From: Leuconostoc fallax KCTC 3537
GTDB taxonomy: Bacteria; Bacillota; Bacilli; Lactobacillales; Lactobacillaceae
Assembly: GCF_000165675.1 (NCBI RefSeq)
Contig: NZ_AEIZ01000015.1
Span: forward strand, 248,001 to 312,000
Reading direction: 5' to 3'
DNA length: 64,000 bases
Shown: positions 1 to 64,000 of the stretch, piece by piece
Layout: the number at the start of each line of letters is the position of its first letter
How positions within the stretch are numbered: position 1 is the stretch's first letter
Made by a program: the position numbers and the translations under genes
The notes under the pieces: generated by a model
What the model was told of the DNA's origin: nothing
What the model saw: only the letters and a program-made list of their open reading frames with translations
Databases searched by the model: none

Positions 1-307
1 TAAAGACACGCGGCATTGGCACCTGAGCAACCATCGCCATATCTTCAACTGTATGCCATAATTCGGGTGATTGATCAGAACTGGTAATCTCATGCGCATT
101 ATTCATCGCCATAACAACACTGGTTGAATTACTAATCATAATGGTCATATAAATAACAGCAATGATGATACCAGCAATAATACCAAATTCCAACGATCGC
201 CAAAGGAGATAACCAACAGCAGCGCCAACAATTGCCACAAAAATAATGAAGGCCACTAACAAGACAATCGTTTTTCGCTTATTGGATTGTATTTGTTCAA
301 ATAACAT
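1..307 (-). CDS. htpX: HtpX-type membrane zinc metalloprotease, N-terminal part (runs off window)
   Basis: The first about 100 residues of a membrane protein read on the minus strand: a short basic start ([12 protein letters not shown]), two hydrophobic segments, then SSDQSPELWHTVEDMA and AQVPMPRV, which are characteristic of HtpX upstream of the HEXXH zinc site. The catalytic part lies beyond base 1. The ATG overlaps the lemA stop by one base (TAATG), so the two are translationally coupled, as is usual for lemA-htpX pairs in lactobacilli. The family degrades misfolded membrane proteins; that role here is inferred. Confidence 0.85.
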   Translation of the reverse strand, partial: MLFEQIQSNKRKTIVLLVAFIIFVAIVGAAVGYLLWRSLEFGIIAGIIIAVIYMTIMISNSTSVVMAMNNAHEITSSDQSPELWHTVEDMAMVAQVPMPRVF

Positions 308-855
308 TAAAATTCAACTTTAGGTACTTCTTTTTCAGCCTCAGGAACCTGCAAAAATTCACTAGGTTGAAAATGATGTACCTTCGCTACCATGTTACTT
401 GGGAACGACTGTAATTTCGTATTATATGTGGCAGTTGTTGTATTGAAAAGTTGGCGAGAATAAGCAATCTTGTTTTCAGTATTGGTTAGCTCTTCTTGAA
501 GCTTGTTAAAATTTGTATTGGCTTTTAAATCTGGATAAGCTTCTGCACGAGCAAAGAAGCCAGAAAGTACACCACTTAGCTCATTAGAAGCTGCCATTGC
601 TTCTTGAGGGTTAGCAGCAGCCGCAACATCTTGACGAAGACGTGTGACCTTTTCTAAGGTTTCGCTTTCATGCTTGGCATATCCTTTGACGGTGTTGACC
701 AAATTAGGAATTAAATCATTCCGGCGCTTAAGTTGGACATCAATTTGACTCCAAGCTTCTTGAGTGCGCATTCTTGCTGTAACTAATCCGTTATATGTGA
801 CAATCCATACAAAGGCTATGACAACAACAATGGCTATAATTATCCACAATGTCAT
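307..855 (-). CDS. lemA: LemA family protein
   Basis: 182 residues. One N-terminal membrane helix (about residues 2-20) is followed by a helical-bundle domain starting with [20 protein letters not shown] (about 34-53), the hallmark of LemA, and [10 protein letters not shown]-out orientation with a short exposed tail is usual for the family. Start ATG is preceded by AGAGGTAAATT, a good ribosome-binding site. It directly precedes and overlaps htpX. The molecular function of LemA is not established; the pairing suggests membrane quality control. Confidence 0.9.
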
Positions 856-913
856 AATTTACCTCTTTCTTAAATTACATTATATTATACGTGAAAATAA
901 AGTTAACCGCTAT

Positions 914-942
914 AAAAAGAGTCAAAACTAGCGTTTCGACCC
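914..942 (-). terminator. Rho-independent terminator after the argS-argR-pbp-yheA run
   Basis: Inverted repeat 919-928 / 933-942 with a 4-base loop, all pairs Watson-Crick or G-U, followed on the minus strand by five T. It sits just past the stop of the YheA gene. Confidence 0.75.
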
Positions 943-951
943 CTTTAATAC

Positions 952-1302
952 TTACTTCTTAAGATTAGCGTATGCCTGTGAGATTGGCTTTGTTACCAAA
1001 TCATTTAACTCACCAAGTAAACTATTCAATGCCTGTTCCTTTGACATCAACTCACTAATTAAAGTGTTCTTTTGCACTTGGTTGGCAACTGCATCCCATT
1101 CTTTTTCCTGATCAGCAGTTGGTTGTTCTTGAGACTGCATCATTTGTTGTACTGTCATTTGGATGTTTTGAAATTGTGCAAATAATACTTTTGATGTTTC
1201 ATCATTTTGCACTGCTTTAAAAGCATCTTCCCATTCAGTATACTGGGTTGTTTTTTGTAATGCTGTTGCCATTTCATTAGCGTTATCATAAATATTAATC
1301 AT
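952..1302 (-). CDS. YheA/YmcA-like UPF0342 protein (YlbF domain)
   Basis: 116 residues, almost entirely helical and charged, with the family pattern NxYDxANEMATAL at the start and LLGELNDLVTKPISQAYANL at the end, matching B. subtilis YheA rather than the shorter YlbF or YmcA. Cytoplasmic; the function of YheA itself is unknown, although the related YlbF/YmcA/YaaT complex acts with RNase Y. It lies 20 bp after the PBP gene on the same strand and is probably the last cistron of that transcript. Confidence 0.75.
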   Translation of the reverse strand: MINIYDNANEMATALQKTTQYTEWEDAFKAVQNDETSKVLFAQFQNIQMTVQQMMQSQEQPTADQEKEWDAVANQVQKNTLISELMSKEQALNSLLGELNDLVTKPISQAYANLKK

Positions 1303-1322
1303 ATAATGCCTCTTTCTTGTTT

Positions 1323-3410
1323 TTAGCGATTAAATAATCCTTTAATAGTATCCCAAGCTTTGCCGGCTTCGTCAACTGCTTTATCGACACCATTATTAAA
1401 ATTATCTTGGAATTTTTTCCAATTATTACTTGAACTACTACTATTGCTTTTTGTTGTCACATTCGGATTCGTCACATCAAAACTTGTTTGATCCGTATTG
1501 GGTAATATCTGTTCCATATAAGTTTTGGCTAGAGGCCCAATAGTTGATGTTAATCCAATTGGCAACCATTGCCCCTTCTTATCAGAATCAAATCCCATCC
1601 AACTGGCTGCAACAATATCTTTGGTATAGCCAATAACCCAAGAATCCTTTGATGTATACTCAGACTCTGTGTTCGTCGGATCTTCAGTTGTTCCCGTTTT
1701 ACCAGCAATCGTATAGCCGGCTGGTGATGCGCCAACTCCTGTACCATTAGTATACGTCCCAAGCATCATTCGTGTCATATTATCTGCAACCTTCGAACTA
1801 ATGACACGCTTTTGCGTTGCTTTAGTATTGTTAACAATGGTTTTACCTGTTGCATCTACAATCTTAGTAATATAGTGTGCCTCACTCATTACGCCATCAT
1901 TAGCAAAAGCCGTATACGCTTGAGCCATCTGTTGTGGTGATACCCCACCCGACAAACCACCTAAGGCTAAGGCTAAGTTTTTATCTTTCTTGGTCACTGG
2001 TAATCCAAACTTTTGCGCGCTTTCATATCCAACATTCACACCCATCTTATTCAAAAGATAAACAGCAGGAATATTGTAGGAGTTTGCTAAAGCGGAATAC
2101 ATTGGCACCTCACCTGTTTCAACATTTAGCGCGTTATTAGGTGAATACTTATTCGTCCCAAAATTCATTTTGTGGTTTGGTAATTGAGAATTAATGGTAT
2201 AGCCACGTTGCAATGCTGGTGCATAAACAACAATCGGTTTAATGGATGATCCTGGTTGACGACGCGATTGAACCGCACGATTGAAACCTCTAAATGTATG
2301 ATTTTCTTCACGACCACCTATGACAGCTCGCACACCACCTGTCTGTGCATTTAAAATTACCGAAGCAGCCTGAGCATCATCCTGATTAGAAAATAGTGCA
2401 TTCTGTTGATAATCGTCTTGCAGATTGGTTTGATCTGTTTGATTTAGGGTTGTATAAATTTTATAGCCCCGATTCATGACGTCTTTTTCACTTAAGCCAT
2501 ACATATTAATCGCTTCATCAATAACTGCATCAAAGAACCAAGGATACTTATAATTACCAGAATCATCATAAGTATCATTCAGAACAATTGCTGCTGATTT
2601 GGCCTGATTAGCTTGTGCCTGTGTTAATTTTTTATTCTCAACCATTGTTGACAATACCAAATTACGTCGTAATTTAGATCGTTGTGGATTATCAATCGGA
2701 TTATAACCACTCGGATTCGTCAGCATGCCAGCAAGCGTAGCTGCTTGTGATGTCGTTAATTGACTAGCATGCACGCCAAAGTATTTTTGTGAAGCATCTT
2801 CAACACCCCAAACACCGTTTCCAAACCAAGCATTGTTCAGATACATTGTAAAAATTTCATTTTTAGAATAAATCTGTTCAACTTGCATGGATAAGAACAG
2901 TTCTTTGGCTTTTCGTTTAAACGTCTGATCTTGACTCAAGTAGGCGTTTTTAACTAACTGCTGCGTTAGTGTTGAGCCACCACCAGATATGGCTTGAGAA
3001 CCTGTTAGTCGATTCTTAACAAGTGATACTGCCGCGCGTGCTAGTCCTCTAATTGAAAAACCGTGTTCGTGATAAAAATTACGATCTTCAACAGATAACA
3101 CGGCATCTCTCATGTTTTGGGAAATATCATTATACTTCACATATGACCCTTTTTGAGAATATAATTCACCGGCTTTAGCACCATTATCATCATACACATT
3201 CGTGGTTTGCGATAATGTAGCTTGTAAATTTTCAACACGTGAGGTCTTGGCAATTGCAATTAGATAAACGCTAGCTGCCAGAAATACCGTCAAGAATAAC
3301 GCAATTAAGGCTCGCCCAATTTGCCAGCGTCGCCAAATCGGTCTCAATCGTCGCCATCCACCTTGCATAACTGATTTAAATCCACGTCCCAACTGTTTCA
3401 TAATACTCAC
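1323..3410 (-). CDS. Class A penicillin-binding protein (PBP1A type)
   Basis: 695 residues: basic cytoplasmic tail, a membrane anchor at about 34-54, a GT51 glycosyltransferase domain with EDRNFYHEHG (Glu108 catalytic), STLTQQLVKN (146-155) and KRKAKELFLSMQVE, and then the transpeptidase domain. The transpeptidase has nucleophile Ser388 in SSIK, the SYN triad (444-446) and KTGT (571-574). A short Ser/Asn linker and amphipathic tail end the protein. It polymerises and cross-links peptidoglycan at the outer membrane face. The GTG at 3410 overlaps the argR stop (GTGA); an ATG nine bases later (3401) is the alternative start. Confidence 0.93.
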   Translation of the reverse strand: MSIMKQLGRGFKSVMQGGWRRLRPIWRRWQIGRALIALFLTVFLAASVYLIAIAKTSRVENLQATLSQTTNVYDDNGAKAGELYSQKGSYVKYNDISQNMRDAVLSVEDRNFYHEHGFSIRGLARAAVSLVKNRLTGSQAISGGGSTLTQQLVKNAYLSQDQTFKRKAKELFLSMQVEQIYSKNEIFTMYLNNAWFGNGVWGVEDASQKYFGVHASQLTTSQAATLAGMLTNPSGYNPIDNPQRSKLRRNLVLSTMVENKKLTQAQANQAKSAAIVLNDTYDDSGNYKYPWFFDAVIDEAINMYGLSEKDVMNRGYKIYTTLNQTDQTNLQDDYQQNALFSNQDDAQAASVILNAQTGGVRAVIGGREENHTFRGFNRAVQSRRQPGSSIKPIVVYAPALQRGYTINSQLPNHKMNFGTNKYSPNNALNVETGEVPMYSALANSYNIPAVYLLNKMGVNVGYESAQKFGLPVTKKDKNLALALGGLSGGVSPQQMAQAYTAFANDGVMSEAHYITKIVDATGKTIVNNTKATQKRVISSKVADNMTRMMLGTYTNGTGVGASPAGYTIAGKTGTTEDPTNTESEYTSKDSWVIGYTKDIVAASWMGFDSDKKGQWLPIGLTSTIGPLAKTYMEQILPNTDQTSFDVTNPNVTTKSNSSSSSNNWKKFQDNFNNGVDKAVDEAGKAWDTIKGLFNR

Positions 3411-3883
3411 TCATGTTGTGCCAAATAAGGCAACCACTTGTTGTAAAGTGTTTTCGCTTCTTGCTCATCGTGACTTGTCACATAGATTGTGTCAAATCCT
3501 GCTAATGTCCCAACTATTTCTGGTAAATGAGCATCATCCAATACACCGGCCAAAACATTACCACTAGAATCAGTTGTTTTAATAACAATCATAAATTGAA
3601 TATGTGTCATTTTTACAGCATATTCACTAATTGCCGTTTCGATTGCTTCTGTTTCAATGACGTCAGGTGTTTCTACATCACTCTGGCGTAACACCTGATA
3701 ACGTAGATTACCTAGACTATCTTTAGATCGTACAATATTTAGCGCACGGATATCACGCGAAATCGTTGTTTGCGTTGTTTTATATCCTTTTTCAATTAAT
3801 GCAGTCAATAATTCTTCTTGACTACCAATACTTTGTTCATCAATTAATTGTAAAATCAATTGTTGTCGTTCTGATTTGGTCAA
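3407..3883 (-). CDS. argR: ArgR-family arginine regulator
   Basis: 158 residues. N-terminal winged helix with SQEELLTALIEKGYKTTQTT and ISRDIRALNI (about 21-50); C-terminal oligomerisation/arginine domain with SSGNVLAGVLDD and GTLAGFDTIYV (125-135). In characterised ArgR proteins the last motif is GT(I/L)AGDDT and the first Asp contacts arginine; here it is Phe130, so arginine sensing may be altered. Good GGAGG site before the ATG. It lies 34 bp after argS and overlaps the PBP gene, a common argS-argR arrangement in lactobacilli. Confidence 0.92.
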   Translation of the reverse strand: MTKSERQQLILQLIDEQSIGSQEELLTALIEKGYKTTQTTISRDIRALNIVRSKDSLGNLRYQVLRQSDVETPDVIETEAIETAISEYAVKMTHIQFMIVIKTTDSSGNVLAGVLDDAHLPEIVGTLAGFDTIYVTSHDEQEAKTLYNKWLPYLAQHE

Positions 3884-3917
3884 AATTTGAACCTCCTACA
3901 TACCGCTTAATGCATGA

Positions 3918-5608
3918 TTACATTTCTTCAGGTGCTTTAACACCTAATAAGCGTAAGCTTTCTTCCAGAACTATTGCCACACTGTTAACCAGTGCTAGAC
4001 GTGCATTCAACTGATCATCCTCGTTTAAAATACGAGAATTAGCATAATACTTATTAAAAGCACGTGATAAATGCAAAGCGTATTTAGCAATAATACTTGG
4101 CTCTCGTCGTTGCCAGGCCTGACGAACAACTGTTGGGAATTGACCTAAACTCGTCACAACATCCCAAGTTGCTTGATCGTCTAGGCTCAACGATGCCATA
4201 TCAACCTCTTGCTGTGCCTTACGCAAAATAGACAATGCACGTGCACGCGTATACTGAACATAAGGACCAGTGTCGCCTTCAAAACGCACAACTTCTTCTA
4301 AACTAAAGTCAAAATTATTTGTTCGATCATTCATTAAATCGTGGAATACCACTGCGCCTGCACCAACTTTTTCAGCTACTTCATCTTTATTAGCCAACGT
4401 TGGATTTTTTTCTTGAATTTGCTTCAAAGCTAACTCATGCGCATCATCTAATACATCTTTAAGTAAAACAACATCACCTTTTCGTGTTGACATCTTTTTA
4501 CCGTTGAATGTAATCAAGCCAAACGCAATATGTTCAACATCATCTGCCCATTCAAATCCCAGCAATGACAAAACAGCTTTCATCTGACGGAAATGTTCAC
4601 GCTGTTCGCCACCCACAACATATAAACTTTTAGCAAAATTGTATGTATTCTTACGGTATAATGCAGCAGCTAAATCACGTGTCATATATAGTGTTGCACC
4701 ATCTGAACGTTTAATCATTGCTGGTGTTAGATTTTCATCAACTGTTGACAAATCAACAATTTGTGCACCTTGACTTTCAACTAACAACTGTTTTTCATTT
4801 AACAAATCTACGACTTGTGTCATTTTATCATTATAAAAAGCTTCGCCGTTAAAAGAATCAAATTGAATATCTAAACGATCATATATTTCCGTAAATTCCT
4901 TTAAAGATTCATTACGGAACCACTGCCACAATTCGTGGGCCTCAGCGTCACCATCTTCTAATTTTTTGAACCAAGCACGACCTTCATCATTTAATGATTC
5001 ATCAGCCTTAGCTTTTTCATGAAATTCAACATAGTAACGTAGTAAAGTCGCAATTGGATCAGACTTCACTTCTTCTTCTGAACCCCATGTTTTATAAGCA
5101 TAAATCAGCTTACCAAACTGTGTTCCCCAATCACCTAAATGATTAATTTTAACTGGTTGGTAGCCATTCTTCTGAGTGATATTAGCTAATGCATTCCCAA
5201 TCACTGTTGAACGCAAGTGTCCCATAGACATTGGCTTTGCAATATTTGGTGATGACATATCAATTGTGATATTTGCTGTTTGTCCATCATTATTATCACC
5301 AAATGTGTTCTTTTTTGATAAAACATCACTTAAAATATCCTGAGATGTAGATACCTTATCCAAAAAGAAATTAACATATGGGCCTGTAGCAACAATCTTC
5401 TCAAAACCTTCTTGATTAATTGTTGCTACAATATCAGCCGCAATTTGTTGTGGTGCTTTGCGTAATGCTTTAGCTAATGTAAATGTCGGAAATGCTACAT
5501 CTCCTAATTGAGATGATTTTGGTGCTTCCAATTTTTCAGCTATTGTTGCTGTGTTTAAATCGGGTAATACGTCTGCCAACGCAGCAATAATTTTTGTTGT
5601 CCAATCAT
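3918..5608 (-). CDS. argS: Arginyl-tRNA synthetase (one-base frameshift near the start)
   Basis: Class Ia synthetase charging tRNA-Arg. Visible: the HIGH-equivalent MGHL in the segment after SSPNIAKP, the KMSTRKG loop, and the C-terminal anticodon-binding helices ending RLLGVKAPEEM. The longest uninterrupted frame begins at a TTG (5579) with no ribosome-binding site and lacks the family N-terminus. An ATG at 5608 preceded by AGGA is one base out of frame; adding one A to the A5 run at 5591-5595 gives a continuous 563-residue protein starting MIGQQKIIAALADVLPDL. As the only argS seen, it is probably intact in the cell. Confidence 0.93.
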
Positions 5609-5639
5609 TCTATAAATCCTATTATTCTAATAAATTTCA

Positions 5640-5670
5640 ATACATTATACACTTTTAAAAATTGACACAC
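5640..5670 (-). promoter_or_regulatory. Probable argS promoter
   Basis: A consensus TATAAT -10 box (complement of 5644-5649), about 35 bp before the probable argS ATG at 5608. No convincing -35 hexamer is visible at the right spacing. Confidence 0.35.
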
Positions 5671-5710
5671 ATTAAGATGCAAACAATAATCTATATCGTT
5701 TTAATAACCT

Positions 5711-5750
5711 AATAAAAATCGCTCCTTGTCCTTTACAAAACAAGAAGCGA
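5711..5750 (-). terminator. Terminator between the DUF2187 gene and argS
   Basis: 11-bp stem 5719-5729 / 5740-5750 with one G-U pair and a 10-base loop, followed on the minus strand by TTTTTATT. It ends transcripts coming from the DUF2187 gene, or possibly a leader transcript of argS. Confidence 0.8.
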
Positions 5751-5751
5751 G

Positions 5752-5821
5752 ACAATGCTCAAGCGTCATTTCATTCAAATTATCTCAAAGCACGCTTCAG
5801 TGACGGTTACGTACGCATTGT
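5752..5821 (-). other. Nested inverted repeats directly before the terminator (possible structured RNA)
   Basis: ACAATGC (5752-5758) pairs with GCATTGT (5815-5821). Inside it AAGCGT (5761-5766) pairs with ACGCTT (5792-5797), and GTCA with TGAC competes with the inner arm. The element abuts the terminator at 5711-5750 on its 3' side in minus orientation. No T-box TGGNACC or known riboswitch core is visible. It is either the 3' UTR of the DUF2187 gene, an sRNA, or part of an argS leader. Confidence 0.3.
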
Positions 5822-5873
5822 TTGTTTCCTAGCATTGCATTTATTTAAAATACAAACTAATGATGACCTGATA

Positions 5874-6143
5874 TTATTGATTATCATCAGCCTTTGGTTG
5901 AGTCGCCTCAGCAGGTGCTTTTTTAATCACTTCTACATCGCTCATCTTAACCACTGCACGATGATTCATCTCATTGACTGTGGGCTGATCTTCTGGATCA
6001 TTTTCAGTGATAACCACAAGCAAAGAATTTTCGTAAATCTTCTCAACTTCACCAGTAAATGGCTTTTCTAAGTTACCATAGGCTGGCGCTAACAAGATGT
6101 CCCCGATATTAAATCCAGAGTTATTTTCTACTTCTTCTGACAT
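5874..6143 (-). CDS. DUF2187-like small protein
   Basis: 89 residues from the ATG preceded by GGAGG. The core FNIGDILLAPAYGNLEKPFTG then VEKIYENSLLVVI and HRAVVKMSDVEVI resembles the small KOW-like beta-barrel proteins of DUF2187. Acidic N-terminus and a low-complexity Ala/Pro/Gln tail. Cytoplasmic, function unknown. It has its own terminator downstream. Confidence 0.6.
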   Translation of the reverse strand: MSEEVENNSGFNIGDILLAPAYGNLEKPFTGEVEKIYENSLLVVITENDPEDQPTVNEMNHRAVVKMSDVEVIKKAPAEATQPKADDNQ

Positions 6144-6208
6144 GTCTGCCTCCAATTAAACTGTGCATTAACGACTAATTATAGCAATTTTAGTACAAAA
6201 AAGCAAAA

Positions 6209-7030
6209 TTAGCGTGCTGATTTACCACGCTGCAATAATTCACCAACGACTGGGATTTGACCTAATGTTGCCATATCTTTACCATCTACAACAACCATAT
6301 TAGTTGGTGCATTGGCTAAATCAGAGAACGCATTGATTGATTGGTTTTGGAAGTATTTGTCATCTGCATTACGTAAACCGGCCTGAACAGTATCAATACG
6401 ATAACGTTCTGCATCGGCACGCGTCTTTGTTGCATCAGCTTCAGCTTTAGCAGTCGCAATTAAGGCATCATTCTTAGCCTTTACTGTCAAATCAATTGAG
6501 CGTGCTTCTCCTTGGGCTTTAGCAATCGCTGCAACACGTTCACGATCAGCTGTTAATTGTTTGTCCATTGCTTGTTGAATTTGTGGTGATGGTCGTAATT
6601 CATCAATATTGATTCGATCGACGTTAATACCATATGTATTCGTTAAATCACCAATCGCCTCAGCTAATTGGATATTAATTTTTGTCGTTGATCCCAACGC
6701 TTCATTCAGTTCCATACGTCCAATAATATCACGCAAGTGACCACGCACTAATTGTGCCATTGATTCAACAGAGTCCGTGTTTTCGTACATATACTTAACA
6801 GGTTCAGTCACGTGATAATTCAATGTCACACTCGCCTTGATATCTGCATTATCAGCTGTAATCACAGAATAATCAGGTAAACGCAACGGCCGCATAGCCA
6901 AACTAACATTGCGAATACGTTGAATAAACGGCACGTAAAAATGTAATCCCGCATCTTGGCGTAATTTGTACTTCCCCAGTTGTTCTCTTAATCCGACGTT
7001 GTTTTGAGGTACTATCTTAAAAAATAACAT
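6209..7030 (-). CDS. SPFH/Band 7 (slipin-like) protein without an N-terminal membrane helix
   Basis: 273 residues. The SPFH core starts almost at once (KIVPQNNVGLREQLGKYK), with FYVPFIQRIRNVSLAMRPL, DNADIKASVTLNYHV and MELNEAL, followed by an Ala-rich coiled-coil (AIAKAQGEARSIDLTVKAK onward, about 165-220). Most slipins have a membrane helix before this core, which is missing here, so association with the membrane would be peripheral. The ATG at 7030 overlaps the stop of the ribbon-helix-helix gene by one base (TGATG), so the two are translationally coupled. Confidence 0.85.
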   Translation of the reverse strand: MLFFKIVPQNNVGLREQLGKYKLRQDAGLHFYVPFIQRIRNVSLAMRPLRLPDYSVITADNADIKASVTLNYHVTEPVKYMYENTDSVESMAQLVRGHLRDIIGRMELNEALGSTTKINIQLAEAIGDLTNTYGINVDRINIDELRPSPQIQQAMDKQLTADRERVAAIAKAQGEARSIDLTVKAKNDALIATAKAEADATKTRADAERYRIDTVQAGLRNADDKYFQNQSINAFSDLANAPTNMVVVDGKDMATLGQIPVVGELLQRGKSAR

Positions 7031-7380
7031 CAATTACTCTCCTTAATCTCCCGTAGTGTCAATATGTTACCGTTCGATTCAATAATGACATATTCAGCGT
7101 CATGCTTTGCCTCATCTGCATTATCGATTAAATAACGATAATAAATACCAGCTACCTTAACCAATCGACTTTCTAAATCAATATTTTCGCCATGCACTGC
7201 TTGCCCTACAAATTGCCGATCTTCAAATGACTGCGGTTTTAACCCATCCACAATCACTTGTTGCAAAAAATTATTCACCGAGCGATTTTCCAAAGCCGCA
7301 CGCCGTGCAATCTCTTCATGTAATGCGGGATCAATACGCAACGGAATATGCCCTGATTTAGTTGTATCTTTATCTTTCAT
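7030..7380 (-). CDS. Ribbon-helix-helix (Arc/HicB-like) DNA-binding protein
   Basis: 116 residues. N-terminal IPLRIDPALHEEIARRAALE followed by NRSVNNFLQQVIVDGL is the ribbon-helix-helix pattern of Arc, MetJ and HicB antitoxins. The C-terminal half (GIYYRYLIDNADEAKHDAEY) matches no toxin or partner domain I know. First gene of a two-gene unit with the SPFH protein. An 8-bp inverted repeat lies immediately upstream, as expected for autoregulation. No HicA-like toxin is encoded nearby. Confidence 0.7.
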   Translation of the reverse strand: MKDKDTTKSGHIPLRIDPALHEEIARRAALENRSVNNFLQQVIVDGLKPQSFEDRQFVGQAVHGENIDLESRLVKVAGIYYRYLIDNADEAKHDAEYVIIESNGNILTLREIKESN

Positions 7381-7385
7381 ATCTT

Positions 7386-7408
7386 AATGATATCACATAA
7401 ATATCATT
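7386..7408 (-). promoter_or_regulatory. Candidate operator of the RHH-SPFH unit
   Basis: Perfect inverted repeat AATGATAT / ATATCATT with a 7-base spacer, beginning 6 bp before the start codon of the RHH gene. Ribbon-helix-helix repressors commonly bind such sites in their own promoters; this assignment is inference. Confidence 0.5.
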
Positions 7409-7433
7409 ATGGTATATAAATATGATTATTTGT

Positions 7434-7458
7434 AATAAAAAATAAGCCTAACGGCTTA
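7434..7458 (-). terminator. Terminator after murE
   Basis: 6-bp stem TAAGCC/GGCTTA (7443-7448 / 7453-7458) with a 4-base loop, followed on the minus strand by a run of T. It lies 110 bp past the murE stop. Confidence 0.65.
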
Positions 7459-7568
7459 CTTTACAATGCAATATTGATATTCAGTTATTAAAATAGCAGC
7501 CTCACTATACATTAATTTAATATACGATGCTGACCATAATAACTATCGTAAATCACGCTTCTATATAT

Positions 7569-9070
7569 TTAAAAAGTCAACTGCTTCACAACAGCATAAT
7601 CACCAATATATGGTACATCTTGGCCATTAATTTTCTGATACGGATCTTCACCCTTGCCCGCAACAATGACAATATCTTGTTCCCCTGCTGAAGCAATGGC
7701 TGCATGAATTGCTTTAATACGATCCATTTCAAAATGAACAACAACATGATCATTATTAATATGGCACGCAATTTCATTAGCAATATCAGCTGGATCTTCA
7801 TATTGCGGATCATCAGCAGTCAAAAAGACAACATCAGCTAATTCACCGATTACTTTTCCAAAATCTGCACGTCGGCTCACCCCTTTATTACCAGGTGATC
7901 CCACAACAACAATGACTTTACCAGTTGGATATTTACTTTGGGCAAAACTCAATAAGGCATGCATCGAAGCATAATTATGGGCATAATCAACAAAAGCAAC
8001 ACCATGACTTGGAATTGGCATGCTTAACATTCGTCCTGGAATAAATACTTCGTCTAACCCTTGCACCATATCTTGATGCTTAGCACCAGCAAATCCAGCA
8101 ATCATGAGCGCTGCTAATGCATTACTTTCATTAAAATCCCCCGGTATGTTTAACCGATAATGTCCGATAATTTCTGATAGTTGCTCAACTTTATGTTGCT
8201 CGGAAACTGTAAAATGACTTTCATGAATAGCGCTATCGTTTGATATAAAAACATAATCACCCTGATTTTGACGATTAGAACTGTAAGTATACAAACTTTT
8301 ACCAGCTTCATGATTTTGCTTTGCATGTGAAAATATTTCATCATGATGATCCGTTTCGTCATTAATCACAATCGTATCAGAGTGATCTAACAACATTAAT
8401 TTATGTGCTAAATAATCTTCAAATGTCGGATGTTCATTAGGGCCAATATGATCGGGAGATATATTGAGAAATGTTCCAACGTCAAAGTGTAAGCCATACA
8501 CACGATCTTTTAAGTAGGCCTGCGAACTCACTTCCATAATCAGATGTGTCATACCATTATCGACAGCCTGGCGCATATCTTTAAACAACTCATAAGATTC
8601 TGGCGTTGTTAAATCAGATTTCTTTTTATCACTCGCTTGCGGTCCTGTAATCCGATCAACAGTGGAAAAGAGAGCTGTGCGATTCTGTGTTGCATGTTTT
8701 AAAATATAATAGGCAAAATAAGCTGTTGTAGTTTTACCCTTAGTTCCCGTAATGGCACCAATCCATAACTTATCTTGTGGTCGATCAAAGAATTCCGCTG
8801 AAAGTAATGAAAGTGCTTGTTGCGTGTTACTGACAATCCACTGTGGGATATCAATGTCTAAGGGCTTAGTTGTTACAATTCCCGTAATACCTACTGCATT
8901 TTCAAGATATTTAGGATTGAAATTTCCCTTTACAACAAATAATGTATTGGGTTTAACCTGTCGTGTATCGTAATGCAAAAAGTCAAAGGTTAATGTCTGG
9001 CCTTTTGGTGCCGTTTTTAATAACTGATGTGTATTAAGTATGGCTTCAATTTTTTAGATGTTAATTGCAT
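7569..9070 (-). CDS. murE: UDP-MurNAc-tripeptide synthetase MurE (one-base frameshift near the start)
   Basis: Mur ligase adding the third amino acid of the peptidoglycan stem peptide. Seen: YDTRQVKPNTLFVVKG (N-terminal UDP-binding domain), the ATP loop GTKGKTTTA, HLIMEVSSQAY, VDYAHN and DDPQYED. DDPQ stands where meso-DAP enzymes have DNPR, so this is probably an L-lysine-adding enzyme, fitting lactic acid bacteria. The start ATG at 9070 follows AGAGG; reading through to the body needs one extra A in the A6 run at about 9050-9055. Corrected length 500 residues. Monocistronic between two terminators. Confidence 0.92.
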
Positions 9071-9100
9071 AAAAACCGCCTCTGAAAATATAGTATCAAA

Positions 9101-9126
9101 AAAGCAGTACAATTGTTGACTGCTTT
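9101..9126 (-). terminator. Terminator after dus
   Basis: 8-bp stem AAAGCAGT/ACTGCTTT (9101-9108 / 9119-9126) with a 10-base loop; on the minus strand a T-run follows. Confidence 0.75.
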
Positions 9127-9133
9127 GGATAAA

Positions 9134-10188
9134 TTAAGCCATTATTTTATCTAAATCACGTGTTTCAATCTGAGGAACTGCTTCATCTAAAATAGTACGT
9201 ACCTCATCAGTTGCATGTGTTTCCATTAAAGCTTGCCGTAAACCAGAAGCATGGGGAAAGCCACGCAAATAAATCTTAAAGAACCGCTTCAAAGCCTCAA
9301 AGTGTTTAGGTGTTACCGTTGCGTTAACCTCATCAAATAAAGTTAATTGACATTTTAGCAATTCGATAGATTCACGTAATGTATGACTTTGTTGCACCTT
9401 TTCAAAAGCAAAGGGATTTTCAAAGATACCCCTACCAATCATTATGCCATCAATACCCGGATGTGCTTTAGCAATCGCCAATCCTTCTTGTCGATCTTTA
9501 ATATCACCATTAAATTGAATCAGTGTCTTTGGTGCTAGCTCATCACGCATTGCTAATATTTCATCAATATATTCATAATGCGCTGGTACTTTAGACATTT
9601 CTTTACGCGAACGCAAATGAACTGTTAATACTGCAACGTCTTGTTTAAGGATAAGCGGTAACCATTCACGAAACTCTAATGGTGAATTAAAACCCAAACG
9701 TGTTTTAACAGACACAGGTAAAGGTGTTGATTTTGCAGCTGAAATAATGTCACAAGCAAGGTCTTGATGTCGAATCAAATCAGAACCACCACCGTTTTTA
9801 ATCACCGTACCGTCTGGACATCCCATATTCAAATCAACCGCTTGATAACCCATTTCTGGCAACAACTTCACAGCACCAGCAATATCATCTGGACGCGATC
9901 CCCATATTTGCGCAACAGGTATTTGTTCGTCAGGCATATAAGCTAAGCGACCTTGCACGGAAAACTTAGCCTTGGGATGGACCATTGAACTTGCATTAGT
10001 AAATTCAGTATAGTATACATCTGGACTAGCTGCTTTTTCGACTACTCGGCGAAATATTGTATCTGTTACAGCTTCCATTGGTGCCAAACTAAAAAAGGTA
10101 TTTTTTGAGCTTGGTTATGACCCTTCTGTGCGTTTTGCACAATTTGTTGCCAATAACTACTCTGAGATTGATTAAATGCTGCTGACAT
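9134..10188 (-). CDS. tRNA-dihydrouridine synthase (one-base frameshift near the start)
   Basis: FMN-dependent reductase of uridines in tRNA. Seen: SLAPMEAVTDTIFR, the catalytic-cysteine motif LNMGCPDGTVIKNGGGSDLI, VSVKTRLG, LIQFNGDI and GIMIGRGIFENPF, and then a helical C-terminal domain. The open frame begins at APMEAV, but a good GAAGGAG site and ATG at 10188 precede 33 further residues. One T missing from the T6 run at about 10092-10097 (minus-strand sense) separates them. Corrected length 351 residues. Which Dus subfamily and which uridine position it modifies cannot be told from sequence alone. Confidence 0.88.
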
Positions 10189-10282
10189 GATTTCTCCTTC
10201 TTACTCAATCCAAGTAAATACATAAAATAAATTTTAACATAGTCTCTGATACTCATGCACAAATTTGATTATGATGTGATAT

Positions 10283-10313
10283 AAAAACAGCACACATTTC
10301 GAGTGCTGTTTTT
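10283..10313 (-). terminator. Terminator after the ITPase gene
   Basis: 11-bp perfect stem 10283-10293 / 10303-10313 with T-runs on both strands; it overlaps the stop of the ITPase gene. Confidence 0.75.
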
Positions 10314-10902
10314 AAAATGATAATTGTTTTAATAAATTTTTGGCTGCTCGACCACGATGGTGGTATGCAACACGTTGGACTATTGGCATCTGTGCCAAGG
10401 TTAATCCATTTTCAGTCACCAACAGCCGATCAAGCCCCGCAGCATAGTCACCCAACTGATGATTTAACATATGAATACCACTTTGACCACTGCTTTCCAA
10501 AACTTGACCATCCGGTTTGACCAAAACATAGATAGCTGTCATATGTGCGCTATTATTAATAGCTGGATTATCGTACAGTTGTGCAATATACGCATTCTCA
10601 TTCTCGGTACCCTTAATACCCAGAGCTTTAAAATCACGTGATGTTGTGACGCCAAATTGGTCAGGAAATGCATCTAAAAATAAGCCACTATCATCTGCGA
10701 GTATATAGGCATCCGGCAGTAGTCGATGAATAAATAATGCTTTGGTTTTTGCATTTTGATGTAAATCTGTTGTTGTTTCTTTTGGAAACACTTGTTCTGC
10801 TAATAATTCACGATAATTGATGACGTCAACCTGATACTCGGCAAACATGCTAGCTATTTCTTGTGTTTTGACTGTGTTATTTGAAGCTAAAACTAATTGC
10901 AT
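10312..10902 (-). CDS. rdgB: Non-canonical purine NTP pyrophosphatase (RdgB/HAM1 family)
   Basis: 196 residues. It hydrolyses dITP and XTP to monophosphates, keeping deaminated purines out of nucleic acids. Motifs: LASNNTVKTQEI at the N-terminus, YILADDSGLFLDAF (substrate/metal loop) and HHRGRAAKNLL at the C-terminus. It is one base away from folC upstream on the same strand and ends in a terminator, so it is the last gene of a folC-rdgB unit. Some lactobacilli carry two such enzymes, so the symbol is by family. Confidence 0.88.
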   Translation of the reverse strand: MQLVLASNNTVKTQEIASMFAEYQVDVINYRELLAEQVFPKETTTDLHQNAKTKALFIHRLLPDAYILADDSGLFLDAFPDQFGVTTSRDFKALGIKGTENENAYIAQLYDNPAINNSAHMTAIYVLVKPDGQVLESSGQSGIHMLNHQLGDYAAGLDRLLVTENGLTLAQMPIVQRVAYHHRGRAAKNLLKQLSF

Positions 10903-10903
10903 A

Positions 10904-12220
10904 TTATCGCTCCCGATTTAGTGCACGTAATGTGTAAAAACTACCTGTAACCACAATCATTGCCTGTGATGATTCACGTGTTCGCATTGCAAGAGATAAC
11001 GCTGCAGTTGGATCATCAGCAATCTCAACATCGATATTTGGATAATTTGTCAAAATATCTGCTGCTAATTCATCCCCAGAAAGCGCTCTTGTTGGATTAC
11101 TTGGCGTTAATGTAATGACCCGTTGTACGAAAGGAACAATTTCATCTAGCATTTCATGGTAATCCTTATCTTTCAAAACACCAATTACTAGTGTTGGTTT
11201 GAATTTGAGATGCCATGAATTAATGGTTGATACAAGTGCCTGAATACCATCTACGTTATGGGCGGCATCATACAAAATGTTATTTTCCCCATCATAGTCC
11301 ATGCGGCCAATCATACGGGCATTATGTAATCCGATATTTAAATCTTCTTTGGATGTCTGGTAGCCATACAACCGCAGTGCTGCCAAAACTTGCAAAACAG
11401 TATTTAAATTATGCGCTTGAAACATACCGGGTAGGTTGAGTTGGTACCCACTGTCATCATCAATTTTGAGTTTCAAACCATTTGGAGAAGTGTTTTCAAC
11501 AATAATATGACCAATTTTACCAGAGAACCATTCTGCACCTACTGCTGCTGTACGAGCCTTTAAAACATTTAAAGCTTGAATATCTTGACCCGCATAACTC
11601 ACAACACAAGTGCCGGGTTTAATTAAGGCCGCTTCATTTTGTGCAATCTCTTTGACATTATGGCCCATCAAATTTTCATGGTCCATACTAATTTTTGTAA
11701 ATACCGTTAGTTTGGCATTATCAATTGCATTAGTTGCATCACGCAAGCCGCCTAAGCCGGCTTCAATAATGGCAATGTTAACCGATGAAGCTTCAAAGTA
11801 AAGCAATGCAATCATCATAAAATACTCAAAATAAGATAAATCATTGGTCGATTTACCATGTTTTAACAAGGCATCTGTCACCTGTTTAAAGTATATTAAA
11901 AAATCGCGCCGCGTAATTGGCTCACCATTTAAGGTAATTTGTTCACGATCGTCATTGACATATGGACTTGAAAAATGGCCGACTTTCAACTGACTTGCAT
12001 TAATTACTGCAGATAAGATAGCGCCGGTTGAGCCTTTACCGTTAGTACCAGCGATTTGAATCACATCCATCTGCTGTTCTGGATGGTCTATCCAGGATAA
12101 TACTTCCTTTAAAAAAGGCACTCTATTATCCTCTAAAACGCGCCATGTTTTATCCATTTTCTTGATTGTTGCTTTATATTTTGCTACAAGCTTTGCTTCC
12201 GCCTTAGCTTGTTGTGTCAT
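10904..12220 (-). CDS. folC: Folylpolyglutamate synthase / dihydrofolate synthase
   Basis: About 438 residues from the ATG at 12220, preceded by GGGGAAG; an upstream TTG at 12232 is the alternative. It adds glutamates to folates. Seen: the P-loop IAGTNGKGSTG, FSSPYVNDDREQI, IIEAGLGGLRDATNAI, ISMDHENLMGHNVKEIAQNEAALIKPG (split motif), YDAAHNVDG and the C-terminal VTGSFYTL. No frameshift. It feeds the one-carbon pathway that the metF-luxS pair further on also uses. Confidence 0.92.
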   Translation of the reverse strand: MTQQAKAEAKLVAKYKATIKKMDKTWRVLEDNRVPFLKEVLSWIDHPEQQMDVIQIAGTNGKGSTGAILSAVINASQLKVGHFSSPYVNDDREQITLNGEPITRRDFLIYFKQVTDALLKHGKSTNDLSYFEYFMMIALLYFEASSVNIAIIEAGLGGLRDATNAIDNAKLTVFTKISMDHENLMGHNVKEIAQNEAALIKPGTCVVSYAGQDIQALNVLKARTAAVGAEWFSGKIGHIIVENTSPNGLKLKIDDDSGYQLNLPGMFQAHNLNTVLQVLAALRLYGYQTSKEDLNIGLHNARMIGRMDYDGENNILYDAAHNVDGIQALVSTINSWHLKFKPTLVIGVLKDKDYHEMLDEIVPFVQRVITLTPSNPTRALSGDELAADILTNYPNIDVEIADDPTAALSLAMRTRESSQAMIVVTGSFYTLRALNRER

Positions 12221-12310
12221 TATCTTCCCCAAAATACTATCCTCAAATCATTATATCTCAAGACATTCTATCACTTTATCAGCACATCTCTTATGAAAAT
12301 TTGATTACAA

Positions 12311-12330
12311 AAAACAGCTTGCGCTGTTTT
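12311..12330 (-). terminator. Terminator after nadR
   Basis: 8-bp perfect stem AAAACAGC/GCTGTTTT with a 4-base loop and a T-run on the minus strand; it touches the nadR stop. Confidence 0.75.
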
Positions 12331-13472
12331 AAATATGTTTAATATTAAAACCGGTACGTTCTTGAATAGCATCAAGCGCCTGTAGGTATCGCGCATAATA
12401 TCCATAAGGATCATCAGCACCACCTTTAGCATCCAGTACCACCACTTTATCCGTAAAGCCGTATTCTTCAATAACAGTCATGAGTTCATTATGGAATAAC
12501 TGTCGTGAATCAATATCTGCTTCTCCCATATTGCGGAAGCCATCATTAACATAAGGTGTTACAGGTGGAATAACCAAAATCAAATCAATCAGCTCTTCTT
12601 CAATTGTATTATCAAATAATGGCTTTAACTGTTTGTTCTCCGCCGCAGTAAGCCATAATTTTGCGTATACCTTAGTCACCATTGCATCAGTATCAAAAAA
12701 GTTAAACCGTTATTTGCTGGACTGTTAATTTCACGTGAATTGGCATCATATTGCCCTTGAATCAGACGAATATAATCTTTGACAATTAACTCATCATCAC
12801 TCACATTAGAGCGTTCCTGATACTCACGTGCATATTCCTCAGAAAAAGGTGAATTACTTGTCCGCGCTAAACGACGTACTAAAGTCGATTTGCCAGTAGA
12901 TGCAGACCCCATAACTGTAATTTTTTGGTAAAATGCCGGCGAAAAACACGGTTAATAAAATCCCAATTGTCAATCGGATTTTGTCGAATATCAGTAGCTG
13001 AAATTTTCAAAACCGTCCGATCCATCAAACTGACCTTAAATTGTCCATCTTGAGGTAAACGCTTTTCCAATTCTTTTTTATACGATAACTCACCTGTATA
13101 AAATGTAATTTTAGCATTTGGATTAACGATGTTACGGCGAACAACATCCACTAACTTTGCCGTCCACACATCCCAACCATCAGGCATAGGTGGCATATCA
13201 TCTTCGTTAATATAATCCACTTTAATATCTTCTTCATCCGCAAAGGCTTCACGCAAATAACGGAATCGCTTTTCTACAGATAAACCAATTTGGTAACCAC
13301 GATCGCCTGTATATCCTGACGCTACAACGAGCACACCATCATTTAAGGCAGCTGCTTTATAAATTTCAGCCTGATGGCCAACGTGCATCGGTGCTAATGT
13401 TCCAAAGAAAACACCAATCTGGTCACCTTTAAGATCATCCTTATATAAATTTCCTGCAATCATTCTTGCCAT
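12329..13472 (-). CDS. nadR: NadR: NMN adenylyltransferase / ribosylnicotinamide kinase (two frameshifts)
   Basis: Bifunctional NAD-salvage enzyme: nucleotidyltransferase domain with GVFFGTLAPMHVGHQAEIYK, then a kinase domain with P-loop GSASTGKSTLVRRLA, FSEEYAREYQERS and a closing helix pair. The gene appears in three pieces because one base is missing from the A6 run near 12920 (before the P-loop) and one from the T6 run near 12694 (before DTDAMVTKVYAKLW). Each single-base correction gives uninterrupted homology and a total of 381 residues. The ATG at 13472 was preferred to an upstream TTG. It follows pnuC, which supplies its substrate. Confidence 0.9.
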
Positions 13473-13521
13473 AAAATCGATCAACGCCCCTCATAAAATG
13501 AGTGTATGACATTGCCTCCAA

Positions 13522-14313
13522 CTATCTCACTATATTTTTGTTAACTAGTTTACGCCACTGAATAATACCATAAATGGCATTGATTGTTAATGCTAAATTC
13601 ATACCCAACATTGCCCATGCACTTGGGTCAGCATGTCCTGTCCAAGCACGTGTCCAAAGTATGATTTCAACGAGATCGAAAAGTAGCCAAACATACCAAG
13701 ATTCTGCGAATTTAGCAGTCTGTAAAATTTGTGCCCCCATAGAAATTGTTGTCGTTAAACCATCCATGTAGGGCTGTCTTGATCCAGCCTGTTGCAAAAT
13801 CATACCAACAATTAACAAGATAATAATAAAGATAGGTAGAACCCATAACCACTGTTTTAGCGTCATATATTTTGTTTCTACAACTTCTTGTTGATGCTGC
13901 TGGGACTGTTTAGAAGTCTGATCTTTTTGCATAAAGCCCAACCAGGCCGCAACACCAATAAATTGCATGATAACCCAAAAAGCACTTAAAGCAACTTCAC
14001 CAAATAATTGTGATTGAAAAGCTAGTGGCATATACATCGCAGAGTAAATTAATCCCCAGAAATAGTTGGTGATTCTCCCTTTAGCTACCAGTACAACCGT
14101 GATAATATTCATGATACCTGTTGTTAAACCAAACCAATCAAAATTACCATGTTGCCCAACACCAATAAGCCACACCGTTAGTTGCAATGCAAGCAGTACC
14201 AATAATAAAGTAGCTTCTGCCAGCGTCCAGCCAATGAACAATTCTTTCAAAATATTAGCTGGATTAAAGTAGCGCCAAAAACGTTTCCCAATCGTTTCTT
14301 TGCTCATCATCAT
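13522..14313 (-). CDS. pnuC: Nicotinamide riboside transporter PnuC
   Basis: 263 residues with about seven membrane helices; a hydrophilic Gln-rich loop (DQTSKQSQQHQQE) lies near the middle. Motifs RITNYFWGLIYSAMY, SWYVWLLFDLVEIILW and AMLGMNLALTINAIYGIIQW are typical of PnuC. Three consecutive ATG codons follow GGGAGA; the outermost is given. PnuC moves nicotinamide riboside inward by facilitated diffusion, driven by phosphorylation by the neighbouring NadR 49 bp downstream. Confidence 0.92.
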   Translation of the reverse strand: MMMSKETIGKRFWRYFNPANILKELFIGWTLAEATLLLVLLALQLTVWLIGVGQHGNFDWFGLTTGIMNIITVVLVAKGRITNYFWGLIYSAMYMPLAFQSQLFGEVALSAFWVIMQFIGVAAWLGFMQKDQTSKQSQQHQQEVVETKYMTLKQWLWVLPIFIIILLIVGMILQQAGSRQPYMDGLTTTISMGAQILQTAKFAESWYVWLLFDLVEIILWTRAWTGHADPSAWAMLGMNLALTINAIYGIIQWRKLVNKNIVR

Positions 14314-14418
14314 TCTCCCAATAAATTTTACAACTAGTATAACAATTTTGAGCCATATTGTGTTTTATTTCATTGCTTGGTACCACTAGCTTTACAACAT
14401 TTAACTTAATCAAAATTT

Positions 14419-15798
14419 CTAGCAGCATGAATTGCTTTCGGTTTTAATGAAGAAAAGGCTGAGACAAACGCTCAATAAATTTGACAGTGCAAATATTAAG
14501 AACACGATACTTGCGCCAAAAGAACTAATCAATATAGGGAAAATAAAACTAATACCAAAATTGGTTAACCAAAGAACGGCTGTTGCAACCGACATAAAAC
14601 GTGCTTCTACTTGTATAGGGAAAAGTTCAGCTAACATCAGCCAAGTTCCTGGACTAACTACTCCTTGATGACTAGCTAAGAACAAAGTCATCCAAAGCAC
14701 AACAAGGACATTTGTCACCGATTGTGAGAAAAAATGCAATTGCATGGTAAGCGATAATAAACTCATGAAGATAGCATTTCCCATTAATCCAGTAATGAGC
14801 ATCCTACGATGATTGTGTGTCGCCAATAATCTTGTCCCAACTATACTTGCAATTAAGGACGTTACACCAACCAAGATATTACTATAAAGCGATGTCCCTC
14901 TCGTCATTCCTACCTTTTCTAATATGACAGTACCGTAATACATCACCGTATTCACACCTGAAATTTGTTGAATAACTGCTAACAAAATACCGATAACTAA
15001 TAGATACTTTAGGGCTGGTTGTCGTAATATTTTTTGCCAACTTATCAACGGTTGATCTTGATTAACTTGGCGTTGCTTGGCACGAGCAATCGATTGTTTA
15101 GTAAAACCTAATGACAATAAAATGTCTCTTGCTTTTTTAACGTGTCCTTTTAATGATTCCCATTTTGGACTATTAGGAATTGTAAATGACCCGATCCACA
15201 ATAAGATTGCTGGTACCGCTGCGGCCATAATCATCAAACGCCATACCGCATGCCAACTACCAAATATATTACCTAAAATAGCATTCACAATAAAAGCAAT
15301 CAGTTGACCTAATACAATAGAAATTGCATTTCGATTAATATTTTTAACCTGTAGGGATGCAGGTGAAATTTCAGCTAAATACATCGGTGACAAACTTGAA
15401 GCTGCACCTACCGCTAACCCTAACAAAAAACGAAAACTAATGAGTATACTCATATGCACAGAAAAGGCGCAACCAATTGTTGACAATGTGAAAATAATAG
15501 CAATCCAACGTAACGCACGTTGTCTACCATATTTATCTGCAAGAGTACCAATCGATAAAGCACCAATACACCCACCTAATATTAAGGCACTAGAGACCAT
15601 GCCTTGTGCCCCAGGCGATAAGTTGAGCTGGTCCGGCAAGCTCATAAAGGCTAGCGCACCATTAATCACACCCGTATCATAACCAAATAAAAAACCACCT
15701 AATGCAATGACATAGGCCGAATAATTCAATACATGATTATTTAATCGTAATTTACTACTATCATCCAATTGATTTGCCTCTCTATCTTTCAATCCCAA
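14419..15798 (-). CDS. Sugar porter family MFS transporter
   Basis: 459 residues, 12 membrane helices. Sugar-porter signatures: GGFLFGYDTGVINGAL, GTLADKYGRQRA, RFLLGLAVGAASSLSPMYLA, QQISGVNTVMYYG and a central cytoplasmic domain of about 50 residues. The helix-6 motif is PNSPKW rather than the usual PESPRW, and the C-terminal PETKG motif is replaced by IKTESNSCC. The substrate cannot be named from the sequence. It stands alone, with no sugar-metabolism gene beside it. Confidence 0.85.
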   Translation of the reverse strand: MGLKDREANQLDDSSKLRLNNHVLNYSAYVIALGGFLFGYDTGVINGALAFMSLPDQLNLSPGAQGMVSSALILGGCIGALSIGTLADKYGRQRALRWIAIIFTLSTIGCAFSVHMSILISFRFLLGLAVGAASSLSPMYLAEISPASLQVKNINRNAISIVLGQLIAFIVNAILGNIFGSWHAVWRLMIMAAAVPAILLWIGSFTIPNSPKWESLKGHVKKARDILLSLGFTKQSIARAKQRQVNQDQPLISWQKILRQPALKYLLVIGILLAVIQQISGVNTVMYYGTVILEKVGMTRGTSLYSNILVGVTSLIASIVGTRLLATHNHRRMLITGLMGNAIFMSLLSLTMQLHFFSQSVTNVLVVLWMTLFLASHQGVVSPGTWLMLAELFPIQVEARFMSVATAVLWLTNFGISFIFPILISSFGASIVFLIFALSNLLSVCLSLFFIKTESNSCC

Positions 15799-15884
15799 AA
15801 CCAGTTACATTGCAACTCTCTATCTATAATCTAATATACGCTTAATTAATTAGGAGTGGTTAATTTAGCATTACTGTGCCAAAT

Positions 15885-15909
15885 AAAAAAGCAGTGATAT
15901 TATCACTGC
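15885..15909 (-). terminator. Terminator after the DUF1361 gene
   Basis: 9-bp perfect stem GCAGTGATA/TATCACTGC (15891-15899 / 15901-15909); T-run on the minus strand. Confidence 0.7.
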
Positions 15910-15915
15910 CCTAGT

Positions 15916-16515
15916 TTAATTAATTCGCCTTAATGATTGATAAATTAATATCAATGCTAATTGTAAAGCACCAAATATAATGACAAATTCAAAACTCTGC
16001 ATATTCATTTGGCTAATAATAATTTGAAAAGTTTCACGCCAATTGGTTAAGACTTCCCATGAATTCAGACGTAAAAAGCGACCTAAGTACATACCATATG
16101 CTGACAGTAGTGAGAAAATCCCGTAAAAAGCACCTTGCCACAATAAACTATCTCGTTCCACAAACGTTTCATAAATCATTTCGATACTACGCATCCCCAA
16201 TAAGACACCAATGAAAATCCCCATCGCCAAGACAGCGTAATTAAAACGGATTGCACCAACAGTTGTACCAATACTATACAAGTGGACAAAATCCGTAATC
16301 ATATACATCGTATTGGGGTAAAAGATTAACCATATGAAGCCTAAAGCAAATTTAATCACTCGATTGGGTACATATTTAATTAAAATACTCACGTCAAAAG
16401 GTATCAACGCCAAACACACATTTAGGATTAAAAAGTTATAGACGGTTGGAAATAGCCATATCACAATAAAGAATAAAGCAATGAGACTATGAATGATAAT
16501 AAGTGGTTTCTTCAA
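15916..16515 (-). CDS. DUF1361 membrane protein
   Basis: 199 residues with six or seven hydrophobic helices. Conserved family signatures are FIWLIFYPNTMYMITDFVHL (about 70-89), GMRSIEMIYE and MYLGRFLRLNSWEVL (about 140-155). Function unknown; the polar, conserved loop residues suggest an enzyme or transporter rather than a structural protein. Flanked by its own terminator, it is transcribed separately from the sugar porter. Confidence 0.8.
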   Translation of the reverse strand: MKKPLIIIHSLIALFFIVIWLFPTVYNFLILNVCLALIPFDVSILIKYVPNRVIKFALGFIWLIFYPNTMYMITDFVHLYSIGTTVGAIRFNYAVLAMGIFIGVLLGMRSIEMIYETFVERDSLLWQGAFYGIFSLLSAYGMYLGRFLRLNSWEVLTNWRETFQIIISQMNMQSFEFVIIFGALQLALILIYQSLRRIN

Positions 16516-16602
16516 AATATACTACTCCCCAATAAAATAATCACTTTAATCGTATACGCTTTTAAATAATTGAACATTAAAATTAATGTCTATACATATC
16601 AA

Positions 16603-17364
16603 TTATCGGCGACGATGCCTAACAAAAGTAAAGAAGTGTAATAACCCCGCTAACAACAAGAAGAAAATCAAAACAAAACTAATATAAGCTAACCAGAAAA
16701 CTGATGCTGAGAATAGATGTAAAAATATATTTTGAATTCCCATTGTAACCAATGTTGTGACAGCAATCATACCAAAAAGTAAAATATAGCGTTTCAAAGT
16801 TTCATCGTCCTTTCGATCTGCATGTGCTATTTTTTGAGCCAAGCGTTGACATTCTTGTATTTTTTTGGCCGTAATTCATGGTACTGCCATGTCCCTGTAC
16901 CAACAAATTCACCTTTTTTAATGAGACCAGCACTTGTCATTACTCGGTCAATCGTCACAAAAGTTTGGTCTGTCGCACCTGTTACAAAATTTTCAACAGA
17001 TGATGTAAAACAAGTGGTCAAACTAACATAATGCTTATTTTTAAATTGCCCAGGTAATGTATCCATTTTTTTAGTCATCCTGACCATACGAAAACGCATA
17101 CAATCAAAAAATACTTCATCACACCTGACAAGCCTGACCAATATGTGGGTGCCGCAATAACCCAAACATCACACGCCGCCATTTTAGCTTCGATAGCATC
17201 CAAAGCTGGACATTTATCATGCATTGTATCGGGATAAATATCATAATCTCTTAAAAAACAATTTCCTTTTCTGCTGAAGCTGGTAACGCATCTAGTACAG
17301 TATCCAAGTACTGTCCTGTTATCCCATCTCTTTTATGCGACCCAAGAATTGCTAAATACTTCAT
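16603..17364 (-). CDS. Flavodoxin-like NAD(P)H-dependent oxidoreductase, probably with a fused C-terminal membrane domain (frameshifts)
   Basis: Starts MKYLAILGSHKRDGITGQYL (FMN phosphate loop), with ACDVWVIAAPTYWSGLSGVMKYFFD as the flavin-side motif. Single bases are missing from T6 runs near 17252 and 17106. The oxidoreductase frame then ends at 16827 (179 residues), but in the neighbouring frame the helix goes on into KIAHADRKDDETLKRYILLF and two membrane helices (to 16603). Adding one A at the A6 run near 16829 makes a single 254-residue protein. Otherwise the membrane part is a separate small gene with a TTG start after AAAGGA at about 16795. Confidence 0.65.
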
Positions 17365-17450
17365 GATTACCTACTTTATATGACACTTTCTATTCTACTT
17401 TAATCTTAATTATAATTGTAACATTGTGCATTGCGTATGCTGTACAAAAT

Positions 17451-17482
17451 AAAAGACGCTGAGTTGCTTCAGACGTCTTTTT
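17451..17482 (-). terminator. Terminator after metF
   Basis: Stem AAAAGACG/CGTCTTTT with an inner CTGA/TCAG helix and a T-run on the minus strand, overlapping the metF stop. Confidence 0.75.
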
Positions 17483-18317
17483 AAACAATAGCTGTTAATA
17501 ATTTTTGTAAATGATTCGCTTGATTCATCGAAAAAATATGAATGCCATCTACATCATGCGCAATGAGTGCTTTGATTTGTTGTGCAGCATAGTCGATACC
17601 AGCCATTTCTAATTGTGATGCTGACTGATGTTTACTCATCAGTGTCATTAATTGGTCTGGTACAGGCTGCCCCGTCATTTTAGGCACCCACTTTAATTGT
17701 TCAGCATTAGTAATTGGCATAATGCCGGCAACAATAGGAACTTGAATATCATGTTGTCTGAGTAATTCAACGACACGCAAAAAGTCACGATTATCAAAAA
17801 ACATCTGTGAAATGAAAAAATCAGTTCCTGCTGCTATTTTGGCCTCTACATTTTCCAAACCTTTTTTCGGATTATCTAAAATGTGTTGGGGATGAATGGC
17901 TGCGCCGACACAAATATCATGTGTTGCTTTAATGGTTTCAATTAATGCAACACTTGAAGTAAATGATCCTGATTCAGCTTCACCATCACCGCGTATGACT
18001 AAAAGATTCTGGATACCTTGTTGCACTAAATGGCTTAATTGATCTGGTAATGTATGTGGTGTTTGTCCAACGGCTGGTAAATGTTGCAACACAGGCATAT
18101 GATATTGCATTTGAATATGATGCGCCAGTTGTGCAACGCCGTCATCAGATGTTCCCATATGATTTGTTATGCTGACATAATCAATCGGTAGCTGATTCAA
18201 ATCCAATGCTGACAATACCATACTGGCACTCATATGATTTTGACTGTTACTTTGCGGTGAAAGTTCAACTGATATTAACGGCCGGGTTGTTAATTGGTAA
18301 TATGCACTAATTTTCAT
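17481..18317 (-). CDS. metF: Methylenetetrahydrofolate reductase
   Basis: 278 residues, (beta-alpha)8 barrel. Seen: SVELSPQ near the start, YVSITNHMG, LLVIRGDGEAESG (FAD/folate region), VGAAIHPQHI, FISQMFFDNRDFLRVVELL, VPIVAGIMPITNAEQL and a terminal GIHIFSMNQANHLQKLL. It reduces methylene-THF to methyl-THF for homocysteine methylation. It follows luxS by 6 bp, coupling methyl supply to the LuxS step that makes homocysteine; no methionine synthase is in the window. Confidence 0.9.
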   Translation of the reverse strand: MKISAYYQLTTRPLISVELSPQSNSQNHMSASMVLSALDLNQLPIDYVSITNHMGTSDDGVAQLAHHIQMQYHMPVLQHLPAVGQTPHTLPDQLSHLVQQGIQNLLVIRGDGEAESGSFTSSVALIETIKATHDICVGAAIHPQHILDNPKKGLENVEAKIAAGTDFFISQMFFDNRDFLRVVELLRQHDIQVPIVAGIMPITNAEQLKWVPKMTGQPVPDQLMTLMSKHQSASQLEMAGIDYAAQQIKALIAHDVDGIHIFSMNQANHLQKLLTAIV

Positions 18318-18323
18318 AAAAAA

Positions 18324-18794
18324 TTAGACAATATGACGTTCGAAAGGATCTGAGCTAATTCCCTCCGACAAGATTAATTTTGCCCATTCTTTAGCAGAGA
18401 AAAGACTATGGTCTTTATAATTACCACAACTTTCAATATAAGCTGCTGGTACTTCAGTAATTTCATCACTTGCAATTTTTTCAAGTACTTTTTTCATCAC
18501 TTTGGCTAATTCTTCAGGAGAATACGTTACCCAACTAATTAAATGAAATCCTGTACGACAACCAAATGGTGACATATCAATAATACCATCCAATTCGTCA
18601 CGCACTAAGCCAGCGAATAAATGTTCCAGAGTATGTAAACCACCTGTTTCAATCGATGTTTCATTAGGTTGTACCAAGCGAACATCGTAATTCGCAATTG
18701 AACCACCTTGTGGTCCTTGTTGCTCTTCAATCAACCGCACATAAGGTGCTAAAACTTTAGTATGATCTAATGTAAAACTTTCAACTTCTGCCAT
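18324..18794 (-). CDS. luxS: S-ribosylhomocysteine lyase LuxS
   Basis: 156 residues, full family length. Metal ligands His54 and His58 in HTLEH and Cys123 in [10 protein letters not shown]; catalytic-region Cys79 in [12 protein letters not shown]. It splits S-ribosylhomocysteine into homocysteine and the AI-2 precursor. Forms an operon with metF. No ribosome-binding site is evident just before the ATG, although an AGGAG lies about 40 bp upstream. No AI-2 receptor genes are nearby, so its recycling role is the safer reading. Confidence 0.95.
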
Positions 18795-18950
18795 ATTATT
18801 TTTGCGCTAATCATTTCGTTTATGGTTAACGCACTCCTTTCTAATCTTCGAACTGTTATGTGTAACAGTAATTACCACATATTCTACACCTATTAACACG
18901 AGAATTTGGAATTTTTTATATCAGTAATACCAAAAATAATGCATAATTTT

Positions 18951-19531
18951 TTATTTAGCCCAAGCACGTGCAAGCGGCTTAATTTGTGTTTCAAAAAACG
19001 TGCTTGAGATATCAACAACGTTTTATCGGTGAAGCGAATAATTGTTAAAAAATAGCCAAAATTCAACCATAGCAAATGTAAGCTCATCGCCTCAACATCA
19101 GCATCTGACTGTAACACACCCTGATGTTTCATTTGATTTAAATAGTTGGTGATATACGTTTTGAAAACTAACGGTACTTTTTCAGATGCCGCTTTAACCT
19201 GTGGTAATTCGAAAGTTGCTTGCAACCCCACTAAAATGATTTCACGATGGTCTAATTGGAACTTTTGAAAACTGTCGGAAATCGTTATTAAATCCTGTTC
19301 CAATTCACCTTGCAATTGAATATTATCAAACACACGATCGATATCTTGAATATGGCGTTTTACCACACTATCCAATAAGCCATTTTTATCATGAAAATTT
19401 CTAAAAATAGTACTAGGGTTAACACCGGCTTCTTCTGCGATTCGATTAAACGTTGTTGATTTAAAGCCAACCTCTCCTAATAGTTTGATAAAAGCATTTA
19501 AAATTTTATCTTGCGTTGATTCAACTGCCAT
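18951..19531 (-). CDS. TetR/AcrR-family repressor (one-base frameshift near the end)
   Basis: 193 residues after correction. HTH: DKILNAFIKLLGEVGFKSTT then FNRIAEEAGVNPSTIFRNFHDK (about 8-50), then the helical ligand domain. The ATG at 19531 (MAVEST) is preceded by AAGGTG; the longer upstream frame crosses the operator and is not real. One T missing from the T6 run near 18997 sends the frame to a spurious tail; corrected, it ends QARFFETQIKPLARAWAK. Divergent from the YhgE-like gene, with a 38-bp palindrome between them, so it probably represses that gene and itself. Confidence 0.85.
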
Positions 19532-19579
19532 TGTGTCACCTTCTTTAATGTGTATGTACTCATTATAACGTAATTTTTC

Positions 19580-19617
19580 ATCTATAATGCAAGCAAGTAC
19601 TTGCATGCATTATAGAT
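19580..19617. promoter_or_regulatory. 38-bp near-perfect palindrome, candidate TetR operator
   Basis: Two 19-base halves that are reverse complements except for one mismatch. The outer arms are ATCTATAATGCA / TGCATTATAGAT and the centre is the perfect GCAAGTACTTGC. It lies between the divergent tetR and yhgE-like starts, 49 bp before the former and 38 bp before the latter. Confidence 0.7.
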
Positions 19618-19654
19618 AAATGCTATTCTTTGTTCTAGTGAAAAGGAGAAAAAG

Positions 19655-20873
19655 ATGAAATTCAAACAATTTTTACTGAGTAAAGGTGTCATTGGTGCGT
19701 TTATTGTCGTACTTTTTTACGGTCTATTAATGGTTGGTATTTATTTTTCAGGGTATAAAGCAGTACCTGATAAGATTGACCGCCTACCTGTTGCCATTGT
19801 CAATCAAGATAGTAACAGCCAAGCCCTACAAAACCAGTTAAAAGATAATTTACCATTCAAGCACGTAAAAACAAATTTGTCATTAAATGATGCCAAAAAG
19901 CAACTCAATGATAGAAAAATTTATCTCATCATTAATATTCCAAACAAATTCAGTGATAATTTAGCTAATTTGGGACACGATGAGCAAGCGCAATTAAAAT
20001 TTTATATTAATTATGCGAATCCAATGACTGCTGTATCAGCTATGGAAACTGTTACCAACCGAATTGGTAATCAGGTTCAAAAAATATCCTACTGCAACAA
20101 GGCAAAGCTATTCTATCAGCTAGCGCTGCCAAGCAGTTAGAACAAACAACGACAGCATCGATTAAAGCAAACCCTGAAGCTAAGGCAGCAATTTTAGAAA
20201 AAGCAGATGCTACTAAAAAACAGTTGCCAATGATATTAATAATACTTACGATCAAGTTAAAAATAGTTACACGTATAGCATCGTTAAAATGCATCGCGTA
20301 CCAAAGGGTATGAATCATAGTATGGCGCCGTTCTTTTTGACCCTATCCTTTTACATTGGTTCGATGATTGCAGCTATGTTGATTGTCACATCGTACAAAA
20401 CTTTTGCACAAACTATTGGTAAATGGCGCGCTTATTTATCAACGCAAATAGCGATTGTATTGATTGCTTTAATTGCACCACTTTTTATTGTCGGTTTAAG
20501 TCGTTACATTAATCATTTCGACACTGCTACTTACTGGGGATTATGGTGGAATCATACGCTCGAACTATTTACTGCACTTAATTTCAACTTGATTTTCTCA
20601 TTAATGTTAGGCCAATTAGGTATTATGATTAATATGCCATTCATGCTAACACAAGTTGTATCGGGTGCCGGATTGATTCCACAAACAATTTTGCCAGAAT
20701 TTTTCAAGGGATTAAGCTATATTTCCCCTTGTTACTACGCTATTAAAGGTAATTTCAACATTTTATATGGCGGACCAAATGTCACAACAATTTGGTTGCA
20801 ACTCGGACTACTAGGTTGTGCAGCAATTATTTGCCAGCTCGTTGTGATCGCATTACAAAAAATCACTCATTAG
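19655..20873 (+). CDS. YhgE/Pip-like ABC-2-type membrane permease (two frameshifts)
   Basis: 406 residues after correction. One N-terminal helix, an extracytoplasmic domain (ND-rich, PVAIVNQDSNSQALQNQLKD onward), then about five helices (from PFFLTLSFYIGSMIAAMLIV) forming the ABC-2/YhgE C-terminal domain. Pip and YhgE proteins are related exporters or surface proteins. Frame breaks: one A missing from the A6 run near 20080 and one from the A6 run near 20217. Between them the correct frame reads LLQQGKAILSASAAKQLEQ. ATG follows AAAAGGAG. Divergent tetR with palindromic operator argues for inducible expression. Confidence 0.8.
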
Positions 20874-20915
20874 CCATCAAGCGTTCATAAAATTTGTTCA
20901 TATCAATGCAAAAAT

Positions 20916-20943
20916 AAAAGGCATACTATTCTGTATGCCTTTT
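20916..20943. terminator. Bidirectional terminator between the yhgE-like and DUF4811 genes
   Basis: 11-bp perfect stem (20916-20926 / 20933-20943) with a 6-base loop and A/T runs on both sides, between convergent genes. Confidence 0.85.
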
Positions 20944-20953
20944 AATATTTATG

Positions 20954-21687
20954 CTAATGGTTTTCAATATCACTTATTGTTTTTTCAATCAATTGTGCTT
21001 GAAATTCAGCAGTGAGCTGCTTTTGTAATGCTGCTTGCTTTGCTTTATCCGTCATCAATTCTGGATTTTTGCTCATAGCAGCCTTCATTTTATTACCGAT
21101 AAATTCAGCTGCTTGCGTTTTAGCTTGTTGCTTAAATTCAGAACTCGTCAGCTTTTGTTGTAACATTTTAGCCTGACTTGTGGATAAAGTATGCCAATTT
21201 TTTGGCAAATAGAATGTATTGGTTCTTTTAACTAAAATATGGTTGTTATCTGCAATACCAAACCAGAAACGATAAGCCTTTGACTTATAACGCCACCGTA
21301 TCTCTGTTGTTTTTAGCTCAGCTTTGTCAACATTATGCTGTTTAACGTGACTAGTTGTGAACTCATTTGCTTGTGTGTGGCTAACTTTTTTGAATCATCA
21401 TGTTTTGAATAAATATAAACATTTTCTTTACCAGCCGTCCCAATTGGCTGAAACAACAACATATCTAAGCGACCAGTACGATCAGCGGAATAAATTTGTT
21501 GCGTTTTCACTGTTTCAACCTTTTCCATACCATAATGGCTGTGGTAGTTAGCCACAATAGCGAACAGTGAGATAATGAGGATAACACCAGCAATACCAGT
21601 CGCTATTAAGCGTGTGGTCATTTTATCAATGTAAATAAATGATATAAAGAATGCAATCGCACTGATGACTAATAACCCAATAATCAT
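20954..21687 (-). CDS. DUF4811-type membrane-anchored protein (one frameshift)
   Basis: 244 residues after correction. Two hydrophobic helices at the N-terminus (about 1-50), then an extracytoplasmic domain with VETVKTQQIYSADRTGRLDM and VYIYSKHDDSKK, and a Lys/Gln-rich helical tail. One A missing from the A6 run near 21396 splits the gene in two. The start overlaps the stop of the DHA2 transporter (TAATG). The family occurs next to DHA2 exporters in lactobacilli; the role is unknown, perhaps an accessory subunit. Confidence 0.75.
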
Positions 21688-23150
21688 TAATTTACTCCTT
21701 TCTGGTGTGTTGCACTACTTTTCATAAAGAATGCAATCACGAAACCAACAATACAAAAGATAACGGCAACCCAGAAAGCACCTTGATAGCCTGCCATTGT
21801 TGCGTTGAGTGCACGCACTTTATATTCAAGGGGTTCAGATGTTAACAAATGCTTACCTGGCATTTGACTTTTGGTAACGTTAGCCAATACTGAAACCAAC
21901 ACTGCAGTTCCAATCGAACTCGCAATCTGACGTACGGTGTTGTTAACAGCAGTACCATGTGAGATGAGTTGTGATGACAAGGCATTCATTCCCGCTGTGG
22001 TAGCTGGCATCATAACCATTGAAATACCAAACATTCTAACGGCATACAAGAACACAATATAGATAATTGGCGTTGACTTAGTCAATACGACAAACGGTAA
22101 TGTCCCTGCTGTTAATAAGAATAAACCAGCAATTGCCAAACGTCGTGCACCAATGCGATCAAAAGCTTGACCGGTAATCGGGCTCATAACAGCCATCATA
22201 ACGGCACCTGGTAATAGCAATAACCCAGAATTAAAAGCACTCATGCCATGTATCATTTGTAAATACAATGGCACGATCATTTCAACACCGACCATAGCAA
22301 TCATTACAATTGAACTCAAAGCAGTGGCTATTGTAAATTCTTTGGATGTAAATACGCGTAATTCTAAGAAAGGCTTTTCCATTTTTAATTGACGCCAAAC
22401 GAAAATTGAAATCACAACAATTCCGATAATTAAGGAAGTCAAAACAATTGCTGAACCCCAACCTTTGTCTCCTACGGAAGAAAAGCCGTATAACAATGCA
22501 CCAAATCCAACCGTTGAGAGGCATAATGATAGCCAATCAATTTGTGATTTTGCCGTTTTTAATACCGGTTTCATAAAGAAGAACGCTAGGACGATAACCA
22601 AAGCAACAATAGGAATAATCATCCCAAATAAATAGCGCCATTCCCATGTATCAATAATATATCCAGATAGCGTTGGACCAATTGCAGGTGCAACACCGAT
22701 AACAACACCAGCCAATCCCATCGCCACGCCACGTTTATTCGCTGGGAAGATGGATAGCATAATGTTTTGCAATAGCGGCATTGAAATACCCACACCGACA
22801 GCCTGAATTAAACGACCAGATAGCAAAACACTATAACTGGGTGCAGCCCAAGCTAATATTGTCCCCACTTCAAAAATAAGCATGGCACTAATATAGAGCC
22901 ATTTCGTATTAAAACGTGTTGATAACCACGCTGATACCGGTATCATAATACCATTAACCATCAAAAATCCAGTGGTTAACCATTGAACTGTTGACGTTGA
23001 GATATCAAATGCTTTCATTAAAGTTGGAAAAGCAGTAGCTAAAATTGTCTGGTTTAGCACGGTACAAAAAGTTCCGACTAATAATACAATGACCAACATT
23101 AGCCGATTGTATGATTTTCCTTGAGCATCAAGAGCTTTTGACACAATCAA
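21687..23150 (-). CDS. DHA2-family (EmrB/LmrB-like) drug:H+ exporter
   Basis: 487 residues, 14 membrane helices, uninterrupted. Motif A-like region RFNTKWLYISAMLIFEVGT, motif C region GVVIGVAPAIGPTLSGYIID in helix 5 (antiporter signature), and STVQWLTTGFLMVNGIMIPV in helix 2, typical of 14-helix multidrug exporters. The exported compound cannot be predicted. Operon with the DUF4811 gene; a divergent MerR-like regulator lies 155 bp upstream. Confidence 0.9.
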   Translation of the reverse strand: MIVSKALDAQGKSYNRLMLVIVLLVGTFCTVLNQTILATAFPTLMKAFDISTSTVQWLTTGFLMVNGIMIPVSAWLSTRFNTKWLYISAMLIFEVGTILAWAAPSYSVLLSGRLIQAVGVGISMPLLQNIMLSIFPANKRGVAMGLAGVVIGVAPAIGPTLSGYIIDTWEWRYLFGMIIPIVALVIVLAFFFMKPVLKTAKSQIDWLSLCLSTVGFGALLYGFSSVGDKGWGSAIVLTSLIIGIVVISIFVWRQLKMEKPFLELRVFTSKEFTIATALSSIVMIAMVGVEMIVPLYLQMIHGMSAFNSGLLLLPGAVMMAVMSPITGQAFDRIGARRLAIAGLFLLTAGTLPFVVLTKSTPIIYIVFLYAVRMFGISMVMMPATTAGMNALSSQLISHGTAVNNTVRQIASSIGTAVLVSVLANVTKSQMPGKHLLTSEPLEYKVRALNATMAGYQGAFWVAVIFCIVGFVIAFFMKSSATHQKGVN

Positions 23151-23224
23151 TACCTTCTTCCATTAGTAATTCGTGTTGTTAAATTATTATATTTAGTAAT
23201 AACACTGTAACCTATAATACCACC

Positions 23225-23245
23225 ATTATCACGAAAAGTGATAAT
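23225..23245. promoter_or_regulatory. Inverted repeat in the divergent emrB/merR intergenic region
   Basis: ATTATCAC / GTGATAAT with a 5-base spacer; a plausible operator for the MerR-like protein. Confidence 0.45.
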
Positions 23246-23305
23246 CAATATTATAAATTGTCATATTAATTATAATAAAGTATAATAAAATTGGAGGTTG
23301 TTAAC

Positions 23306-23755
23306 ATGACTGAACAGCAAGTACCGCACACAACGATGAGATTTCAAAGTTTCACAGATGCGATGATGCAAGAAAATAATGTTTTAATTGGTATTTCAGA
23401 ATTAGCCAAAGCCACTGGTGTAACCCCTGCTCAATTACGCTATTGGTTAGCACAAGGTTATATTCAAAGTGCCGGTGAAGATAAGAAAAATAAATTCACT
23501 TTTAGTACCGTATTTAAAGTACGTAGTATCAAAATTTTCCAAAGTGAGGGCTACACGCTTGCTGCTGCAGCTAAGCATGCTGCTCAATATTCAACATTAG
23601 CGCATAAAATCAAGCAAATTATTTCCGATAGATTGATAAGTGTTAATGAAGATGGTAGTGATGTCATCATTGATTTTGGACCTTTTGACCCCAATCCCGA
23701 TCATCATCTAATTGCTAGAGTAGCAACAGATAAAACAACTTTTGAACTCAATTAA
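23306..23755 (+). CDS. MerR-like transcriptional regulator
   Basis: 149 residues from the ATG that follows TTGGAGG. The HTH ISELAKATGVTPAQLRYWLAQGYIQ (about residues 30-55) is preceded by 25 extra residues and followed by a short helix with SEGYTLAAAAKHAAQYS. The C-terminal about 50 residues (DGSDVIIDFGPFDPNPDHH) carry no recognisable ligand domain or metal-binding cysteines. Divergent from the DHA2 exporter, it is its likely regulator. Confidence 0.8.
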   Translation: MTEQQVPHTTMRFQSFTDAMMQENNVLIGISELAKATGVTPAQLRYWLAQGYIQSAGEDKKNKFTFSTVFKVRSIKIFQSEGYTLAAAAKHAAQYSTLAHKIKQIISDRLISVNEDGSDVIIDFGPFDPNPDHHLIARVATDKTTFELN

Positions 23756-23778
23756 TTATTAACGTTATAACATTTTGC

Positions 23779-23808
23779 TTGACGGCTGATCTGTTTATAG
23801 CGTATATT
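23779..23808 (+). promoter_or_regulatory. Promoter of the cysteine operon
   Basis: TTGACG (23779-23784), an 18-base spacer and TATATT (23803-23808); initiation would fall about 20 bases before the leader-peptide ATG. Confidence 0.6.
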
Positions 23809-23836
23809 AATAGCAATTATTAATGAGGAGTTAACT

Positions 23837-23911
23837 ATGGCACCCAAATATACTATATTTTATTCTGCTTGCTGCAGTACGACACGTTTTCGATGTTGTA
23901 CTGCTTATTGA
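23837..23911 (+). CDS. Cysteine-rich leader peptide (24 residues)
   Basis: Small frame with a strong site (GAGGAG, 7 bases before the ATG). The peptide begins MAPKYTIFYSA and carries Cys at positions 12, 13, 20 and 21: two TGC TGC and TGT TGT pairs among 24 codons. The Cys codons sit in the arms of a hairpin (23874-23884 / 23894-23904). A strong intrinsic terminator follows, and then the three-gene cysteine operon. This is the organisation of ribosome-mediated attenuation, with ribosome stalling at Cys codons as the sensor of Cys-tRNA. It is not conserved evidence but a clear pattern in the sequence. Confidence 0.75.
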   Translation: MAPKYTIFYSACCSTTRFRCCTAY

Positions 23912-23990
23912 GCATGAACTATTTGGGTAAACATCATCCGATAGTTGGCTTGTTTTAAAAGCAGACCAATTATTGAAAGCGTAAAAATTC
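23842..23990 (+). promoter_or_regulatory. Structured leader / attenuator of the cysteine operon
   Basis: ACCCAAATA (23842-23850) pairs with TATTTGGGT (23920-23928), enclosing the 11-bp hairpin 23874-23884 / 23894-23904 that holds the Cys codons. Further on, ATAGTTGG (23941-23948) pairs with CCAATTAT (23966-23973). A competing pairing, TCTGCTT (23864-23870) with AAGCAGA (23959-23965), bridges from just before the first Cys codons. No T-box TGGNACC bulge is present. Confidence 0.6.
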
Positions 23991-24014
23991 TAGCGAATTT
24001 TTGCGCTTTTTCTT
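23978..24014 (+). terminator. Intrinsic terminator in the cysteine-operon leader
   Basis: 13-bp stem (23978-23990 / 23995-24007) with one G-U pair and a TAGC loop, followed by a T-rich tract to 24014. It lies 29 bases upstream of the first gene, so it must be bypassed for operon expression. Confidence 0.85.
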
Positions 24015-24042
24015 TACCCTTTTTAATGAAAGAAGGACAACT

Positions 24043-24957
24043 ATGCTAGTCAAAGATACCTCACAACTCATTGGTCATACACCATTAATTGATTTACAAA
24101 TCGATATACCCAATCACAGCAGAATATTTGCAAAGTTAGAGATGTTCAACCCTGGTGGTAGCATCAAAGATCGTCTTGGTCAATTTCTTATTCAAGATGG
24201 CCTCAATCGGCAATTAATTCATGACGGCACAACTATTATCGAACCTACAGCTGGAAATACCGGTATTGGTCTGGCTTTAGCCGCACAACAGTACCATTTA
24301 CCAACAATTTTAGTCGTACCCGAAAAATTTAGTTATGAAAAACAACAACTCATGCAAGCTTTAGGTGCAAAAATAGTCAATACACCATCAAAAGATGGCA
24401 TAAAAGGCGCTATTGCTAAAGCAAAATCACTACATGCTATGTTGCCTAACAGCTATTTGCCAATGCAATTCACCAATCCCGCTAACCCTGAAACTTATTA
24501 CCAAACTATTGCGCCAGAAATCGCAGAAGATCTAAAGGATATACCTATTACAGCCTTTGTAGCAGGTGCTGGTAGTGGCGGTACTTTTACGGGCATTGCA
24601 AAATACTTTAATGAACACAATAGTCATATTCAAAATATCGCTGTTGAACCTGAGGGATCAATTTTAAATGGTGGTAAACCGCATGCCCATCGCACAGAAG
24701 GCATTGGTGTTGAATTTATCCCACCGTTCTTTAAAAATATTCGTATTGATCAAACGTTGACTATCAGTGATGCCGATGCTTTTTATCAAGTACGTTCTGT
24801 CGCAAAGCAATTAGGTCTTTTTATTGGTAGTTCAAGTGGTGCAGCACTGGCAGCAAGTCTAAAAATGGCCGAAACACTACCTGATCATAGTCATATCGTG
24901 ACAATTTTCCCAGATAGCAGTGAACGCTATATGAGCGAAAATATCTATGCAAAATAA
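24043..24957 (+). CDS. PLP-dependent cysteine synthase / cystathionine beta-synthase-type enzyme
   Basis: 304 residues from the ATG after AGAAGGACA; the longer upstream frame starts inside the terminator and is spurious. PLP lysine Lys42 in NPGGSIKDR, phosphate/substrate loop TAGNTGIG, and [11 protein letters not shown]. No C-terminal CBS domains. In lactobacilli the same trio (cysK-like, ctl, cysE) makes cystathionine from O-acetylserine and homocysteine, as B. subtilis MccA does, so reverse transsulfuration is as likely as direct sulfide assimilation. First gene of the leader-controlled operon. Confidence 0.9.
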
Positions 24958-24970
24958 AAAGGAGTCAATC

Positions 24971-26110
24971 ATGAAATTTAACACACAATTAATCCACGGT
25001 GGCATTAGCTCGGATGTAACAACTGGTGCTGTTTCTGTCCCAATTTACATGGCGTCTACTTTTAAACAAACTAAAATCGGTCAAGCTAAATATGAATATT
25101 CACGTTCCGGTAATCCAACACGTGAAGCAGTCGAAAAACTAATTGCTCAATTAGAAAATGGTGATGCTGGTTTTGCCTTTGCTTCAGGATCTGCAGCAAT
25201 CAGTACTGTTTTCACACTATTCTCATCAGGCGACCATATTATTGTTGGTAATGATGTCTATGGCGGGACATTCCGTTTAATCGATAATGTTTTGAAACGC
25301 ATGGGTCTTACCTTTACAGTAGTTGATACGCGTGACTTATCAGCAGTACAAGCAGCTATAAATGACCACACTGTTGCCATTTATTTTGAAACACCAACTA
25401 ATCCCTTACTCCGTATTACCGATATTAACGCTATTACAACTATTGCCAAACAACACCATCTATTAAGTATCGTGGATAATACATTTGCTTCGCCTTATAT
25501 CCAAAAACCACTGAACTTAGGTGCTGATATTGTGATTCATAGCGCTTCAAAATATCTTGGTGGTCACAGTGATTTAATTGCTGGTTTAGTCGTCACAAAA
25601 ACCGCAACAATTAGTCAAAAAATTGGCTACTTGCAAAATGCAATTGGTGCAATCTTGGCACCGCAAGAAAGTTGGCTATTACAACGTGGTATCAAAACAC
25701 TTGGACTACGCATGCAAGCCCATCAAAATAATGCGCAAAGTATCTTTAATTATTTAAAGCAACGTCCTGAGGTAGCTCATATCTATTATCCAGGCAATCC
25801 AGAGCATGCGGACTATGCCCTTGCAAAACAACAAATGGTTGGTTTTGGTGCAATGATTGCCTTTGAATTGCAACCCGGTTATGACGCTGAAGCTTTTGTA
25901 GAAAACTTACAGCTCATCACCTTGGCTGAAAGTCTGGGTGCTTTGGAAAGTTTGATTGAGATCCCAGCAAAAATGACACACGGTGCTATTCCCCGCGCAA
26001 TACGATTAGAAAATGGTATTCGAGATGAGCTTATTCGTCTCTCCGTCGGCGTAGAGGATAGCAGTGATTTACTGGCTGATTTGACACATGCTTTTGATCA
26101 AATCATTTAA
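24971..26110 (+). CDS. Cystathionine gamma-lyase / gamma-synthase family enzyme
   Basis: 379 residues from the ATG after AAAAAGGAGT. Fold-type I PLP enzyme: Lys194 in SASKYLGGHSD binds PLP, with YEYSRSGNPT, FASGSAAIST and SLGALESLIEIPAKMTH. These motifs do not separate lyase (MccB) from synthase (MetB). The CBS-like and CysE neighbours favour cystathionine gamma-lyase giving cysteine from homocysteine, which LuxS could supply. 14 bp after the first gene and 13 bp before cysE. Confidence 0.9.
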   Translation: MKFNTQLIHGGISSDVTTGAVSVPIYMASTFKQTKIGQAKYEYSRSGNPTREAVEKLIAQLENGDAGFAFASGSAAISTVFTLFSSGDHIIVGNDVYGGTFRLIDNVLKRMGLTFTVVDTRDLSAVQAAINDHTVAIYFETPTNPLLRITDINAITTIAKQHHLLSIVDNTFASPYIQKPLNLGADIVIHSASKYLGGHSDLIAGLVVTKTATISQKIGYLQNAIGAILAPQESWLLQRGIKTLGLRMQAHQNNAQSIFNYLKQRPEVAHIYYPGNPEHADYALAKQQMVGFGAMIAFELQPGYDAEAFVENLQLITLAESLGALESLIEIPAKMTHGAIPRAIRLENGIRDELIRLSVGVEDSSDLLADLTHAFDQII

Positions 26111-26123
26111 TACTGGAGGTCTC

Positions 26124-26662
26124 ATGTTTGCATCAGCTAAATCTATATTGAAGCGGGATCCAGCTGCACATAGCCTGCTCACAGTCTTATTAACCTACCC
26201 TGGTTTACATGCGCTTTGGTACCATCGATTAGCCCACTGGCTCTATAAACATCATTTATTTTTATTAGCTGAAATAATTAGCCGATGGTCGACTAAAAGG
26301 AACGGTATTGTCATTTCACCTGGTGCGCAAATTGGCAAACGTGTTTTTATTGACCATGGTATCGGTGTTGTCATTGGCGAAACAGCAATTATTGAAGATG
26401 ATGTTACTATTTTACATGGTGTCACCTTGGGCTCACGGCAATCACATCATGGTCAACGCCATCCCAAAATTAAACGTGGTAGTTTTATTGGTGCACATGC
26501 ACAAGTATTGGGTAATATCACGATTGGTAGCAATAGTAAAATTGGCGCAAATGCTGTTGTCTTACAAGACATTCCAGATAATAGTACTGCCGTCGGTAAT
26601 CCTGCCTATATTGTTAAAGCCAAACCAGTAAAAATAAAAAAATCACCAATATTCATTGGTGA
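26124..26662 (+). CDS. cysE: Serine O-acetyltransferase CysE (frame uncertain at the end)
   Basis: Left-handed beta-helix acetyltransferase of the short type: N-terminal helices with WYHRLAHWLYKH, then hexapeptide repeats IVISPGAQIGKRVFIDHGIGVVIGETAIIEDDV, and GVTLGSR and AIRVGNP-equivalent AVGNPAYIVKAKP. Its catalytic His is in the DHG motif. The raw frame runs through the terminator hairpin to 26783. One extra A in the A5/A7 tract at 26629-26641 would instead stop it at 26660-26662 (179 residues). It supplies O-acetylserine to the first enzyme. Start follows TGGAGGT. Confidence 0.88.
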
Positions 26663-26663
26663 T
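26642..26663. terminator. Bidirectional terminator between cysE and the ThiD-like gene
   Basis: 9-bp perfect stem ATCACCAAT/ATTGGTGAT with a 4-base loop, flanked by A7 and T7 tracts, between convergent genes. Confidence 0.85.
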
Positions 26664-26681
26664 TTTTTTATTCTCATCAAA

Positions 26682-27485
26682 TTATTTTTGAATTGCCCAA
26701 TGATTAATAGGACCAAATTTATGGCCAACTTCAATTTCGTTTGCAATAGCATTATGTGTTGCTTTCTTTGCAGTCCTAATTGACTGCTCAACACTTTCGC
26801 CTTTGGCCAGACATGCCGTAATAGTTGCTGAAAGTGTATCTCCGGTACCATTAATACGTTGTGTCTTGATAAATGGTTCGGATAATGTAAAATGTCGACC
26901 ATCTGCTAACAAAACATAATCAACTACTATTTCTTGATCGTCGTTATCATGACGACCCTTTATCATTACATTTGGAACGCCTAACTTTTGAATACGCAAT
27001 GCAGCTGTTTCAATATCTTGCATTGACATAATCTGCATGTCTGCTAAAATTTGTGCTTCATAGAAATTAGGTGTCGTAACGGTTGCTAGTGGTAATAATT
27101 GTTGCTTAAGCGTATCAATGGCTTCTACTTCTAACAAACGATTACCATGTTTAGTTGTAATAACAGGATCAACCACAAGTGGTCCAAAATCAACGCGTTG
27201 ATAGTTCTCTACAACAGTATGCATAATTTCAGTGTTAGCTAGCATGCCCGTTTTAGTTGCTCGGATATGAAAATCATCAGCTAAAGCATTAAACTGTGCA
27301 GTAATAAATTCAGTGGGCATATTTTGTACAGCATGAATACCATAAGAATTCCCTGCTACTGCAGCTGTTAAAATTGTCATACCATATGTGTTTTGCACAA
27401 AGAAACTGTGTAGATCAGCTTGAGCCCCCGCTGACCCATCACTATCTGAACCTGCAATTGTTACAACCTGTATTTCTTCTACCAT
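26682..27485 (-). CDS. PfkB/ThiD-family kinase (hydroxymethylpyrimidine or pyridoxine kinase)
   Basis: 267 residues. Starts VVTIAGSDSDGSAGAQADLH, followed by TKTGMLAN, VVDPVITTKHGNRLL and the C-terminal anion-hole motif RINGTGDTLSATITA with the catalytic Asp. These are shared by ThiD and the ThiD-like pyridoxine kinases of Firmicutes (PdxK), which sequence alone does not separate. No thiamine genes are adjacent. Convergent with the cysteine operon, both of whose lyases need PLP, which makes pyridoxal salvage attractive but unproven. Confidence 0.85.
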   Translation of the reverse strand: MVEEIQVVTIAGSDSDGSAGAQADLHSFFVQNTYGMTILTAAVAGNSYGIHAVQNMPTEFITAQFNALADDFHIRATKTGMLANTEIMHTVVENYQRVDFGPLVVDPVITTKHGNRLLEVEAIDTLKQQLLPLATVTTPNFYEAQILADMQIMSMQDIETAALRIQKLGVPNVMIKGRHDNDDQEIVVDYVLLADGRHFTLSEPFIKTQRINGTGDTLSATITACLAKGESVEQSIRTAKKATHNAIANEIEVGHKFGPINHWAIQK

Positions 27486-27554
27486 GAATAATGTCCTTTT
27501 GTCATTACTTTATCATAAGTGACGTTTGAATCGATTTAATATGAATCGACATAA

Positions 27555-27590
27555 AAAATACCGCCTGATAAAATGATTAGGCAGTGTTTT
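27555..27590 (-). terminator. Terminator after the nitroreductase gene
   Basis: 7-bp stem ACCGCCT/AGGCAGT (27560-27566 / 27579-27585, one G-U) with T-run on the minus strand. Confidence 0.55.
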
Positions 27591-27694
27591 TATCAACTGG
27601 ATACTTTCTTGAAATATATATAAATAGTAAAATGTTATGAGTAACCGCCTGATATCTCACAAGAAGATATATTGCAAGTCATCAAAATAATGAC

Positions 27695-28300
27695 TTACTT
27701 CAAAACTTTAAAGCGATCCTCATCAGCCAGATAGTCTTTTTCGCCAGCTGGCGCTTCAATTGAACCGAATGGCATTTGTGCTCTCAATGTCCAAGACGCT
27801 GGTAAATCAAATGTTTTCTGAACTGCTTCATTAATTAATGGATTATAGTGTTGGTTGCTAGCCCCAATATCATTAGTTGCCAACGCTTGCCATATATTAA
27901 TTTGTGCATTACCAATTGCTTGCTCAGCCCAGTTGGCAAAGTTATCAGCATATAATGCATAATCGTTTTGATATTGTTGTACAACAGCCTCATCTGTAAA
28001 TAATAGAATAGTACCAATACCAGCCTTAAAGCTATCGATTTTAGCACGTGTCTTAGCATAGGCCGCCTCATCTGGTACTTCCTGTTTAAGTGCCTCCGCG
28101 ACGATTTCCCATAGTTGATCAGAGTGTTCATTAAATAAAATAACTGCACGGACCGTTTGATTGTTAAATGCAGTAGGCGATTCTCGAATAGCAGCTTTAA
28201 TTAAAGATGCCACTTCTTCATAAGGTGTTTCAACGTTCTTACCCAAGGCATAAATTGAACGACGTTTCTTAATCGTTTCGATATAGTCTGTATTCATCAT
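27695..28300 (-). CDS. Nitroreductase-family FMN oxidoreductase
   Basis: 201 residues. N-terminal IKKRRSIYALGKNVETPYEE and SPTAFNNQTVRAVILF are the FMN-binding start of the YdgI/Frm2-like group; GASNQHYNPLI and MPFGSIEAPAGEKDYL close the fold. NAD(P)H-dependent reduction of quinones or nitro compounds is the family activity. Divergent from an Rrf2-type regulator with a palindrome between them, suggesting redox- or electrophile-responsive control. Confidence 0.85.
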   Translation of the reverse strand: MMNTDYIETIKKRRSIYALGKNVETPYEEVASLIKAAIRESPTAFNNQTVRAVILFNEHSDQLWEIVAEALKQEVPDEAAYAKTRAKIDSFKAGIGTILLFTDEAVVQQYQNDYALYADNFANWAEQAIGNAQINIWQALATNDIGASNQHYNPLINEAVQKTFDLPASWTLRAQMPFGSIEAPAGEKDYLADEDRFKVLK

Positions 28301-28340
28301 ATGACACCATTCCCTTTTTATAGTATACTTATTTTATACA

Positions 28341-28359
28341 TGTAACTATACATGTTACA
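28341..28359. promoter_or_regulatory. Palindrome between the nitroreductase and rrf2 genes
   Basis: TGTAAC / GTTACA with a 7-base centre; the stretch also reads as two near-direct copies of TACATG(T/t)AAC-like sequence. Placed 41 bp from the nitroreductase start, it is the likely operator of the Rrf2 protein. Confidence 0.5.
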
Positions 28360-28445
28360 GCTAAATCATAATCTATTTCCCGCCACTTTGTCAAGAATAA
28401 CTTTTAAAAAGTCAGTACTTATTAACAGAAAGCAGATATTAAACT

Positions 28446-28870
28446 ATGAAAAACTCTACTAAGCTTAGTGATGCCATGCATATTCTAACCTATATTGCAA
28501 TTAATCCAAATCATGATTTATCCAGTACACAAATTGCTCAAAGTGTTAATTCAAACCCTGTTGTCATAAGACGTATTATGTCACAATTGAAAAAAGCAAA
28601 CCTACTTTTGTCAGAGAACGGTAAAGCCACACCTAGCCTTGCACATGATTCACATAATATTAGTATGTTAGATGTCTATCATGCAGTTGAAAACGAGCCC
28701 ACTTTCTTAAAAATAGATGATCAAACGAATCCTAACTGTCCTATTGGTAGCCAGATCAAAACAGTTCTAGATACTGATTATACAAGCATTCAAAAAAGGC
28801 AGAACAAGAAATGGCAACGATTACCCTTGCGGATGTTGTGAACCGAATTCATCTCGATAAGCTATCTTAA
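28446..28870 (+). CDS. Rrf2-family transcriptional regulator (one frameshift near the end)
   Basis: 141 residues after correction. Winged helix: LSDAMHILTYIAINPNHDLS, STQIAQSVNSNPVVIRRIMS and LKKANLL (about 7-52). It has a single Cys in NPNCPIGSQI, not the three-Cys iron-sulfur set of IscR/NsrR. One A missing from the A6 run near 28793-28798 truncates the raw frame; corrected, it ends KKAEQEMATITLADVVNRIH. Divergent from the nitroreductase gene, its probable target. Confidence 0.82.
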
Positions 28871-29078
28871 TGCCGAAAAAATATTGCTTACGATTTTAAA
28901 TAATATCTTTTTTACTACTAACATTTATACCGTTATTCCTATAAATTAATAACCAACAATATAAAAGATAGCTACTATTTCATATCATAAAGCTGTTATA
29001 GTTTCCACTACTCATCAAGCTATAATACCCTGATACCTGTTATAAACTTTAACCAATTGTCATATAAGGATAACGTTC

Positions 29079-29803
29079 ATGCATATCAATATTTTAGAAG
29101 ACAGCATCATCCAGCAGCAACGATTACGACAATATCTAGAGGAACTTATACAAGAAAATAACTGGCTTTGTCATGATATCAACACTTATTCCCGTTCAGA
29201 ACAATTACTTCAAGATTTACCTACTAAAGGGTCACATGATGTATACTTTTTAGATATTGAAATCAAGGGTTCAGATAAAAAAGGACTACACGTAGCACAA
29301 GCAATTAGAAATAAAGACCCCTACGCTACAATTATCTTCGTCACGACACATTCTGAATTCATAGCACTCACTTTCCAATATCAAGTATCCGCACTTGATT
29401 TCATTGATAAAAGTCAGAACTGTGAGGCATTTAAAGAGCGATTAAAAAATGCTTATTACATATCCTGTCACAAAATGAACAGGAACCCTCTCTAGATTTA
29501 TTTAAATATCATACTGCTCAAGCACATTTTCAAATACCATTTCAAGATATTTTGTACTTTGAAACCCTTTCAGGATCACGACAAATCGTTCTGGTTGCCA
29601 AACATAAGCGCATTGCATTCAACGGCAAAATGCAAGATATTGAAAATATGGATAACCGCTTTTTTCGTAGTCATCGTGGTTTTATTGTTAACATTGATAA
29701 TATTGAAAAAATAGATAAACGTAACAAAGTGGTTGTTGTGAGAAATCACGCCACGTGCTTAATTTCTCGACGCAAAATTAAAGCATTAGAATTACTTCTA
29801 TAA
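29079..29803 (+). CDS. LytTR-family response regulator (AgrA/ComE/BlpR type; one frameshift)
   Basis: 241 residues after correction. Receiver domain: ILEDSIIQQQRLRQYLEELI, phospho-acceptor Asp in VYFLDIEIKGS, VTTHSEF and a Lys region SALDFIDKSQN. LytTR DNA-binding domain: IPFQDILYFETLSG, KMQDIENMDNRFFRSHRGFI and SRRKIKALELLL. One A missing from the A6 run near 29440-29445 separates the two; corrected, the linker reads RLKKCLLHILSQNEQEPSLD. No histidine kinase is encoded beside it. It converges on a double-glycine peptide gene whose promoter carries a LytTR-type repeat. Confidence 0.88.
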
Positions 29804-29813
29804 TTTATATAAT

Positions 29814-29848
29814 AAAAACTCAAGCCATTTCAGGTAGCTTGAGTTTTT
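29814..29848. terminator. Bidirectional terminator between the response regulator and the GG peptide
   Basis: 12-bp perfect stem (29814-29825 / 29837-29848) including A5 and T5 tails, between convergent genes. Confidence 0.85.
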
Positions 29849-29888
29849 ATTATGATAGCGTAAAATAACTTTTTAAAGTCGTTAGAAT

Positions 29889-30014
29889 CTATTTAAAGAT
29901 ATATTTTCTGATTAAACGAGGTAACAACACAATCACTGCCGTCTGTCCACCTGCAACCTTTTCAAGTTGAATATCATTTAACTTATTGAATTTTGAAAAT
30001 GTATGATTTTGCAT
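29889..30014 (-). CDS. Double-glycine leader peptide: candidate pheromone or bacteriocin
   Basis: 41 residues, ATG preceded by AAGGAG. The leader (residues 1-23) begins MQNHTFSKFNKL and ends LNDIQLEKVAGG, the classic class II leader (L..I.LEKV.GG) cut by C39-peptidase ABC exporters. The predicted mature peptide is QTAVIVLLPRLIRKYIFK: 18 residues, a hydrophobic half then a cationic half, resembling induction factors such as PlnA in size and charge. A 9-12-9 direct repeat lies in the promoter. No C39 exporter is in the window. Too short for routine gene callers. Confidence 0.8.
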   Translation of the reverse strand: MQNHTFSKFNKLNDIQLEKVAGGQTAVIVLLPRLIRKYIFK

Positions 30015-30043
30015 ATTAATTACCACTCCTTAATTTATTAGTA

Positions 30044-30057
30044 TTGTTGCGCAACAA
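30044..30057. promoter_or_regulatory. Perfect 14-bp palindrome in the GG-peptide 5' region
   Basis: TTGTTGCGCAACAA, centred about 36 bp before the GG-peptide ATG and just past its putative -10 box; an operator for an unidentified second regulator, or a short RNA hairpin in the untranslated leader. Confidence 0.5.
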
Positions 30058-30065
30058 CTATATTT

Positions 30066-30133
30066 AATATAAACTAGCTTTCAGCCTATTACTTCAAAAC
30101 AACACGAATGGTGCTGATTGCGCGCTGAATGGT
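30066..30133 (-). promoter_or_regulatory. GG-peptide promoter with LytTR-type direct repeats
   Basis: On the minus strand, ACCATTCAG (complement of 30125-30133), 12 bases, then ACCATTCGT (complement of 30104-30112): two 9-mers matching 7 of 9, 21 bases apart, i.e. two helical turns, as in ComE/BlpR/PlnC sites. A TATATT -10 box (complement of 30066-30071) lies 32 bases downstream, the usual distance for such sites. Confidence 0.7.
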
Positions 30134-30209
30134 TAAAATCAAATATCAAATAACATTTTTTCAGTACATAACATGCTAGGTTTTATTGGAATTGAAGTGA
30201 CGTCGTCAT

Positions 30210-30243
30210 AAAAAAGGATATCCGAAAATTGGATACCCTTTTT
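30210..30243 (-). terminator. Terminator after the MacB-type ABC operon
   Basis: Stem AAAAAGG-TATCC / GGATA-CCTTTTT with one internal mismatch and a 7-base loop, just past the permease stop. Confidence 0.8.
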
Positions 30244-30257
30244 ATGGTTCGAGACAA

Positions 30258-31439
30258 TCATCTCAAAATATCAATCAAATTCTTGTTACTTGCTGTTTTG
30301 GCTGGCAAAATACCAAATACTAAACCAACAATAGTTGATGTTCCAAAAGCTAACAAGAATGTTGAGAGCGATACACTTGCTTTAAACGGCAAGAATGCAG
30401 ATACTCCCATTGCAATACCTAGGCCACTTAGATAACCAATCATACCACCGCTCAAAGTTAGCAGGATGGCTTCAATCAAAAACTGCCATAATATCTGTTG
30501 TTGAGAAGCACCGACAGCCATCCGAATACCAATTTCTTGAGTACGTTCGCTAACGGCAATATACATCATATTCATAACACCAATACCAGCAATAAATAAA
30601 GAAATACTAGCAACTGCCACAATAAAATAAGTAATGCCCTTAATCACATCACTAATCCCCTTAAGCATCGCGGCTGTATCATAAAATTCGTATGATCCGG
30701 CATTATGCTGCGAACCACTATCATTCAGTTGATTGGTAATTTGTTGTGTTGCCTTAGATACATCAGTACCCGCAACAAATGTTAACTTTAGTGTGTTAGC
30801 TGTTACATTAGCATTATTCACGTCAAATATTTTTCGTGGTACAACGGCATCATAAGTATGATAGCCTTCACGTTGTGCATCATTACTAATAACACCAACT
30901 ATTGTATAAGTAGTCCCATTCAATTCAATCGCTGCATTTAAGGCATTTTGAACACTTTTATAACCTTTTTTAGCAGTTGATTTGCTTATCAACGCCACAG
31001 GATTGTTGACTAAAATATCATTTTTTGAAATACCTCGACCGGCAATCAAATGTTCACTATTAGCCTCTTGGCTCAAATAAAGTGTTGATGAAATCGTTTT
31101 ACTGTTAATTGTGCCTTCCGCTGATAAAATACCATGATCATCTGATTGTATCTTAACCTGTGTTAATTTATTATTTTCTCGTACACGAGTGAGATCGTTA
31201 TCATCAAAACCTGCAGTTTTGCTATCGTCTTTTGGCACAAAGTTAATTTCTGTTGACTGTTGTCCACTACTACTAGCTTGTAAATTTTTCATCATGGCAA
31301 CGCGCGCACCATCGCCTAAAGCTAAAATAGTAATAACTGCCGCAATACCGATAATAATACCAACCATTGTTAAAATACTACGCCTTTTATTCGATATTAA
31401 AGATCGAAAAGCACTCACAAATAATTCACGTACCTTCAT
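30258..31439 (-). CDS. MacB/FtsX-family ABC transporter permease
   Basis: 393 residues: helix 1 after RSLISNKRRSILTMVGIIIGIAAVITI, a large extracytoplasmic MacB core (about 45-265), and three C-terminal helices with RTQEIGIRMAVGASQQQILWQF and LSGLGIAMG, the FtsX signature. Such permeases act by mechanotransmission, moving peptides or lipoproteins on the outer face. The start overlaps the ATPase gene by 14 bases. Part of a YIP1-HlyD-ATPase-permease operon that ends facing the double-glycine peptide gene. Confidence 0.9.
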   Translation of the reverse strand: MKVRELFVSAFRSLISNKRRSILTMVGIIIGIAAVITILALGDGARVAMMKNLQASSSGQQSTEINFVPKDDSKTAGFDDNDLTRVRENNKLTQVKIQSDDHGILSAEGTINSKTISSTLYLSQEANSEHLIAGRGISKNDILVNNPVALISKSTAKKGYKSVQNALNAAIELNGTTYTIVGVISNDAQREGYHTYDAVVPRKIFDVNNANVTANTLKLTFVAGTDVSKATQQITNQLNDSGSQHNAGSYEFYDTAAMLKGISDVIKGITYFIVAVASISLFIAGIGVMNMMYIAVSERTQEIGIRMAVGASQQQILWQFLIEAILLTLSGGMIGYLSGLGIAMGVSAFLPFKASVSLSTFLLAFGTSTIVGLVFGILPAKTASNKNLIDILR

Positions 31440-32115
31440 GAATTACCTCCTCGTCACTTTGAATACGACCATCTAATATTTTAATTAGGCGATTAGTTTC
31501 TTGGGCAACTTGTGCATCATGTGTCACCATAATCAGTGTTGTGCCGGAATCATTCAACGCCTTGAATAAGGTCATAATTTCCGAAGAGGTTGCTGAATCC
31601 AGCGCACCGGTTGGTTCATCAGCAACCAAAAATTTTGGATTGGTAACTATGGCTCGTGCAATGGCAACGCGCTGCTGTTGTCCACCCGACAAATTTTTAG
31701 GTAACTTATGGTAACTGTCTGGTAGTCCAACTTTCGCTAATACTTCGTTCACGCGTTGAATAATGTGCTGGCGTTTTAATCCCGCGTAGAGCAAAGGCAA
31801 GCCGACATTCTCACCAACACTTTGATTCATAATCAGCTTGAAGTTTTGGAAAATAAAACCAACTGAACGATTTCGTAATTGTGCGTGTTGTCGACGATTA
31901 AGACTATTTACTATTACTTCTTGAAATGTATAATTACCATCAAATTTTTGATCTAAGAAACCAATAATATTAATTAGAGTTGACTTTCCTGATCCTGATG
32001 GTCCCATAATAGCGACAAATTCACCAGCTTTAATATGCAAATCAATGTCATGTAAAATTTGATAATTTTCATTACCTTGACGATAAGTTTTGTTAATCGC
32101 TGATAAATTAATCAT
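31426..32115 (-). CDS. MacB/LolD-type ABC transporter ATP-binding protein
   Basis: 229 residues. Walker A GPSGSGKST, Q-loop GFIFQNFKLI, signature LSGGQQQR, Walker B FLVADEPTGALD and the switch His in MVTHDAQVA. The TGALD ending of Walker B is typical of the MacB/LolD/YtrE group. It overlaps both neighbours, indicating tight translational coupling with the HlyD-like protein and the permease. Confidence 0.93.
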   Translation of the reverse strand: MINLSAINKTYRQGNENYQILHDIDLHIKAGEFVAIMGPSGSGKSTLINIIGFLDQKFDGNYTFQEVIVNSLNRRQHAQLRNRSVGFIFQNFKLIMNQSVGENVGLPLLYAGLKRQHIIQRVNEVLAKVGLPDSYHKLPKNLSGGQQQRVAIARAIVTNPKFLVADEPTGALDSATSSEIMTLFKALNDSGTTLIMVTHDAQVAQETNRLIKILDGRIQSDEEVIHEGT

Positions 32116-33150
32116 CTATTGATTCACCATTTTTCAAATGACTATCAGGATTGAGCACTATTTTCTCACCCTTTACAATACCTGAATTCACAATAGTACT
32201 TGTTCCTGATTGCGTAACGTCTGCTTTAATACGACTAGCTTTACCATCAATTACTTTGTATATATTGTTTTTATAAATTGCAGATTTAGGTATTTTGATA
32301 TCACGCTGCGGTATCTCAACTTTTATACTTTGCCCATATAAAAAGTCTTTTTTACATTAGCTGTAAAAGGATAATATGTCGTGCCTTTACCGTCACCATT
32401 TGGGATTTGTTGAATTTTATCTACAGTTGTTGATTGTGTTGGTGAACCGTCAATACCACTAACAACTAATTGATCCCCACTATGAATCTTATGATAATCA
32501 TATTCTGAAATATTAGCCTGTAATATTTTCTGTGAGGCATTCAATGTTAACGCTGGAATACCATCTTTTGTATTATTATCAACAGAAATAATACCATCAA
32601 AAGGTGCCGTCAAATTTGTCGTTTGTTTATTCTGTAACTCTACTAATTTATTTTGCGCCTCTTGTAATTCAGCATTTGCATCATTTACTGTCTGTTGCGC
32701 TTGCACAACTTCCCCTTTTAATGAAGATTTTGTGTCAGTATTTGCTTGCCCGTACCCTTGTTGGACATTCTTTAATGATGTTGCTGCATTTGTAGCAGCT
32801 CTATTCGCTTTATTAATAACATCATTTTGTGCATCGATGGCATCTTGAATCTCAGTATTGGTAACAGTTAATAAAACATCCCCATTTTTTACAACTTGTC
32901 CATCAGTTACATTAAGTGTCTGTAATTTACCTGACGGTACATTAAGTGTCTGTGTTTTACTAGCCATCACTTTTCCGGTCATAGTAAGTGCCGGTGTATA
33001 TGTCGCGACATAAGTTTGGTAGCCTGTTTTTTGGGTTGACTGTGTCTTCCCCGTTATTTTATTGTACGTTGTTAGGCCAGTTACTGCTATCAATCCCACA
33101 GCCACAAGACTGCCTGTCGTAATAAGTGCAATTTTTGTCCGTCGTTTCAT
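32108..33150 (-). CDS. HlyD/MacA-like periplasmic-adaptor-type protein (one frameshift)
   Basis: 347 residues after correction. N-terminal anchor (TKIALITTGSLVAVGLIAVTG), lipoyl half-motif QTLNVPSGKLQTLNVTDGQV, an alpha-hairpin (about 95-170), second lipoyl half around TNLTAPFDGIISVDN, and a beta-barrel domain. One A missing from the A6 run near 32346-32351 gives a false stop; corrected it continues KKDFLYGQSIKVEIPQ to IKVE-type barrel strands and ends KNGESIDD. Monoderm MacA-like adaptors pair with MacB-type transporters in bacteriocin or antimicrobial export and resistance. Confidence 0.85.
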
Positions 33151-33183
33151 GATACTCCCCTAGGCTTTATGAAAAAATGACAA

Positions 33184-33684
33184 TTATTGTCCCATGAATA
33201 CCTTAAAGTTCAACGCTAATGTCAAAATGACCATAATAATAACGTAAATAATTTGTGTACGTTTAGTAATCGTATTATTTTGACGCAAAATAAATGTGAA
33301 GAGAATTGCACTTACCACACCACCAATAATCGCAGCAATGCCATTGTCTGCTTTATACAAGTTCAGAACGATAATGGCAAACACATTAATAATCATAACG
33401 GGTAATTGCGAAACGATAGTTGCGTACCATGATGTCATAAACGTTACCGATTGGGCTTCTTCTTGCCCCAGCTGTGATAGCCAAATAAATAATTTGTTAA
33501 TTAGTGCTGAAACCAATGTAAAAATAAAAGTACTCAATAACCCTACAATAAGGATCATTGGTAACAATTTACTATCAAGCTTCATGCCGTCAACTTCATT
33601 TGTATTAAGTATATTAATTGCAGTAATTCCCAAAGCTACTAATGTACCAACAATTGCAATAATAACCTGATTTTTCTTACTCAT
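33184..33684 (-). CDS. YIP1-like small membrane protein
   Basis: 166 residues with five hydrophobic helices; SWYATIVSQLPVMIINVFAI in the middle resembles the Yip1-domain core. It is the first gene of the MacA/MacB-type operon, 33 bp before the adaptor gene. Yip1 proteins are often associated with ABC exporters in Firmicutes but their role there is unknown; immunity or assembly is conceivable. No family match beyond the general pattern. Confidence 0.6.
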   Translation of the reverse strand: MSKKNQVIIAIVGTLVALGITAINILNTNEVDGMKLDSKLLPMILIVGLLSTFIFTLVSALINKLFIWLSQLGQEEAQSVTFMTSWYATIVSQLPVMIINVFAIIVLNLYKADNGIAAIIGGVVSAILFTFILRQNNTITKRTQIIYVIIMVILTLALNFKVFMGQ

Positions 33685-33939
33685 TCATTCATCTCCGCTT
33701 CTCTTTAAAATATAGATATTTGTTAATAAATGTTCACTATTGCTCAATTATTAACATTATTGAATACAAAATAGTATATCAACTTTTCCCATATAACTAT
33801 GCCAATACTTTTTGCCATTAATCAGATTGTGCCCATTATTCTTTATCGACAAAATTCACACTTTATGCTAAACGTTTATCATTTTTATGACAAACAGCGC
33901 AAAATTTGATACACTTAAAGCTGATTTGAAAGGCTTTAT

Positions 33940-34714
33940 ATGAAAATTAATACGATACAACAAACACTTAAAAATATTAGAATAAAAAATAACCTTACTC
34001 AGACAGAGTTTGCACAACAAATTTTTGTTTCTCGTCAAACTGCTTCTAATTGGGAACGCGGGATTAGCACACCACCAGTTTCTGCCCTAAGTATCATTGC
34101 CAATACTTTTAATGTAGCGCTTCCTGAATTATTAATGGCACTTGAAGGTAATCAAGCAAATAGTAATCATTCTGCTGAGCGGCAAATCATTGCGAATGCT
34201 TTTTTATCCATATTGTCACGTACTAATGGTACCTATTGTGATATGGCAACAATTGTTCAAGAATCAGGTATCCATCCCCATAGAGCCAAAACGTTATTTC
34301 GTAGTCCATCAGACATTTTACAATACATCGCGCAACAGCTTGATGCACAGGTAGTCGCAGCCTTATCCACCGCTACTACAACCGACCCATTTGAGATGAT
34401 TGCTGATACAGTACTACCTGTTTTGTATGACAATAACCACACACTAAAAGTGCTCTATTCCGGCAACTATGCCAATGGTGAATGGATTTATTTTTAAAAA
34501 AGAATATATTAAATGGGCAACACCATTTTTTGATCATTATAACTTGAATACGGCACCAATCACGCGAACTTTTGCCATTGAATTAACCGTTAAAATGACA
34601 TTATCCATTATTTCAACTTGGCTAACACAGCCACTGCCAACACCGCCCGAAGAATTTCGCCAAACCTTTTTACACTTAACCAAAACCCCGCTTACAAAAC
34701 TCGTTCAATCATAA
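33940..34714 (+). CDS. XRE-type HTH regulator with a C-terminal helical domain (frameshifted)
   Basis: About 258 residues. N-terminal Cro/C1 HTH (IRIKNNLTQTEFAQQIFVSR, then QTASNWERGISTPPVSAL). The rest is helical, has a second TetR-like HTH-type stretch (GTYCDMATIVQESGIHPHRA) and ends TFLHLTKTPLTKLVQS. The frame breaks at the T5A6 tract (34491-34501), where either one base too many or two too few restores it, giving IYF(L)KKEYIKWATPFF. No partner gene is close enough to name a target; the MacA/MacB-type operon is divergent, 255 bp away. Confidence 0.7.
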
Positions 34715-34737
34715 CTCTTGAAACAATATCTAACAAT

Positions 34738-34787
34738 AAAAGCACTATTGAACTTAAAGTATAGACTCTAAGTTCAATAGTGCTTTT
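34738..34787 (+). terminator. Long terminator after the HTH regulator
   Basis: 18-bp perfect arms (34738-34755 / 34770-34787) with a 14-base loop and A4/T4 ends. Unusually long for a terminator but otherwise ordinary. From here to 35206 there is no intact gene. Confidence 0.8.
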
Positions 34788-34833
34788 GCTATACAAAAAT
34801 ACACCAAATGAAAAGGAGCATGGCACCTAGTTC

Positions 34834-34944
34834 CTATGGCAAAATAGCAATTGGCCGTACCCAACCAGCAGAAGCTTTGTAAATATTAACAGGTTGACAA
34901 ATAATCTTAAAACCATCGTCTGGTAATAAATGTAAATTCCCCAT
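34834..34944 (-). pseudogene. Possible C-terminal remnant of a cyclase-family (kynurenine formamidase-like) protein
   Basis: 36-codon frame, ATG after AAAGGGGAAAA, reading LHLLPDDGFKIICQPVNIYKASAGWVRPIAIL. This resembles the last strand-helix segment of the cyclase/formamidase family (L-P...F...P.NI..A..G..R.IA). No upstream catalytic HXGTHXD part is visible. It could also be a genuine small protein. Weak call. Confidence 0.35.
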
Positions 34945-35206
34945 TTTTTCCCCTTTGGCAATAGATATCAAGATGAGCTATATATTATAAACTAGTCCTC
35001 TTAAAACAACTAACACCGATTTAGCACTATGTGCCGAATAGGTGTATAAAAATCACTTCTTTTTAAACATTGTGAATCCCATAATTGTTTTACCTCTATA
35101 TCAATATAAGTGATCCCTATTGCTTGTGAAGACAACTATTAACGTTGCGTTCGGATTCATTTCAGACTACAATTTCTACTATTCTATCAACAAGGAGATT
35201 TGGATA

Positions 35207-36221
35207 TTGAAACAGACGAAGCACATTGCATTTAAGCATGACATATTACGTTATGCTACTATGATTGCACTCATTATGGGGGCCGCCTTATTACTATTGA
35301 ATGCCACTGGCCAGGCATCACCAGAAATGGTTGGCATGGCAATTATCTCATTCACATTTGGATTGCAACATGCTTTTGATGTCGACCACATTGCCGCCAT
35401 CGATAATATGACACGTAAAATGCTAAATGACGGAAAAATACACGCGGCGTTGGCTTTTATTTTTCCTTAGGGCACTCATTAGTTGTTATTATTATGGCGC
35501 TCATCACTGTTTTGCTTGTTGAATGGGCAAAAAATACAATGCCAATATTTGAAGCATTGGGTGGGGCAATGGGTACACTAATTGCAGCAATTATGCTAAT
35601 TTTTTAGCCGTCGTCAATTCATTCATCATTGTCAATATTTGGTTAAACTTCAAAAATTCACAGCAAGATACAACATTAACCAGAAATGATAGCACATCAA
35701 AAATCAATAAAATCTTTCTTAAACTGCTCAATCTAATCCAGCATAATTGGCAAGTTATGATTGTCGGCTTCCTATTTGGCCTAGGGTTTGATACGGCAAC
35801 GCAAATTGCAGTACTCGCTTCTTCTGCAACAGCCACAAATTCAGGCGCTGCTTGGTATGTATCTCTCTCCTTTCCGCTATTTTTCACAGCCGGTATGTGT
35901 TTTATGGATACATTAGACGGCCTCTTCATGAGTTCTACTTACAAGTGGGTCTTTTCATCCCCCTATCGAAAAGTATATTTCAATTTAACGATTACTGGTA
36001 TTTCAATTTTAGCAGCCGGTTTTATTGGGTTTGCTGATCTAATTCAAGCACTGAGTGCTTTGCTTGATTGGAACAACGGTTTAACAAGTTGGGTGCAAGC
36101 ACTTGACTTCAATCAGCTCGGCTTTATTCTCGTTGGTTTATTTGCAATAAGTTGGATTATCGCATTAATCATTTGGCATAGTCTCAAACTATCGAATAAA
36201 GATCACGGGTCTATTATTTAA
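35207..36221 (+). CDS. NiCoT-family nickel/cobalt transporter (two frameshifts)
   Basis: 338 residues after correction, about eight helices. Signature helix 2 FGLQHAFDVDHIAAIDN (HX4DH metal motif), then GFYFSLGHSLVVI, LFGLGFDTATQIAVLA and FTAGMCFMDTLDGLFM. Start TTG at 35207 is preceded by AAGGAG. Breaks: one base missing near 35452-35458 (GG or TTTT, not a long run), and one T in the T6 run near 35601-35606. It takes up Ni2+ or Co2+; no nickel enzyme such as urease is in the window. Confidence 0.85.
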
Positions 36222-36263
36222 ATGTCATTTAAATAATATCGTTCAAAAAATATAAAATCATAC

Positions 36264-36313
36264 CTTGCCCATGGTATTCTTTACTTGATATTAAATGTTA
36301 CTTGCCATGGTAT
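36264..36313 (+). repeat. Direct repeats upstream of the CadD-like gene
   Basis: CTTGCCCATGGTAT (36264-36277) and CTTGCCATGGTAT (36301-36313), 37 bases apart, with a further AGGAAT/ATTCCT inverted repeat just beyond. Lying between the NiCoT and CadD-like genes, they are candidate regulator sites. Confidence 0.4.
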
Positions 36314-36341
36314 ATTCTAGGAATTATTCCTGAGGTTAATT

Positions 36342-36908
36342 ATGGATTTAGGTTTATTAACGTTATTGTTCTTTGGTGTTAATATAGATTTCTTTATTTT
36401 GCTCCTCGTATTACTACAACGCTATCACTTTACATCAGTATGGTTAGGCTATTCATTAGGCGTTCTGAGTAGCTGGATTATCGGTGCGCTCCTAGGACAA
36501 ACTTTACAACTCTTGATTCCTACCTGGTTCATTGGCCTACTTGGATTGATTCCCATTTGGATGGGATTCCACGATACCGATAGTACCGATAAAGATTTTA
36601 AATACAAATCTGGCAGCTTAGCTGTTTTTTCATTATATCTTTCTGCCTGTGGTGCTGATAACTTGGCGGTCTATGTCCCTATATTGTCAACCATGAGTTT
36701 ACTTGCAACCGTATTAACTGCTGGCTATTTTATGTTATTAGTATTTTTGTCGTTAATTATCGCTGATCGTTTCGACAAAATAAAAGTTGTGGATCACTTT
36801 CTTCAAAAGTATGGTTCACTCACGACTCGCATTATATACATCATGATTGGTGTTTTTGTTATTATCGAAAGTGGTCTAATCAGAGTTATCATACATTCTA
36901 TATTTTAG
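36342..36908 (+). CDS. CadD-like cadmium-resistance family membrane transporter
   Basis: 188 residues, five or six helices, full family length. GVNIDFFILLLVLLQR in helix 1 (acidic residue in the membrane), GLLGLIPIWMG, LYLSACGADNLAVYVPIL (the conserved ADN motif) and a final helix pair. The family exports Cd2+ and possibly other divalent or organic cations. It sits after the Ni/Co importer but has its own promoter region and terminator. Confidence 0.82.
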   Translation: MDLGLLTLLFFGVNIDFFILLLVLLQRYHFTSVWLGYSLGVLSSWIIGALLGQTLQLLIPTWFIGLLGLIPIWMGFHDTDSTDKDFKYKSGSLAVFSLYLSACGADNLAVYVPILSTMSLLATVLTAGYFMLLVFLSLIIADRFDKIKVVDHFLQKYGSLTTRIIYIMIGVFVIIESGLIRVIIHSIF

Positions 36909-36916
36909 AAATAAAT

Positions 36917-36950
36917 AAAAATCCTACCAAAAATTTGGGTAGGATTTTTT
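36917..36950 (+). terminator. Terminator after the CadD-like gene
   Basis: Stem AAAATCCTACC/GGTAGGATTTT with a 9-base loop and T6 tail; it would also work for minus-strand tRNA-Cys transcripts. Confidence 0.8.
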
Positions 36951-36954
36951 GTTA

Positions 36955-37025
36955 AGGTGATGACGAGAGTCGAACCCGCGATGGCGGTTTTGCAGACCGC
37001 TGCCTTACCACTTGGCTACATCACC
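36955..37025 (-). tRNA. tRNA-Cys (anticodon GCA)
   Basis: 71-nt cloverleaf on the minus strand: acceptor GGTGATG/CATCACC, anticodon arm GCGGT-CTGCAAA-ACCGC with anticodon GCA, T loop TTCGACT, discriminator T, and no encoded CCA. The length fits bacterial tRNA-Cys. Confidence 0.95.
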
Positions 37026-37146
37026 AAAGTATAATATTGCACTATGCTTATCGTGAATACACATAACACAACATTACCTATTTTACTGAATAATCTAAGA
37101 AAAACAATCATTTTTGTAAAAACATTAACAAATTTCTAAATCGTCA

Positions 37147-38687
37147 TCATATTCTCATCCAAGCAAACGTTCTTTTGAATAAATTGACGGTATAACTACT
37201 ACTCAAAGTCGCTAAAATAAATATTACAGGCAAAAATTGAATCAAATAACGACTTCGACCACCTTCAAAAATTAACAAGTACACGAAAGCACCTATTATT
37301 GATAATCTCAGTACTTGAGCCAACTTATGATGATAATTAAATCCAAAAGCCATTAAACCAAGTATAAAAATCCAAATCCATTGTGCAATATATCTAAAAT
37401 CTGCCACATACTTCCCCTTAGGGTAAACTAAGTTTTTGAAGAAGCGAGATTTATCCTGTTTATCTAATTTAGATTGGATAAAATGGCCTTCAATTAGCCA
37501 GGCAAAAGTACCATCGCTCGTATTTTTATTATGTTTATGCAGTAAAAATTTTAGATAACCAAAAATACCAAGTTTAGCAAGGCGTTGCTTCAAAATATTT
37601 TCTGAATATGTCACTTTATCTTCATATGCTGAGCGTTTAGCCATTTCGATATTATCTTTAGGGTTATAGCCACCATCCCCAGAAAGGCCCATGCTAATAA
37701 AGTGAATTGGTGGCATGTTGTCACCTTTCCTAATTTGAATATAGTCCTGCTTGTTAATTTGTTGTTGCCCATAAGTTACCGTTACAAACATAGTTAGTAA
37801 CATCAAGGTAACCGCACTAATACTATAAATCAAAATTTTGAACTGCTTTAAATATAGTGCCCTTAACATACCTAACAATTCAATTAAGATAATTGCAACA
37901 ACAGGTACGATAGCCGATGGTTTGATAAAATACGTCAAAGCTACTAAAATACCACCTAATCCCATTATTAGAATAGATGACATACGTTGTTGTCGTTGTG
38001 CGATAACATAGCACAATAGATAGCTCGACACCAACGGTAGTACCCATGTGTCTGAGTATGGCACAATAATCATCGGGAAGACCAACAAAAAATGGATTGC
38101 AGATATAATGCCCAAATCACTTTTGTCCGATCGATAATACTAATAGTGATTGTATTTAATATAATGGATATATCAACCAAAATTAAAGTCACTATATCAA
38201 ATAATAACCATGAATGGTTACTAAAATATACCGCAATATGATGTTGTATTAATAACAACGGTAAATTATTAGTACTTAAACTAAAATAAGAAACCAGCTC
38301 ATCATCAGTCGTATTCGTTAATGCACTATGAATAGCACCCGGATCAAAACCAATTGCTGGATGTGTCGCAAAAACAAAGAGCAGTTGTAAACCAACAACC
38401 AACATAAAAAGAATTGGTGCCGTTATTTTACCTTTAATATAAAATATAAAGTTAAAGCAATACCTAATTCTTTTATCAATCACTATGCCAATAATTGCGC
38501 CAACAACTAACAAAATAAAAGCGATACTTAACCATGTTGTTTTTTCACCAATCACTTGACGCGCCACATTATCACCTAAAGTCAAATTAGGCGATACTAA
38601 TGCAAAATATAAGGTTAAAAACAAAAAACTAAATAGTGCTAGAATAATTTTGTTTATTAGGCTATAGGCGGTAGATTTCAGTGCCAT
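37147..38687 (-). CDS. XrtG-associated polytopic membrane glycosyltransferase (TIGR03766-like; one frameshift)
   Basis: 513 residues after correction, about 12 helices. An extracytoplasmic loop with HPAIGFDPGAIHSALTN carries acidic residues where GT-C enzymes bind metal or polyprenyl phosphate; a second soluble loop lies around GLSGDGGYNPKDNIEMAKR. One T missing from the T6 run near 38085-38090 splits it. It is the last gene of the XrtG unit, and I recall this family (TIGR03766) being defined by proximity to exosortase G. Probably transfers a sugar from a lipid carrier; unproven. Confidence 0.75.
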
Positions 38688-38706
38688 TCTGTCTCCTTAC
38701 CAATCA

Positions 38707-40409
38707 TTATTCTAATGAAATACAACATGTCCGAGTTGGTGACTCAGAAACTTCAATACGGATAAGGTGACAACTGATATCTACTAATGACTGAGATAAA
38801 CGATCAAAAACAAAATCCGTAAAGTTTTCTAATGTCGGATTAATTTCGTTAAATGGTGCGACATCGTTAAGTGTTTGATTTGAGAAAGCTGATAATTGTT
38901 GTTCAATAATCGCTTCAACAACTTCAAATTTTACTAAATCATCACCTTCTTTTACTTCGCAAATGATTTCCCAAGTATGTGGATGGACAACGCCTCTCCC
39001 ACTATCCCATTGAACAGCATGACTTGCATTGAGATAGGTTTTAAATTTATAACTACGACTCTTCATCATATTTCTTATTCCTTTTTTAAAACGATCATAA
39101 TCATGCCAAACCACTTGTTTCACTGATTTTTTTTCATCTGCAAAACTTCTAGATTGCCATTGTGCAGGGATGATAATGGTATTAATAATGCCAATAAATC
39201 GTATCATTGCACAAAGCATATTGTAAGTTGGCAATGTAAAGATAACCCACCATTTTTTCTAAAAAATCGGCTTTCTTGATCAAAATGGCGTAACAAAATA
39301 CTAATACTAATAAAATTAATTAATGAATTGAACACATATAACAAGTACATGAAAATAATGGATAACGCAATAATGAGCGGCGAATAACCAAAGAAGATTA
39401 AAACAAATAACGCAGCAATCCAAATCGTTCTTGGAAAAATGAATGTATGATCAAACATTAAGCGACCCACCATAAAGTTCTGAAAGAAATCAGTTATTCT
39501 TAGTGTGTCTTTCATAAAATGTCGTGTTACTTCGATTTCGCCACGTTGCCACCTTTGCCGCTGAACGTATAGTTCATCCAACCCTGAAATAGGTTCGACA
39601 TAAAAAATTGCATCATAACAGAGCTTAACTGCGCTACCTAAGCGTTCTCGCAGTTGAAATGTCATATCGGCATCTTCTCCAACTGTCTGCGTATTATACA
39701 AATAAGTGCCTAACAACGCTTCTCTACGAAATGCTGAAAATGCACCTGACATCGTAAACAATTCATTGCGCGCTGATTCAATATTTCGACCAGCCAGAAA
39801 GGATTGCGCATATTCATAATACTCGTTATTGCGTAATATGCTCAAGAAGATATTTTTAGTAGCATTGATATCTTCTTTTTTAGTCAGAACTGTTCCCGTT
39901 ACTGCAGCATCATGTTGATTATTTTCAAAATGCAAAACTAGATTGTATAACGCATTTTCTTCTAAAACGCCATCTGTATCCAGGTTGACAATATATTGCC
40001 CGGTACTATTATAGATGGCAGCATTCAATGCTTGTGACTTTCCCTTGTTGGTATTCATCCATTGAATACGTAAGTCAGAAAACGCTTGTTGTGCACGGCT
40101 GTATTCATCAAAACTACTGTCGGTACTATGATTATTAGCCACAATCACTTGAATTAATTGATTCGGATAAGTGGAATTATGGATTGAAGCAATACATGCA
40201 TAAAGTGTTTTTGAGGAATTATAAACAGGAAGAATCACCGAAATCATCGGCAATTTTTCAGGAACAATGATGTCTTTTTTGGTATACCCTTGTTTCATGA
40301 GTGTTAAAAAATGCCACGAAGTTGGTAAAATTTCAAACACAATTGGAATTAATAACCATGTTAACCAAAAGCCCATATTAAAAATTAAATGGTCAAATAC
40401 AATATTCAT
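38707..40409 (-). CDS. XrtG-associated GT2 glycosyltransferase fused to a PTPS-like domain (one frameshift)
   Basis: 567 residues after correction. GT2 part (TIGR03111-like): ISVILPVYNSSKTLYACIAS, LDTDGVLEEN (DXD), GEDADMTFQLRER and QRQRWQRGE (QxxRW of processive enzymes), flanked by helices. C-terminal about 150 residues (from YKFKTYLNASHAVQW, with HPHTWEIICEV) resemble 6-pyruvoyl-tetrahydropterin synthase (TIGR03112-like). One A missing from the A6 run near 39255-39260 separates them into two frames; corrected, the junction reads FFRKKWWVIFTLPTYNM. It abuts xrtG without a gap. Confidence 0.82.
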
Positions 40410-41005
40410 TTATCTGATCTCCTGCTGCAGACCACGTCCAAATTTTTGAATAATTTGGCCACGGGTAAATACTTGATAATATAATATAATCGCTAAAATA
40501 TAGAAGATAATTCGGCCAAGAATAGAGTGTGCGACGTAGAAAGCATCTGAACCGAAATAGTAAATAACAATGGCAACAAACGATAAACGAATAATATTTG
40601 CCAAAAAAATCCAAATTGTCCCAGCAACCATTAAGAGAAAACGATTTTTCAGTGTATATACAGGATAAAAAGCAATTAATGAACCAAAAGCCATTGTTTC
40701 AATAATTCCGGAACATTCATAATCAATAAATAATAAATTCATATGTTGATGATTCATGATCTCAATCAAATGTGATGCATAATGCACACTAAAAAGACCT
40801 GTTAAATACCCGACAACACTGACGCCTTTGGTTACAATAGTTGAAAATAACCATATACCATAAGGTTTACTCAATAAAGCTAAAATAATAAACAAGCCAA
40901 TACTACCAACTAAAAATAAAAAGCATGGGTTTTCGCACGTTTCAAAACAGACAATAAATATAACCAAACAATAATAATCAAAATAATGGTTGTTTTCAAA
41001 ATCAT
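40410..41005 (-). CDS. xrtG: Exosortase family protein XrtG (one frameshift near the start)
   Basis: 198 residues after correction, about seven helices. Catalytic set of exosortases: Cys in DYECSGIIETMAFGSL, Arg in FLANIIRLSFVAI and His in YVAHSILGRIIFY. The probable start is the ATG at 41005, overlapping the upstream stop (ATGA) and following GGAGCAACG. From there MILKTTIILIIIVWLYLL runs to one missing T in a T5 run near 40910-40914. The alternative frame's N-terminus (MEQRYDFENN) is not membrane-like. It is thought to cut and transfer Firmicu-CTERM proteins, one of which is encoded directly upstream. Confidence 0.88.
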
Positions 41006-41730
41006 ATCGTTGCTCCATTTTTTCGTAAGCGATACTTTTTCATTAACGGTAAGCTAATGACAGCCATCCCTAAGCCAACCATGGCAATCAGAATTGGTCC
41101 CGAAGAAGCACCAGAATAATCAGCTGAAACATTACCGTTGAAGAAAATCGTGCCACCATTACTGCCATGGAAAGTGATATTTGTTTGTGATGGTAAATCA
41201 CTGCCATATACTTCTTTAACTGTAGCCATCGGTATTTTTAGTTCCCAGCGATCATTATACTTACCGTTAGCAGCTTGACGTTCAAGGTACCCATCGCCTA
41301 CACCATTAACTGATTTATACGAATTGGCATCGTAAATATTACCGACAGAAAAATGGACCGAACTATTATCAGGGCGATAGCCTGGAAAATAAATTTGCAC
41401 GTACATGTCATGCCCGCCAATTGAAAGATAATAACTACCTGACTTAGCATCGTAATCATTCGTCGATTCCTTTGAATCCGGACTAAATAATTTAGGTGCC
41501 ATACTCATGTAAATGTAAATATTATCTTCGTCAACAAACAAGCCTACTTGACGCATATTATTGGGATAACTCGGGCTTGCCGCAAATTCTTGAACAGAAC
41601 CTACACTACCCCAATCCGAAAAATTACCATCGATATTAATACTATTGGCACTAGCAGTATGCGATACCAATACAAATCCTAAAACCAAGCCCACACCTAA
41701 CAAAATGTAGTCACAAATTACTTTTTTCAT
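41002..41730 (-). CDS. Firmicu-CTERM domain surface protein, predicted XrtG substrate
   Basis: 242 residues. Signal peptide (KKVICDYILLGVGLVLGFVL, cut after SHTASA), then INIDGNFSDWGSV, a motif common to carbohydrate-binding/DOMON-like beta-sandwich domains. The C-terminus has a helix GPILIAMVGLGMAVISLPLM followed by the basic tail KKYRLRKNGATI, matching a CTERM sorting signal. Coupled to xrtG by an ATGA overlap. Downstream glycosyltransferases suggest it is glycosylated or anchored to a glycan carrier after processing. Confidence 0.85.
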   Translation of the reverse strand: MKKVICDYILLGVGLVLGFVLVSHTASANSINIDGNFSDWGSVGSVQEFAASPSYPNNMRQVGLFVDEDNIYIYMSMAPKLFSPDSKESTNDYDAKSGSYYLSIGGHDMYVQIYFPGYRPDNSSVHFSVGNIYDANSYKSVNGVGDGYLERQAANGKYNDRWELKIPMATVKEVYGSDLPSQTNITFHGSNGGTIFFNGNVSADYSGASSGPILIAMVGLGMAVISLPLMKKYRLRKNGATI

Positions 41731-41766
41731 AAGAACTCCTACTATTACAAATATTCAGTATAACTT

Positions 41767-41792
41767 AAAAAGACGAGCCTTGGTAGCCCGTC
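41767..41792 (-). terminator. Terminator upstream of the Firmicu-CTERM/xrtG unit
   Basis: 8-bp stem 41771-41778 / 41785-41792 with one G-U and a T-run on the minus strand, overlapping the stop of the membrane-protein gene. It separates that gene from the xrtG unit. Confidence 0.65.
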
Positions 41793-43563
41793 TACTTTTC
41801 TTTTACCATTATTATTTGTAAGCTTCGCGCAAGGACTAATAACCAAGCTAAGGCAGTAAGTATGCTGACCATCTTAAAAATATAACTCGGCTGATAGCCA
41901 ATTTCAAAAATATTGGCACCTTTCTGCTGCTTTACCTCAACTGCACCAATGATATTGGCCTTTAATCCTCGACTAGATATGCGTTTATGATTAAACGTCG
42001 TCACACTATGCGTATATTTATAAACTGGTAGAATAACATTTCTCACTTGATTACCTTGCCAGGATAATACCAAATGCTGTTGCTGGTTAACTGATTTATT
42101 GACCTTAATATTGTTTAAGAATGTTGCTTTAATATTTGCACGATATGGTTTGAAACTATTTTTTGCCATAAATTACCTTGTTGCTGAATCGGTAAATAAT
42201 CTGGTGTGCCCTTTTGAAGAATCGTAAATGGTTTTCCAAGATTTTTATCTTTAAAAGCAGCTCGAATAACGTCAGGATTTTTATCTTTATATATAATCTT
42301 ATTACGGTAGGTTAGAACGTTATCCGACAACCACTTTTGGCTAATTGTTACCTTCTTTTGAAGGTTGAATGTCGTTAATAAAACCACAATCAGTACCATG
42401 ACCGTTGTTAAATGGCTTATTTTTTGACCAAAGTTACTACTCAAAGTCAGACTTACTGCCAATAATAATAGAACGTTCGATAATATAACAAGCCTAAAGG
42501 GAAATTGCAAAAAGGAATACAAAACGGGTAAGTGCTTGCCAATTGTATTCCATGGCATTATATCACTGGATAACAATAAAAAAGTAGCACCAACGTAAGT
42601 TAAAACACGATTAGTAAATGATATGAAAGATGCCCGTTTGAATACTAATAACAATTGTATCGCAAATAAACAAGAAGAAATAAGGCCTAAAGTACCAAAA
42701 CTATCATGGCCCCAACTAAAACTCGTTGCGACAGCCTGTAAATCATACTGTGGATATGGCTTTAGTAAATTATCGGATCCATAAATATCCAACATACCAC
42801 CCCAGATATTACCGGTTAAGATAATCGTTAAACCCACTGCTAAACAACCATCACGCACGAAAGCAACCTTATGTCGCGTTGTAAAAAGCCCCACTAAAGC
42901 AAATGGTATTAACACTAGTACCGAAAATAAGGCGCTCAACATATGAGTTTGTATCATAATGGCCATAACAATAGCTAAGGCACCGTAATGAATTTTAGCA
43001 TCTTGGCGTTTTAACATTGGCAACGCCTGCATAATGACATACGGTATTAAGACCGCGCCCCATGCGCTAAATTTCTGTGAATCACTCCATGCCGTTACCC
43101 AATAGCTGTTCATATAAACAATCGCCATTAACGTTGCAACATTATTCTTCGCACCGGCGTATTTGGATAACTTATAAAAGCCAAAACCAGCTACAAAATT
43201 GAGTAAAATATTTGTAATGATTTGGTACTTAAACCAGCTATTAACAAGTGCAAGCACCGCACCATTCAAGTAAGCAACCACAGGACCATATAAAGCATTT
43301 ACAATTCGGCCGCTTTGATTAAAACCATATAAACTCATGAAATAGCTAAAGTGCCCAGTTTTTATTTGCATCGCCGTGTCATAGAAGCGATTAAAATGAA
43401 ATATCGAATCCGCACCCAAAATAATAGCATGAAAATAAATTTGTGGCACAATCAACAAAATACTAAACAACAAAATGATCAGAACTGATTGTATCTTATG
43501 TTGTTGAATGGACTTGGTTAGCCTTCTCAAGATACACCTCCTGATGTCTCCATTGAAATTCAT
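41792..43563 (-). CDS. PTPS_related-type (YfhO-like) membrane protein A (one frameshift)
   Basis: 590 residues after correction, about 11 helices and a C-terminal extracytoplasmic domain followed by one helix. The first loop holds GADSIFHFNRFYDTAMQIK, an acidic GT-C-like motif. Paralogue of the gene at 43938-45721 over its whole length (e.g. SGRIVNALYGP, QTHMLSA, KPFTILQKGTPDYLP), but clearly diverged in sequence. One A missing from the A6 run near 42160-42165 splits it; corrected, it reads NLWQKNSFKPYRANIKATF. Likely a membrane glycosyltransferase; substrate unknown. Confidence 0.72.
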
Positions 43564-43589
43564 ATTAAGCAGCTGATATTCAATATATC

Positions 43590-43895
43590 TTAGCCTAATT
43601 TATTATCGCGTAAAATGCGGTCCATTTCCTTTTGCATTTCAGGTGTCTTAACCCATTCTTCCCAACCATCATATTCTAATGGTAATGCCTCGTAATGCTC
43701 ATTAATGTACTTTTCCACAGCCAATACATGCTGTGTTCGCGGAATATTCACTTTCAGTATTCGAACTTCTTTAATGTAGCCGTGATCTGCTGCATATTCT
43801 GCTCGACCATTGTGAGGAATACTCCCAAGTTCATAATACTTCGTACCATCTAAGCGCGTTATTTCTTCTATTAAGTTGAATGTTTGATTGCCCAT
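43590..43895 (-). CDS. Small soluble protein of unknown function
   Basis: 101 residues, acidic, no signal peptide or membrane helix, intact. Sequence features: FNLIEEITRLDGTKYYELGS, AVEKYINEHYEALPLEYDG and a C-terminal WEEWVKTPEMQKEMDRIL helix. No family recognised. It lies between two paralogous membrane proteins, 26 bp from the following one, so it probably belongs to the same unit, as a cytoplasmic partner or by insertion of the duplicated gene around it. Confidence 0.7.
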   Translation of the reverse strand: MGNQTFNLIEEITRLDGTKYYELGSIPHNGRAEYAADHGYIKEVRILKVNIPRTQHVLAVEKYINEHYEALPLEYDGWEEWVKTPEMQKEMDRILRDNKLG

Positions 43896-43937
43896 TTTAT
43901 TTATCTACTAGTACTCCTACATTAAATATTAATCATT

Positions 43938-45721
43938 TCATTTTAACACCATATTTTTAGTTAATAAAAATCGAATATGATTAAATAGCTTTATAGCACC
44001 AAATCCTATTAAAATGAACCAACTGATGACCGTCAATCCACTCATATAACGGAATGCACGACTAGGCCGGTAATCTATCTTAAAAGTATTTTTGCCTTTT
44101 ACCTGTTTAACTCTAACGGCACCTACCACTGTTGTTTGAACCTTTGAATTATCAAGCGCCTGATGATTCAAAGACATTTTACTATCAGCATATTTATAAA
44201 CAGGCAATGTAACAACTTTTTTGCTATTACCCTGCCATTTTAATATTAATTGATTATGGCTATCAATTGATTTTGTTACCTTTAGGGGGTTAAAAAATGT
44301 TGCCTTAATATTTTCATTATAGGGATGGAAATTATTATCATCCCATAATTTACTATCTTTATGAGCTGGTAAATAATCAGGTGTACTTTTTTGTAAAATC
44401 GTAAAGGGTTTCCCTAAATTATCGTCTCTAAATGCAGATCTGATAACTGCAGGATCAGTTTTCTTAAAGTTAATATTTATCCTATTCGATAATACATAAT
44501 CTCCATTCCAACTTTTACTGATTCCTGATAAACCTTGAAAATTTAAAGTAAAAAATACTATAGACAATACACTCACAATAGCAATTGGAAGATTAACTGT
44601 TTGAAAATTTTTAACCAGTTCTATCTGAGATAACGTCAAACTAATTGACAATAGAAGCAATATGTTCGAAATAACAACCAATCTAAAAGGAAATTGTAAA
44701 AACGAATCAAGCGCTGGAATGCTATCACCAATAATATTCCAAGGTATAAGACTACTAGAGATTATTAAAAATAATGTACCGATTATGGTAATTAACTTGT
44801 TTTCAAAAGAAATTAGAGATGTTTTTTGAAGAACAAGTACAATTTGAGTAATGAATAAAAATGATGATAAGATACCCAATTTACCAAATGAATCACCACC
44901 ATCCAGTGATAGATTAGTTGATAATGACAATAAATCTGTTTGAGGATGAGGTTGAATTAATTTATTATTACTTGAAACGTCTAAAAATCCCATCCAAACA
45001 TTTCCGGTTAAACATAATGTGAGCAATACGGATGCCACACCATTACGCATAAACAAATATTTTTCAGACGTTAAATAAAACCCTACTAACGCAAATGGTA
45101 TCAATAAGCAAACAGCAAATACAGCACTTAACATATGCGTCTGAATGACTATTGCCATAACAATAGCTAAAGCTAGTATATTAATTTTGGGTTGTCGTTT
45201 ACTAATCATGCCCACGGCTTGCATAGCCACGTATGGCATTAAAGATGCCCCAAACGAAGTAAATTGTTGCGAATGACTCCAACTTGTAATCCAGTATGTG
45301 TTCATATACAAAAAAGCTATTCCAATAGCAATTTCATTATGACTACCTAATTTTCGAGCGAGCTTATAAAAGCCAATACCAGATACAATATTAATCAAAA
45401 TCCCAGATAATACTTGGTACTTAAACCAACTTCCAGATATTAACAATAGTAGTCCATTCAAGTATGCAAACATAGGACCATATAATGCATTTACAATACG
45501 CCCACTTTGATTAAAACCAAATAAACTCATAAAGTAGCTATAGTGTCCTGTTTTAATTTGCATAGCTGTATCATAAAAGCGATTAAAATGAAAAATTGAA
45601 TCGGCACCAAAAATAACTGATTGATCATATATTTGTGGTAACATCATCATAATACTCAATAAGATGATAATTGAAATTGACTTTAAGTTTGACTTTTTAA
45701 AAAATGAATATACATTTTCAC
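43938..45721 (-). CDS. PTPS_related-type (YfhO-like) membrane protein B (one frameshift)
   Basis: 594 residues after correction, same topology as its neighbour: about 11 helices, the loop motif GADSIFHFNRFYDTAMQIK identical, and a C-terminal soluble domain (NENIKATFFNPLKVTKS) plus one helix. Start: GTG at 45721, 8 bases after GGGGAG (ATG at 45715 is the alternative). One T missing from the T6 run near 45699-45704 hides the N-terminus; corrected it reads KMYIHFFKKSNLKS. Product of a tandem duplication with protein A. Confidence 0.72.
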
Positions 45722-45813
45722 GTAGCTAACTCCCCAACAAAATAGTTATATCCCATAAAAAGTCTACCATATTAATCCCTATCAAACTAACCCCATCTTT
45801 GTAATATGATATT

Positions 45814-46518
45814 TTAATTTAGCTTATTTGCTGCTGCTTCGTCCACAATAATCGTCACACTATTATGTTTCTGCAAAATTGAAGCAGGCATCTCTTCAGT
45901 CACCGGGCCATTAATCATTTTTGAAATAGCCTCTGCCTTCGATTCACCATAAGCCATTAACAGAATGTGTTTAGCAGACATCACAGAAGCAATACCCATA
46001 GAAATCGCCTGTGTAGGGACATCTTCTGGCTTTTCAAAGAAACGTGCATTCGCTTCAATTGTTGATGGTTGTAAATCAACCACATGCGTTTTACTCTCAA
46101 AAGATGTTCCAGGTTCATTAAAACCAATATGACCATTATGCCCAATACCCAGTAATTGTAAATCAATTGGATGTTTGTCTATAATTTGGTCATATTCTTT
46201 AGTGGCTAATGCTGTATCCGTTTTTACACCATCAGGAACATATGAATGTTGAAAAGGCTTTTGATTAAATAATTGTTGTGTCATAAAATAGCGATAACTT
46301 TGCGGATTATCCCCTGATAAACCTAAATACTCATCCAAATTAATTGAGATACTATTTGAAAAATCTAAATCACTATTCCGCAGTACTTCATATAGTTTAA
46401 TAGGTGTTGAGCCAGTTGCTAAACCAAATACTTTAGCATCATTTTCTAACGCCTGCTTAAATATATCAAATCCAATTTGTGCGCCTTCTATTTGATTTTT
46501 AACTTTAATTATTTTCAT
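45814..46518 (-). CDS. nagB: Glucosamine-6-phosphate deaminase
   Basis: 234 residues, the short Gram-positive form. [48 protein letters not shown] (catalytic Asp/His/Glu region) and [19 protein letters not shown]. Converts glucosamine-6-P to fructose-6-P and ammonia. Monocistronic; a palindromic HutC/NagR-type site overlaps its 5' region, suggesting induction by amino sugars. No nagA or nagR is in the window. Confidence 0.95.
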
Positions 46519-46528
46519 GATAATCTCC

Positions 46529-46550
46529 TATATTGGTCTATACCAATATA
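46529..46550. promoter_or_regulatory. NagR/HutC-type operator before nagB
   Basis: Perfect 9-bp arms TATATTGGT / ACCAATATA around a 4-base centre, 10 bp before the ATG. It matches the TGGT-N4-ACCA pattern of HutC-subfamily GntR repressors such as NagR/YvoA. Confidence 0.75.
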
Positions 46551-46590
46551 TTAACATGTTCATGACCTTTTCTCAAAATAAACGCTTACA

Positions 46591-46622
46591 AAAAAGAGTA
46601 ATTCTTCAGAATTACTCTTTTT
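46591..46622. terminator. Terminator overlapping the end of the 46.6-48.2 kb gene
   Basis: 15-bp perfect arms with a 2-base loop and A5/T5 ends; the arms include the stop codon of the membrane glycosyltransferase gene. Confidence 0.85.
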
Positions 46623-48204
46623 CATATATTGGTATCTTATTGTCATGGTGTTTAACTTTGGAAAGTGTCTTCTTTTCCATTAGAACGTATTGTATATTAT
46701 TACCTTGTGTCATCTGCGTACCGGCAGTAATTATTCGATAATTATTAAATAAATTTTGACGATTAATTGGTGCAACAGATGCTTTAACGAGCTTGGGACT
46801 CACCTTTTGATTAACAGGAACTCGCACAACAACATAATCTACTCTTTTATCATTTAAAGTATGATTAAATGAATGATACATCTCTGGTAATTGTTCATAC
46901 GTCATATTTAAACGATGCCAATAAGGCGTATTGGGTACACTATTAGCTGATAGATAAAAACCGCTATCCAACGTATTAACCATTAAAATACTAGGCTTAT
47001 GATATTTTGCATGCATTATTTTTGCAAAACGCTCCTGAACACTTTTAGATTGCCCATTAAAAGCCTTCTTCTGATCAATAATTGGTGCGCTTCGTAAACT
47101 ACTATTATTCACAAAAGGTGCCAATACTGTCACTGCACAAATAATCAGAGGTAACATTCGACGAGATGTTAGTAACATTCTAGCATCACTAATTGCTAGC
47201 AGCCGTATAATGCCTGTCACTAGAAATGGAAATAGTACCAATGGATAATAAGTTCTAAAAATATGCTGTTCCGCAACAAATATCAGAGACACCAAACACA
47301 TGACAATTTCTAAAGTTATCGCCTTGTTCTTTAGTCCCAAAATGCTCCAGCACACAACAAGTATTAAGGTTGCAACAAAATGGTCTCCGACAAGACGTGC
47401 TAGTATGCGAATCAGCTGTACTATCTGGAATACAAATCCATTTTCATTAGCACCGTAAGCATTTAAATTTTGATAAAAATAAAAATTAATCAATTGTGGC
47501 AATGCATGGTTCATACTAAAAATCAACGCAATAATAGCAGTAACTAAGCCAAAACCAGCTAAAGAACATAAAATGACATACAACAATTTCAAAAAATGTT
47601 TATTAATTAATAATGCAACTGCCGTCCAAATAAAGAATACAACGAAGGGCGCAATTAAAGAATACTTTGACCAGAAAACAAGTGCAAAAGCGATACCAAC
47701 AAAAAAGAAAGATAATAATGAAATATGCTCAATATGACTCTGGTACTTAATATAAACAAGTAATACAAACAGAATCGGTGCAAAGGCAAATTCTTCTGGT
47801 GATCCGCCTAAGACAAAGGCATTATTACCAAGTAAAGCGGCCGGTCCAATTAACCCAAGCCATTCAGGTTTCAGATAGCCAATCTTTAGATGCCGTGCCA
47901 TATTAAATGTAATGAAATAAACGAATAGTACATTGATGACTTCAAGAATAAATAAACCGAAAAAATTAGTGGAAGAAATAAATGCGGCTAATGCATATAT
48001 GCCATATAATACTGGTCCACGCTGATCAATGATATCTCTAAAAGGTAAAACGCCTTCATGTATTGCTCTACCCATAGTCATCATAGCATTCGTGTCCAAC
48101 CATTGATTCGTATAAAAGACTGGTGAAGCGCCAATACTAAACAAACCCAATATGATTAACAATATTATCGGTATCATAATTGAGATAATTCTAGAAACTT
48201 TCAT
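46612..48204 (-). CDS. GT-C-type polytopic membrane glycosyltransferase
   Basis: 530 residues, intact, 11-12 helices plus a C-terminal soluble domain of about 130 residues. First loop: WLDTNAMMTMGRAIHEGVLP then DIIDQRGPVLYGIYA, the Asp motif of ArnT/GT39/GT87-like enzymes that use polyprenyl-phosphate sugars. It follows the GtrB-like gene with a one-base overlap, so it likely uses the sugar that enzyme loads on the lipid carrier. Acceptor unknown. Confidence 0.8.
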   Translation of the reverse strand: MKVSRIISIMIPIILLIILGLFSIGASPVFYTNQWLDTNAMMTMGRAIHEGVLPFRDIIDQRGPVLYGIYALAAFISSTNFFGLFILEVINVLFVYFITFNMARHLKIGYLKPEWLGLIGPAALLGNNAFVLGGSPEEFAFAPILFVLLVYIKYQSHIEHISLLSFFFVGIAFALVFWSKYSLIAPFVVFFIWTAVALLINKHFLKLLYVILCSLAGFGLVTAIIALIFSMNHALPQLINFYFYQNLNAYGANENGFVFQIVQLIRILARLVGDHFVATLILVVCWSILGLKNKAITLEIVMCLVSLIFVAEQHIFRTYYPLVLFPFLVTGIIRLLAISDARMLLTSRRMLPLIICAVTVLAPFVNNSSLRSAPIIDQKKAFNGQSKSVQERFAKIMHAKYHKPSILMVNTLDSGFYLSANSVPNTPYWHRLNMTYEQLPEMYHSFNHTLNDKRVDYVVVRVPVNQKVSPKLVKASVAPINRQNLFNNYRIITAGTQMTQGNNIQYVLMEKKTLSKVKHHDNKIPIYEKE

Positions 48205-49166
48205 TATTTGTTAGCCCCATCTAATAAATTATCTTGAATAATAAATCTTGGGCGGTGCTTCACCTCATTGAAAACTTTACCAATATATTCACCTAGAACA
48301 GATAGACTGACTAACTGGACACCACCAATAAACCACAAAGACACCATGAGAGACGACCAACCATCTTTGGTATTACCACCGACATGTTGGACTAAAGTAT
48401 ACAATGTCATCACAATTGAAATGAATACAGTGATAATCCCCAAACTAAGAATTAATCGCATTGGCGCCACAGAAAATGATGTAATACCATCCCAGGCAAA
48501 GAGTAACATCTTCTTTAATGGGTATTTTGAGGTACCCGCTTCTCTCGGCTTTCTAGCATAGTAAACTTTAGTGCTCGGAAAACCAATTTTAGGTACAATA
48601 CCGCGCAGAAAGAGATTACTTTCTTTGTATTCTAGTAAGTGTTCTACTGCTCGCTTAGACATGAGACGATAATCAGCTGAATCTGGAACCATTTCCACAC
48701 CAATTTTTTTCATCAAAGTATAGAAGCTCTCAGCCGTTGTTCGTTTAAAAGCAGTATCTGTTTTACGTGAATTACGCACACCATAAACCACATCATAACC
48801 TGCATGATATTGCTGTACCATTTCATAAATAGCATTAATATCATCTTGTAAATCAGCATCAATTGTTATAAAAATATCGCCATAATCCAGTGCGGCAGTT
48901 AAACCGCCTATAATGGCATTTTGATGTCCAAAGTTTCGACTAAAATTGATTCCTGTAATATGCTCATTCTTAGCTGCATTATCAGTAATAATTTGCCAAG
49001 TAAGGTCTGCTGAACCATCATTTACCACTAATAATTTGCTAGATGAGGCAACCTCGCCATGCTTAATTAACGTAGTTAAAACTTCATCTATCTCGCCTAG
49101 TGATTTGTTAAGCATCTCCTCTTCGTTATATGCAGGAATGACGATCATTAATTTTGGAATTGTCAT
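48204..49166 (-). CDS. GtrB/DPM1-like polyprenyl-phosphate glycosyltransferase
   Basis: 320 residues: GT-A domain with MIVIPAYNEEEMLNKSL, VVNDGSADLTW, ITIDADLQDDINAIYEM (DXD) and YGVRNSRKTDTAFKR, a juxtamembrane GTSKYPLKKM, and two C-terminal helices. Transfers a sugar from a nucleotide donor to undecaprenyl phosphate on the cytoplasmic face. Between a YfhO-like protein and a GT-C enzyme: a three-component extracytoplasmic glycosylation set, except that no GtrA-type flippase is visible. Confidence 0.9.
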   Translation of the reverse strand: MTIPKLMIVIPAYNEEEMLNKSLGEIDEVLTTLIKHGEVASSSKLLVVNDGSADLTWQIITDNAAKNEHITGINFSRNFGHQNAIIGGLTAALDYGDIFITIDADLQDDINAIYEMVQQYHAGYDVVYGVRNSRKTDTAFKRTTAESFYTLMKKIGVEMVPDSADYRLMSKRAVEHLLEYKESNLFLRGIVPKIGFPSTKVYYARKPREAGTSKYPLKKMLLFAWDGITSFSVAPMRLILSLGIITVFISIVMTLYTLVQHVGGNTKDGWSSLMVSLWFIGGVQLVSLSVLGEYIGKVFNEVKHRPRFIIQDNLLDGANK

Positions 49167-49186
49167 TTCTATTTCCCCCTAAATAT

Positions 49187-50948
49187 TTATTTAGCACTAT
49201 GCCTCATTAAATTATTTTTAAAATGATTACGAAAAAAATTAATGAGATAAATCAAAATAAGTGCTCCCCATAGTACTGCTATAAAAATAACTAATCCAAT
49301 ATAAGTTCTTGGTGTAAGATGATGGACCGAGATAACCGCTGATTTTATATTTTGATCAAGACTGATTGCTATATTTCCATGTGGGGTCGCTGAATACTTA
49401 ACCTGTTTACCGTTAACCTTAACATTATACTTTAACGAACTATAATTCCAGATAGGAATAGTTAACGTACCACGTTTTACATCTTTTACTTTTAATTTAA
49501 TTTCTTGATTAGTAGTTGGTAATATTTTGAATACTTTCTTCTTATCGTTATTTTCCCCAATATGTCGATATGTATTCATCACAACCTTACTAGGTTGCCA
49601 GGGATTTTTTTTATTGTTCCCTGCCACTCTAGGAGCATAATCAAAATAAGCTCTAATACCATTGAGAGCTTCGATATTCTCATTCGAAAATTTAATTCTA
49701 CTTTGTATCTTGGTAGAAGTATAAAATGTTTTTTCATATACGTTGGTTTGGATAACATACTTTTATCTATTCTTTCTGTGTTTCCCAAGAAAGATAAGAA
49801 TGTTATAACGGATAGAATAAGTAACAATTTATGAGTAAAATCCACTTTTTTATTATCTCTTAAAAGATAAGCCATAGCTAGTATAATGAAAACACTAAAC
49901 CATGGTAAAAATCGCCAAGTTGGGGCTTGAATTAATGCAATCGGTGTATCTTTCAAAAATACCCAAGGAAAAATTTGAGAACCCAGTATGAGTATGCTTA
50001 TTGATAGCATTAAAAGTAGTCTTGTGTCTTTATTAGTAATATACCAATGACTGAATAAATATATTGATAAGACTAAAATACTTAACGAAATATATGTATC
50101 CCATCGAGATACTAGCGAAGTTGTTAAAATATCTAATAAATCTTTTGTATACGGATACTCTGAGAAAGGTAATTTAATTGGTGGTAAAAGGCCAGATTTC
50201 GATATATAAACTATTCTATATAATATAGGTGAGCTTAAGATAAGCACTATTATTATAGCAGATAGTAAATGTCTGACAATCATACCGATATTATCAAAAT
50301 AATTCTTCCATAGATATCCGACACATAAAATTATCAAAACAGTAGATGCAATAATTGTTGATATAACATGCGAATAAACAATTAAGCTCATTGTAATACC
50401 AAAATACAATGATAACTTATAGTTAAATTGAGTACTTTTAAGGATTTCAATACAATACACTATCAATAATGGGAATAATGCATAAGCTATACCTGAGGCT
50501 AATTGTCCATAATGAAAAGATAACAATGTAACACCTGAAAATGAACTAACATAAGCAAGTAGAATAGATTCTTTAATATTTTTAGTTATCAAGTAACAAG
50601 CTCTGGCATGAATAATCCAGGTCACTATCATCACTAAACCTAGAATTAATTGCCATTGATGCACTGGTGATAGCCACGATGTAACCAATATAAATGGCCA
50701 TAATGTAAAATCGGGATACATGCCTGATATAGCCTGCCCTGTATGTGAAAAGCTATATATATTTGTCCATCCCGGTATATGACCATTTAGAAATGACTCT
50801 CTAATTTCAAATACTCGACTCACATGAAAAACTGAATCGTTAATACCCGAAAAAAATCATATCTCACGCGAAAAAAGATGAATACAATACTTACTAAAAT
50901 TATTACCAATAAAAATAATAATTCCTTATTCTTTAAATTTTTAAACAT
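49187..50948 (-). CDS. YfhO/PTPS_related-like membrane protein C (two frameshifts)
   Basis: 587 residues after correction. N-terminal helix (LKNKELLFLLVIILVSIVFI), a loop with YDFFSGINDSVFHVSRVFEI (acidic pair, cf. GADSIFHFNRF in proteins A and B), about ten helices, a soluble domain (KVVMNTYRHIGENNDKKKVF) and a last helix. Breaks: one T missing from the T7 run near 50851-50857, and one base near 49686-49692 (AAA/TTTT, not a long run). Distant relative of proteins A and B. First gene of a unit with the GtrB-like and GT-C genes. Confidence 0.65.
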
Positions 50949-51072
50949 TATTAATCATTTTCCGTTTCTATCATCCAAAGTTGATTCAGGATAACAGTGT
51001 ATTCTATTTTATTACACAAATACTGTATGATTGCTTACTCACTACTCAGCCATCTTGATTACCTTAATATTT

Positions 51073-54000
51073 TTAATTCATATCATACGTTTCTTCAAGC
51101 AACACCCATTTATTATCTTGATTAGGTAATCTAACTAAAAGATATGGCCCGGAAAGTATCTGATGATTCATTTCTGAAACTTGTACTTTAGTCTTGATAA
51201 CGTCATATAAATCATTGTTACTACTATTAAAATTACCTTGAACACAAAAATCACTTGTGTTCCACGACCACTGCACGGCACCATCAATTATTTTAACACG
51301 CTTTAATTTGTTATCACTTTCTTCTTCAACCCAACTATTAGAAAGCCGACCTAACAGTAAATCTATTGCGTTTTCAGTAGCTCTACCTGTATCCCATGTG
51401 AGATACTTATCTTTCATTTCTCGTGTTGGTAAAAAGTCATGAGTATCCTTAGAAATCACTAAATCAATGGCATCACACAAACTATCATATGTCATTAATT
51501 TAGTTGGTAATAAATTATCATCTATTAACCCAGAGTTATTACTAACACTAGAAAAATCGGGTGTATATCTCAAAATTGGACGGTTTAGCAATGCAAAATC
51601 AAAAATACCAGCACTATAATCTGTTATTAATACATCACTTAATAGATATAGTTTTGTAGTATCTTGTTCGCTCGACAAATCTATCACAAAATCATGATAT
51701 TGTGATAAATCTGGTAGTTCATCGAATGTATGGGACCACTTAACAACCAACTGTATTCTATCACCAAATTTACGCTGTAAATCCTCTATATCAAAACGTA
51801 CTTTTGCTTGATAATGGCCATGTCTAATAGCATCATCATCCCGCCAAGTGGGCTCATAAAGAAAGACAGTTTTACTATCATCAATATTAAACTGTCGGCG
51901 TAATTGCTTTTGATAATTAGTATTATCTTTTTCTCGAATTAATACATCATTCTTGGGATACCCTGTAGCAAAAACTTGATGTTCTTCTAATTGATATCCT
52001 GATATTTTTTGCTGTGACGCAAAAGTGCTATTCGATAATGTATAAGTCCATTGACTAGCATTAGCTAATATTTCCTTCACGTAGTTATTTCTAGTTTTCC
52101 CAGCCGAAATCACTTTCTTAATATCAGCACCAATTAACTTTTGAGATGTTCCTTGTCCTGTTTGCAAAACAACAATATCTTGTGGCGGTTGCCATCCTGA
52201 TAAGAAATCATCATTTATTACCCAATATTTTGCCTTACTTAACAAACGTATACTACGATATTGTTCCATAGATAAGGTTTTGAAGCCTTCTTTTTTAAAT
52301 AACGATTGATATTGATTATCTTTAGCTAGCCAAAGCAATTTATAGTCAGGGAATTTAGCTTTCATCATATCAAATATAGCTTTGGGACTATCCGATGTTT
52401 GTGTGCCACCAAAACTACTAAAAATCACCAATTTTTCATCACGTTTTAACTTTTTGGACCAATAATTTAGTAACGTAATGAATGGTTTTTTCACTTGTAA
52501 TAGTTTCCAAATAGCATCTCGAAATGCATGTTGATTATATACTTGGCTACTAGGTTCAATATCACCATTTAATACCTGCTCAACAACCTCTTGTGCAGCA
52601 TTACCTGTTTGCCCATACGTCGTAAATTCTTCATAAAACTTTTGAAGCCTTTGTCTATCAAATTGCTTTAATCTCGTAGTATCACTTAAAACTTCCATCA
52701 ATTCTTGATTAGTCTTAACAATAGGACCAGGTACTGTATCAACATAATCTAAATATGTTCCCCTATTTTTAGGGTTTGTATACCACTCTAAATCATAAGC
52801 ATAAAAGACCATTGGTCGATGAAGCATAGCATAGTCAAACATTACCGAACTATAATCCGTTATTAATATATCACTTACTAAATATAAATCCTCTATTTCA
52901 GGATAACTACTCATATCAATAACTTGACCAGCATATTGACTCAGGTCTAGTTGACTCGCAATAAAATAATGCAAACGTACTAACAAGATTTGCTTGTCAC
53001 CTAAATTTTTTACATATTCATCTAAATCAATTTGAAAATCAAAACCATTAGTTTGTCTGTAAGTTGGTGCATATAGTACGATTTCTTTATTCAACGGTAA
53101 CGATAATTTGTGCTTTAATTTACCAATTGATGAGGGATTGTTATTTTTATTAATTGATCATTTCTAGGAAAACCAGTATGCAAAACTTTATGTTGATAAC
53201 GAAAGGCCTCAGGGGCAACTTTATCCATAAACTTTGAAGGTGAAACGAGATAATCCCATCGTTCATTACGTTGTGCAAAACGTTCCTGTGTCCATCTTGA
53301 TGCAAATCTGAAATTAGGTTCATCAAACCCCATGGTTTTCATAAATGTTCCATGTAATGTTTCAATTTCGATTTGTCCTACACGTTTTACATAATTTTGA
53401 GGGAAGTTCGTATTTTGTACAAGGTACTTAGCACGGGCCATGTACCACCAATACTCAATACTACCTTTTCTGACTTTCTTACCATTTCCAGTAATAGGTA
53501 CATTAGGATCATTAAATATCCAAATATTTTTAATCTCTGGATGATTTTCCTGTATATATTCGTAAATCGCCTTTTCATTTGAACTGAACTTGCTAGACCA
53601 ATAACTATCAAATACCCAAATATTTTTTTTGAGCGGTAACAAACGCATCAGTGGATATAATACCCATTCTGTAAATTTACGACGACGCGGTGTTTTGTCC
53701 CAAAATAAATGCCAAATTATATTAGACTTAATCCTCAATGTTCCCATTCTACTTCGCCAAATTACGTGCCTTTGGTGCTTGTAACGATGCTCTTTAGTAA
53801 AATCAATCATCACATTATCTAAATGTAATACGTACATCTTACTTTGTGCATCTTTTAAATATAAGTCATAATTCATATTTTGTAGTACATAATCACCATT
53901 TGATGTATCAAGTTGAACGATAATATTATGATGATTTTGTTGAATCGGTAAAGTAACTTCTTCATCTGAGTTAACAGCAACTACATTTTTAACATTAACA

Positions 54001-54968
54001 ACGTCGTGTAATTGAAGGTATAATTTATTTTTCTTAAAGTAACCATTATCAACAAGTAGTTTATTTGTATTTAACAATAAATTAAAATGATTATTTACCG
54101 TGCTGGATAGTGTCAATATTTCATTTTGCTCAGTAACTGATACATCTGTTCTAGATAACAATAATGTTTTATTATTATCCGATTCAATACTGAAATTGCT
54201 AATGTGATCAAAAGTCATATCAGCATCGTTAACCGTTGTTTCCCAAACATACTGATTATCATCCAACTTTTCCAATTCTGATATGTCATTGGATTTTCTA
54301 CTAATAATCTTTAATAATGAAACTGTCTTATTCGTAGAAAAGACAATACGAATGTTCTGATGGTTATATTGAATTGCATCAACACTTATCAATATCTTAT
54401 CTTTTTCGTTCTGGATATCAACTTTATCAGCAACATTTAGCACTAATTCCCACGAATGATTAAATGATGATGAGATTCTAGACGCTTCTTCTATTTTAGA
54501 AAATTTCTGAGTCTTAGCTGATAATGGATTGCCAACAAATTCTTCACATGTTGCCTCACCAATACGATTAGTTAATTTTATCTTCCATCTACCCGAGCTA
54601 ATCACATGAGCAATTTTCTGATAATCTAAATTAATAGTAAACGGATCAAAACGCTTAATGTATCGCAATCCCTTACGTTCATAACGCTTACCACGGATAA
54701 TCTCCACATCTACAGATTGATGATTATCGATATTCACGATTCGCGCATGTATTTCTTCAGAATTTGGAGTGATGTCTTGGAAACCCTCTAAGAACCATTC
54801 TCCTTTAATAACAGCATTACTACTTTCCTCATCAAAATACACATCAGTTAGTAAATAGTGCGGTAAAAGCGCATTGTATAAAGAAATTTGGCTTAAAATA
54901 TCTTTAGATAATGCACTATCTTTTATTTGTAAATGCCCCTTAACTAATTCAAGAGGTGTTTGGTCCAA
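51073..54968 (-). CDS. Very large TagF-like protein with two CDP-glycerol glycerophosphotransferase modules (one frameshift)
   Basis: About 1,298 residues after correction. The N-terminal half (1-440) is beta-rich and unassigned; a first transferase module contains IETLHGTFMKTMGFD (His539), TGFPRNDQL and then LYAPTYRQTN, ITDYSSVMFDYAML. A second repeats the pattern with LQTGQGTSQKLIGAD (Gln where the first has His), TGYPKNDVL, LYEPTWRDDDAIRHG and ITDYSAGIFDFALLN. One A missing from the A5 run near 53145-53149 splits it at LI(K)NNNPSSIGKLKH. Probably polymerises a glycerol-phosphate surface glycan; the second module may be inactive or of other specificity. Confidence 0.82.
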
Positions 54969-55981
54969 TCTTCTATTGATGTATCGCCTATATGTTGTGA
55001 AATCAGCGTTAAAAAAGCAAAATAATAAATTTGCTTATTTAAGGGCATTGTTTTAATAGATGCTTCACCTACTTGTCTTACAAGACGTACAATACGTTGA
55101 TGGAACTTGAGTAAAAAACTCTCCGATCTATTCTCAAACATTTGTAAATAAATGTTTAAATCATGATCAAACAACTTAAAATCAAAAGATTTCAATACAT
55201 TATCTGTTTCAGATTTAGATAAAATGATGTTTCTAGCTAACAATAACATTTCTATTCTTTGATCAAAGAAGTCGAGATTGGCACGATCTTGAGTTGCAGA
55301 AACATCTCCACGATCACGAATACGCCAAAAATAAACCGTGTTACTAATAATATCTACAGTACGCGCAGTCATATGAGCCATCATCGTAAAAGGAATATCT
55401 TCCGCAAACGCTCTATCTTCCGGAAAGAAAATATTATGATCAATCAAAAAATCACGCCGATACATCTTATTCCATACAGTAGTTTCATAAACTAATTCAG
55501 GATGCTGTCGAATATTTGTTTGACGAACCGTATCTTTAATGGCTACTTTAAACATGCCAGCTGGATAGGTGTGTGTTGAATTAATATGCTTAACAAAACC
55601 GCTTACCATATCTGAATCAGATATTAATAAGCTCTCTACCATTTTTTCATAGGCATTTTTTGGCACAACATCGTCACCATCCACAAAGGTAATATATTTA
55701 CCATTTGCTACCATAATGCCTTTATTTCTAGTTCTAGCAATTCCTGAATTTTGTTGCGTCATTACTTTTATTTGTGAATACTTTGAAGCGTAATAATTAA
55801 CTAAATTTAAAGTATCATCACTAGAACCATCATCTATCACAAGTATCTCTAGATTAGGATATGTTTGATTCACTAAAGAATCTAAAGTCTCTTCTATGTA
55901 ATATTCAACATTATAAGCTGCAACTATTGCCGTTACTTTTGGTAACTTATCTTTTTGTACTTCTAACATAATAGGATACAC
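54944..55981 (-). CDS. GT2 glycosyltransferase, possibly the N-terminal domain of the TagF-like protein
   Basis: 345 residues. KVTAIVAAYNVEYYIEETLD, VIDDGSSDDT, NSGIARTRNKGI, FVDGDDVVP (DXD) and EDIPFTMMAHM are typical of GT2 enzymes in wall-polymer loci. GTG at 55981 or ATG at 55969. Its frame overlaps the next gene by 25 bases, and that gene starts with TTG and no clear ribosome-binding site. One extra base in ACCAAACACC would join them into a single about 1,636-residue bifunctional enzyme, an architecture known in lactobacilli. Confidence 0.8.
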   Translation of the reverse strand: MYPIMLEVQKDKLPKVTAIVAAYNVEYYIEETLDSLVNQTYPNLEILVIDDGSSDDTLNLVNYYASKYSQIKVMTQQNSGIARTRNKGIMVANGKYITFVDGDDVVPKNAYEKMVESLLISDSDMVSGFVKHINSTHTYPAGMFKVAIKDTVRQTNIRQHPELVYETTVWNKMYRRDFLIDHNIFFPEDRAFAEDIPFTMMAHMTARTVDIISNTVYFWRIRDRGDVSATQDRANLDFFDQRIEMLLLARNIILSKSETDNVLKSFDFKLFDHDLNIYLQMFENRSESFLLKFHQRIVRLVRQVGEASIKTMPLNKQIYYFAFLTLISQHIGDTSIEDWTKHLLN

Positions 55982-56230
55982 TCACTATTTCTATATATAG
56001 ATATCTAATTGTTCATTGTTAAATTTCTAAGTGAAATGAATTCGCAAAAATAGCTATCAGCCCTATTTTGATACTAAAAGTAACTGATAACATACAATAT
56101 TCATTATAACTTTGTTATGAGTAATCCGTCTATATTATAAAAACAAATTCTATACCATACGAAGATATCAGCAATCAAAAGCAGACCGTGTACCTAATAA
56201 TCCATAATTTCAAAATCGCTTCAGTATACG

Positions 56231-57320
56231 CTATTTCAATCCGTTTTTATCTATCCAATAGGTCTGCTGATTTGGAAGCATTATTTTTGCCCACCTTGTT
56301 TTACCATTAACGTCCGTCTCTGCTACCACACGGATTCGATAACCATGATATTTTTTAGCACTATCATCACGAACTGCCGTATTTGCCGAAGTATTATACG
56401 GACCAGAGCGGTAGAGTCCATCATTACGCATAGTTTGATTAATTTTTGCATAATAATTAACATAACGCGTATTAGCTAGTTGATTGAGTGGGCGCAAACC
56501 ATTTTTATCTATCCAAACTTCACGATTATTTAACAGCACCTTTGCCCATCTACTCTGACTTACCATAGCTTCTTTCACTACACGAACGGTGGTACCACGA
56601 TACTTAGATGCCGAATCATCACGTTTTACACTTTGTGCAGAGGTCATATATGGTCCGCTCCAATATAAGCCATCATTTCGATTAACTTGAGTAATCAGCG
56701 CAGTATAGTTAGTATCAATCACTGATTGCATCGTTTTATATTGAACATCAACTAATTGGTCTAATTTATAAATATTAATAACGCGAATTATTTTATCGGC
56801 ATATCGTGTATCCGTCGCATATCTTCCCTCTAACGCCTTAGCTGCTTCTTTATATGTCGACGCATTTTCTTTCCAAGCACCTGCATAGTATAAGCTATCC
56901 CAACTTGAGCCATTACGAATTAATCGTGCGTTATCTTCTAATGAATGATAAAAGCTAGGATATTTTTTGAATTTCGCCTGTATTTTAGTATACTTACCTT
57001 TTCCGTTATCCTCCAAGGTTGGAAAGCTCAAATATTGACCATTATAAGCGCCCTTCATACCAAAAAATTATTACCGCTCTGTGTTAATTTACTCTGACCA
57101 TAATTCGATTCCAAGATGGCTTGTGCTAATTGAACAGAGCCATAAATTTGATATTGCTGTGATATTGTTCGAACATCAGGTGCAATTTGATTAATAAACA
57201 CCATCTTATCATCTTGCTGCGTTGTAACATTCAAATTATCTGCGTGCGCAACTGACGCTCCCGCTAGCGCAAAAAACAAGTTGTACTAAAAGATAGTCCA
57301 GCTTTAACGATTTGATTCAT
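56231..57320 (-). CDS. Secreted endo-beta-N-acetylglucosaminidase with two SH3/GW-like repeats (two frameshifts)
   Basis: 363 residues after correction. Signal peptide starting MNQIVKAGLSFSTTC, cut near VAHADN. Glucosaminidase domain: VQLAQAILESNYGQSKLTQS (catalytic Glu), GNNFFGMKGAYNG and VDVQYKTMQSVIDTNY linker. Then two repeats of about 80 residues sharing NDGLY.SGPY.TSA, VRDDSA.KY.G and WIDKNGL, which bind the wall. Ts missing from T6 runs near 57062-57067 and 57270-57275 break it. Autolysin for wall turnover or separation; lies among wall-polymer genes. Confidence 0.85.
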
Positions 57321-57382
57321 GCAAATTTCTCTCTTCCCATTAATAATGCAATGTTATTATCATAACATATGCAAAATCATAC

Positions 57383-57410
57383 AAAAAAGCACGAGCTAAC
57401 TCGTGCTTTT
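57383..57410 (-). terminator. Terminator after the DUF402 gene
   Basis: 11-bp stem around AGCACGAG/CTCGTGCT with A6/T4 tails and a 4-base loop. Confidence 0.8.
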
Positions 57411-57418
57411 ACTTGATA

Positions 57419-57985
57419 TTAACGATCTTGTGACCGCTCCTGCATCAGGTTTTGATACCGTGCATACCACACATCGACGTACCCTTGAGAAAACGGTCCA
57501 ATATCATGATTAATCCAATCAACTAAAATTTTAACATGTGCTTTTAATATCTTATCGATATCTGCCGAATAATGCCATTTTTTGCTGTGGACAGCATATT
57601 CATCAGCATCTAACAAATGTTTTTCCCCATTTGGGAAAACTTTAATATCGAGATCGTAATCAATATATTTCAACGCTTCCTTATCAAGAACGTAAGGTGA
57701 GGCTAAATTACAATAATAAGAGACACCATTGTCGCGTATCATTGCAATAATATTAAACCAATACTTCTTATGGAAGTAAACAATAGCAGGTTCGCGTGTT
57801 ACCCAACGCCTACCATCATCTTCTGTAACCAATGTGTGGTCATTTAAACCAATGATTGCATGCTCACTGGTTTTTAGCACCATTGTATCTCGCCAAGTTC
57901 GATGTAATGAGCCGTCGTGCTTATAGCTTTTGATCGTAATATAATCACCCTCACGCGGTCCGCGAAAATGTTCATCATTACTCAT
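57419..57985 (-). CDS. DUF402 nucleoside tri-/diphosphate phosphatase (YgaC/Ntdp type)
   Basis: 188 residues, intact. [64 protein letters not shown] (the conserved acidic metal-binding pair) and [12 protein letters not shown]. Staphylococcal homologue Ntdp hydrolyses nucleoside tri- and diphosphates. Directly downstream of recX, as in many lactobacilli. Role in the cell inferred from the family. Confidence 0.85.
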
Positions 57986-58048
57986 AATTCTACCTGCTCT
58001 TTTGACATCGAAGTCCTATTTTATTGTACCAGAACTCACAACCAAATG

Positions 58049-58850
58049 TTAGCTTTCATCAAGCATTAACTTATCAATTGATTGGTCAATCAATTCGCTG
58101 GTATAACCTTTAGCATATAGATTATTCTTGGTTCGATATTTACGTTGGCTTGGTACCTCATGTCGATAACGATGCCATAACTTGGTTGCTTCACGCATAA
58201 CATTATCTAACTCGACTTCATTACTATTGCTATCGACAAAACGCTCAATCACAATCTGTGCAATATCATAAGAAAATCCCTTGTTAAGTAGTGCTTGAAT
58301 CACCTTTTGTTGCTTAGCACGTGACGATTGGCGTTGATAATTTTTAGCAAACTTCGCACCCAACTTTTCAGCAATAGCTAGCTGTTCTTCATATGTATAA
58401 TCGCGTAGTGCTATATCAATTTCATCCTCAGTTACCCCGGCTTGTTTAAGCTCCTGAGCAACAACTAATGGTCCTTTAGGTGCGATATGTTTTTTTGTTG
58501 CAACGTAATGCTTTGCATAGTTCAAATCGTCTAAATAGCTCTGCTCTTTAAGCTTAGCAATAACCTGATCTTGAATCGTTACATCAACATCATTATCATG
58601 TAACTTTTTTGTACCTGATGAACCGTTCTTAATGTATGCCCCAGATAATTAACTGCAACATGTAAAGCTTTGGCAATTTCGTCATCATATTTAATACGTT
58701 GAATGGTTTCATCATCTAATTCACGTCCTTTGGCTAATCCATATTTCACCAAAACGCTTTCCGCAATACCAAAGGCAAAATGCCCATTTAAATCAACATT
58801 ATATCGGCCCTGTTTTTTTGTGTACTAATTTTAGTAATCGTCTTCATCAT
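58049..58850 (-). CDS. recX: RecX, regulator of RecA (two frameshifts)
   Basis: 267 residues after correction, the long Lactobacillales form, made of three-helix tandem repeats: FAFGIAESVLVKYGLAKG, AKALHVAVNYLGHTLRT, VIAKLKEQSYLDDLNYAKHY, then GPLVVAQELKQAGVTEDEID and further repeats. One A missing from the A7 run near 58813-58819 and one from an A6 run near 58606-58611. RecX inhibits RecA filaments and strand exchange. Start ATG at 58850 or 58847; the ribosome-binding site is weak. Confidence 0.88.
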
Positions 58851-58863
58851 TTTTTATTATACG

Positions 58864-58885
58864 AAAAAAGCGCCAAAGCGCTCTT
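58864..58885 (-). terminator. Terminator after the GlfT-like gene
   Basis: 5-bp GC-rich stem AGCGC/GCGCT with a 4-base loop and six T on the minus strand, at the stop of the glycosyltransferase gene. Confidence 0.65.
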
Positions 58886-59810
58886 ATCCCTTATCTTTTG
58901 TTTCAACATATTCAATCGCTGGATTAAACTTAAATCCATTTAATGAGCCACGAATAATAATCCTTAACTTTTTACCACGAAACTGAACACGTGGTAAAAA
59001 TAATGTTTTGACGAAGTCTAATCCACCATGCCCAAGGGTTTTAATGTACTTTACCATTGAATGGCGACGACGCGACGTTAATAGTCGGTTACGATACTCT
59101 AACATATATCTTGGTAACCGTTCTTCTTGAACCTCGCCCACAATATCACCGGGATTAGGATTTAATTTGCTAGCATGAATAACAATAGAATCTCTCACAA
59201 AATATCCTGGCATCGTACGATGTGAACGTTCTGTAAATTCAATATCATCCCCCCAAATGAAATACTCCTTTTGAGGTAAGCCAACTTTTTCAATCAACTC
59301 TCTTTTGAAAATTGTTGACACAAAAGTTGCATGCTTAATTTCAACCAAATTATCATGTCCATAAAAAACAGCAGTTTTACCACCATCAGCGGGTGCTGGT
59401 ACATTCATCTTTGCCCATTCACCATCTAGCCAGTTGACCTTACTAGCACCCCATCCAGCCTCTGGCTTTTCGTTAAACATGTCTAATAGTCGGCTCAATG
59501 AACTACGCGTGGGCATTGAGTCATCATCCATTACCCAAACCAAATCATCTTGTGTTTTATGGTAGAACGTTTTCATTCCCCAATTAAAACCACCCGCACC
59601 ACCTAAGTTTTGTTCTAAATGTTCAACAATAATTCGCTTATCCGTTAGCGTGTTCAGATAATCAAAAGTACCGTCTGTACTAGCACCATTGACAATGATT
59701 AAATGCTTTAATGCATCCGTGTCTTGATTGAGTACTTTTTGGATGGACTCTTTCAGTAAGTCAAGACGGTTATAAGTCACAATCACTGCTGTTACTGTCA
59801 AATTTGACAT
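58884..59810 (-). CDS. GT2 glycosyltransferase of the galactofuranosyltransferase (GlfT-like) type
   Basis: 308 residues from the ATG at 59810, preceded by AGGTGA; a GTG at 59822 is the alternative. TAVIVTYNRLDLLKESIQKV, NGASTDGTFDYL, NLGGAGGFNWGMK, VWVMDDDSMPTRSSL (DDD metal motif), YFIWGDDIEFTERSH (acceptor/base WGDD) are the GlfT2-family set. With glf in the same unit, transfer of galactofuranose from UDP-Galf is the natural reading. Last gene of the run glf-tagD-tagF-like-glfT. Confidence 0.87.
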   Translation of the reverse strand: MSNLTVTAVIVTYNRLDLLKESIQKVLNQDTDALKHLIIVNGASTDGTFDYLNTLTDKRIIVEHLEQNLGGAGGFNWGMKTFYHKTQDDLVWVMDDDSMPTRSSLSRLLDMFNEKPEAGWGASKVNWLDGEWAKMNVPAPADGGKTAVFYGHDNLVEIKHATFVSTIFKRELIEKVGLPQKEYFIWGDDIEFTERSHRTMPGYFVRDSIVIHASKLNPNPGDIVGEVQEERLPRYMLEYRNRLLTSRRRHSMVKYIKTLGHGGLDFVKTLFLPRVQFRGKKLRIIIRGSLNGFKFNPAIEYVETKDKG

Positions 59811-59811
59811 A

Positions 59812-61562
59812 TTATGCATCACCTATTACTTTTTCTATTAATGTTTGATCAATCTTTGTCAATTCTTGTTGCCATAACTCCCAAGTATTATGATGCCAAA
59901 CGCGTTGATAGCCAATATTTAATAACCACTCACTGCGTTTTGTATTAGCACGCATCAATACCTGATCAGCCAACATCATAATGGCCTTCTGATGGGTAGA
60001 CGCATTCGTCTGACCTATTACCAGTATATCAAAATGAGCATTACCAACAATACGTTGGCCCTTAATTTTTGCTTGTTCAGGGGATAAGGTGTTATCTTGC
60101 GGTGATTTATTAACAAAGATACGACTATTCGGCATGACTTGATCAACATGTGTAAAGAACTGATAGCCATACCAATTATCCAACAAATGTCGCTCATAGA
60201 TGACAAAACTTTGATCCACATTTTGAGGTATTCTTGCCACTATGCCATCATCAAACTGAGATTCTGAAAAATCTTCACCATTAATAAGCATGCGTATTGT
60301 CTTAACGGGTTGTATTGCTGGTTGCTTTTGAATGACTGTCGCCACCCGTTCAGTAGCCAAGCCATCATCGTTCGCCACATATCGTTGATAAAAATTTTGA
60401 TATTGAACACTGAATTTTATTTGAATATCAGATAGATGGTGTATCCAATCTACAATATTTTCTACCTGCCGTGTATATGGTCCTGGAAGTTGATTATCAG
60501 CTAAATACGTTCCTCTTGATGTCTGATAATCTGCATTCTGATCCAAGAATAGAATCGGGCGTTGCGTAATCAAATAATCAAAAAATAATGATGAATAATC
60601 CGTAATTAAAATGTCTGTGATAGCCAATACATCGTTGGTATCTAAATAATTCGGTACTAAATATGAGGCAAATGCTTCATCTCTTTCAACTAATTGATAC
60701 ACATAAGGATGCGCCTTAAAACGAATATCATATTGCGGTAATTGCTGCTGTAATTGTTTTAGCACAACTAAATATTTTTGTATTTCTTCATAACTAGATG
60801 TTAAAGTTGTCGCATCTCCGCTCCAAGTTGGTGCATAAAGGATAACCTTTTGTTGGCTATGTACTAATGCTCTAACCTTTTTTTCAAGCATTGGCTTGAG
60901 GCCATTAACTAAGACATCATTTCTCGGATAACCAACATTTAATAGTTGCCCGCGATATAAATTATCTAGACGATAATCCCGACGAAAAATAGTTGTCGTA
61001 TAAGCATTAGGCATAACTAAGTAATCTGTCATCATCAGATTTCTCAATACATTCCAAGACCCCATTACGCCACCAGGCATCGCATATCCCATTTTTTCAA
61101 TGGCGTGCCATGCCAAGTGTTAATAAAAATCTGGTCTGATCGTTTAACAAAGATATCAGAAAAAATCATTGCATTTGTCACAACATACTTTGCTGTTAAT
61201 AAGGCATGCATATGTTCATCAGAAAACTGTATCACCACATGAATCTGTGACCTATCAGATAAAGTTAAATACGCTAAGGTTGCTTGTATTTCTGTTAAAT
61301 ATTGGGATTCTGCCACAATAATGTGTTGCATTTTTGGTTTATTATTTAACCAATGCAATAAGATAGCACGGGGCGAATCACTCAATTGTTGCCCATCACG
61401 CATATCATACAAAGCCACGTTTTCATCCAATGGCCACTCATCATAATGATTATCGTAGTATTGCTTCGCTTTATTTTCAGGTGATTGCAAGGCTAACTTA
61501 TTCTGTCGTTGCCACTGCCAATCCCGCCATTTATAGATTGTTTGTTTAATTAATTTTTGCAT
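59812..61562 (-). CDS. TagF-like CDP-glycerol glycerophosphotransferase (one frameshift)
   Basis: 583 residues after correction. INTWHGTPLKKMGYAMPGGV holds the essential HGT motif; NVGYPRNDVLV, LYAPTWSGDATTL, RFKAHPYVYQL and ILITDYSSLFFDYLI complete the family set. One A missing from the A6 run near 61093-61098 splits it exactly inside HGTPLKKMG. The C-terminal about 150 residues (INGEDFSESQFDDGIVARIP onward) are extra and unassigned. It polymerises or primes poly(glycerol phosphate); tagD, which makes its CDP-glycerol donor, lies just upstream. Confidence 0.88.
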
Positions 61563-61565
61563 AAT

Positions 61566-61588
61566 AAAAAGGCGACCACTCGCCTTTT
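61566..61588 (-). terminator. Terminator/attenuator between tagD and the TagF-like gene
   Basis: 10-bp stem AAAAAGGCGA/TCGCCTTTT with a 4-base loop and T5 on the minus strand; it lies only 4 bases before the TagF-like start, so readthrough must be partial if the genes are co-transcribed. Confidence 0.75.
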
Positions 61589-61609
61589 CATTATACTTGA
61601 TTTATATCA

Positions 61610-62044
61610 TTAGTTCACTTTTGATTCATGTTCAGTTGCCATATTTTTAGAATTCAAATCTTTTTTAATCTGAGTTGTTGAAATTTCCGGTGTCCGTGCT
61701 AAGTAAACCACTTCAGCATCAGTTTCGTTGGCAATAAAGTCAAACTGTCCAGCCCAATCATCCCCCATTACAAAAGTATCTACTTTATATAGATCAACAT
61801 CGGCTACTTTTTGATCCCATGATTCTTCAGGAATAACAAGATCAACATAACGAATAGCTTCTAAGAGTTGTTTCCGCTTTTCATAAGAGAAATATGTTTT
61901 CTTCTGTTTAGAGTTCCAATTAAATTCATCAGTTGATAAAGCAACAATCAGATAGTCACCCATCTCTTTAGCACGGCGCAATAAATTAATATGACCATAA
62001 TGCAACATATCAAATGTTCCGTATGTAATAATGCGTTTCATCAT
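61610..62044 (-). CDS. tagD: Glycerol-3-phosphate cytidylyltransferase
   Basis: 144 residues, intact. RIITYGTFDMLHYGHINLLRR with the HYGH (HXGH) motif, KRKQLLEAIRYVDLVIPE, FVMGDDWAGQFDFI and the C-terminal PEISTTQIKKDL (RTXGISTT equivalent). Makes CDP-glycerol from CTP and glycerol-3-phosphate, the donor for both TagF-like proteins in the window. Six bp after glf. Confidence 0.95.
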   Translation of the reverse strand: MMKRIITYGTFDMLHYGHINLLRRAKEMGDYLIVALSTDEFNWNSKQKKTYFSYEKRKQLLEAIRYVDLVIPEESWDQKVADVDLYKVDTFVMGDDWAGQFDFIANETDAEVVYLARTPEISTTQIKKDLNSKNMATEHESKVN

Positions 62045-62050
62045 TTCTCC

Positions 62051-63244
62051 TTATTGATTGCTTTCAATCTTATCATGAGCAAAATTAAAGTCTTGAGGGA
62101 TATTGAATTCTTGACGTACCGTATTCAATGCATCATTAATGACTTGATCCATATCAAAATAACGATACTTACCTAGACGACCGCCAAACAAAATATTAGA
62201 CTGCGTTTGACGTGCTATCTTAGCATATTGCTTGTAAATCTGTGTATTACGCTCATCATTAACAGGATAATAAGCTTCTTTAGTCCGATCCCAGTCCTGC
62301 GGATATTCCCGTGTAATAATTGTTTTACCATCATCAGCCAAGCCGTCAAAGTGTTTCCACTCCATAACCCGCGTGTAAGGGGTCTGTGCATCTGTATAAT
62401 TGATAACAGCATTTCCCTGGTAGTTATCGTTATCTAAAACTTCACTTTCAAAGCGTAATGAACGATACTCAAGTTCACCATATTGATAATCAAAAAATTG
62501 ATCAATCATACCCGTATAAATAATTCTTGGAAATTCACTGAGCAATGTTTCTTTGTGATCAAAGAAATCTGTATCAGTTAAGATATCAATTAACCCATTA
62601 CTATCAGAAACCATTTGTTCAAAAATTTGGGTATATCCACCAACAGGAATACCTTGGTAACGATGATTGAAATAATTATTATCATAGATAAAGCGAACTG
62701 GCAAGCGCTTTATGATAAAAGCTGGTAACTCTGTTGCCTTTCTACCCCATTGTTTCTCGGTGTAACCCTTAATGAGTTTTTCATAAATGTCTGTTCCAAT
62801 TAAAGAAATCGCCTGTTCTTCCAAATTACGTGGCTGGCGGTCTCCTAAATCTTTTAAGGCTGCTTGCTTTTGTTCTTCAATTTTATCTTTAGCTTCTTGT
62901 GGTGTTTTCGTTCCCCACATTTCGTAAAAGGTGTTCATATTGAACGGCAAATTATATAAACTACCCTTATAATTTGCAATCACTTGATTTTGGAAACCAT
63001 TAAATGTCGCAAATTGACGAACATAGTCCCATACTTCTTTATTATCAGTATGGAAAATATGCGCACCAAAGTCATGAACTGTAATACCATGCTCTGTATG
63101 TGTGTAAGTATTACCCGCAATATGCGGGCGTTTCTCAATAATGAGAGAGCGCTTACCACGTTTGGCTGCTTCATATGCAAAAATCATCCCAAACGGACCC
63201 GCACCAACAATTAAATAATCATAGTTTTTAGTATTAAATTCCAT
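62051..63244 (-). CDS. glf: UDP-galactopyranose mutase
   Basis: 397 residues, intact. FAD fingerprint YLIVGAGPFGMIFAYEAAKR, EKRPHIAGNTYTH, GITVHDFGAHIFHTDN, YTEKQWGRKATELPAFIIKR, ITREYPQDWDRTKEAYYPV and LFGGRLGKYRYFDMDQVI. Converts UDP-galactopyranose to UDP-galactofuranose. Next to a GlfT-like transferase, indicating that the surface polymer made here contains galactofuranose. Confidence 0.96.
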   Translation of the reverse strand: MEFNTKNYDYLIVGAGPFGMIFAYEAAKRGKRSLIIEKRPHIAGNTYTHTEHGITVHDFGAHIFHTDNKEVWDYVRQFATFNGFQNQVIANYKGSLYNLPFNMNTFYEMWGTKTPQEAKDKIEEQKQAALKDLGDRQPRNLEEQAISLIGTDIYEKLIKGYTEKQWGRKATELPAFIIKRLPVRFIYDNNYFNHRYQGIPVGGYTQIFEQMVSDSNGLIDILTDTDFFDHKETLLSEFPRIIYTGMIDQFFDYQYGELEYRSLRFESEVLDNDNYQGNAVINYTDAQTPYTRVMEWKHFDGLADDGKTIITREYPQDWDRTKEAYYPVNDERNTQIYKQYAKIARQTQSNILFGGRLGKYRYFDMDQVINDALNTVRQEFNIPQDFNFAHDKIESNQ

Positions 63245-63261
63245 TTAATTAACCTCAGCAC

Positions 63262-64000
63262 CTATTGTACACGACCAAAACCAAATTTGCGTGCTAAAAA
63301 TTTAGTTCCTTTTTTAACCAATTTTGATGTTCCATAAACACAACTGGGACTTCTTGATATTTAATTTGATGTTTAGTTAACCAAACATCTAACAACCGTT
63401 CGCTCAAGAAACCATAAACACGGCGCTCATATACTGACCAATTTTGTACTTCTGGTGATAAGCGGTGTTCTACTTTATCGAGAATATCAAACAACCAATC
63501 CACATAATCATTAAAGAGCTGACGACGCATAATCAACATATTAAACATGTGCGCAGACGTGCTTGCCATATTGGCTTCAAACGCCTCATTATAATCTGGA
63601 TAATCTGTTTGGATGACTTCACGCAGTATATCTAAAGATTGCCCGTGATGCGCATGTCGATAATGCGATTCACTGCTTTCAATCCAGTAATGTCTTTTTT
63701 AGGTACAATGACATCAACGTGTTGTAACAAATCACGTAATTGCGCTTCACTTAATATAGTATTCAAATTTTTTGACGATTGAAAGTGAAGTATCGTCGAT
63801 AGTGTACCAATCCCACAATATCTGCTTGACTATTATGTCTCGCCCAATATAAAGCCGTTAATTCATTATATTGTTTATTTTTTATTGATATATTGTCACC
63901 CGTATCGTCCCATGTATATTCAGGAAAATGTTCAGATGACAAAGCCGCCCCAACCTGGAGCGGCGTATAAATTGATGCAACTGGCATGGGGGCTATTTTG
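63262..64000 (-). CDS. DUF4422 glycosyltransferase (three frameshifts; 5' end outside window)
   Basis: About 246 residues visible. IYTPLQVGAALSSEHF, DDTGDNISIKNKQYNELTAL, HYRRYFTFNRQKN, VPKKRHYWIESSESHYRHAH, NMASTSAHMFNMLIMRRQLF and GFLSERLLDVWL are the DUF4422 set, seen in galactosyl- and other sugar transferases of polysaccharide clusters. Single As are missing from A6 runs near 63770, 63698 and 63313; correction gives one frame ending FLARKFGFGRVQ. Eighteen bp upstream of glf, same operon. Confidence 0.82.

Follow-up and report, generated by a model that had tools for sequence, protein, structure and literature searches.

The cysteine operon of Leuconostoc fallax KCTC 3537 is very probably controlled by a ribosome-mediated transcription attenuator of the trp/his type, which, judged from sequence comparison and modelling, would sense the charging of tRNA-Cys and control cysK-ctl-cysE. 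The operon lies in a stretch of 64,000 nt (contig NZ_AEIZ01000015.1, positions 248,001 to 312,000 of the forward strand), referred to here as the window, and its features are collected in Table 1. We are highly confident of the type of mechanism and moderately so of the precise antiterminator (23883-23906 with 23959-23983), and the predicted parts, namely the ORF, its Cys codons, the hairpin, the antiterminator, the terminator and the positional fit between them, come from sequence comparison and computation. An earlier sequence-only reading of the same DNA had proposed Cys-codon attenuation of this operon, and that core inference is supported by a conserved frame, by invariant Cys codons and by the RNA structures.

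Table 1. Features of the cysteine operon and its leader region, in positions of the window
Feature	Position	Strand	Basis or remark
Sigma-70-like promoter, TTGACG-N18-TATATT	23779..23808	+	10/12 box matches
Shine-Dalgarno site GAGGAG of the leader ORF	23825..23830	+	AGGAG invariant in 13 leaders
Leader peptide ORF, 24 codons, MAPKYTIFYSACCSTTRFRCCTAY, TGA stop	23837..23911	+	Direct reading, alignment
Outer 9-bp helix 23842-23850 / 23920-23928 around the Cys hairpin	23842..23928	+	Window and gelidum-type species
Cys12-Cys13 codons TGC TGC, predicted sensing/stall site	23870..23875	+	Invariant, 13 species; modelled A-site optimum
Cys hairpin (segments 1:2), 23875-23886 / 23891-23903	23875..23903	+	12 bp, one bulged A; rivals the antiterminator
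Antiterminator 5′ strand (segment 2), spanning loop and 3′ arm of the Cys hairpin	23883..23906	+	Alignment, covariation, duplex energy
Cys20-Cys21 codons TGT TGT, within the 3′ arm of the Cys hairpin	23894..23899	+	Invariant
Antiterminator 3′ strand (segment 3), reaching 8 nt into the terminator 5′ arm	23959..23983	+	Alignment, covariation, duplex energy
Intrinsic terminator 23976-23990 / 23995-24009 and T-run	23976..24015	+	Folding, alignment
cysK / cystathionine beta-synthase-like PLP enzyme (PF00291), operon gene 1	24043..24957	+	
ctl, cystathionine gamma-lyase/synthase-like (PF01053)	24971..26110	+	
cysE/epsC, serine O-acetyltransferase, conserved part	26124..26636	+	

The promoter-like boxes, the GAGGAG site and the 24-residue frame with Cys at positions 12, 13, 20 and 21, all listed previously, were seen again on direct reading. 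The boxes consist of a −35-like TTGACG (23779-23784) and a −10-like TATATT (23803-23808) with an 18-nt spacer, and in other Leuconostoc species TTGACA-like and TATATT- or TATAGT-like boxes likewise stand upstream of the leader; a scan of the whole region gave promoter-like matches hardly more often than expected by chance. At the far end of the operon, the cysE frame (26126-26783, + strand) meets no stop ahead of a terminator-like hairpin near 26640-26670 and continues to 26783, overlapping a convergent thiD-like gene (26682-27485, − strand), and this run-on is either a genuine extension or a sequencing error. On the − strand, luxS and a metF-like gene are neighbours (17481-18794), and methionine-cycle genes are thus located ∼5 kb from the cysteine operon.

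Conservation was studied in 19 Leuconostoc genomes, with the window cysK protein as the query for orthologue searches. Besides the window, the leader is present in all 12 genomes with cysK and in none of the 7 without it; one further match of the DNA search within the genus (G111, E 0.0075) was left out, only 34 nt near the terminator having been matched. The 12 operon-bearing genomes and the window's own sequence form the set of 13 used below, and the gene order cysK-ctl-cysE is common to the 12 genomes and L. paracasei. Leader, Cys codons and terminator show the same layout in 13/13 operon-bearing genomes examined, which is more than chance. A Cys frame is present in the leaders of relatives, and no Cys codon is mutated wherever the Leuconostoc operon and terminator occur, two findings on which the attenuation proposal could have failed. 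Moreover, the peptide core CCSTTRFRCCT, the Cys codons, the AGGAG and the ATG are invariant in the 13 sequences, and the first Cys is codon 12 from the aligned ATG in every one of them. Codons 2-11 are highly variable yet free of indels and the spacer past the ORF is rich in indels, which is the pattern of a translated leader. The upstream alignment had been suggested as a search for conserved Cys codons with compensatory stem changes, and it gave both: the Cys codons are invariant, and five terminator pairs are changed on both sides. In public genomes, the pattern CC-x-TTRFR-CC occurs in Leuconostoc and in scattered high-G+C and other taxa, and we take the scattered matches outside Leuconostoc as chance.

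The leader RNA is strongly structured, with a folding energy of −64.7 kcal/mol compared with −37.1 ± 3.8 kcal/mol for dinucleotide shuffles (z −7.3). The hairpin previously described as carrying the Cys codons in its arms is found at 23875-23886 / 23891-23903, and its 12 pairs are formed in 100% of the cells of the 13-sequence alignment, with only two variable pairs, both of them A-U/G-U switches. The outer 9-bp helix around it exists in the window, as had been read, and is poorly kept outside gelidum-type species, so that we rejected it as a general element. The terminator before the cystathionine beta-synthase-like gene is likewise present; its stem had been given as 13 bp and comprises 15 pairs in the present alignment, all of them formed in 100% of cells in the 13 species, and the end of the stem is 33 nt from the cysK start.

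Between these two hairpins, the antiterminator covers the G+C-rich base of the terminator, and its 23 pairs are formed in 90.8% of cells in the 13 sequences, compared with 32–45% when the partner is slid by 1-3 columns. The sequence-only reading had offered 23864-23870 with 23959-23965 as an example of an antiterminator, and this did not hold: the 5′ half is not conserved and would be under a ribosome stalled at Cys12, and the 3′ segment 23959-23965 pairs instead with the conserved 23883-23906, covarying at two pairs. The covariation score of the antiterminator is 0.225 compared with 0.185 in shuffles (0/500), but the two pairs in which both partners change (64-164 and 84-143) are no more than shuffles give (381/500). 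Column 64, the third base of Thr16, and column 84 are the only variable bases in the 5′ strand, and each changes with its antiterminator partner, from A-U to G-C and from C-G to U-A, respectively; the synonymous A to G change in Thr16 thus goes together with a U to C change in the terminator arm. Both covarying changes are found in the same four species, with rapi as the one unpaired exception at the second, and given this distribution each both-sides change may be a single event. Segment 2 is almost frozen because coding, hairpin and antiterminator are all served by it. The duplex energy of the antiterminator in the window is −23.4 kcal/mol (z −7.2 versus shuffles); the Leuconostoc median is −23.4 compared with −10.5 in dinucleotide shuffles (z −4.5), and that of other Lactobacillaceae is −24.1 compared with −11.4 (z −4.4), with p ≤ 0.005 in 39/52. 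Pairing of the antiterminator is mutually exclusive with the terminator and the leader hairpin in Leuconostoc and most other Lactobacillaceae.

These elements suggest the following course of events. When Cys-tRNA is ample, the ribosome would pass the tandem Cys codons, reach the stop codon and thereby occlude the 3′ arm of the Cys hairpin, so that the antiterminator would be incomplete and the terminator would end transcription ∼30 nt ahead of cysK. When Cys-tRNA is short, the ribosome would stall with Cys12 (or Cys13) in the A site and mask the 5′ arm of the Cys hairpin, leaving loop and 3′ arm (segment 2) free to pair with segment 3, and the resulting antiterminator would take the G+C-rich base of the terminator 5′ arm, so that polymerase would read through. 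Without any translation, the Cys hairpin would form and the terminator would remain free.

To model the position of the ribosome, we applied a mask that extended 15 nt upstream and 13 nt downstream from the first base of the A-site codon, and the stability of the terminator base was defined as the free energy lost when the six basal 3′ nucleotides of the terminator stay open. Folding in stalled and unstalled forms had been proposed as a check, and with these masks the terminator base is weakest when the A site holds the first Cys codon: in the window, the stability is ∼8.6 kcal/mol at most positions, 2.9 at Cys12, 5.9 at Cys13, and 8.4–8.6 with the ribosome at the second Cys pair or the stop codon. 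Over 66 Lactobacillaceae leaders, the median reaches its minimum, 4.2, precisely at the first Cys codon; it is ∼10 two to nine codons past it and mostly 6–7.5 upstream. Among 95 leaders, which are related so that the counts are not independent, the stalled value (from whichever of the first two Cys positions gives less) falls below the stop-codon value in 63 and exceeds it in 7. In the model, then, a stall at the sensing codons would free the antiterminator. The TGTTGT of the second Cys pair is complementary to the hairpin's Thr codons, ACR ACR. Because a modelled stall at Cys20-21 leaves the terminator intact (8.6 kcal/mol), this pair is probably retained for base pairing with them.

Even in the stalled state, the terminator base in the window is still favoured by 2.9 kcal/mol, and full-length equilibrium folding favours the terminator in every ribosome state, with values of ∼1.0 in nearly all. 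Since equilibrium folding predicts the terminator throughout, the switch must be kinetic and act during transcription, as other attenuators do; the stall itself and this kinetic termination decision are what we infer. Full-length equilibrium folding with ribosome masks was rejected as a switching test on account of these uniform values, which come partly from counting the upper stem, and terminator-base stability was used instead. A measure of how far the entire 5′ arm pairs in nascent RNA was also rejected, the contrast between stalled and stop positions being weak.

A stall could also come from the nascent peptide, with the CCSTTRFRCC core arresting the ribosome and perhaps sensing cysteine, thiol or redox, in place of slow decoding of Cys codons. 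The core is identical in 13 genomes and an Arg-rich sequence past the Cys run recurs in other genera, as such an arrest would have it. However, the core is no less conserved in nucleotides than in amino acids, and pairing is maintained at its variable bases, so that RNA structure suffices to explain its conservation; the residues after the Cys tandem vary by genus (GSRLMRP, VPRLSRY, LIPRVSV) while the tandem stays, and the first Cys codon is located where, in the model, a decoding stall works best. We therefore regard peptide-dependent arrest as improbable. There is an equally slim chance that the core, or its Arg-rich equivalents, adds a second signal to decoding, such as thiol/redox state or free cysteine, in which case tRNA-Cys charging would combine with peptide-dependent arrest or with an effect in trans.

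The attenuator of the window appears to belong to a widespread type. The survey looked for cysK orthologues in 251 Lactobacillaceae, 247 Lactobacillales and 349 Bacilli genomes. Upstream DNA was then taken from 66 Lactobacillaceae, 30 other Lactobacillales and 20 orthologues outside the order, and also from 9 paralogues, whose identity in the genome search was ∼40%. A strict rule, which required a start codon, a Shine-Dalgarno-like site, a length of 8-60 codons, CC and a position within 100-480 nt, gave a leader in 60/66 Lactobacillaceae, 24/30 other Lactobacillales, 1/9 paralogues and 1/20 orthologues outside the order, with shuffle means of 1.05, 0.20, 0.15 and 0.15, respectively. When the Shine-Dalgarno and distance limits were lifted, a Cys-tandem leader (CC or longer) was present in 66/66 Lactobacillaceae and 27/30 other Lactobacillales; the three leaderless orthologues (L154, L155 and L158) are from a single genus (g54) of another Lactobacillales family, and neither a Cys leader nor a leader-terminator was found upstream of their cysK. 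The leader peptides are widely divergent with the Cys tandem constant, as in MTQSMFNAINNCCRTTRVLRCSAC, MFNLTFVNASVCCCVPRLSRYTDCATQK, MILAHTYTNVCCCGSRLMRPTSWCAKIM and MAQRTVLIADCCCMVQNIAAYHFVMPINRPNF, and by our own tally they are spread over ∼15 Lactobacillaceae genera and 14 genera of five other families (∼29 genera, six families). An intrinsic terminator lies between leader ORF and first gene in 95/95 leaders accepted by the folding script, from which candidates without leader or terminator fell out. Hence, by sequence, the Cys-tandem attenuator is apparently order-wide in Lactobacillales.

The antiterminator probably differs in layout outside Lactobacillaceae. In these Lactobacillales, the direct antiterminator duplex was not significant in the shuffle test (z 0), and for Enterococcus-type and other leaders outside Lactobacillaceae (L145-L174) the direct test fails mostly, despite Cys codons and terminator. 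Alignment by eye suggests that in Enterococcus-type leaders the 3′ arm of the hairpin (GCAGCAUACC) may pair with the 5′ arm of the terminator (AGGUGCUGA). In Enterococcus faecalis NZ_CP143580.1 (L177:2274-2411), the leader peptide appears in the annotation as hypothetical protein WP_002355203.1, which is 45 aa long and whose residues 15-17 are CCC.

Several other arrangements were seen on the way. Short Cys-rich frames (MALKNNCCRVNCLVFI..., MELKNTCCLKNCLVFIQTKC and MNRNNNKLCCLIIDNYAVFSRIVCN) occur in L143, L139 and L136, respectively; the first two are alike and lie ∼465-472 nt upstream of a paralogous cysK, and the three may represent a further Cys leader that serves another cysteine operon. 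One genome of Bacilli outside Lactobacillales (G594, L179) has a CCC leader, MANSKNYVLIKDYCCCMLPISSIQIRHAY, ahead of cysK, which reflects either horizontal transfer, an older origin or a placement error. In genus g20 (L083, L084, L086 and L088), the leader starts ∼400–510 nt upstream of cysK, and extra DNA with repeated 'atagctatcagttttg...' separates the leader-terminator from the gene; this DNA may be a second control element or mobile repeats.

In the homologous operon of L. paracasei FAM18149, published expression varies with the supply of cysteine: RNA-seq showed cysE2-ctl1-cysK2 to be log2 2.9–3.2 higher in cysteine-deficient than in methionine-deficient medium (PMC6004538), a contrast other than that of presence and absence of cysteine in otherwise complete medium. 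That study found high 5′-UTR coverage resembling that of T-boxes, no T-box, and a terminator covering AAGGGCGCGAAA-N16-TTTCGCGCCCTT, and proposed premature termination by a mechanism 'yet to be discovered' (PMC6004538). Plasmid pFAM18149.25 of this strain has the exact motif 78 nt ahead of the gene; the leader MSQSMFNAINCCCRTTRFWRCSAC, whose start is preceded by GGAGG, lies upstream of the motif. The modelled stability of its terminator base has its minimum at the first Cys codon (9.2 compared with 13.9 kcal/mol). An antisense RNA was also reported at the 3′ end of the operon (PMC6004538), and this is not explained by the attenuation model. The operon is present on 32 Lacticaseibacillus plasmid records.

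T-box-like coverage at this operon (PMC6004538), together with the fact that T-box- and S-box-type elements control many Firmicutes Cys/Met genes, would suit a riboswitch that binds a metabolite or tRNA (a T-box, an S-box or some novel class), with a small ORF present by chance. We consider this very unlikely. Covariance models of the T-box and the SAM riboswitches (S-box, SMK) gave no match in the window and 20 other upstream regions, nor did any Rfam family at gathering score, and the weak sub-threshold matches near the leader belong to unrelated families; across Rfam, Pfam and NCBIfam, there was no matching family for leader RNA or peptide. Moreover, the published study found no T-box at the L. 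paracasei operon (PMC6004538), and from genus to genus the sequence and shape of the RNA change but the start codon, the frame and the Cys codons are retained. It is just as doubtful that the terminator is constitutive and promoter-proximal, with initiation set by a DNA-binding regulator and the Cys ORF incidental or a small functional peptide: a MerR-type gene (23309-23755) lies directly upstream in the window and LysR regulators control such pathways in streptococci and lactococci (PMC6004538), but the palindrome formerly proposed as a regulatory motif (Liu 2012, as cited in PMC6004538) coincides with the terminator stem, terminator, antiterminator and Cys ORF are conserved jointly, and the stretches retrieved from 12 Leuconostoc genomes did not have the MerR gene next to the operon, for which reason control by this neighbour was rejected.

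Ribosome-mediated attenuation at the Cys codons, the reading we prefer, would extend leader-peptide attenuation to cysteine in Lactobacillales. T-boxes, LysR or CymR regulators were previously thought to control cysteine genes in this order. For the FAM18149 operon, the leader offers a concrete and testable mechanism in the same strain as the published study (PMC6004538), and the Enterococcus faecalis 'hypothetical protein' would be explained as a leader peptide. The device moves with the operon on Lacticaseibacillus plasmids and is thus relevant to methionine-to-cysteine conversion and sulfur flavour in dairy strains, for which the leader would be a compact cysteine-responsive switch.

The sequence-only reading knew of no described Cys-codon attenuator in this group, which agrees with the open-access literature searched, where we found no description of Cys leaders in Lactobacillales; the kind itself is known elsewhere, in mycobacteria and Rhodobacterales. 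The Lactobacillales leaders are therefore apparently an undescribed family of a known kind, and a 2013 survey lists His, Leu, Thr and Trp as the only attenuators in Rfam (PMC3766115). Cys-codon leaders have been published for mycobacteria and other actinobacteria, where, in the accounts given by PMC1262725 and by Canestrari 2020 as cited in PMC9094748, Cys-rich short ORFs upstream of cys operons are cysteine-responsive. The mycobacterial ORFs are leaderless according to the latter citation, whereas here a Shine-Dalgarno site and a predicted 5′ untranslated stretch precede the ORF; no terminator was found for the actinobacterial leaders (PMC1262725), in contrast to the clear intrinsic terminator and predicted antiterminator here. 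In Rhodobacterales, uORFC-8-2 upstream of cysS was predicted by its authors, on computational grounds only, to act by ribosome-mediated attenuation (PMC8632094). By its description, this uORF resembles the present leader in its two tandem Cys codons (positions 14-15), the hairpin holding them and the intrinsic terminator, and differs in its alphaproteobacterial host and its gene, that of cysteinyl-tRNA synthetase and not cysK (PMC8632094). The histidine leaders of hisZ/hisS* in Bacilli are also a case of leader-peptide attenuation replacing the T-box in Firmicutes, with a different amino acid and different genes (PMC2965389). The Cys-specific T-box of the L. paracasei FAM18149 glnP2 operon senses tRNA-Cys charging via premature termination (PMC6004538), as proposed here; however, a T-box, of which none was found in the window, binds uncharged tRNA directly and without translation. 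The type itself is exemplified by the trp, his, leu, thr and phe leaders of Proteobacteria, which share with the present leader a short ORF, tandem codons for the product amino acid, alternative 1:2, 2:3 and 3:4 helices and a terminator before gene 1. Compared with these, the leader described here has no Rfam match, is specific for cysteine by its codons and belongs to Lactobacillales, and its predicted antiterminator takes up no more of the terminator 5′ arm than its basal 8 nt.

Follow-up and report, generated by a model that had tools for sequence, protein, structure and literature searches.

Five-part exosortase G unit of Leuconostoc fallax, with a substrate that may work beside a proposed envelope glycan machine

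A five-part exosortase G (XrtG) unit lies at positions 37147-41730 of the window, the whole 64,000-nucleotide stretch of Leuconostoc fallax KCTC 3537 DNA analysed here, with all genes on the minus strand. It belongs to the recognised XrtG kind and consists of a Firmicu-CTERM substrate, XrtG, a PgaC-like GT2 glycosyltransferase, a PTPS-like protein and a TIGR03766 membrane glycosyltransferase. The substrate and XrtG seem to work together as a resident machine that assembles glycan. In our main reading, which we give a probability of about 0.5, the unit would be a five-part envelope glycan machine, in which XrtG cuts the substrate tail and transfers the protein, and the substrate works beside the machine. 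New in this study are the PTPS-like protein as fifth part, the predicted GT-C fold of TIGR03766, the fusion of PTPS to PF10131, and the fusion of the substrate domain to XrtG with loss of the catalytic Cys. XrtG was named from comparative genomics, and the enzyme and its associated families were already known from NCBI models and from the copy in Lactiplantibacillus (L.) plantarum (PMC12854382). No study of XrtG activity, acceptor, product or other function was found in the open-access literature that we searched.

The features of the unit are listed below, with scores set against the curated NCBIfam cut-offs.

41771..41793, minus strand: terminator-like hairpin that separates the unit from the membrane gene upstream, predicted by consensus scan
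41002..41730, minus strand: Firmicu-CTERM substrate, 242 aa; TIGR04145, 146.7 bits (cut-off 50)
41095..41112, minus strand: GASSGP sorting motif; a hydrophobic helix (41041-41094) and a basic tail come after it
41002..41005, minus strand: ATGA in which the substrate stop codon and the XrtG start codon overlap, read from the sequence, with translation from 41005
40410..41018, minus strand: XrtG exosortase, N-terminus out of frame; TIGR03110, 184.9 bits (cut-off 102.75)
40713-40715 (Cys), 40587-40589 (Arg) and 40527-40529 (His), minus strand: XrtG catalytic residues
39204..40409, minus strand: PgaC/IcaA-like GT2; TIGR03111, 523.5 bits (cut-off 363.95); QRQRW at 39549-39563
38707..39072, minus strand: PTPS-like zinc-binding protein; TIGR03112, 126.7 bits (cut-off 69.35)
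37147..38687, minus strand: TIGR03766 membrane glycosyltransferase, predicted GT-C type, in two ORFs (38070-38687 and 37147-38115); cut-off 500 bits

When the models named in the preliminary description were run, TIGR03110, TIGR03111, TIGR03112 and TIGR04145 matched over their cut-offs, and TIGR03766 matched in two pieces (model positions 2-192 at 218.5 bits and 190-495 at 432.8 bits), each alone below the cut-off. The compact order from substrate through XrtG, GT2 and PTPS to the membrane glycosyltransferase agrees with the coordinates and with the same order in relatives, and the proposed ATGA coupling of substrate and XrtG is seen in both sequence and reading frame. The genes afterwards had been described as abutting. 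This holds for XrtG and GT2, where a TAA is followed by an ATG at 40409; the membrane glycosyltransferase is preceded by a 19-nt gap. One correction concerns the "GT2/PTPS-like" item: in relatives the PTPS-like protein has a gene of its own, which in 45 of 58 loci is the next one after GT2. The earlier reading of the unit as a whole is partly supported, in its families, order, translational coupling, single substrate and two glycosyltransferase calls, with cutting, joining or glycosylation of the protein itself still putative. The recurrence of these genes in this order in dozens of genomes places the unit far beyond chance.

On the upstream side, the terminator-like hairpin would set the unit apart from its neighbours. 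These are two paralogous multi-TM proteins on the minus strand (41792-43563, frame-broken, and 43938-45659), without a Pfam or NCBIfam match and with only a weak profile match (hhalign probability 27) to PF10131, a GT-C-clan membrane family (PMC7801869). The upstream membrane proteins at 41792-45659 were rejected as members of the unit because Lactobacillaceae loci hold no such protein and the terminator-like hairpin lies between. PF10131-like proteins are likewise lacking from the Lactobacillaceae XrtG loci.

The substrate has an N-terminal signal helix, a CBM9-like beta-sandwich (about residues 31-206) and a sorting tail. The tail is tripartite, with GASSGP, a helix (residues 211-239 in the model) and the basic end MKKYRLRK; in relatives the motif is mostly GGSTGP, again with a hydrophobic helix and then basic residues behind it. 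In the AlphaFold2 model (mean pLDDT 80.7), the best Foldseek match in the PDB was a CBM9, at a modest E of 4.5e-3 (prob 0.98). Z scores were 8-9 against CBM9-type folds and about 6 against immunoglobulin-type sandwiches. The domain had no Pfam match, and its profile found no meaningful relative among PDB sequences. We call it CBM9-like by predicted fold, on a modest match; such a fold by itself leaves sugar binding unproven. Long substrates carry two copies of the domain, and tandem domains occur in many. A single dedicated substrate had been proposed, in agreement with the window genome (completeness 91%), which holds exactly one XrtG match and exactly one TIGR04145 match. Elsewhere, an extra 217-aa Firmicu-CTERM protein was seen in three genomes (G127, G194, G244; L106 11181-11831, L107 4235-4885, L108 5506-6156), at a distance from XrtG and 4-5 kb from a gene of the TIGR03766 type; one of the three, G244, lacks an XrtG match.

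In XrtG, the catalytic Cys, Arg and His are present in the window copy and invariant in 58 homologues. One XrtG gene (G233, L089 9292-10494) carries near its 5' end an interrupting ORF of 401 aa, seemingly an IS256-type transposase by sequence.

The presence of two glycosyltransferases was also borne out. The GT2 is PgaC/IcaA-like, and its QRQRW corresponds to a QRxRW motif conserved among homologues. For TIGR03766, which keeps a conserved Asp at 38343-38345, the model of an intact relative (L035, pLDDT 91.6) matched ArnT with a Z of 21.8 over 310 aligned residues (rmsd 3.6). Nearly all strong structural matches were GT-C enzymes, and the next ones below drop to Z 4.2. By this model, TIGR03766 has an ArnT-like GT-C fold. 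By sequence, the TIGR03766 profile had no detectable similarity to PDB chains. A sequence link between TIGR03766 and PF10131 was considered and dropped (hhalign probability 0.3); the two share a fold class only. One genome (G265, L088) has substrate, XrtG, GT2 and PTPS and no TIGR03766 protein (best 69 bits), which suggests that this enzyme is dispensable in some species.

The PTPS-like protein is a real fifth part of the unit. In the window, its start is probably in NMM at 39052-39072, and its zinc histidines lie at 39019-39021 and in HPH at 38977-38985. The three zinc histidines of QueD are kept in 66 of 66 XrtG-associated PTPS-like proteins, and the catalytic Cys27, Asp70 and His71 are replaced in all 66, columns being mapped on an E. 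coli QueD sequence whose stretch 27-109 equals the PDB alignment except at position 27 (Ala there). Because the catalytic Cys and the Asp-His pair are absent, we do not class the protein as a pterin enzyme. At two loci, two divergent PTPS-like proteins flank the unit (L115 6914-7315 and 10607-11707; L038 5118-5591 and 10787-11245), one before the substrate and one before the PF10131 gene.

Substrate, XrtG and PTPS share one distribution among 301 Lactobacillaceae genomes, of which 58 have XrtG and 243 do not. Firmicu-CTERM scored over the cut-off in 57 of the 58 (the last reached 47.7 bits) and in one genome without XrtG. Of the 58, 53 had a PTPS-like protein over the cut-off, two had a frame-broken one and three had none. 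Among the 243 genomes lacking XrtG it was found in one (G018), where the contig ends inside GT2, so that XrtG may merely be missing from the assembly. Five genomes with XrtG (G014, G150, G200, G242 and G257) keep PTPS away from the XrtG locus, which we count in favour of the machine reading. Counted by locus, a different set from the genomes because repeats or second copies come in with G014, G052 and the named loci, the substrate lies at most 1.7 kb upstream in 58 of 58, GT2 is adjacent in 57, a TIGR03766-type protein is present in 55 and PTPS in 50.

In several Bacillota families outside Lactobacillaceae, the same machine is rearranged. There, PTPS is usually fused to PF10131, and at three loci (L116, L122, L123) one protein of 1289-1313 aa joins PTPS and PF10131 to the substrate domain and a sorting-like tail. 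A clade with members in three families (f23, f68, f76) has the CBM9-like substrate domain fused to the N-terminus of XrtG; one such fused protein (L118) is 401 aa long. At the junction, the unfused GDIQWSPIPI followed by a helix and basic residues is replaced by a sequence such as GDIQWAPFPV or GDIQWSPFPV, after which come a short linker of basic residues and the initial helix of XrtG. The catalytic Cys is replaced by Asn or Ser in 10 of 10 fused proteins and is Cys in all 71 unfused ones compared. Among XrtG columns at least 93% conserved in the unfused proteins, only the Cys column is changed in every fused one; a Phe close to the C-terminal end differs as well in most of them. The Arg and His remain, the His lying beyond the contig end in one case. 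The clade retains all other parts of the unit, and its fused XrtG is under purifying selection (dN/dS about 0.1). Fused and unfused states occur within one genus (G721 and G609), and the tree requires a single fusion and a single loss of the Cys, both on one branch (support 93/93 for the single origin). The association therefore rests on a single evolutionary case, if a well-preserved one, which limits the argument. Since one fused locus (G315) lies on a single-contig genome of 2.9 Mb, an assembly error is unlikely; the f68 copy (L117), on a 3-kb contig, could be contamination. No report of a fused, Cys-less XrtG was found in the open-access literature, the extent of our search.

From these features we infer how the machine might operate. 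The processive-type GT2 would act at the cytoplasmic face, and the ArnT-like GT-C enzyme at the outer face, partnered by a zinc-binding PTPS-like protein stripped of pterin chemistry. The single secreted CBM9-like protein would be kept at the outer face by its C-terminal sorting tail. XrtG would recognise this tail and, in the Cys-bearing lineages, including that of the window, cut it at GGSTGP or GASSGP. It may then hand the protein over to an acceptor, lipid or glycan, that the glycosyltransferases have made, with the product staying at the machine. The substrate would have its role there, probably in binding the nascent glycan, and would not be cargo for elsewhere. Since one lineage has the substrate domain joined to XrtG and another has it joined to a PTPS/GT-C protein, the parts probably act together in one place. 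Furthermore, loss of only the thiol once there is no tail to cut suggests a role for the Cys in cutting the tail and some other use for the remainder of XrtG. Persistence of the Cys-less clade with all other parts speaks against cut-and-join being the system's invariable core. We see about an even chance that all of this holds jointly: a resident complex of XrtG and substrate, the fusion as its permanent tether in one Bacillota clade, a discarded Cys with the thiol-free exosortase fold maintained under purifying selection, and the zinc-only PTPS-like protein as a dedicated non-pterin partner of the GT-C enzyme.

The Firmicu-CTERM protein could instead be an exported, adhesin-like surface protein that XrtG only anchors, the glycosyltransferases building its anchor of lipid or glycan or decorating the protein. 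A tripartite tail together with a Cys-bearing XrtG is what other exosortase systems have, many substrates carry tandem domains, and self-aggregating L. plantarum strains show raised transcripts of the system (PMC12854382). However, one substrate adjoins the enzyme in nearly all genomes, and its domain occurs joined to XrtG or the PTPS/GT-C protein, both of which fit a resident part better. The Cys-less clade, too, favours a substrate working beside the machine over exported cargo, and we regard the anchoring of cargo as a possible but clearly weaker explanation. It is less likely still that XrtG is mainly a maturation or quality-control protease, whose cut would free the CBM9-like protein from its helix for glycan binding, with no transfer to an acceptor. 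Loss of the Cys coincides exactly with the absence of a tail to cut, and for other exosortase-like enzymes, too, only cleavage needs explaining. Yet the distant relative archaeosortase A is thought to transfer to lipid (PMC7157517), and the dedicated glycosyltransferases beside XrtG suggest an acceptor.

A further alternative concerns the strain itself: the locus could be decaying, and the unit no longer functional there. Three or four frame breaks within 4.6 kb would fit such a decay. They lie at A/T homopolymers in XrtG (near 40910-40925), GT2 (near 39204-39270) and TIGR03766 (near 38080-38095), and about 50 C-terminal residues of GT2 are in another frame, with model positions 389-436 matched in the next ORF. 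GT2 and PTPS, separate genes in relatives, run in one open frame in the window, which is either a fourth break or a fusion. Translated from the ATGA, XrtG reads MILKTTIILIIIVWLYLLSVLKRAKTHAFYF and then a stop; this piece resembles the N-terminus of intact relatives (e.g. L035), and the true start is probably at 41005. Against decay, the breaks are at short homopolymers, every piece keeps intact catalytic motifs, and the 91% completeness fits poor sequence. Moreover, homologues of NadR (12676-13484), NicT (35120-36221) and TarF (59812-61562) in the window are each split over two ORFs, which makes a genome-wide sequence error likelier than decay of this locus. An assembly rich in homopolymer errors is the simplest reading, and we consider decay very improbable.

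Should the fused protein prove functional without its Cys, an exosortase would not have to be a protease. The comparison also gives a reason to seek the substrate in complex with the glycosyltransferases, and not in the cell-wall fraction alone, and yields sharp tests in food lactobacilli and further non-pathogenic bacteria.

Among known systems, the closest is LP_RS09090-LP_RS09075 of L. plantarum (PMC12854382), with the XrtG and Firmicu-CTERM families in the same order. Its transcripts are more abundant in aggregating, interferon-inducing strains (PMC12854382). The window differs in that its substrate has a single copy of the domain, against two in L. plantarum, and in that PTPS lies inside the unit. 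Archaeosortase A with PGF-CTERM in Haloferax shares with XrtG the superfamily (TIGR04178 match), the Cys, Arg and His, and the motif-helix-basic tail. It differs in its motif, and the XrtG system has a single dedicated substrate and dedicated glycosyltransferases; for XrtG, lipid transfer is putative. The predicted fold of TIGR03766 is like that of ArnT and other GT-C enzymes, whereas its sequence resembles no PDB chain. With QueD and other PTPS proteins, the PTPS-like part shares the fold family and the three zinc histidines, and differs at Cys27, Asp70 and His71.

Follow-up and report, generated by a model that had tools for sequence, protein, structure and literature searches.

On the minus strand of the Leuconostoc fallax KCTC 3537 genome, within a stretch of 64,000 nucleotides (hereafter the window), the gene of a family 2 glycosyltransferase (GT2) lies next to a domain that resembles 6-pyruvoyl-tetrahydropterin synthase (PTPS). 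The original prediction, which corrected a single A6 run, read the two as one polypeptide of 567 residues, raising the questions of whether this fusion is real and of what a pterin-enzyme fold might do beside a membrane glycosyltransferase. The answer that we favour as a whole, with moderate confidence, is that two adjacent genes were joined on paper and that the second of them would encode an accessory T-fold protein linked to c-di-GMP.

The XrtG cluster of the window

The assembly that contains the window (1.64 Mb in 30 contigs, 91.24% complete) carries, in minus-strand order, genes for a Firmicu-CTERM protein, XrtG, the GT2, the PTPS-like frame and a TIGR03766 glycosyltransferase that is split in two. 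The Firmicu-CTERM protein gene (41002..41730) scores 146.7 bits with TIGR04145 (cut-off 50), and we infer that its product is the probable substrate of XrtG. A terminator-like hairpin, found by a consensus scan only, is present 5' of this gene on the same strand (41771..41793) and is a possible upstream limit of the operon. XrtG itself, an exosortase family protein, is encoded at 40410..41018 (TIGR03110, 184.9 bits, cut-off 102.75). The frame of the XrtG-associated GT2 (39204..40409) scores 523.5 bits with TIGR03111 (cut-off 363.95) and encodes 401 aa, with QRQRW at residue 283 and with DTD and EDAD motifs; it specifies a membrane GT2 that is PgaC/IcaA-like and whose C-terminal part is out of frame.

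The PTPS-like domain is located in a frame at 38707..39234 that matches TIGR03112 with 126.7 bits (cut-off 69.35), and it stands close to XrtG and next to the TIGR03111 gene, the genomic setting tested for this model. Beyond it lies the gene of the second XrtG-associated glycosyltransferase (TIGR03766; 37147..38687), which occupies two frames split at about 38088-38091. The split was confirmed by models, the two pieces covering profile positions 2-192 and 190-495 with 218.5 and 432.8 bits against a cut-off of 500. All five models of the XrtG system (TIGR03112, named 6_pyr_pter_rel, and TIGR03111, TIGR03110, TIGR03766 and TIGR04145) match the cluster, four of them above their cut-offs. By these scores the original prediction had correctly recognised the GT2 with its QxxRW motif, the identity of the PTPS-like domain and the XrtG context.

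GT2 and the PTPS-like domain in related genomes

We surveyed 301 genomes sampled at family level, and the TIGR03112 cut-off was exceeded in 54 of them. The open frame that holds the domain measures 183 aa in the L. fallax assembly and 122-161 aa in the 53 other genomes. No relative was matched when genome contigs were scanned with the single window protein as query. We examined 71 loci from named relatives, of which 60 have a GT2 gene at most 800 bp upstream, 10 have none there, and one is without an open domain frame. GT2 and the PTPS-like domain occupy separate frames in all of the 60 loci with a GT2, and a GT2-PTPS fusion was seen neither in these (0/60) nor in the loci from other classes (0/10). 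The single natural polypeptide of 567 residues is contradicted by these relatives, in which the GT2 ends with its own stop, and the check that the original prediction had proposed, a look for the same fusion in other XrtG loci, came out negative.

The spacing of the two genes is tight. GT2 frames are short in 8 of the 60 loci, where they are broken or cut by the contig end, and the remaining 52 have at least 430 aa; in 45 of these 52 there is a Met start between -19 and +31 nt relative to the GT2 stop. Judging from these frames, GT2 and the PTPS-like domain are very likely two separate genes, which are probably translationally coupled within what would be an XrtG surface-glycan operon.

The place of the domain gene in the operon is variable, since it stands away from the XrtG genes in Lactiplantibacillus plantarum EGD-AQ4 (L181), on the strand opposite to them in L172, and upstream of CTERM-XrtG-GT2 in L176 and L205. 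The order XrtG-GT2-PTPS-TIGR03766, together with GGDEF- and EAL-like genes, was also encountered on a contig (L221) whose label names an archaeon, Candidatus Methanovirga australis; the domain it encodes is 63% identical to a lactobacillus query, and the contig is probably mis-binned.

Frame breaks at homopolymer runs

How, then, did the two genes come to be joined in the window? The GT2 frame there covers positions 3-385 of the 439 positions of the TIGR03111 profile, and the last 48 matched positions (389-436) sit in the PTPS frame, so the GT2 loses its frame within 39255-39297. The site of this loss has two runs, T6 (39261-39266) and A6 (39253-39258), which together span 39253..39266. A search for the fusion protein as one uninterrupted frame failed at the same break. 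A second A6 run is present at the GT2/PTPS junction (39082..39087), approximately where the GT2 ends in relatives, and both alternative frames hit a stop there within about 12 codons. Because the GT2 of the relatives ends with a stop and the domain has a separate frame, the join in the window needs, besides the frame change, a second anomaly, the absence of that stop, and each of the two falls at an A6 run. As the original prediction said, one frame change does make the two read as a single chain in the window, with zero stops between the GT2 C-terminus and the end of the PTPS-like domain. Read as a gene of its own, the PTPS-like protein would start at ATG 39069 and comprise 120 aa (38707..39069), with a Shine-Dalgarno-like AAGGA (39079..39083) 9 nt upstream of the ATG. 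A plasmid search with the junction region as query gave no match.

We asked how often frames change over 320 kb of the same contig. Alignment of 56 conserved genes (59.1 kb) revealed 7 frame changes, all of them close to a run of at least 5 and two of them within the XrtG cluster. In the control genome, for which the reference set is not identical, there were 0 frame changes in 57 genes (61.8 kb), and 1 in 69 genes when more references were used. Random 75-base stretches of the L. fallax contig hold a run of at least 5 in 33% of cases and one of at least 6 in 11%. These 320 kb contain 47 runs of at least 7, whereas two relatives have 500 (in 357 kb) and 272 (in 400 kb). From the excess of frame changes and the scarcity of such long runs we conclude that homopolymers are called too short in this assembly, although it may also carry real pseudogenes. 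We considered a programmed -1 frameshift as the main reading and rejected it, because other genes of the contig also change frame at runs, and the relatives read the GT2 in a single unshifted frame. Homopolymer-length errors would have joined two neighbouring genes on paper, and we regard the fusion in the window as an artefact, at best an oddity of this strain.

Other frame breaks read from this contig (C16) should be treated with caution. By eye, a YfhO-like gene (41792-43563), which has an intact paralogue at 43938-45659, and a transporter-like gene (35120-36221) each appear to be split into two frames.

Fold and residues of the PTPS-like domain

The PTPS-like protein of the window was modelled with AlphaFold2 from its own sequence and those of 34 named homologues, giving a mean pLDDT of 94.5 and a pTM of 0.88. 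The best structural match of this predicted model, among those listed, is the PTPS homologue 2dj6_B (Z 17.1, rmsd 2.0, 112 residues). Next come E. coli QueD, with Z 15.1-15.7, and two PTPS entries, 1gtq and 3i2b, both with Z 15.1. A PTxEN-like motif is present in the domain. A Pfam scan (E 0.01) of the GT2 and PTPS parts returned only GT2 families and PTPS, and no known c-di-GMP-binding domain (PilZ and the like).

Residues were compared in 44 of 48 domain sequences, L011 having been dropped for a stop and L033, L037 and L057 for contig ends. The three His of the zinc site, a putative metal site, are present in 44/44 aligned members and in 71/71 named loci, so the description of a His pair only partly evident was wrong. 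The acidic pterin anchor is Glu in 28 members, including the window protein, and Asp in the other 16, and two residues past the conserved Pro beside the anchor there is an Arg in 42/44 members and a Lys in 2. The residues that we take to be catalytic in PTPS/QueD, whose columns were placed by alignment to solved chains, are gone. The Asp and the His are kept in 0/44 members, and the nucleophile column holds Cys in 0/71 named loci, being occupied by T (33), E (11), M (7), S (5), Q (4), I (4), V (4) or L (3), so that the Glu of PTPS-III type accounts for only 11/71. The comparison with bona fide PTPS that the original prediction had called for thus has a divided outcome, the three His and the acidic anchor being found and the Cys and the Asp-His being absent. 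Since the catalytic Cys and Asp-His are missing, the domain is, with good confidence on this residue pattern, not a PTPS/QueD enzyme; its features are more those of a binding module.

The domain in other architectures

Genomes from other classes of the phylum have the TIGR03112 domain within long frames of up to 1313 aa. Three of these long proteins were scanned, and in them PTPS lies on the N-terminal side with PF10131 behind it; by eye, the terminal part of one such PTPS-PF10131 protein resembles a CTERM protein. True fusions of the domain were seen only in those classes and only with other partners, namely PF10131 or a two-helix membrane protein. In L089 (11607-12710) the PTPS-like domain is located at the C-terminus of a sensor-like membrane protein with two helices assigned by eye, and the same locus has a second, stand-alone PTPS-like copy (7914-8318) and a GGDEF gene (313-1479). 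At L087 (4014-5219), also from another class, XrtG carries a fused N-terminal region, Firmicu-CTERM-like as judged by eye. The intact YfhO-like gene of the window (43938-45659) was considered as a homologue of the PF10131 partner and dropped, with a BLASTP E of 0.86 and an empty Pfam scan.

Association with GGDEF and EAL genes

The same 301 genomes were searched for GGDEF matches at a threshold of E 1e-10. GGDEF is present in 52/54 genomes with the domain versus 84/247 without it (odds ratio 50, p 1e-18), where 5 of 59 genomes, having a partial or sub-cut-off TIGR03112 match, were scored as domain-less. Counted by genus, the association persists, with GGDEF in 14/16 genera with the domain versus 7/24 without (p 4e-4). 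A control family, citF, has no link to the domain (20/54 vs 106/242; odds ratio 0.75, p 0.45). XrtG behaves like the domain: 56 of the 58 genomes with XrtG also have GGDEF, and XrtG and the domain are found together in 53 genomes. As XrtG shows a like association, the c-di-GMP link belongs to the XrtG system and not to the domain alone. Two genomes, Oenococcus oeni (G144) and G009, are exceptions: both carry XrtG as well as the domain, and neither gives a GGDEF match at E 1e-10.

The association is also physical. A GGDEF- or EAL-like gene flanks 23/71 loci, and a GGDEF gene flanks 16/71, where the density of 1.27 per Mb in carrier genomes predicts 1.5 (Poisson p 8e-12). Enterococcus gallinarum (L194) has XrtG-GT2-PTPS-like-TIGR03766-EAL-GGDEF in overlapping or abutting frames, all of them confirmed by models. 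In Periweissella beninensis (L212) TIGR03766 is followed by two EAL-like and two GGDEF-like genes, and in Lactobacillus sp. UBA5815 (L213), where no GT2 was found nearby, the domain gene is flanked by a GGDEF gene and an EAL gene. Four Limosilactobacillus loci (L211, L214, L215 and L217) have an EAL-like gene directly after the domain gene, confirmed by Pfam in L211 and L217. L. fallax has two GGDEF/EAL pairs, both on contigs other than that of the window. We consider it likely that the XrtG system is under c-di-GMP, and the whole system would be an output of c-di-GMP signalling.

Possible roles of the PTPS-like protein

The PTPS-like protein would be a small soluble T-fold protein of PTPS/QueD descent, with the metal site and the acidic pterin/guanine anchor retained. 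Most likely it serves the XrtG-associated membrane glycosyltransferases, which it would contact, as a ligand-binding accessory, and a small ligand in the former pterin pocket may set their activity under the control of c-di-GMP. That the domain is regulatory is an idea towards which we incline slightly.

The pterin ring and guanine have a common edge, which is read by the acidic anchor. Because of this, and because guanine-bound T-fold proteins have been solved, c-di-GMP is a reasonable candidate ligand. The suggestion in the original prediction that the domain could bind a nucleotide-like regulator fits the c-di-GMP association, but the binding itself is speculative. We think it doubtful, though worth stating, that the PTPS-like protein is a direct c-di-GMP (guanine-nucleotide) receptor, and a candidate for a new class of them; the acidic anchor would then read the guanine base, and the protein would switch the membrane glycosyltransferases of the XrtG system, taking the place of PilZ or of a degenerate GGDEF/EAL protein in lactic acid bacteria.

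The domain might instead be a structural chaperone or coupling subunit that has no small ligand, with c-di-GMP acting elsewhere, for example on the GT2. The tight gene order and overlap with the GT2, the fusions to PF10131 membrane proteins and the fact that the GGDEF association holds for XrtG as well would all suit such a role, but a chaperone has no need for a ligand-type pocket of metal site and anchor that is invariant across classes, and we hold this explanation to be improbable as it stands. Slightly less probable still is a new kind of enzyme, in which the zinc would act on a pterin-like, purine-like or sugar-nucleotide substrate, and which would make or modify the donor or the lipid carrier of the XrtG glycan. 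Such a role would account for the invariance of the three His and the acidic anchor in 44/44 members, which goes beyond the needs of a mere scaffold, and for the placing of the TIGR03112 family among glycosyltransferases; against it, all three known catalytic positions (Cys, Asp and His) are lost and an alternative general base is not obvious. A genuine GT2-PTPS fusion in this strain, in which loss of the stop and a programmed or mutational frame change would yield the 567 residues and tether the domain as a cytoplasmic regulator, is very unlikely. In its favour, the stretch from the GT2 C-terminus to the domain is free of stops, GT2 and domain genes touch or overlap in the majority of relatives, and in other classes the domain does form true fusions with membrane partners of other kinds. 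Against it, such a fusion occurs at none of the 60 named or 10 other-class loci, demands an unusual frame event at a run on a contig with a general run problem, and leaves an SD-like site and an ATG in front of the domain.

Comparison with known systems

Each part of the cluster is a new member of a known family. The accessory protein that we favour resembles the PTPS/QueD enzymes (2dj6, 4ntk, 2oba and 1gtq) in its fold (Z 15.1-17.1), its three zinc His, its acidic anchor and its PTxEN-like motif, and differs from them in that the catalytic Cys and Asp-His are missing from all PTPS-like members examined. PF10131 PTPS_related proteins likewise have the TIGR03112 domain, on their N-terminal side, and most of them adjoin XrtG and GT2, but their partner is a large multi-helix membrane protein and not a GT2. 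The guanine-bound T-fold proteins 1sql and 3v9o indicate by their entry titles that the same fold superfamily can bind guanine; they are, however, dihydroneopterin aldolases, and align with a Z of only about 8.

A functional parallel in a lactobacillus is the gts operon of L. acidophilus with PdeB. That operon is reported to link a BcsA-like GT2, GtsB, with a c-di-GMP receptor of the degenerate EAL type, and more DgcA led to more EPS (PMC6123363). A BcsA/PgaC-like GT2 is there controlled by c-di-GMP, as may hold for our cluster, but the receptor is a degenerate EAL protein, and the passages covered mention neither XrtG nor a PTPS-like protein (PMC6123363). XrtG genes have been listed among those over-expressed in self-aggregating L. 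plantarum (PMC12854382). The literature searched, with subscription journals mostly outside its scope, yielded no functional account of the XrtG system and no paper joining PTPS and c-di-GMP.

In NCBIfam, the model names shown for the XrtG system give neither an activity nor a link to c-di-GMP, whereas the cluster of the window belongs to a system linked to GGDEF and EAL genes. What is new here is that the XrtG cluster tracks c-di-GMP signalling. This link would give the XrtG system a regulator and account for its co-occurrence with GGDEF proteins in lactic acid bacteria; if the PTPS-like protein does bind c-di-GMP, a well-known enzyme fold would have become a new kind of second-messenger receptor. 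The connection between XrtG and c-di-GMP, with a catalytically stripped pterin fold as the candidate sensor, is the part worth following.
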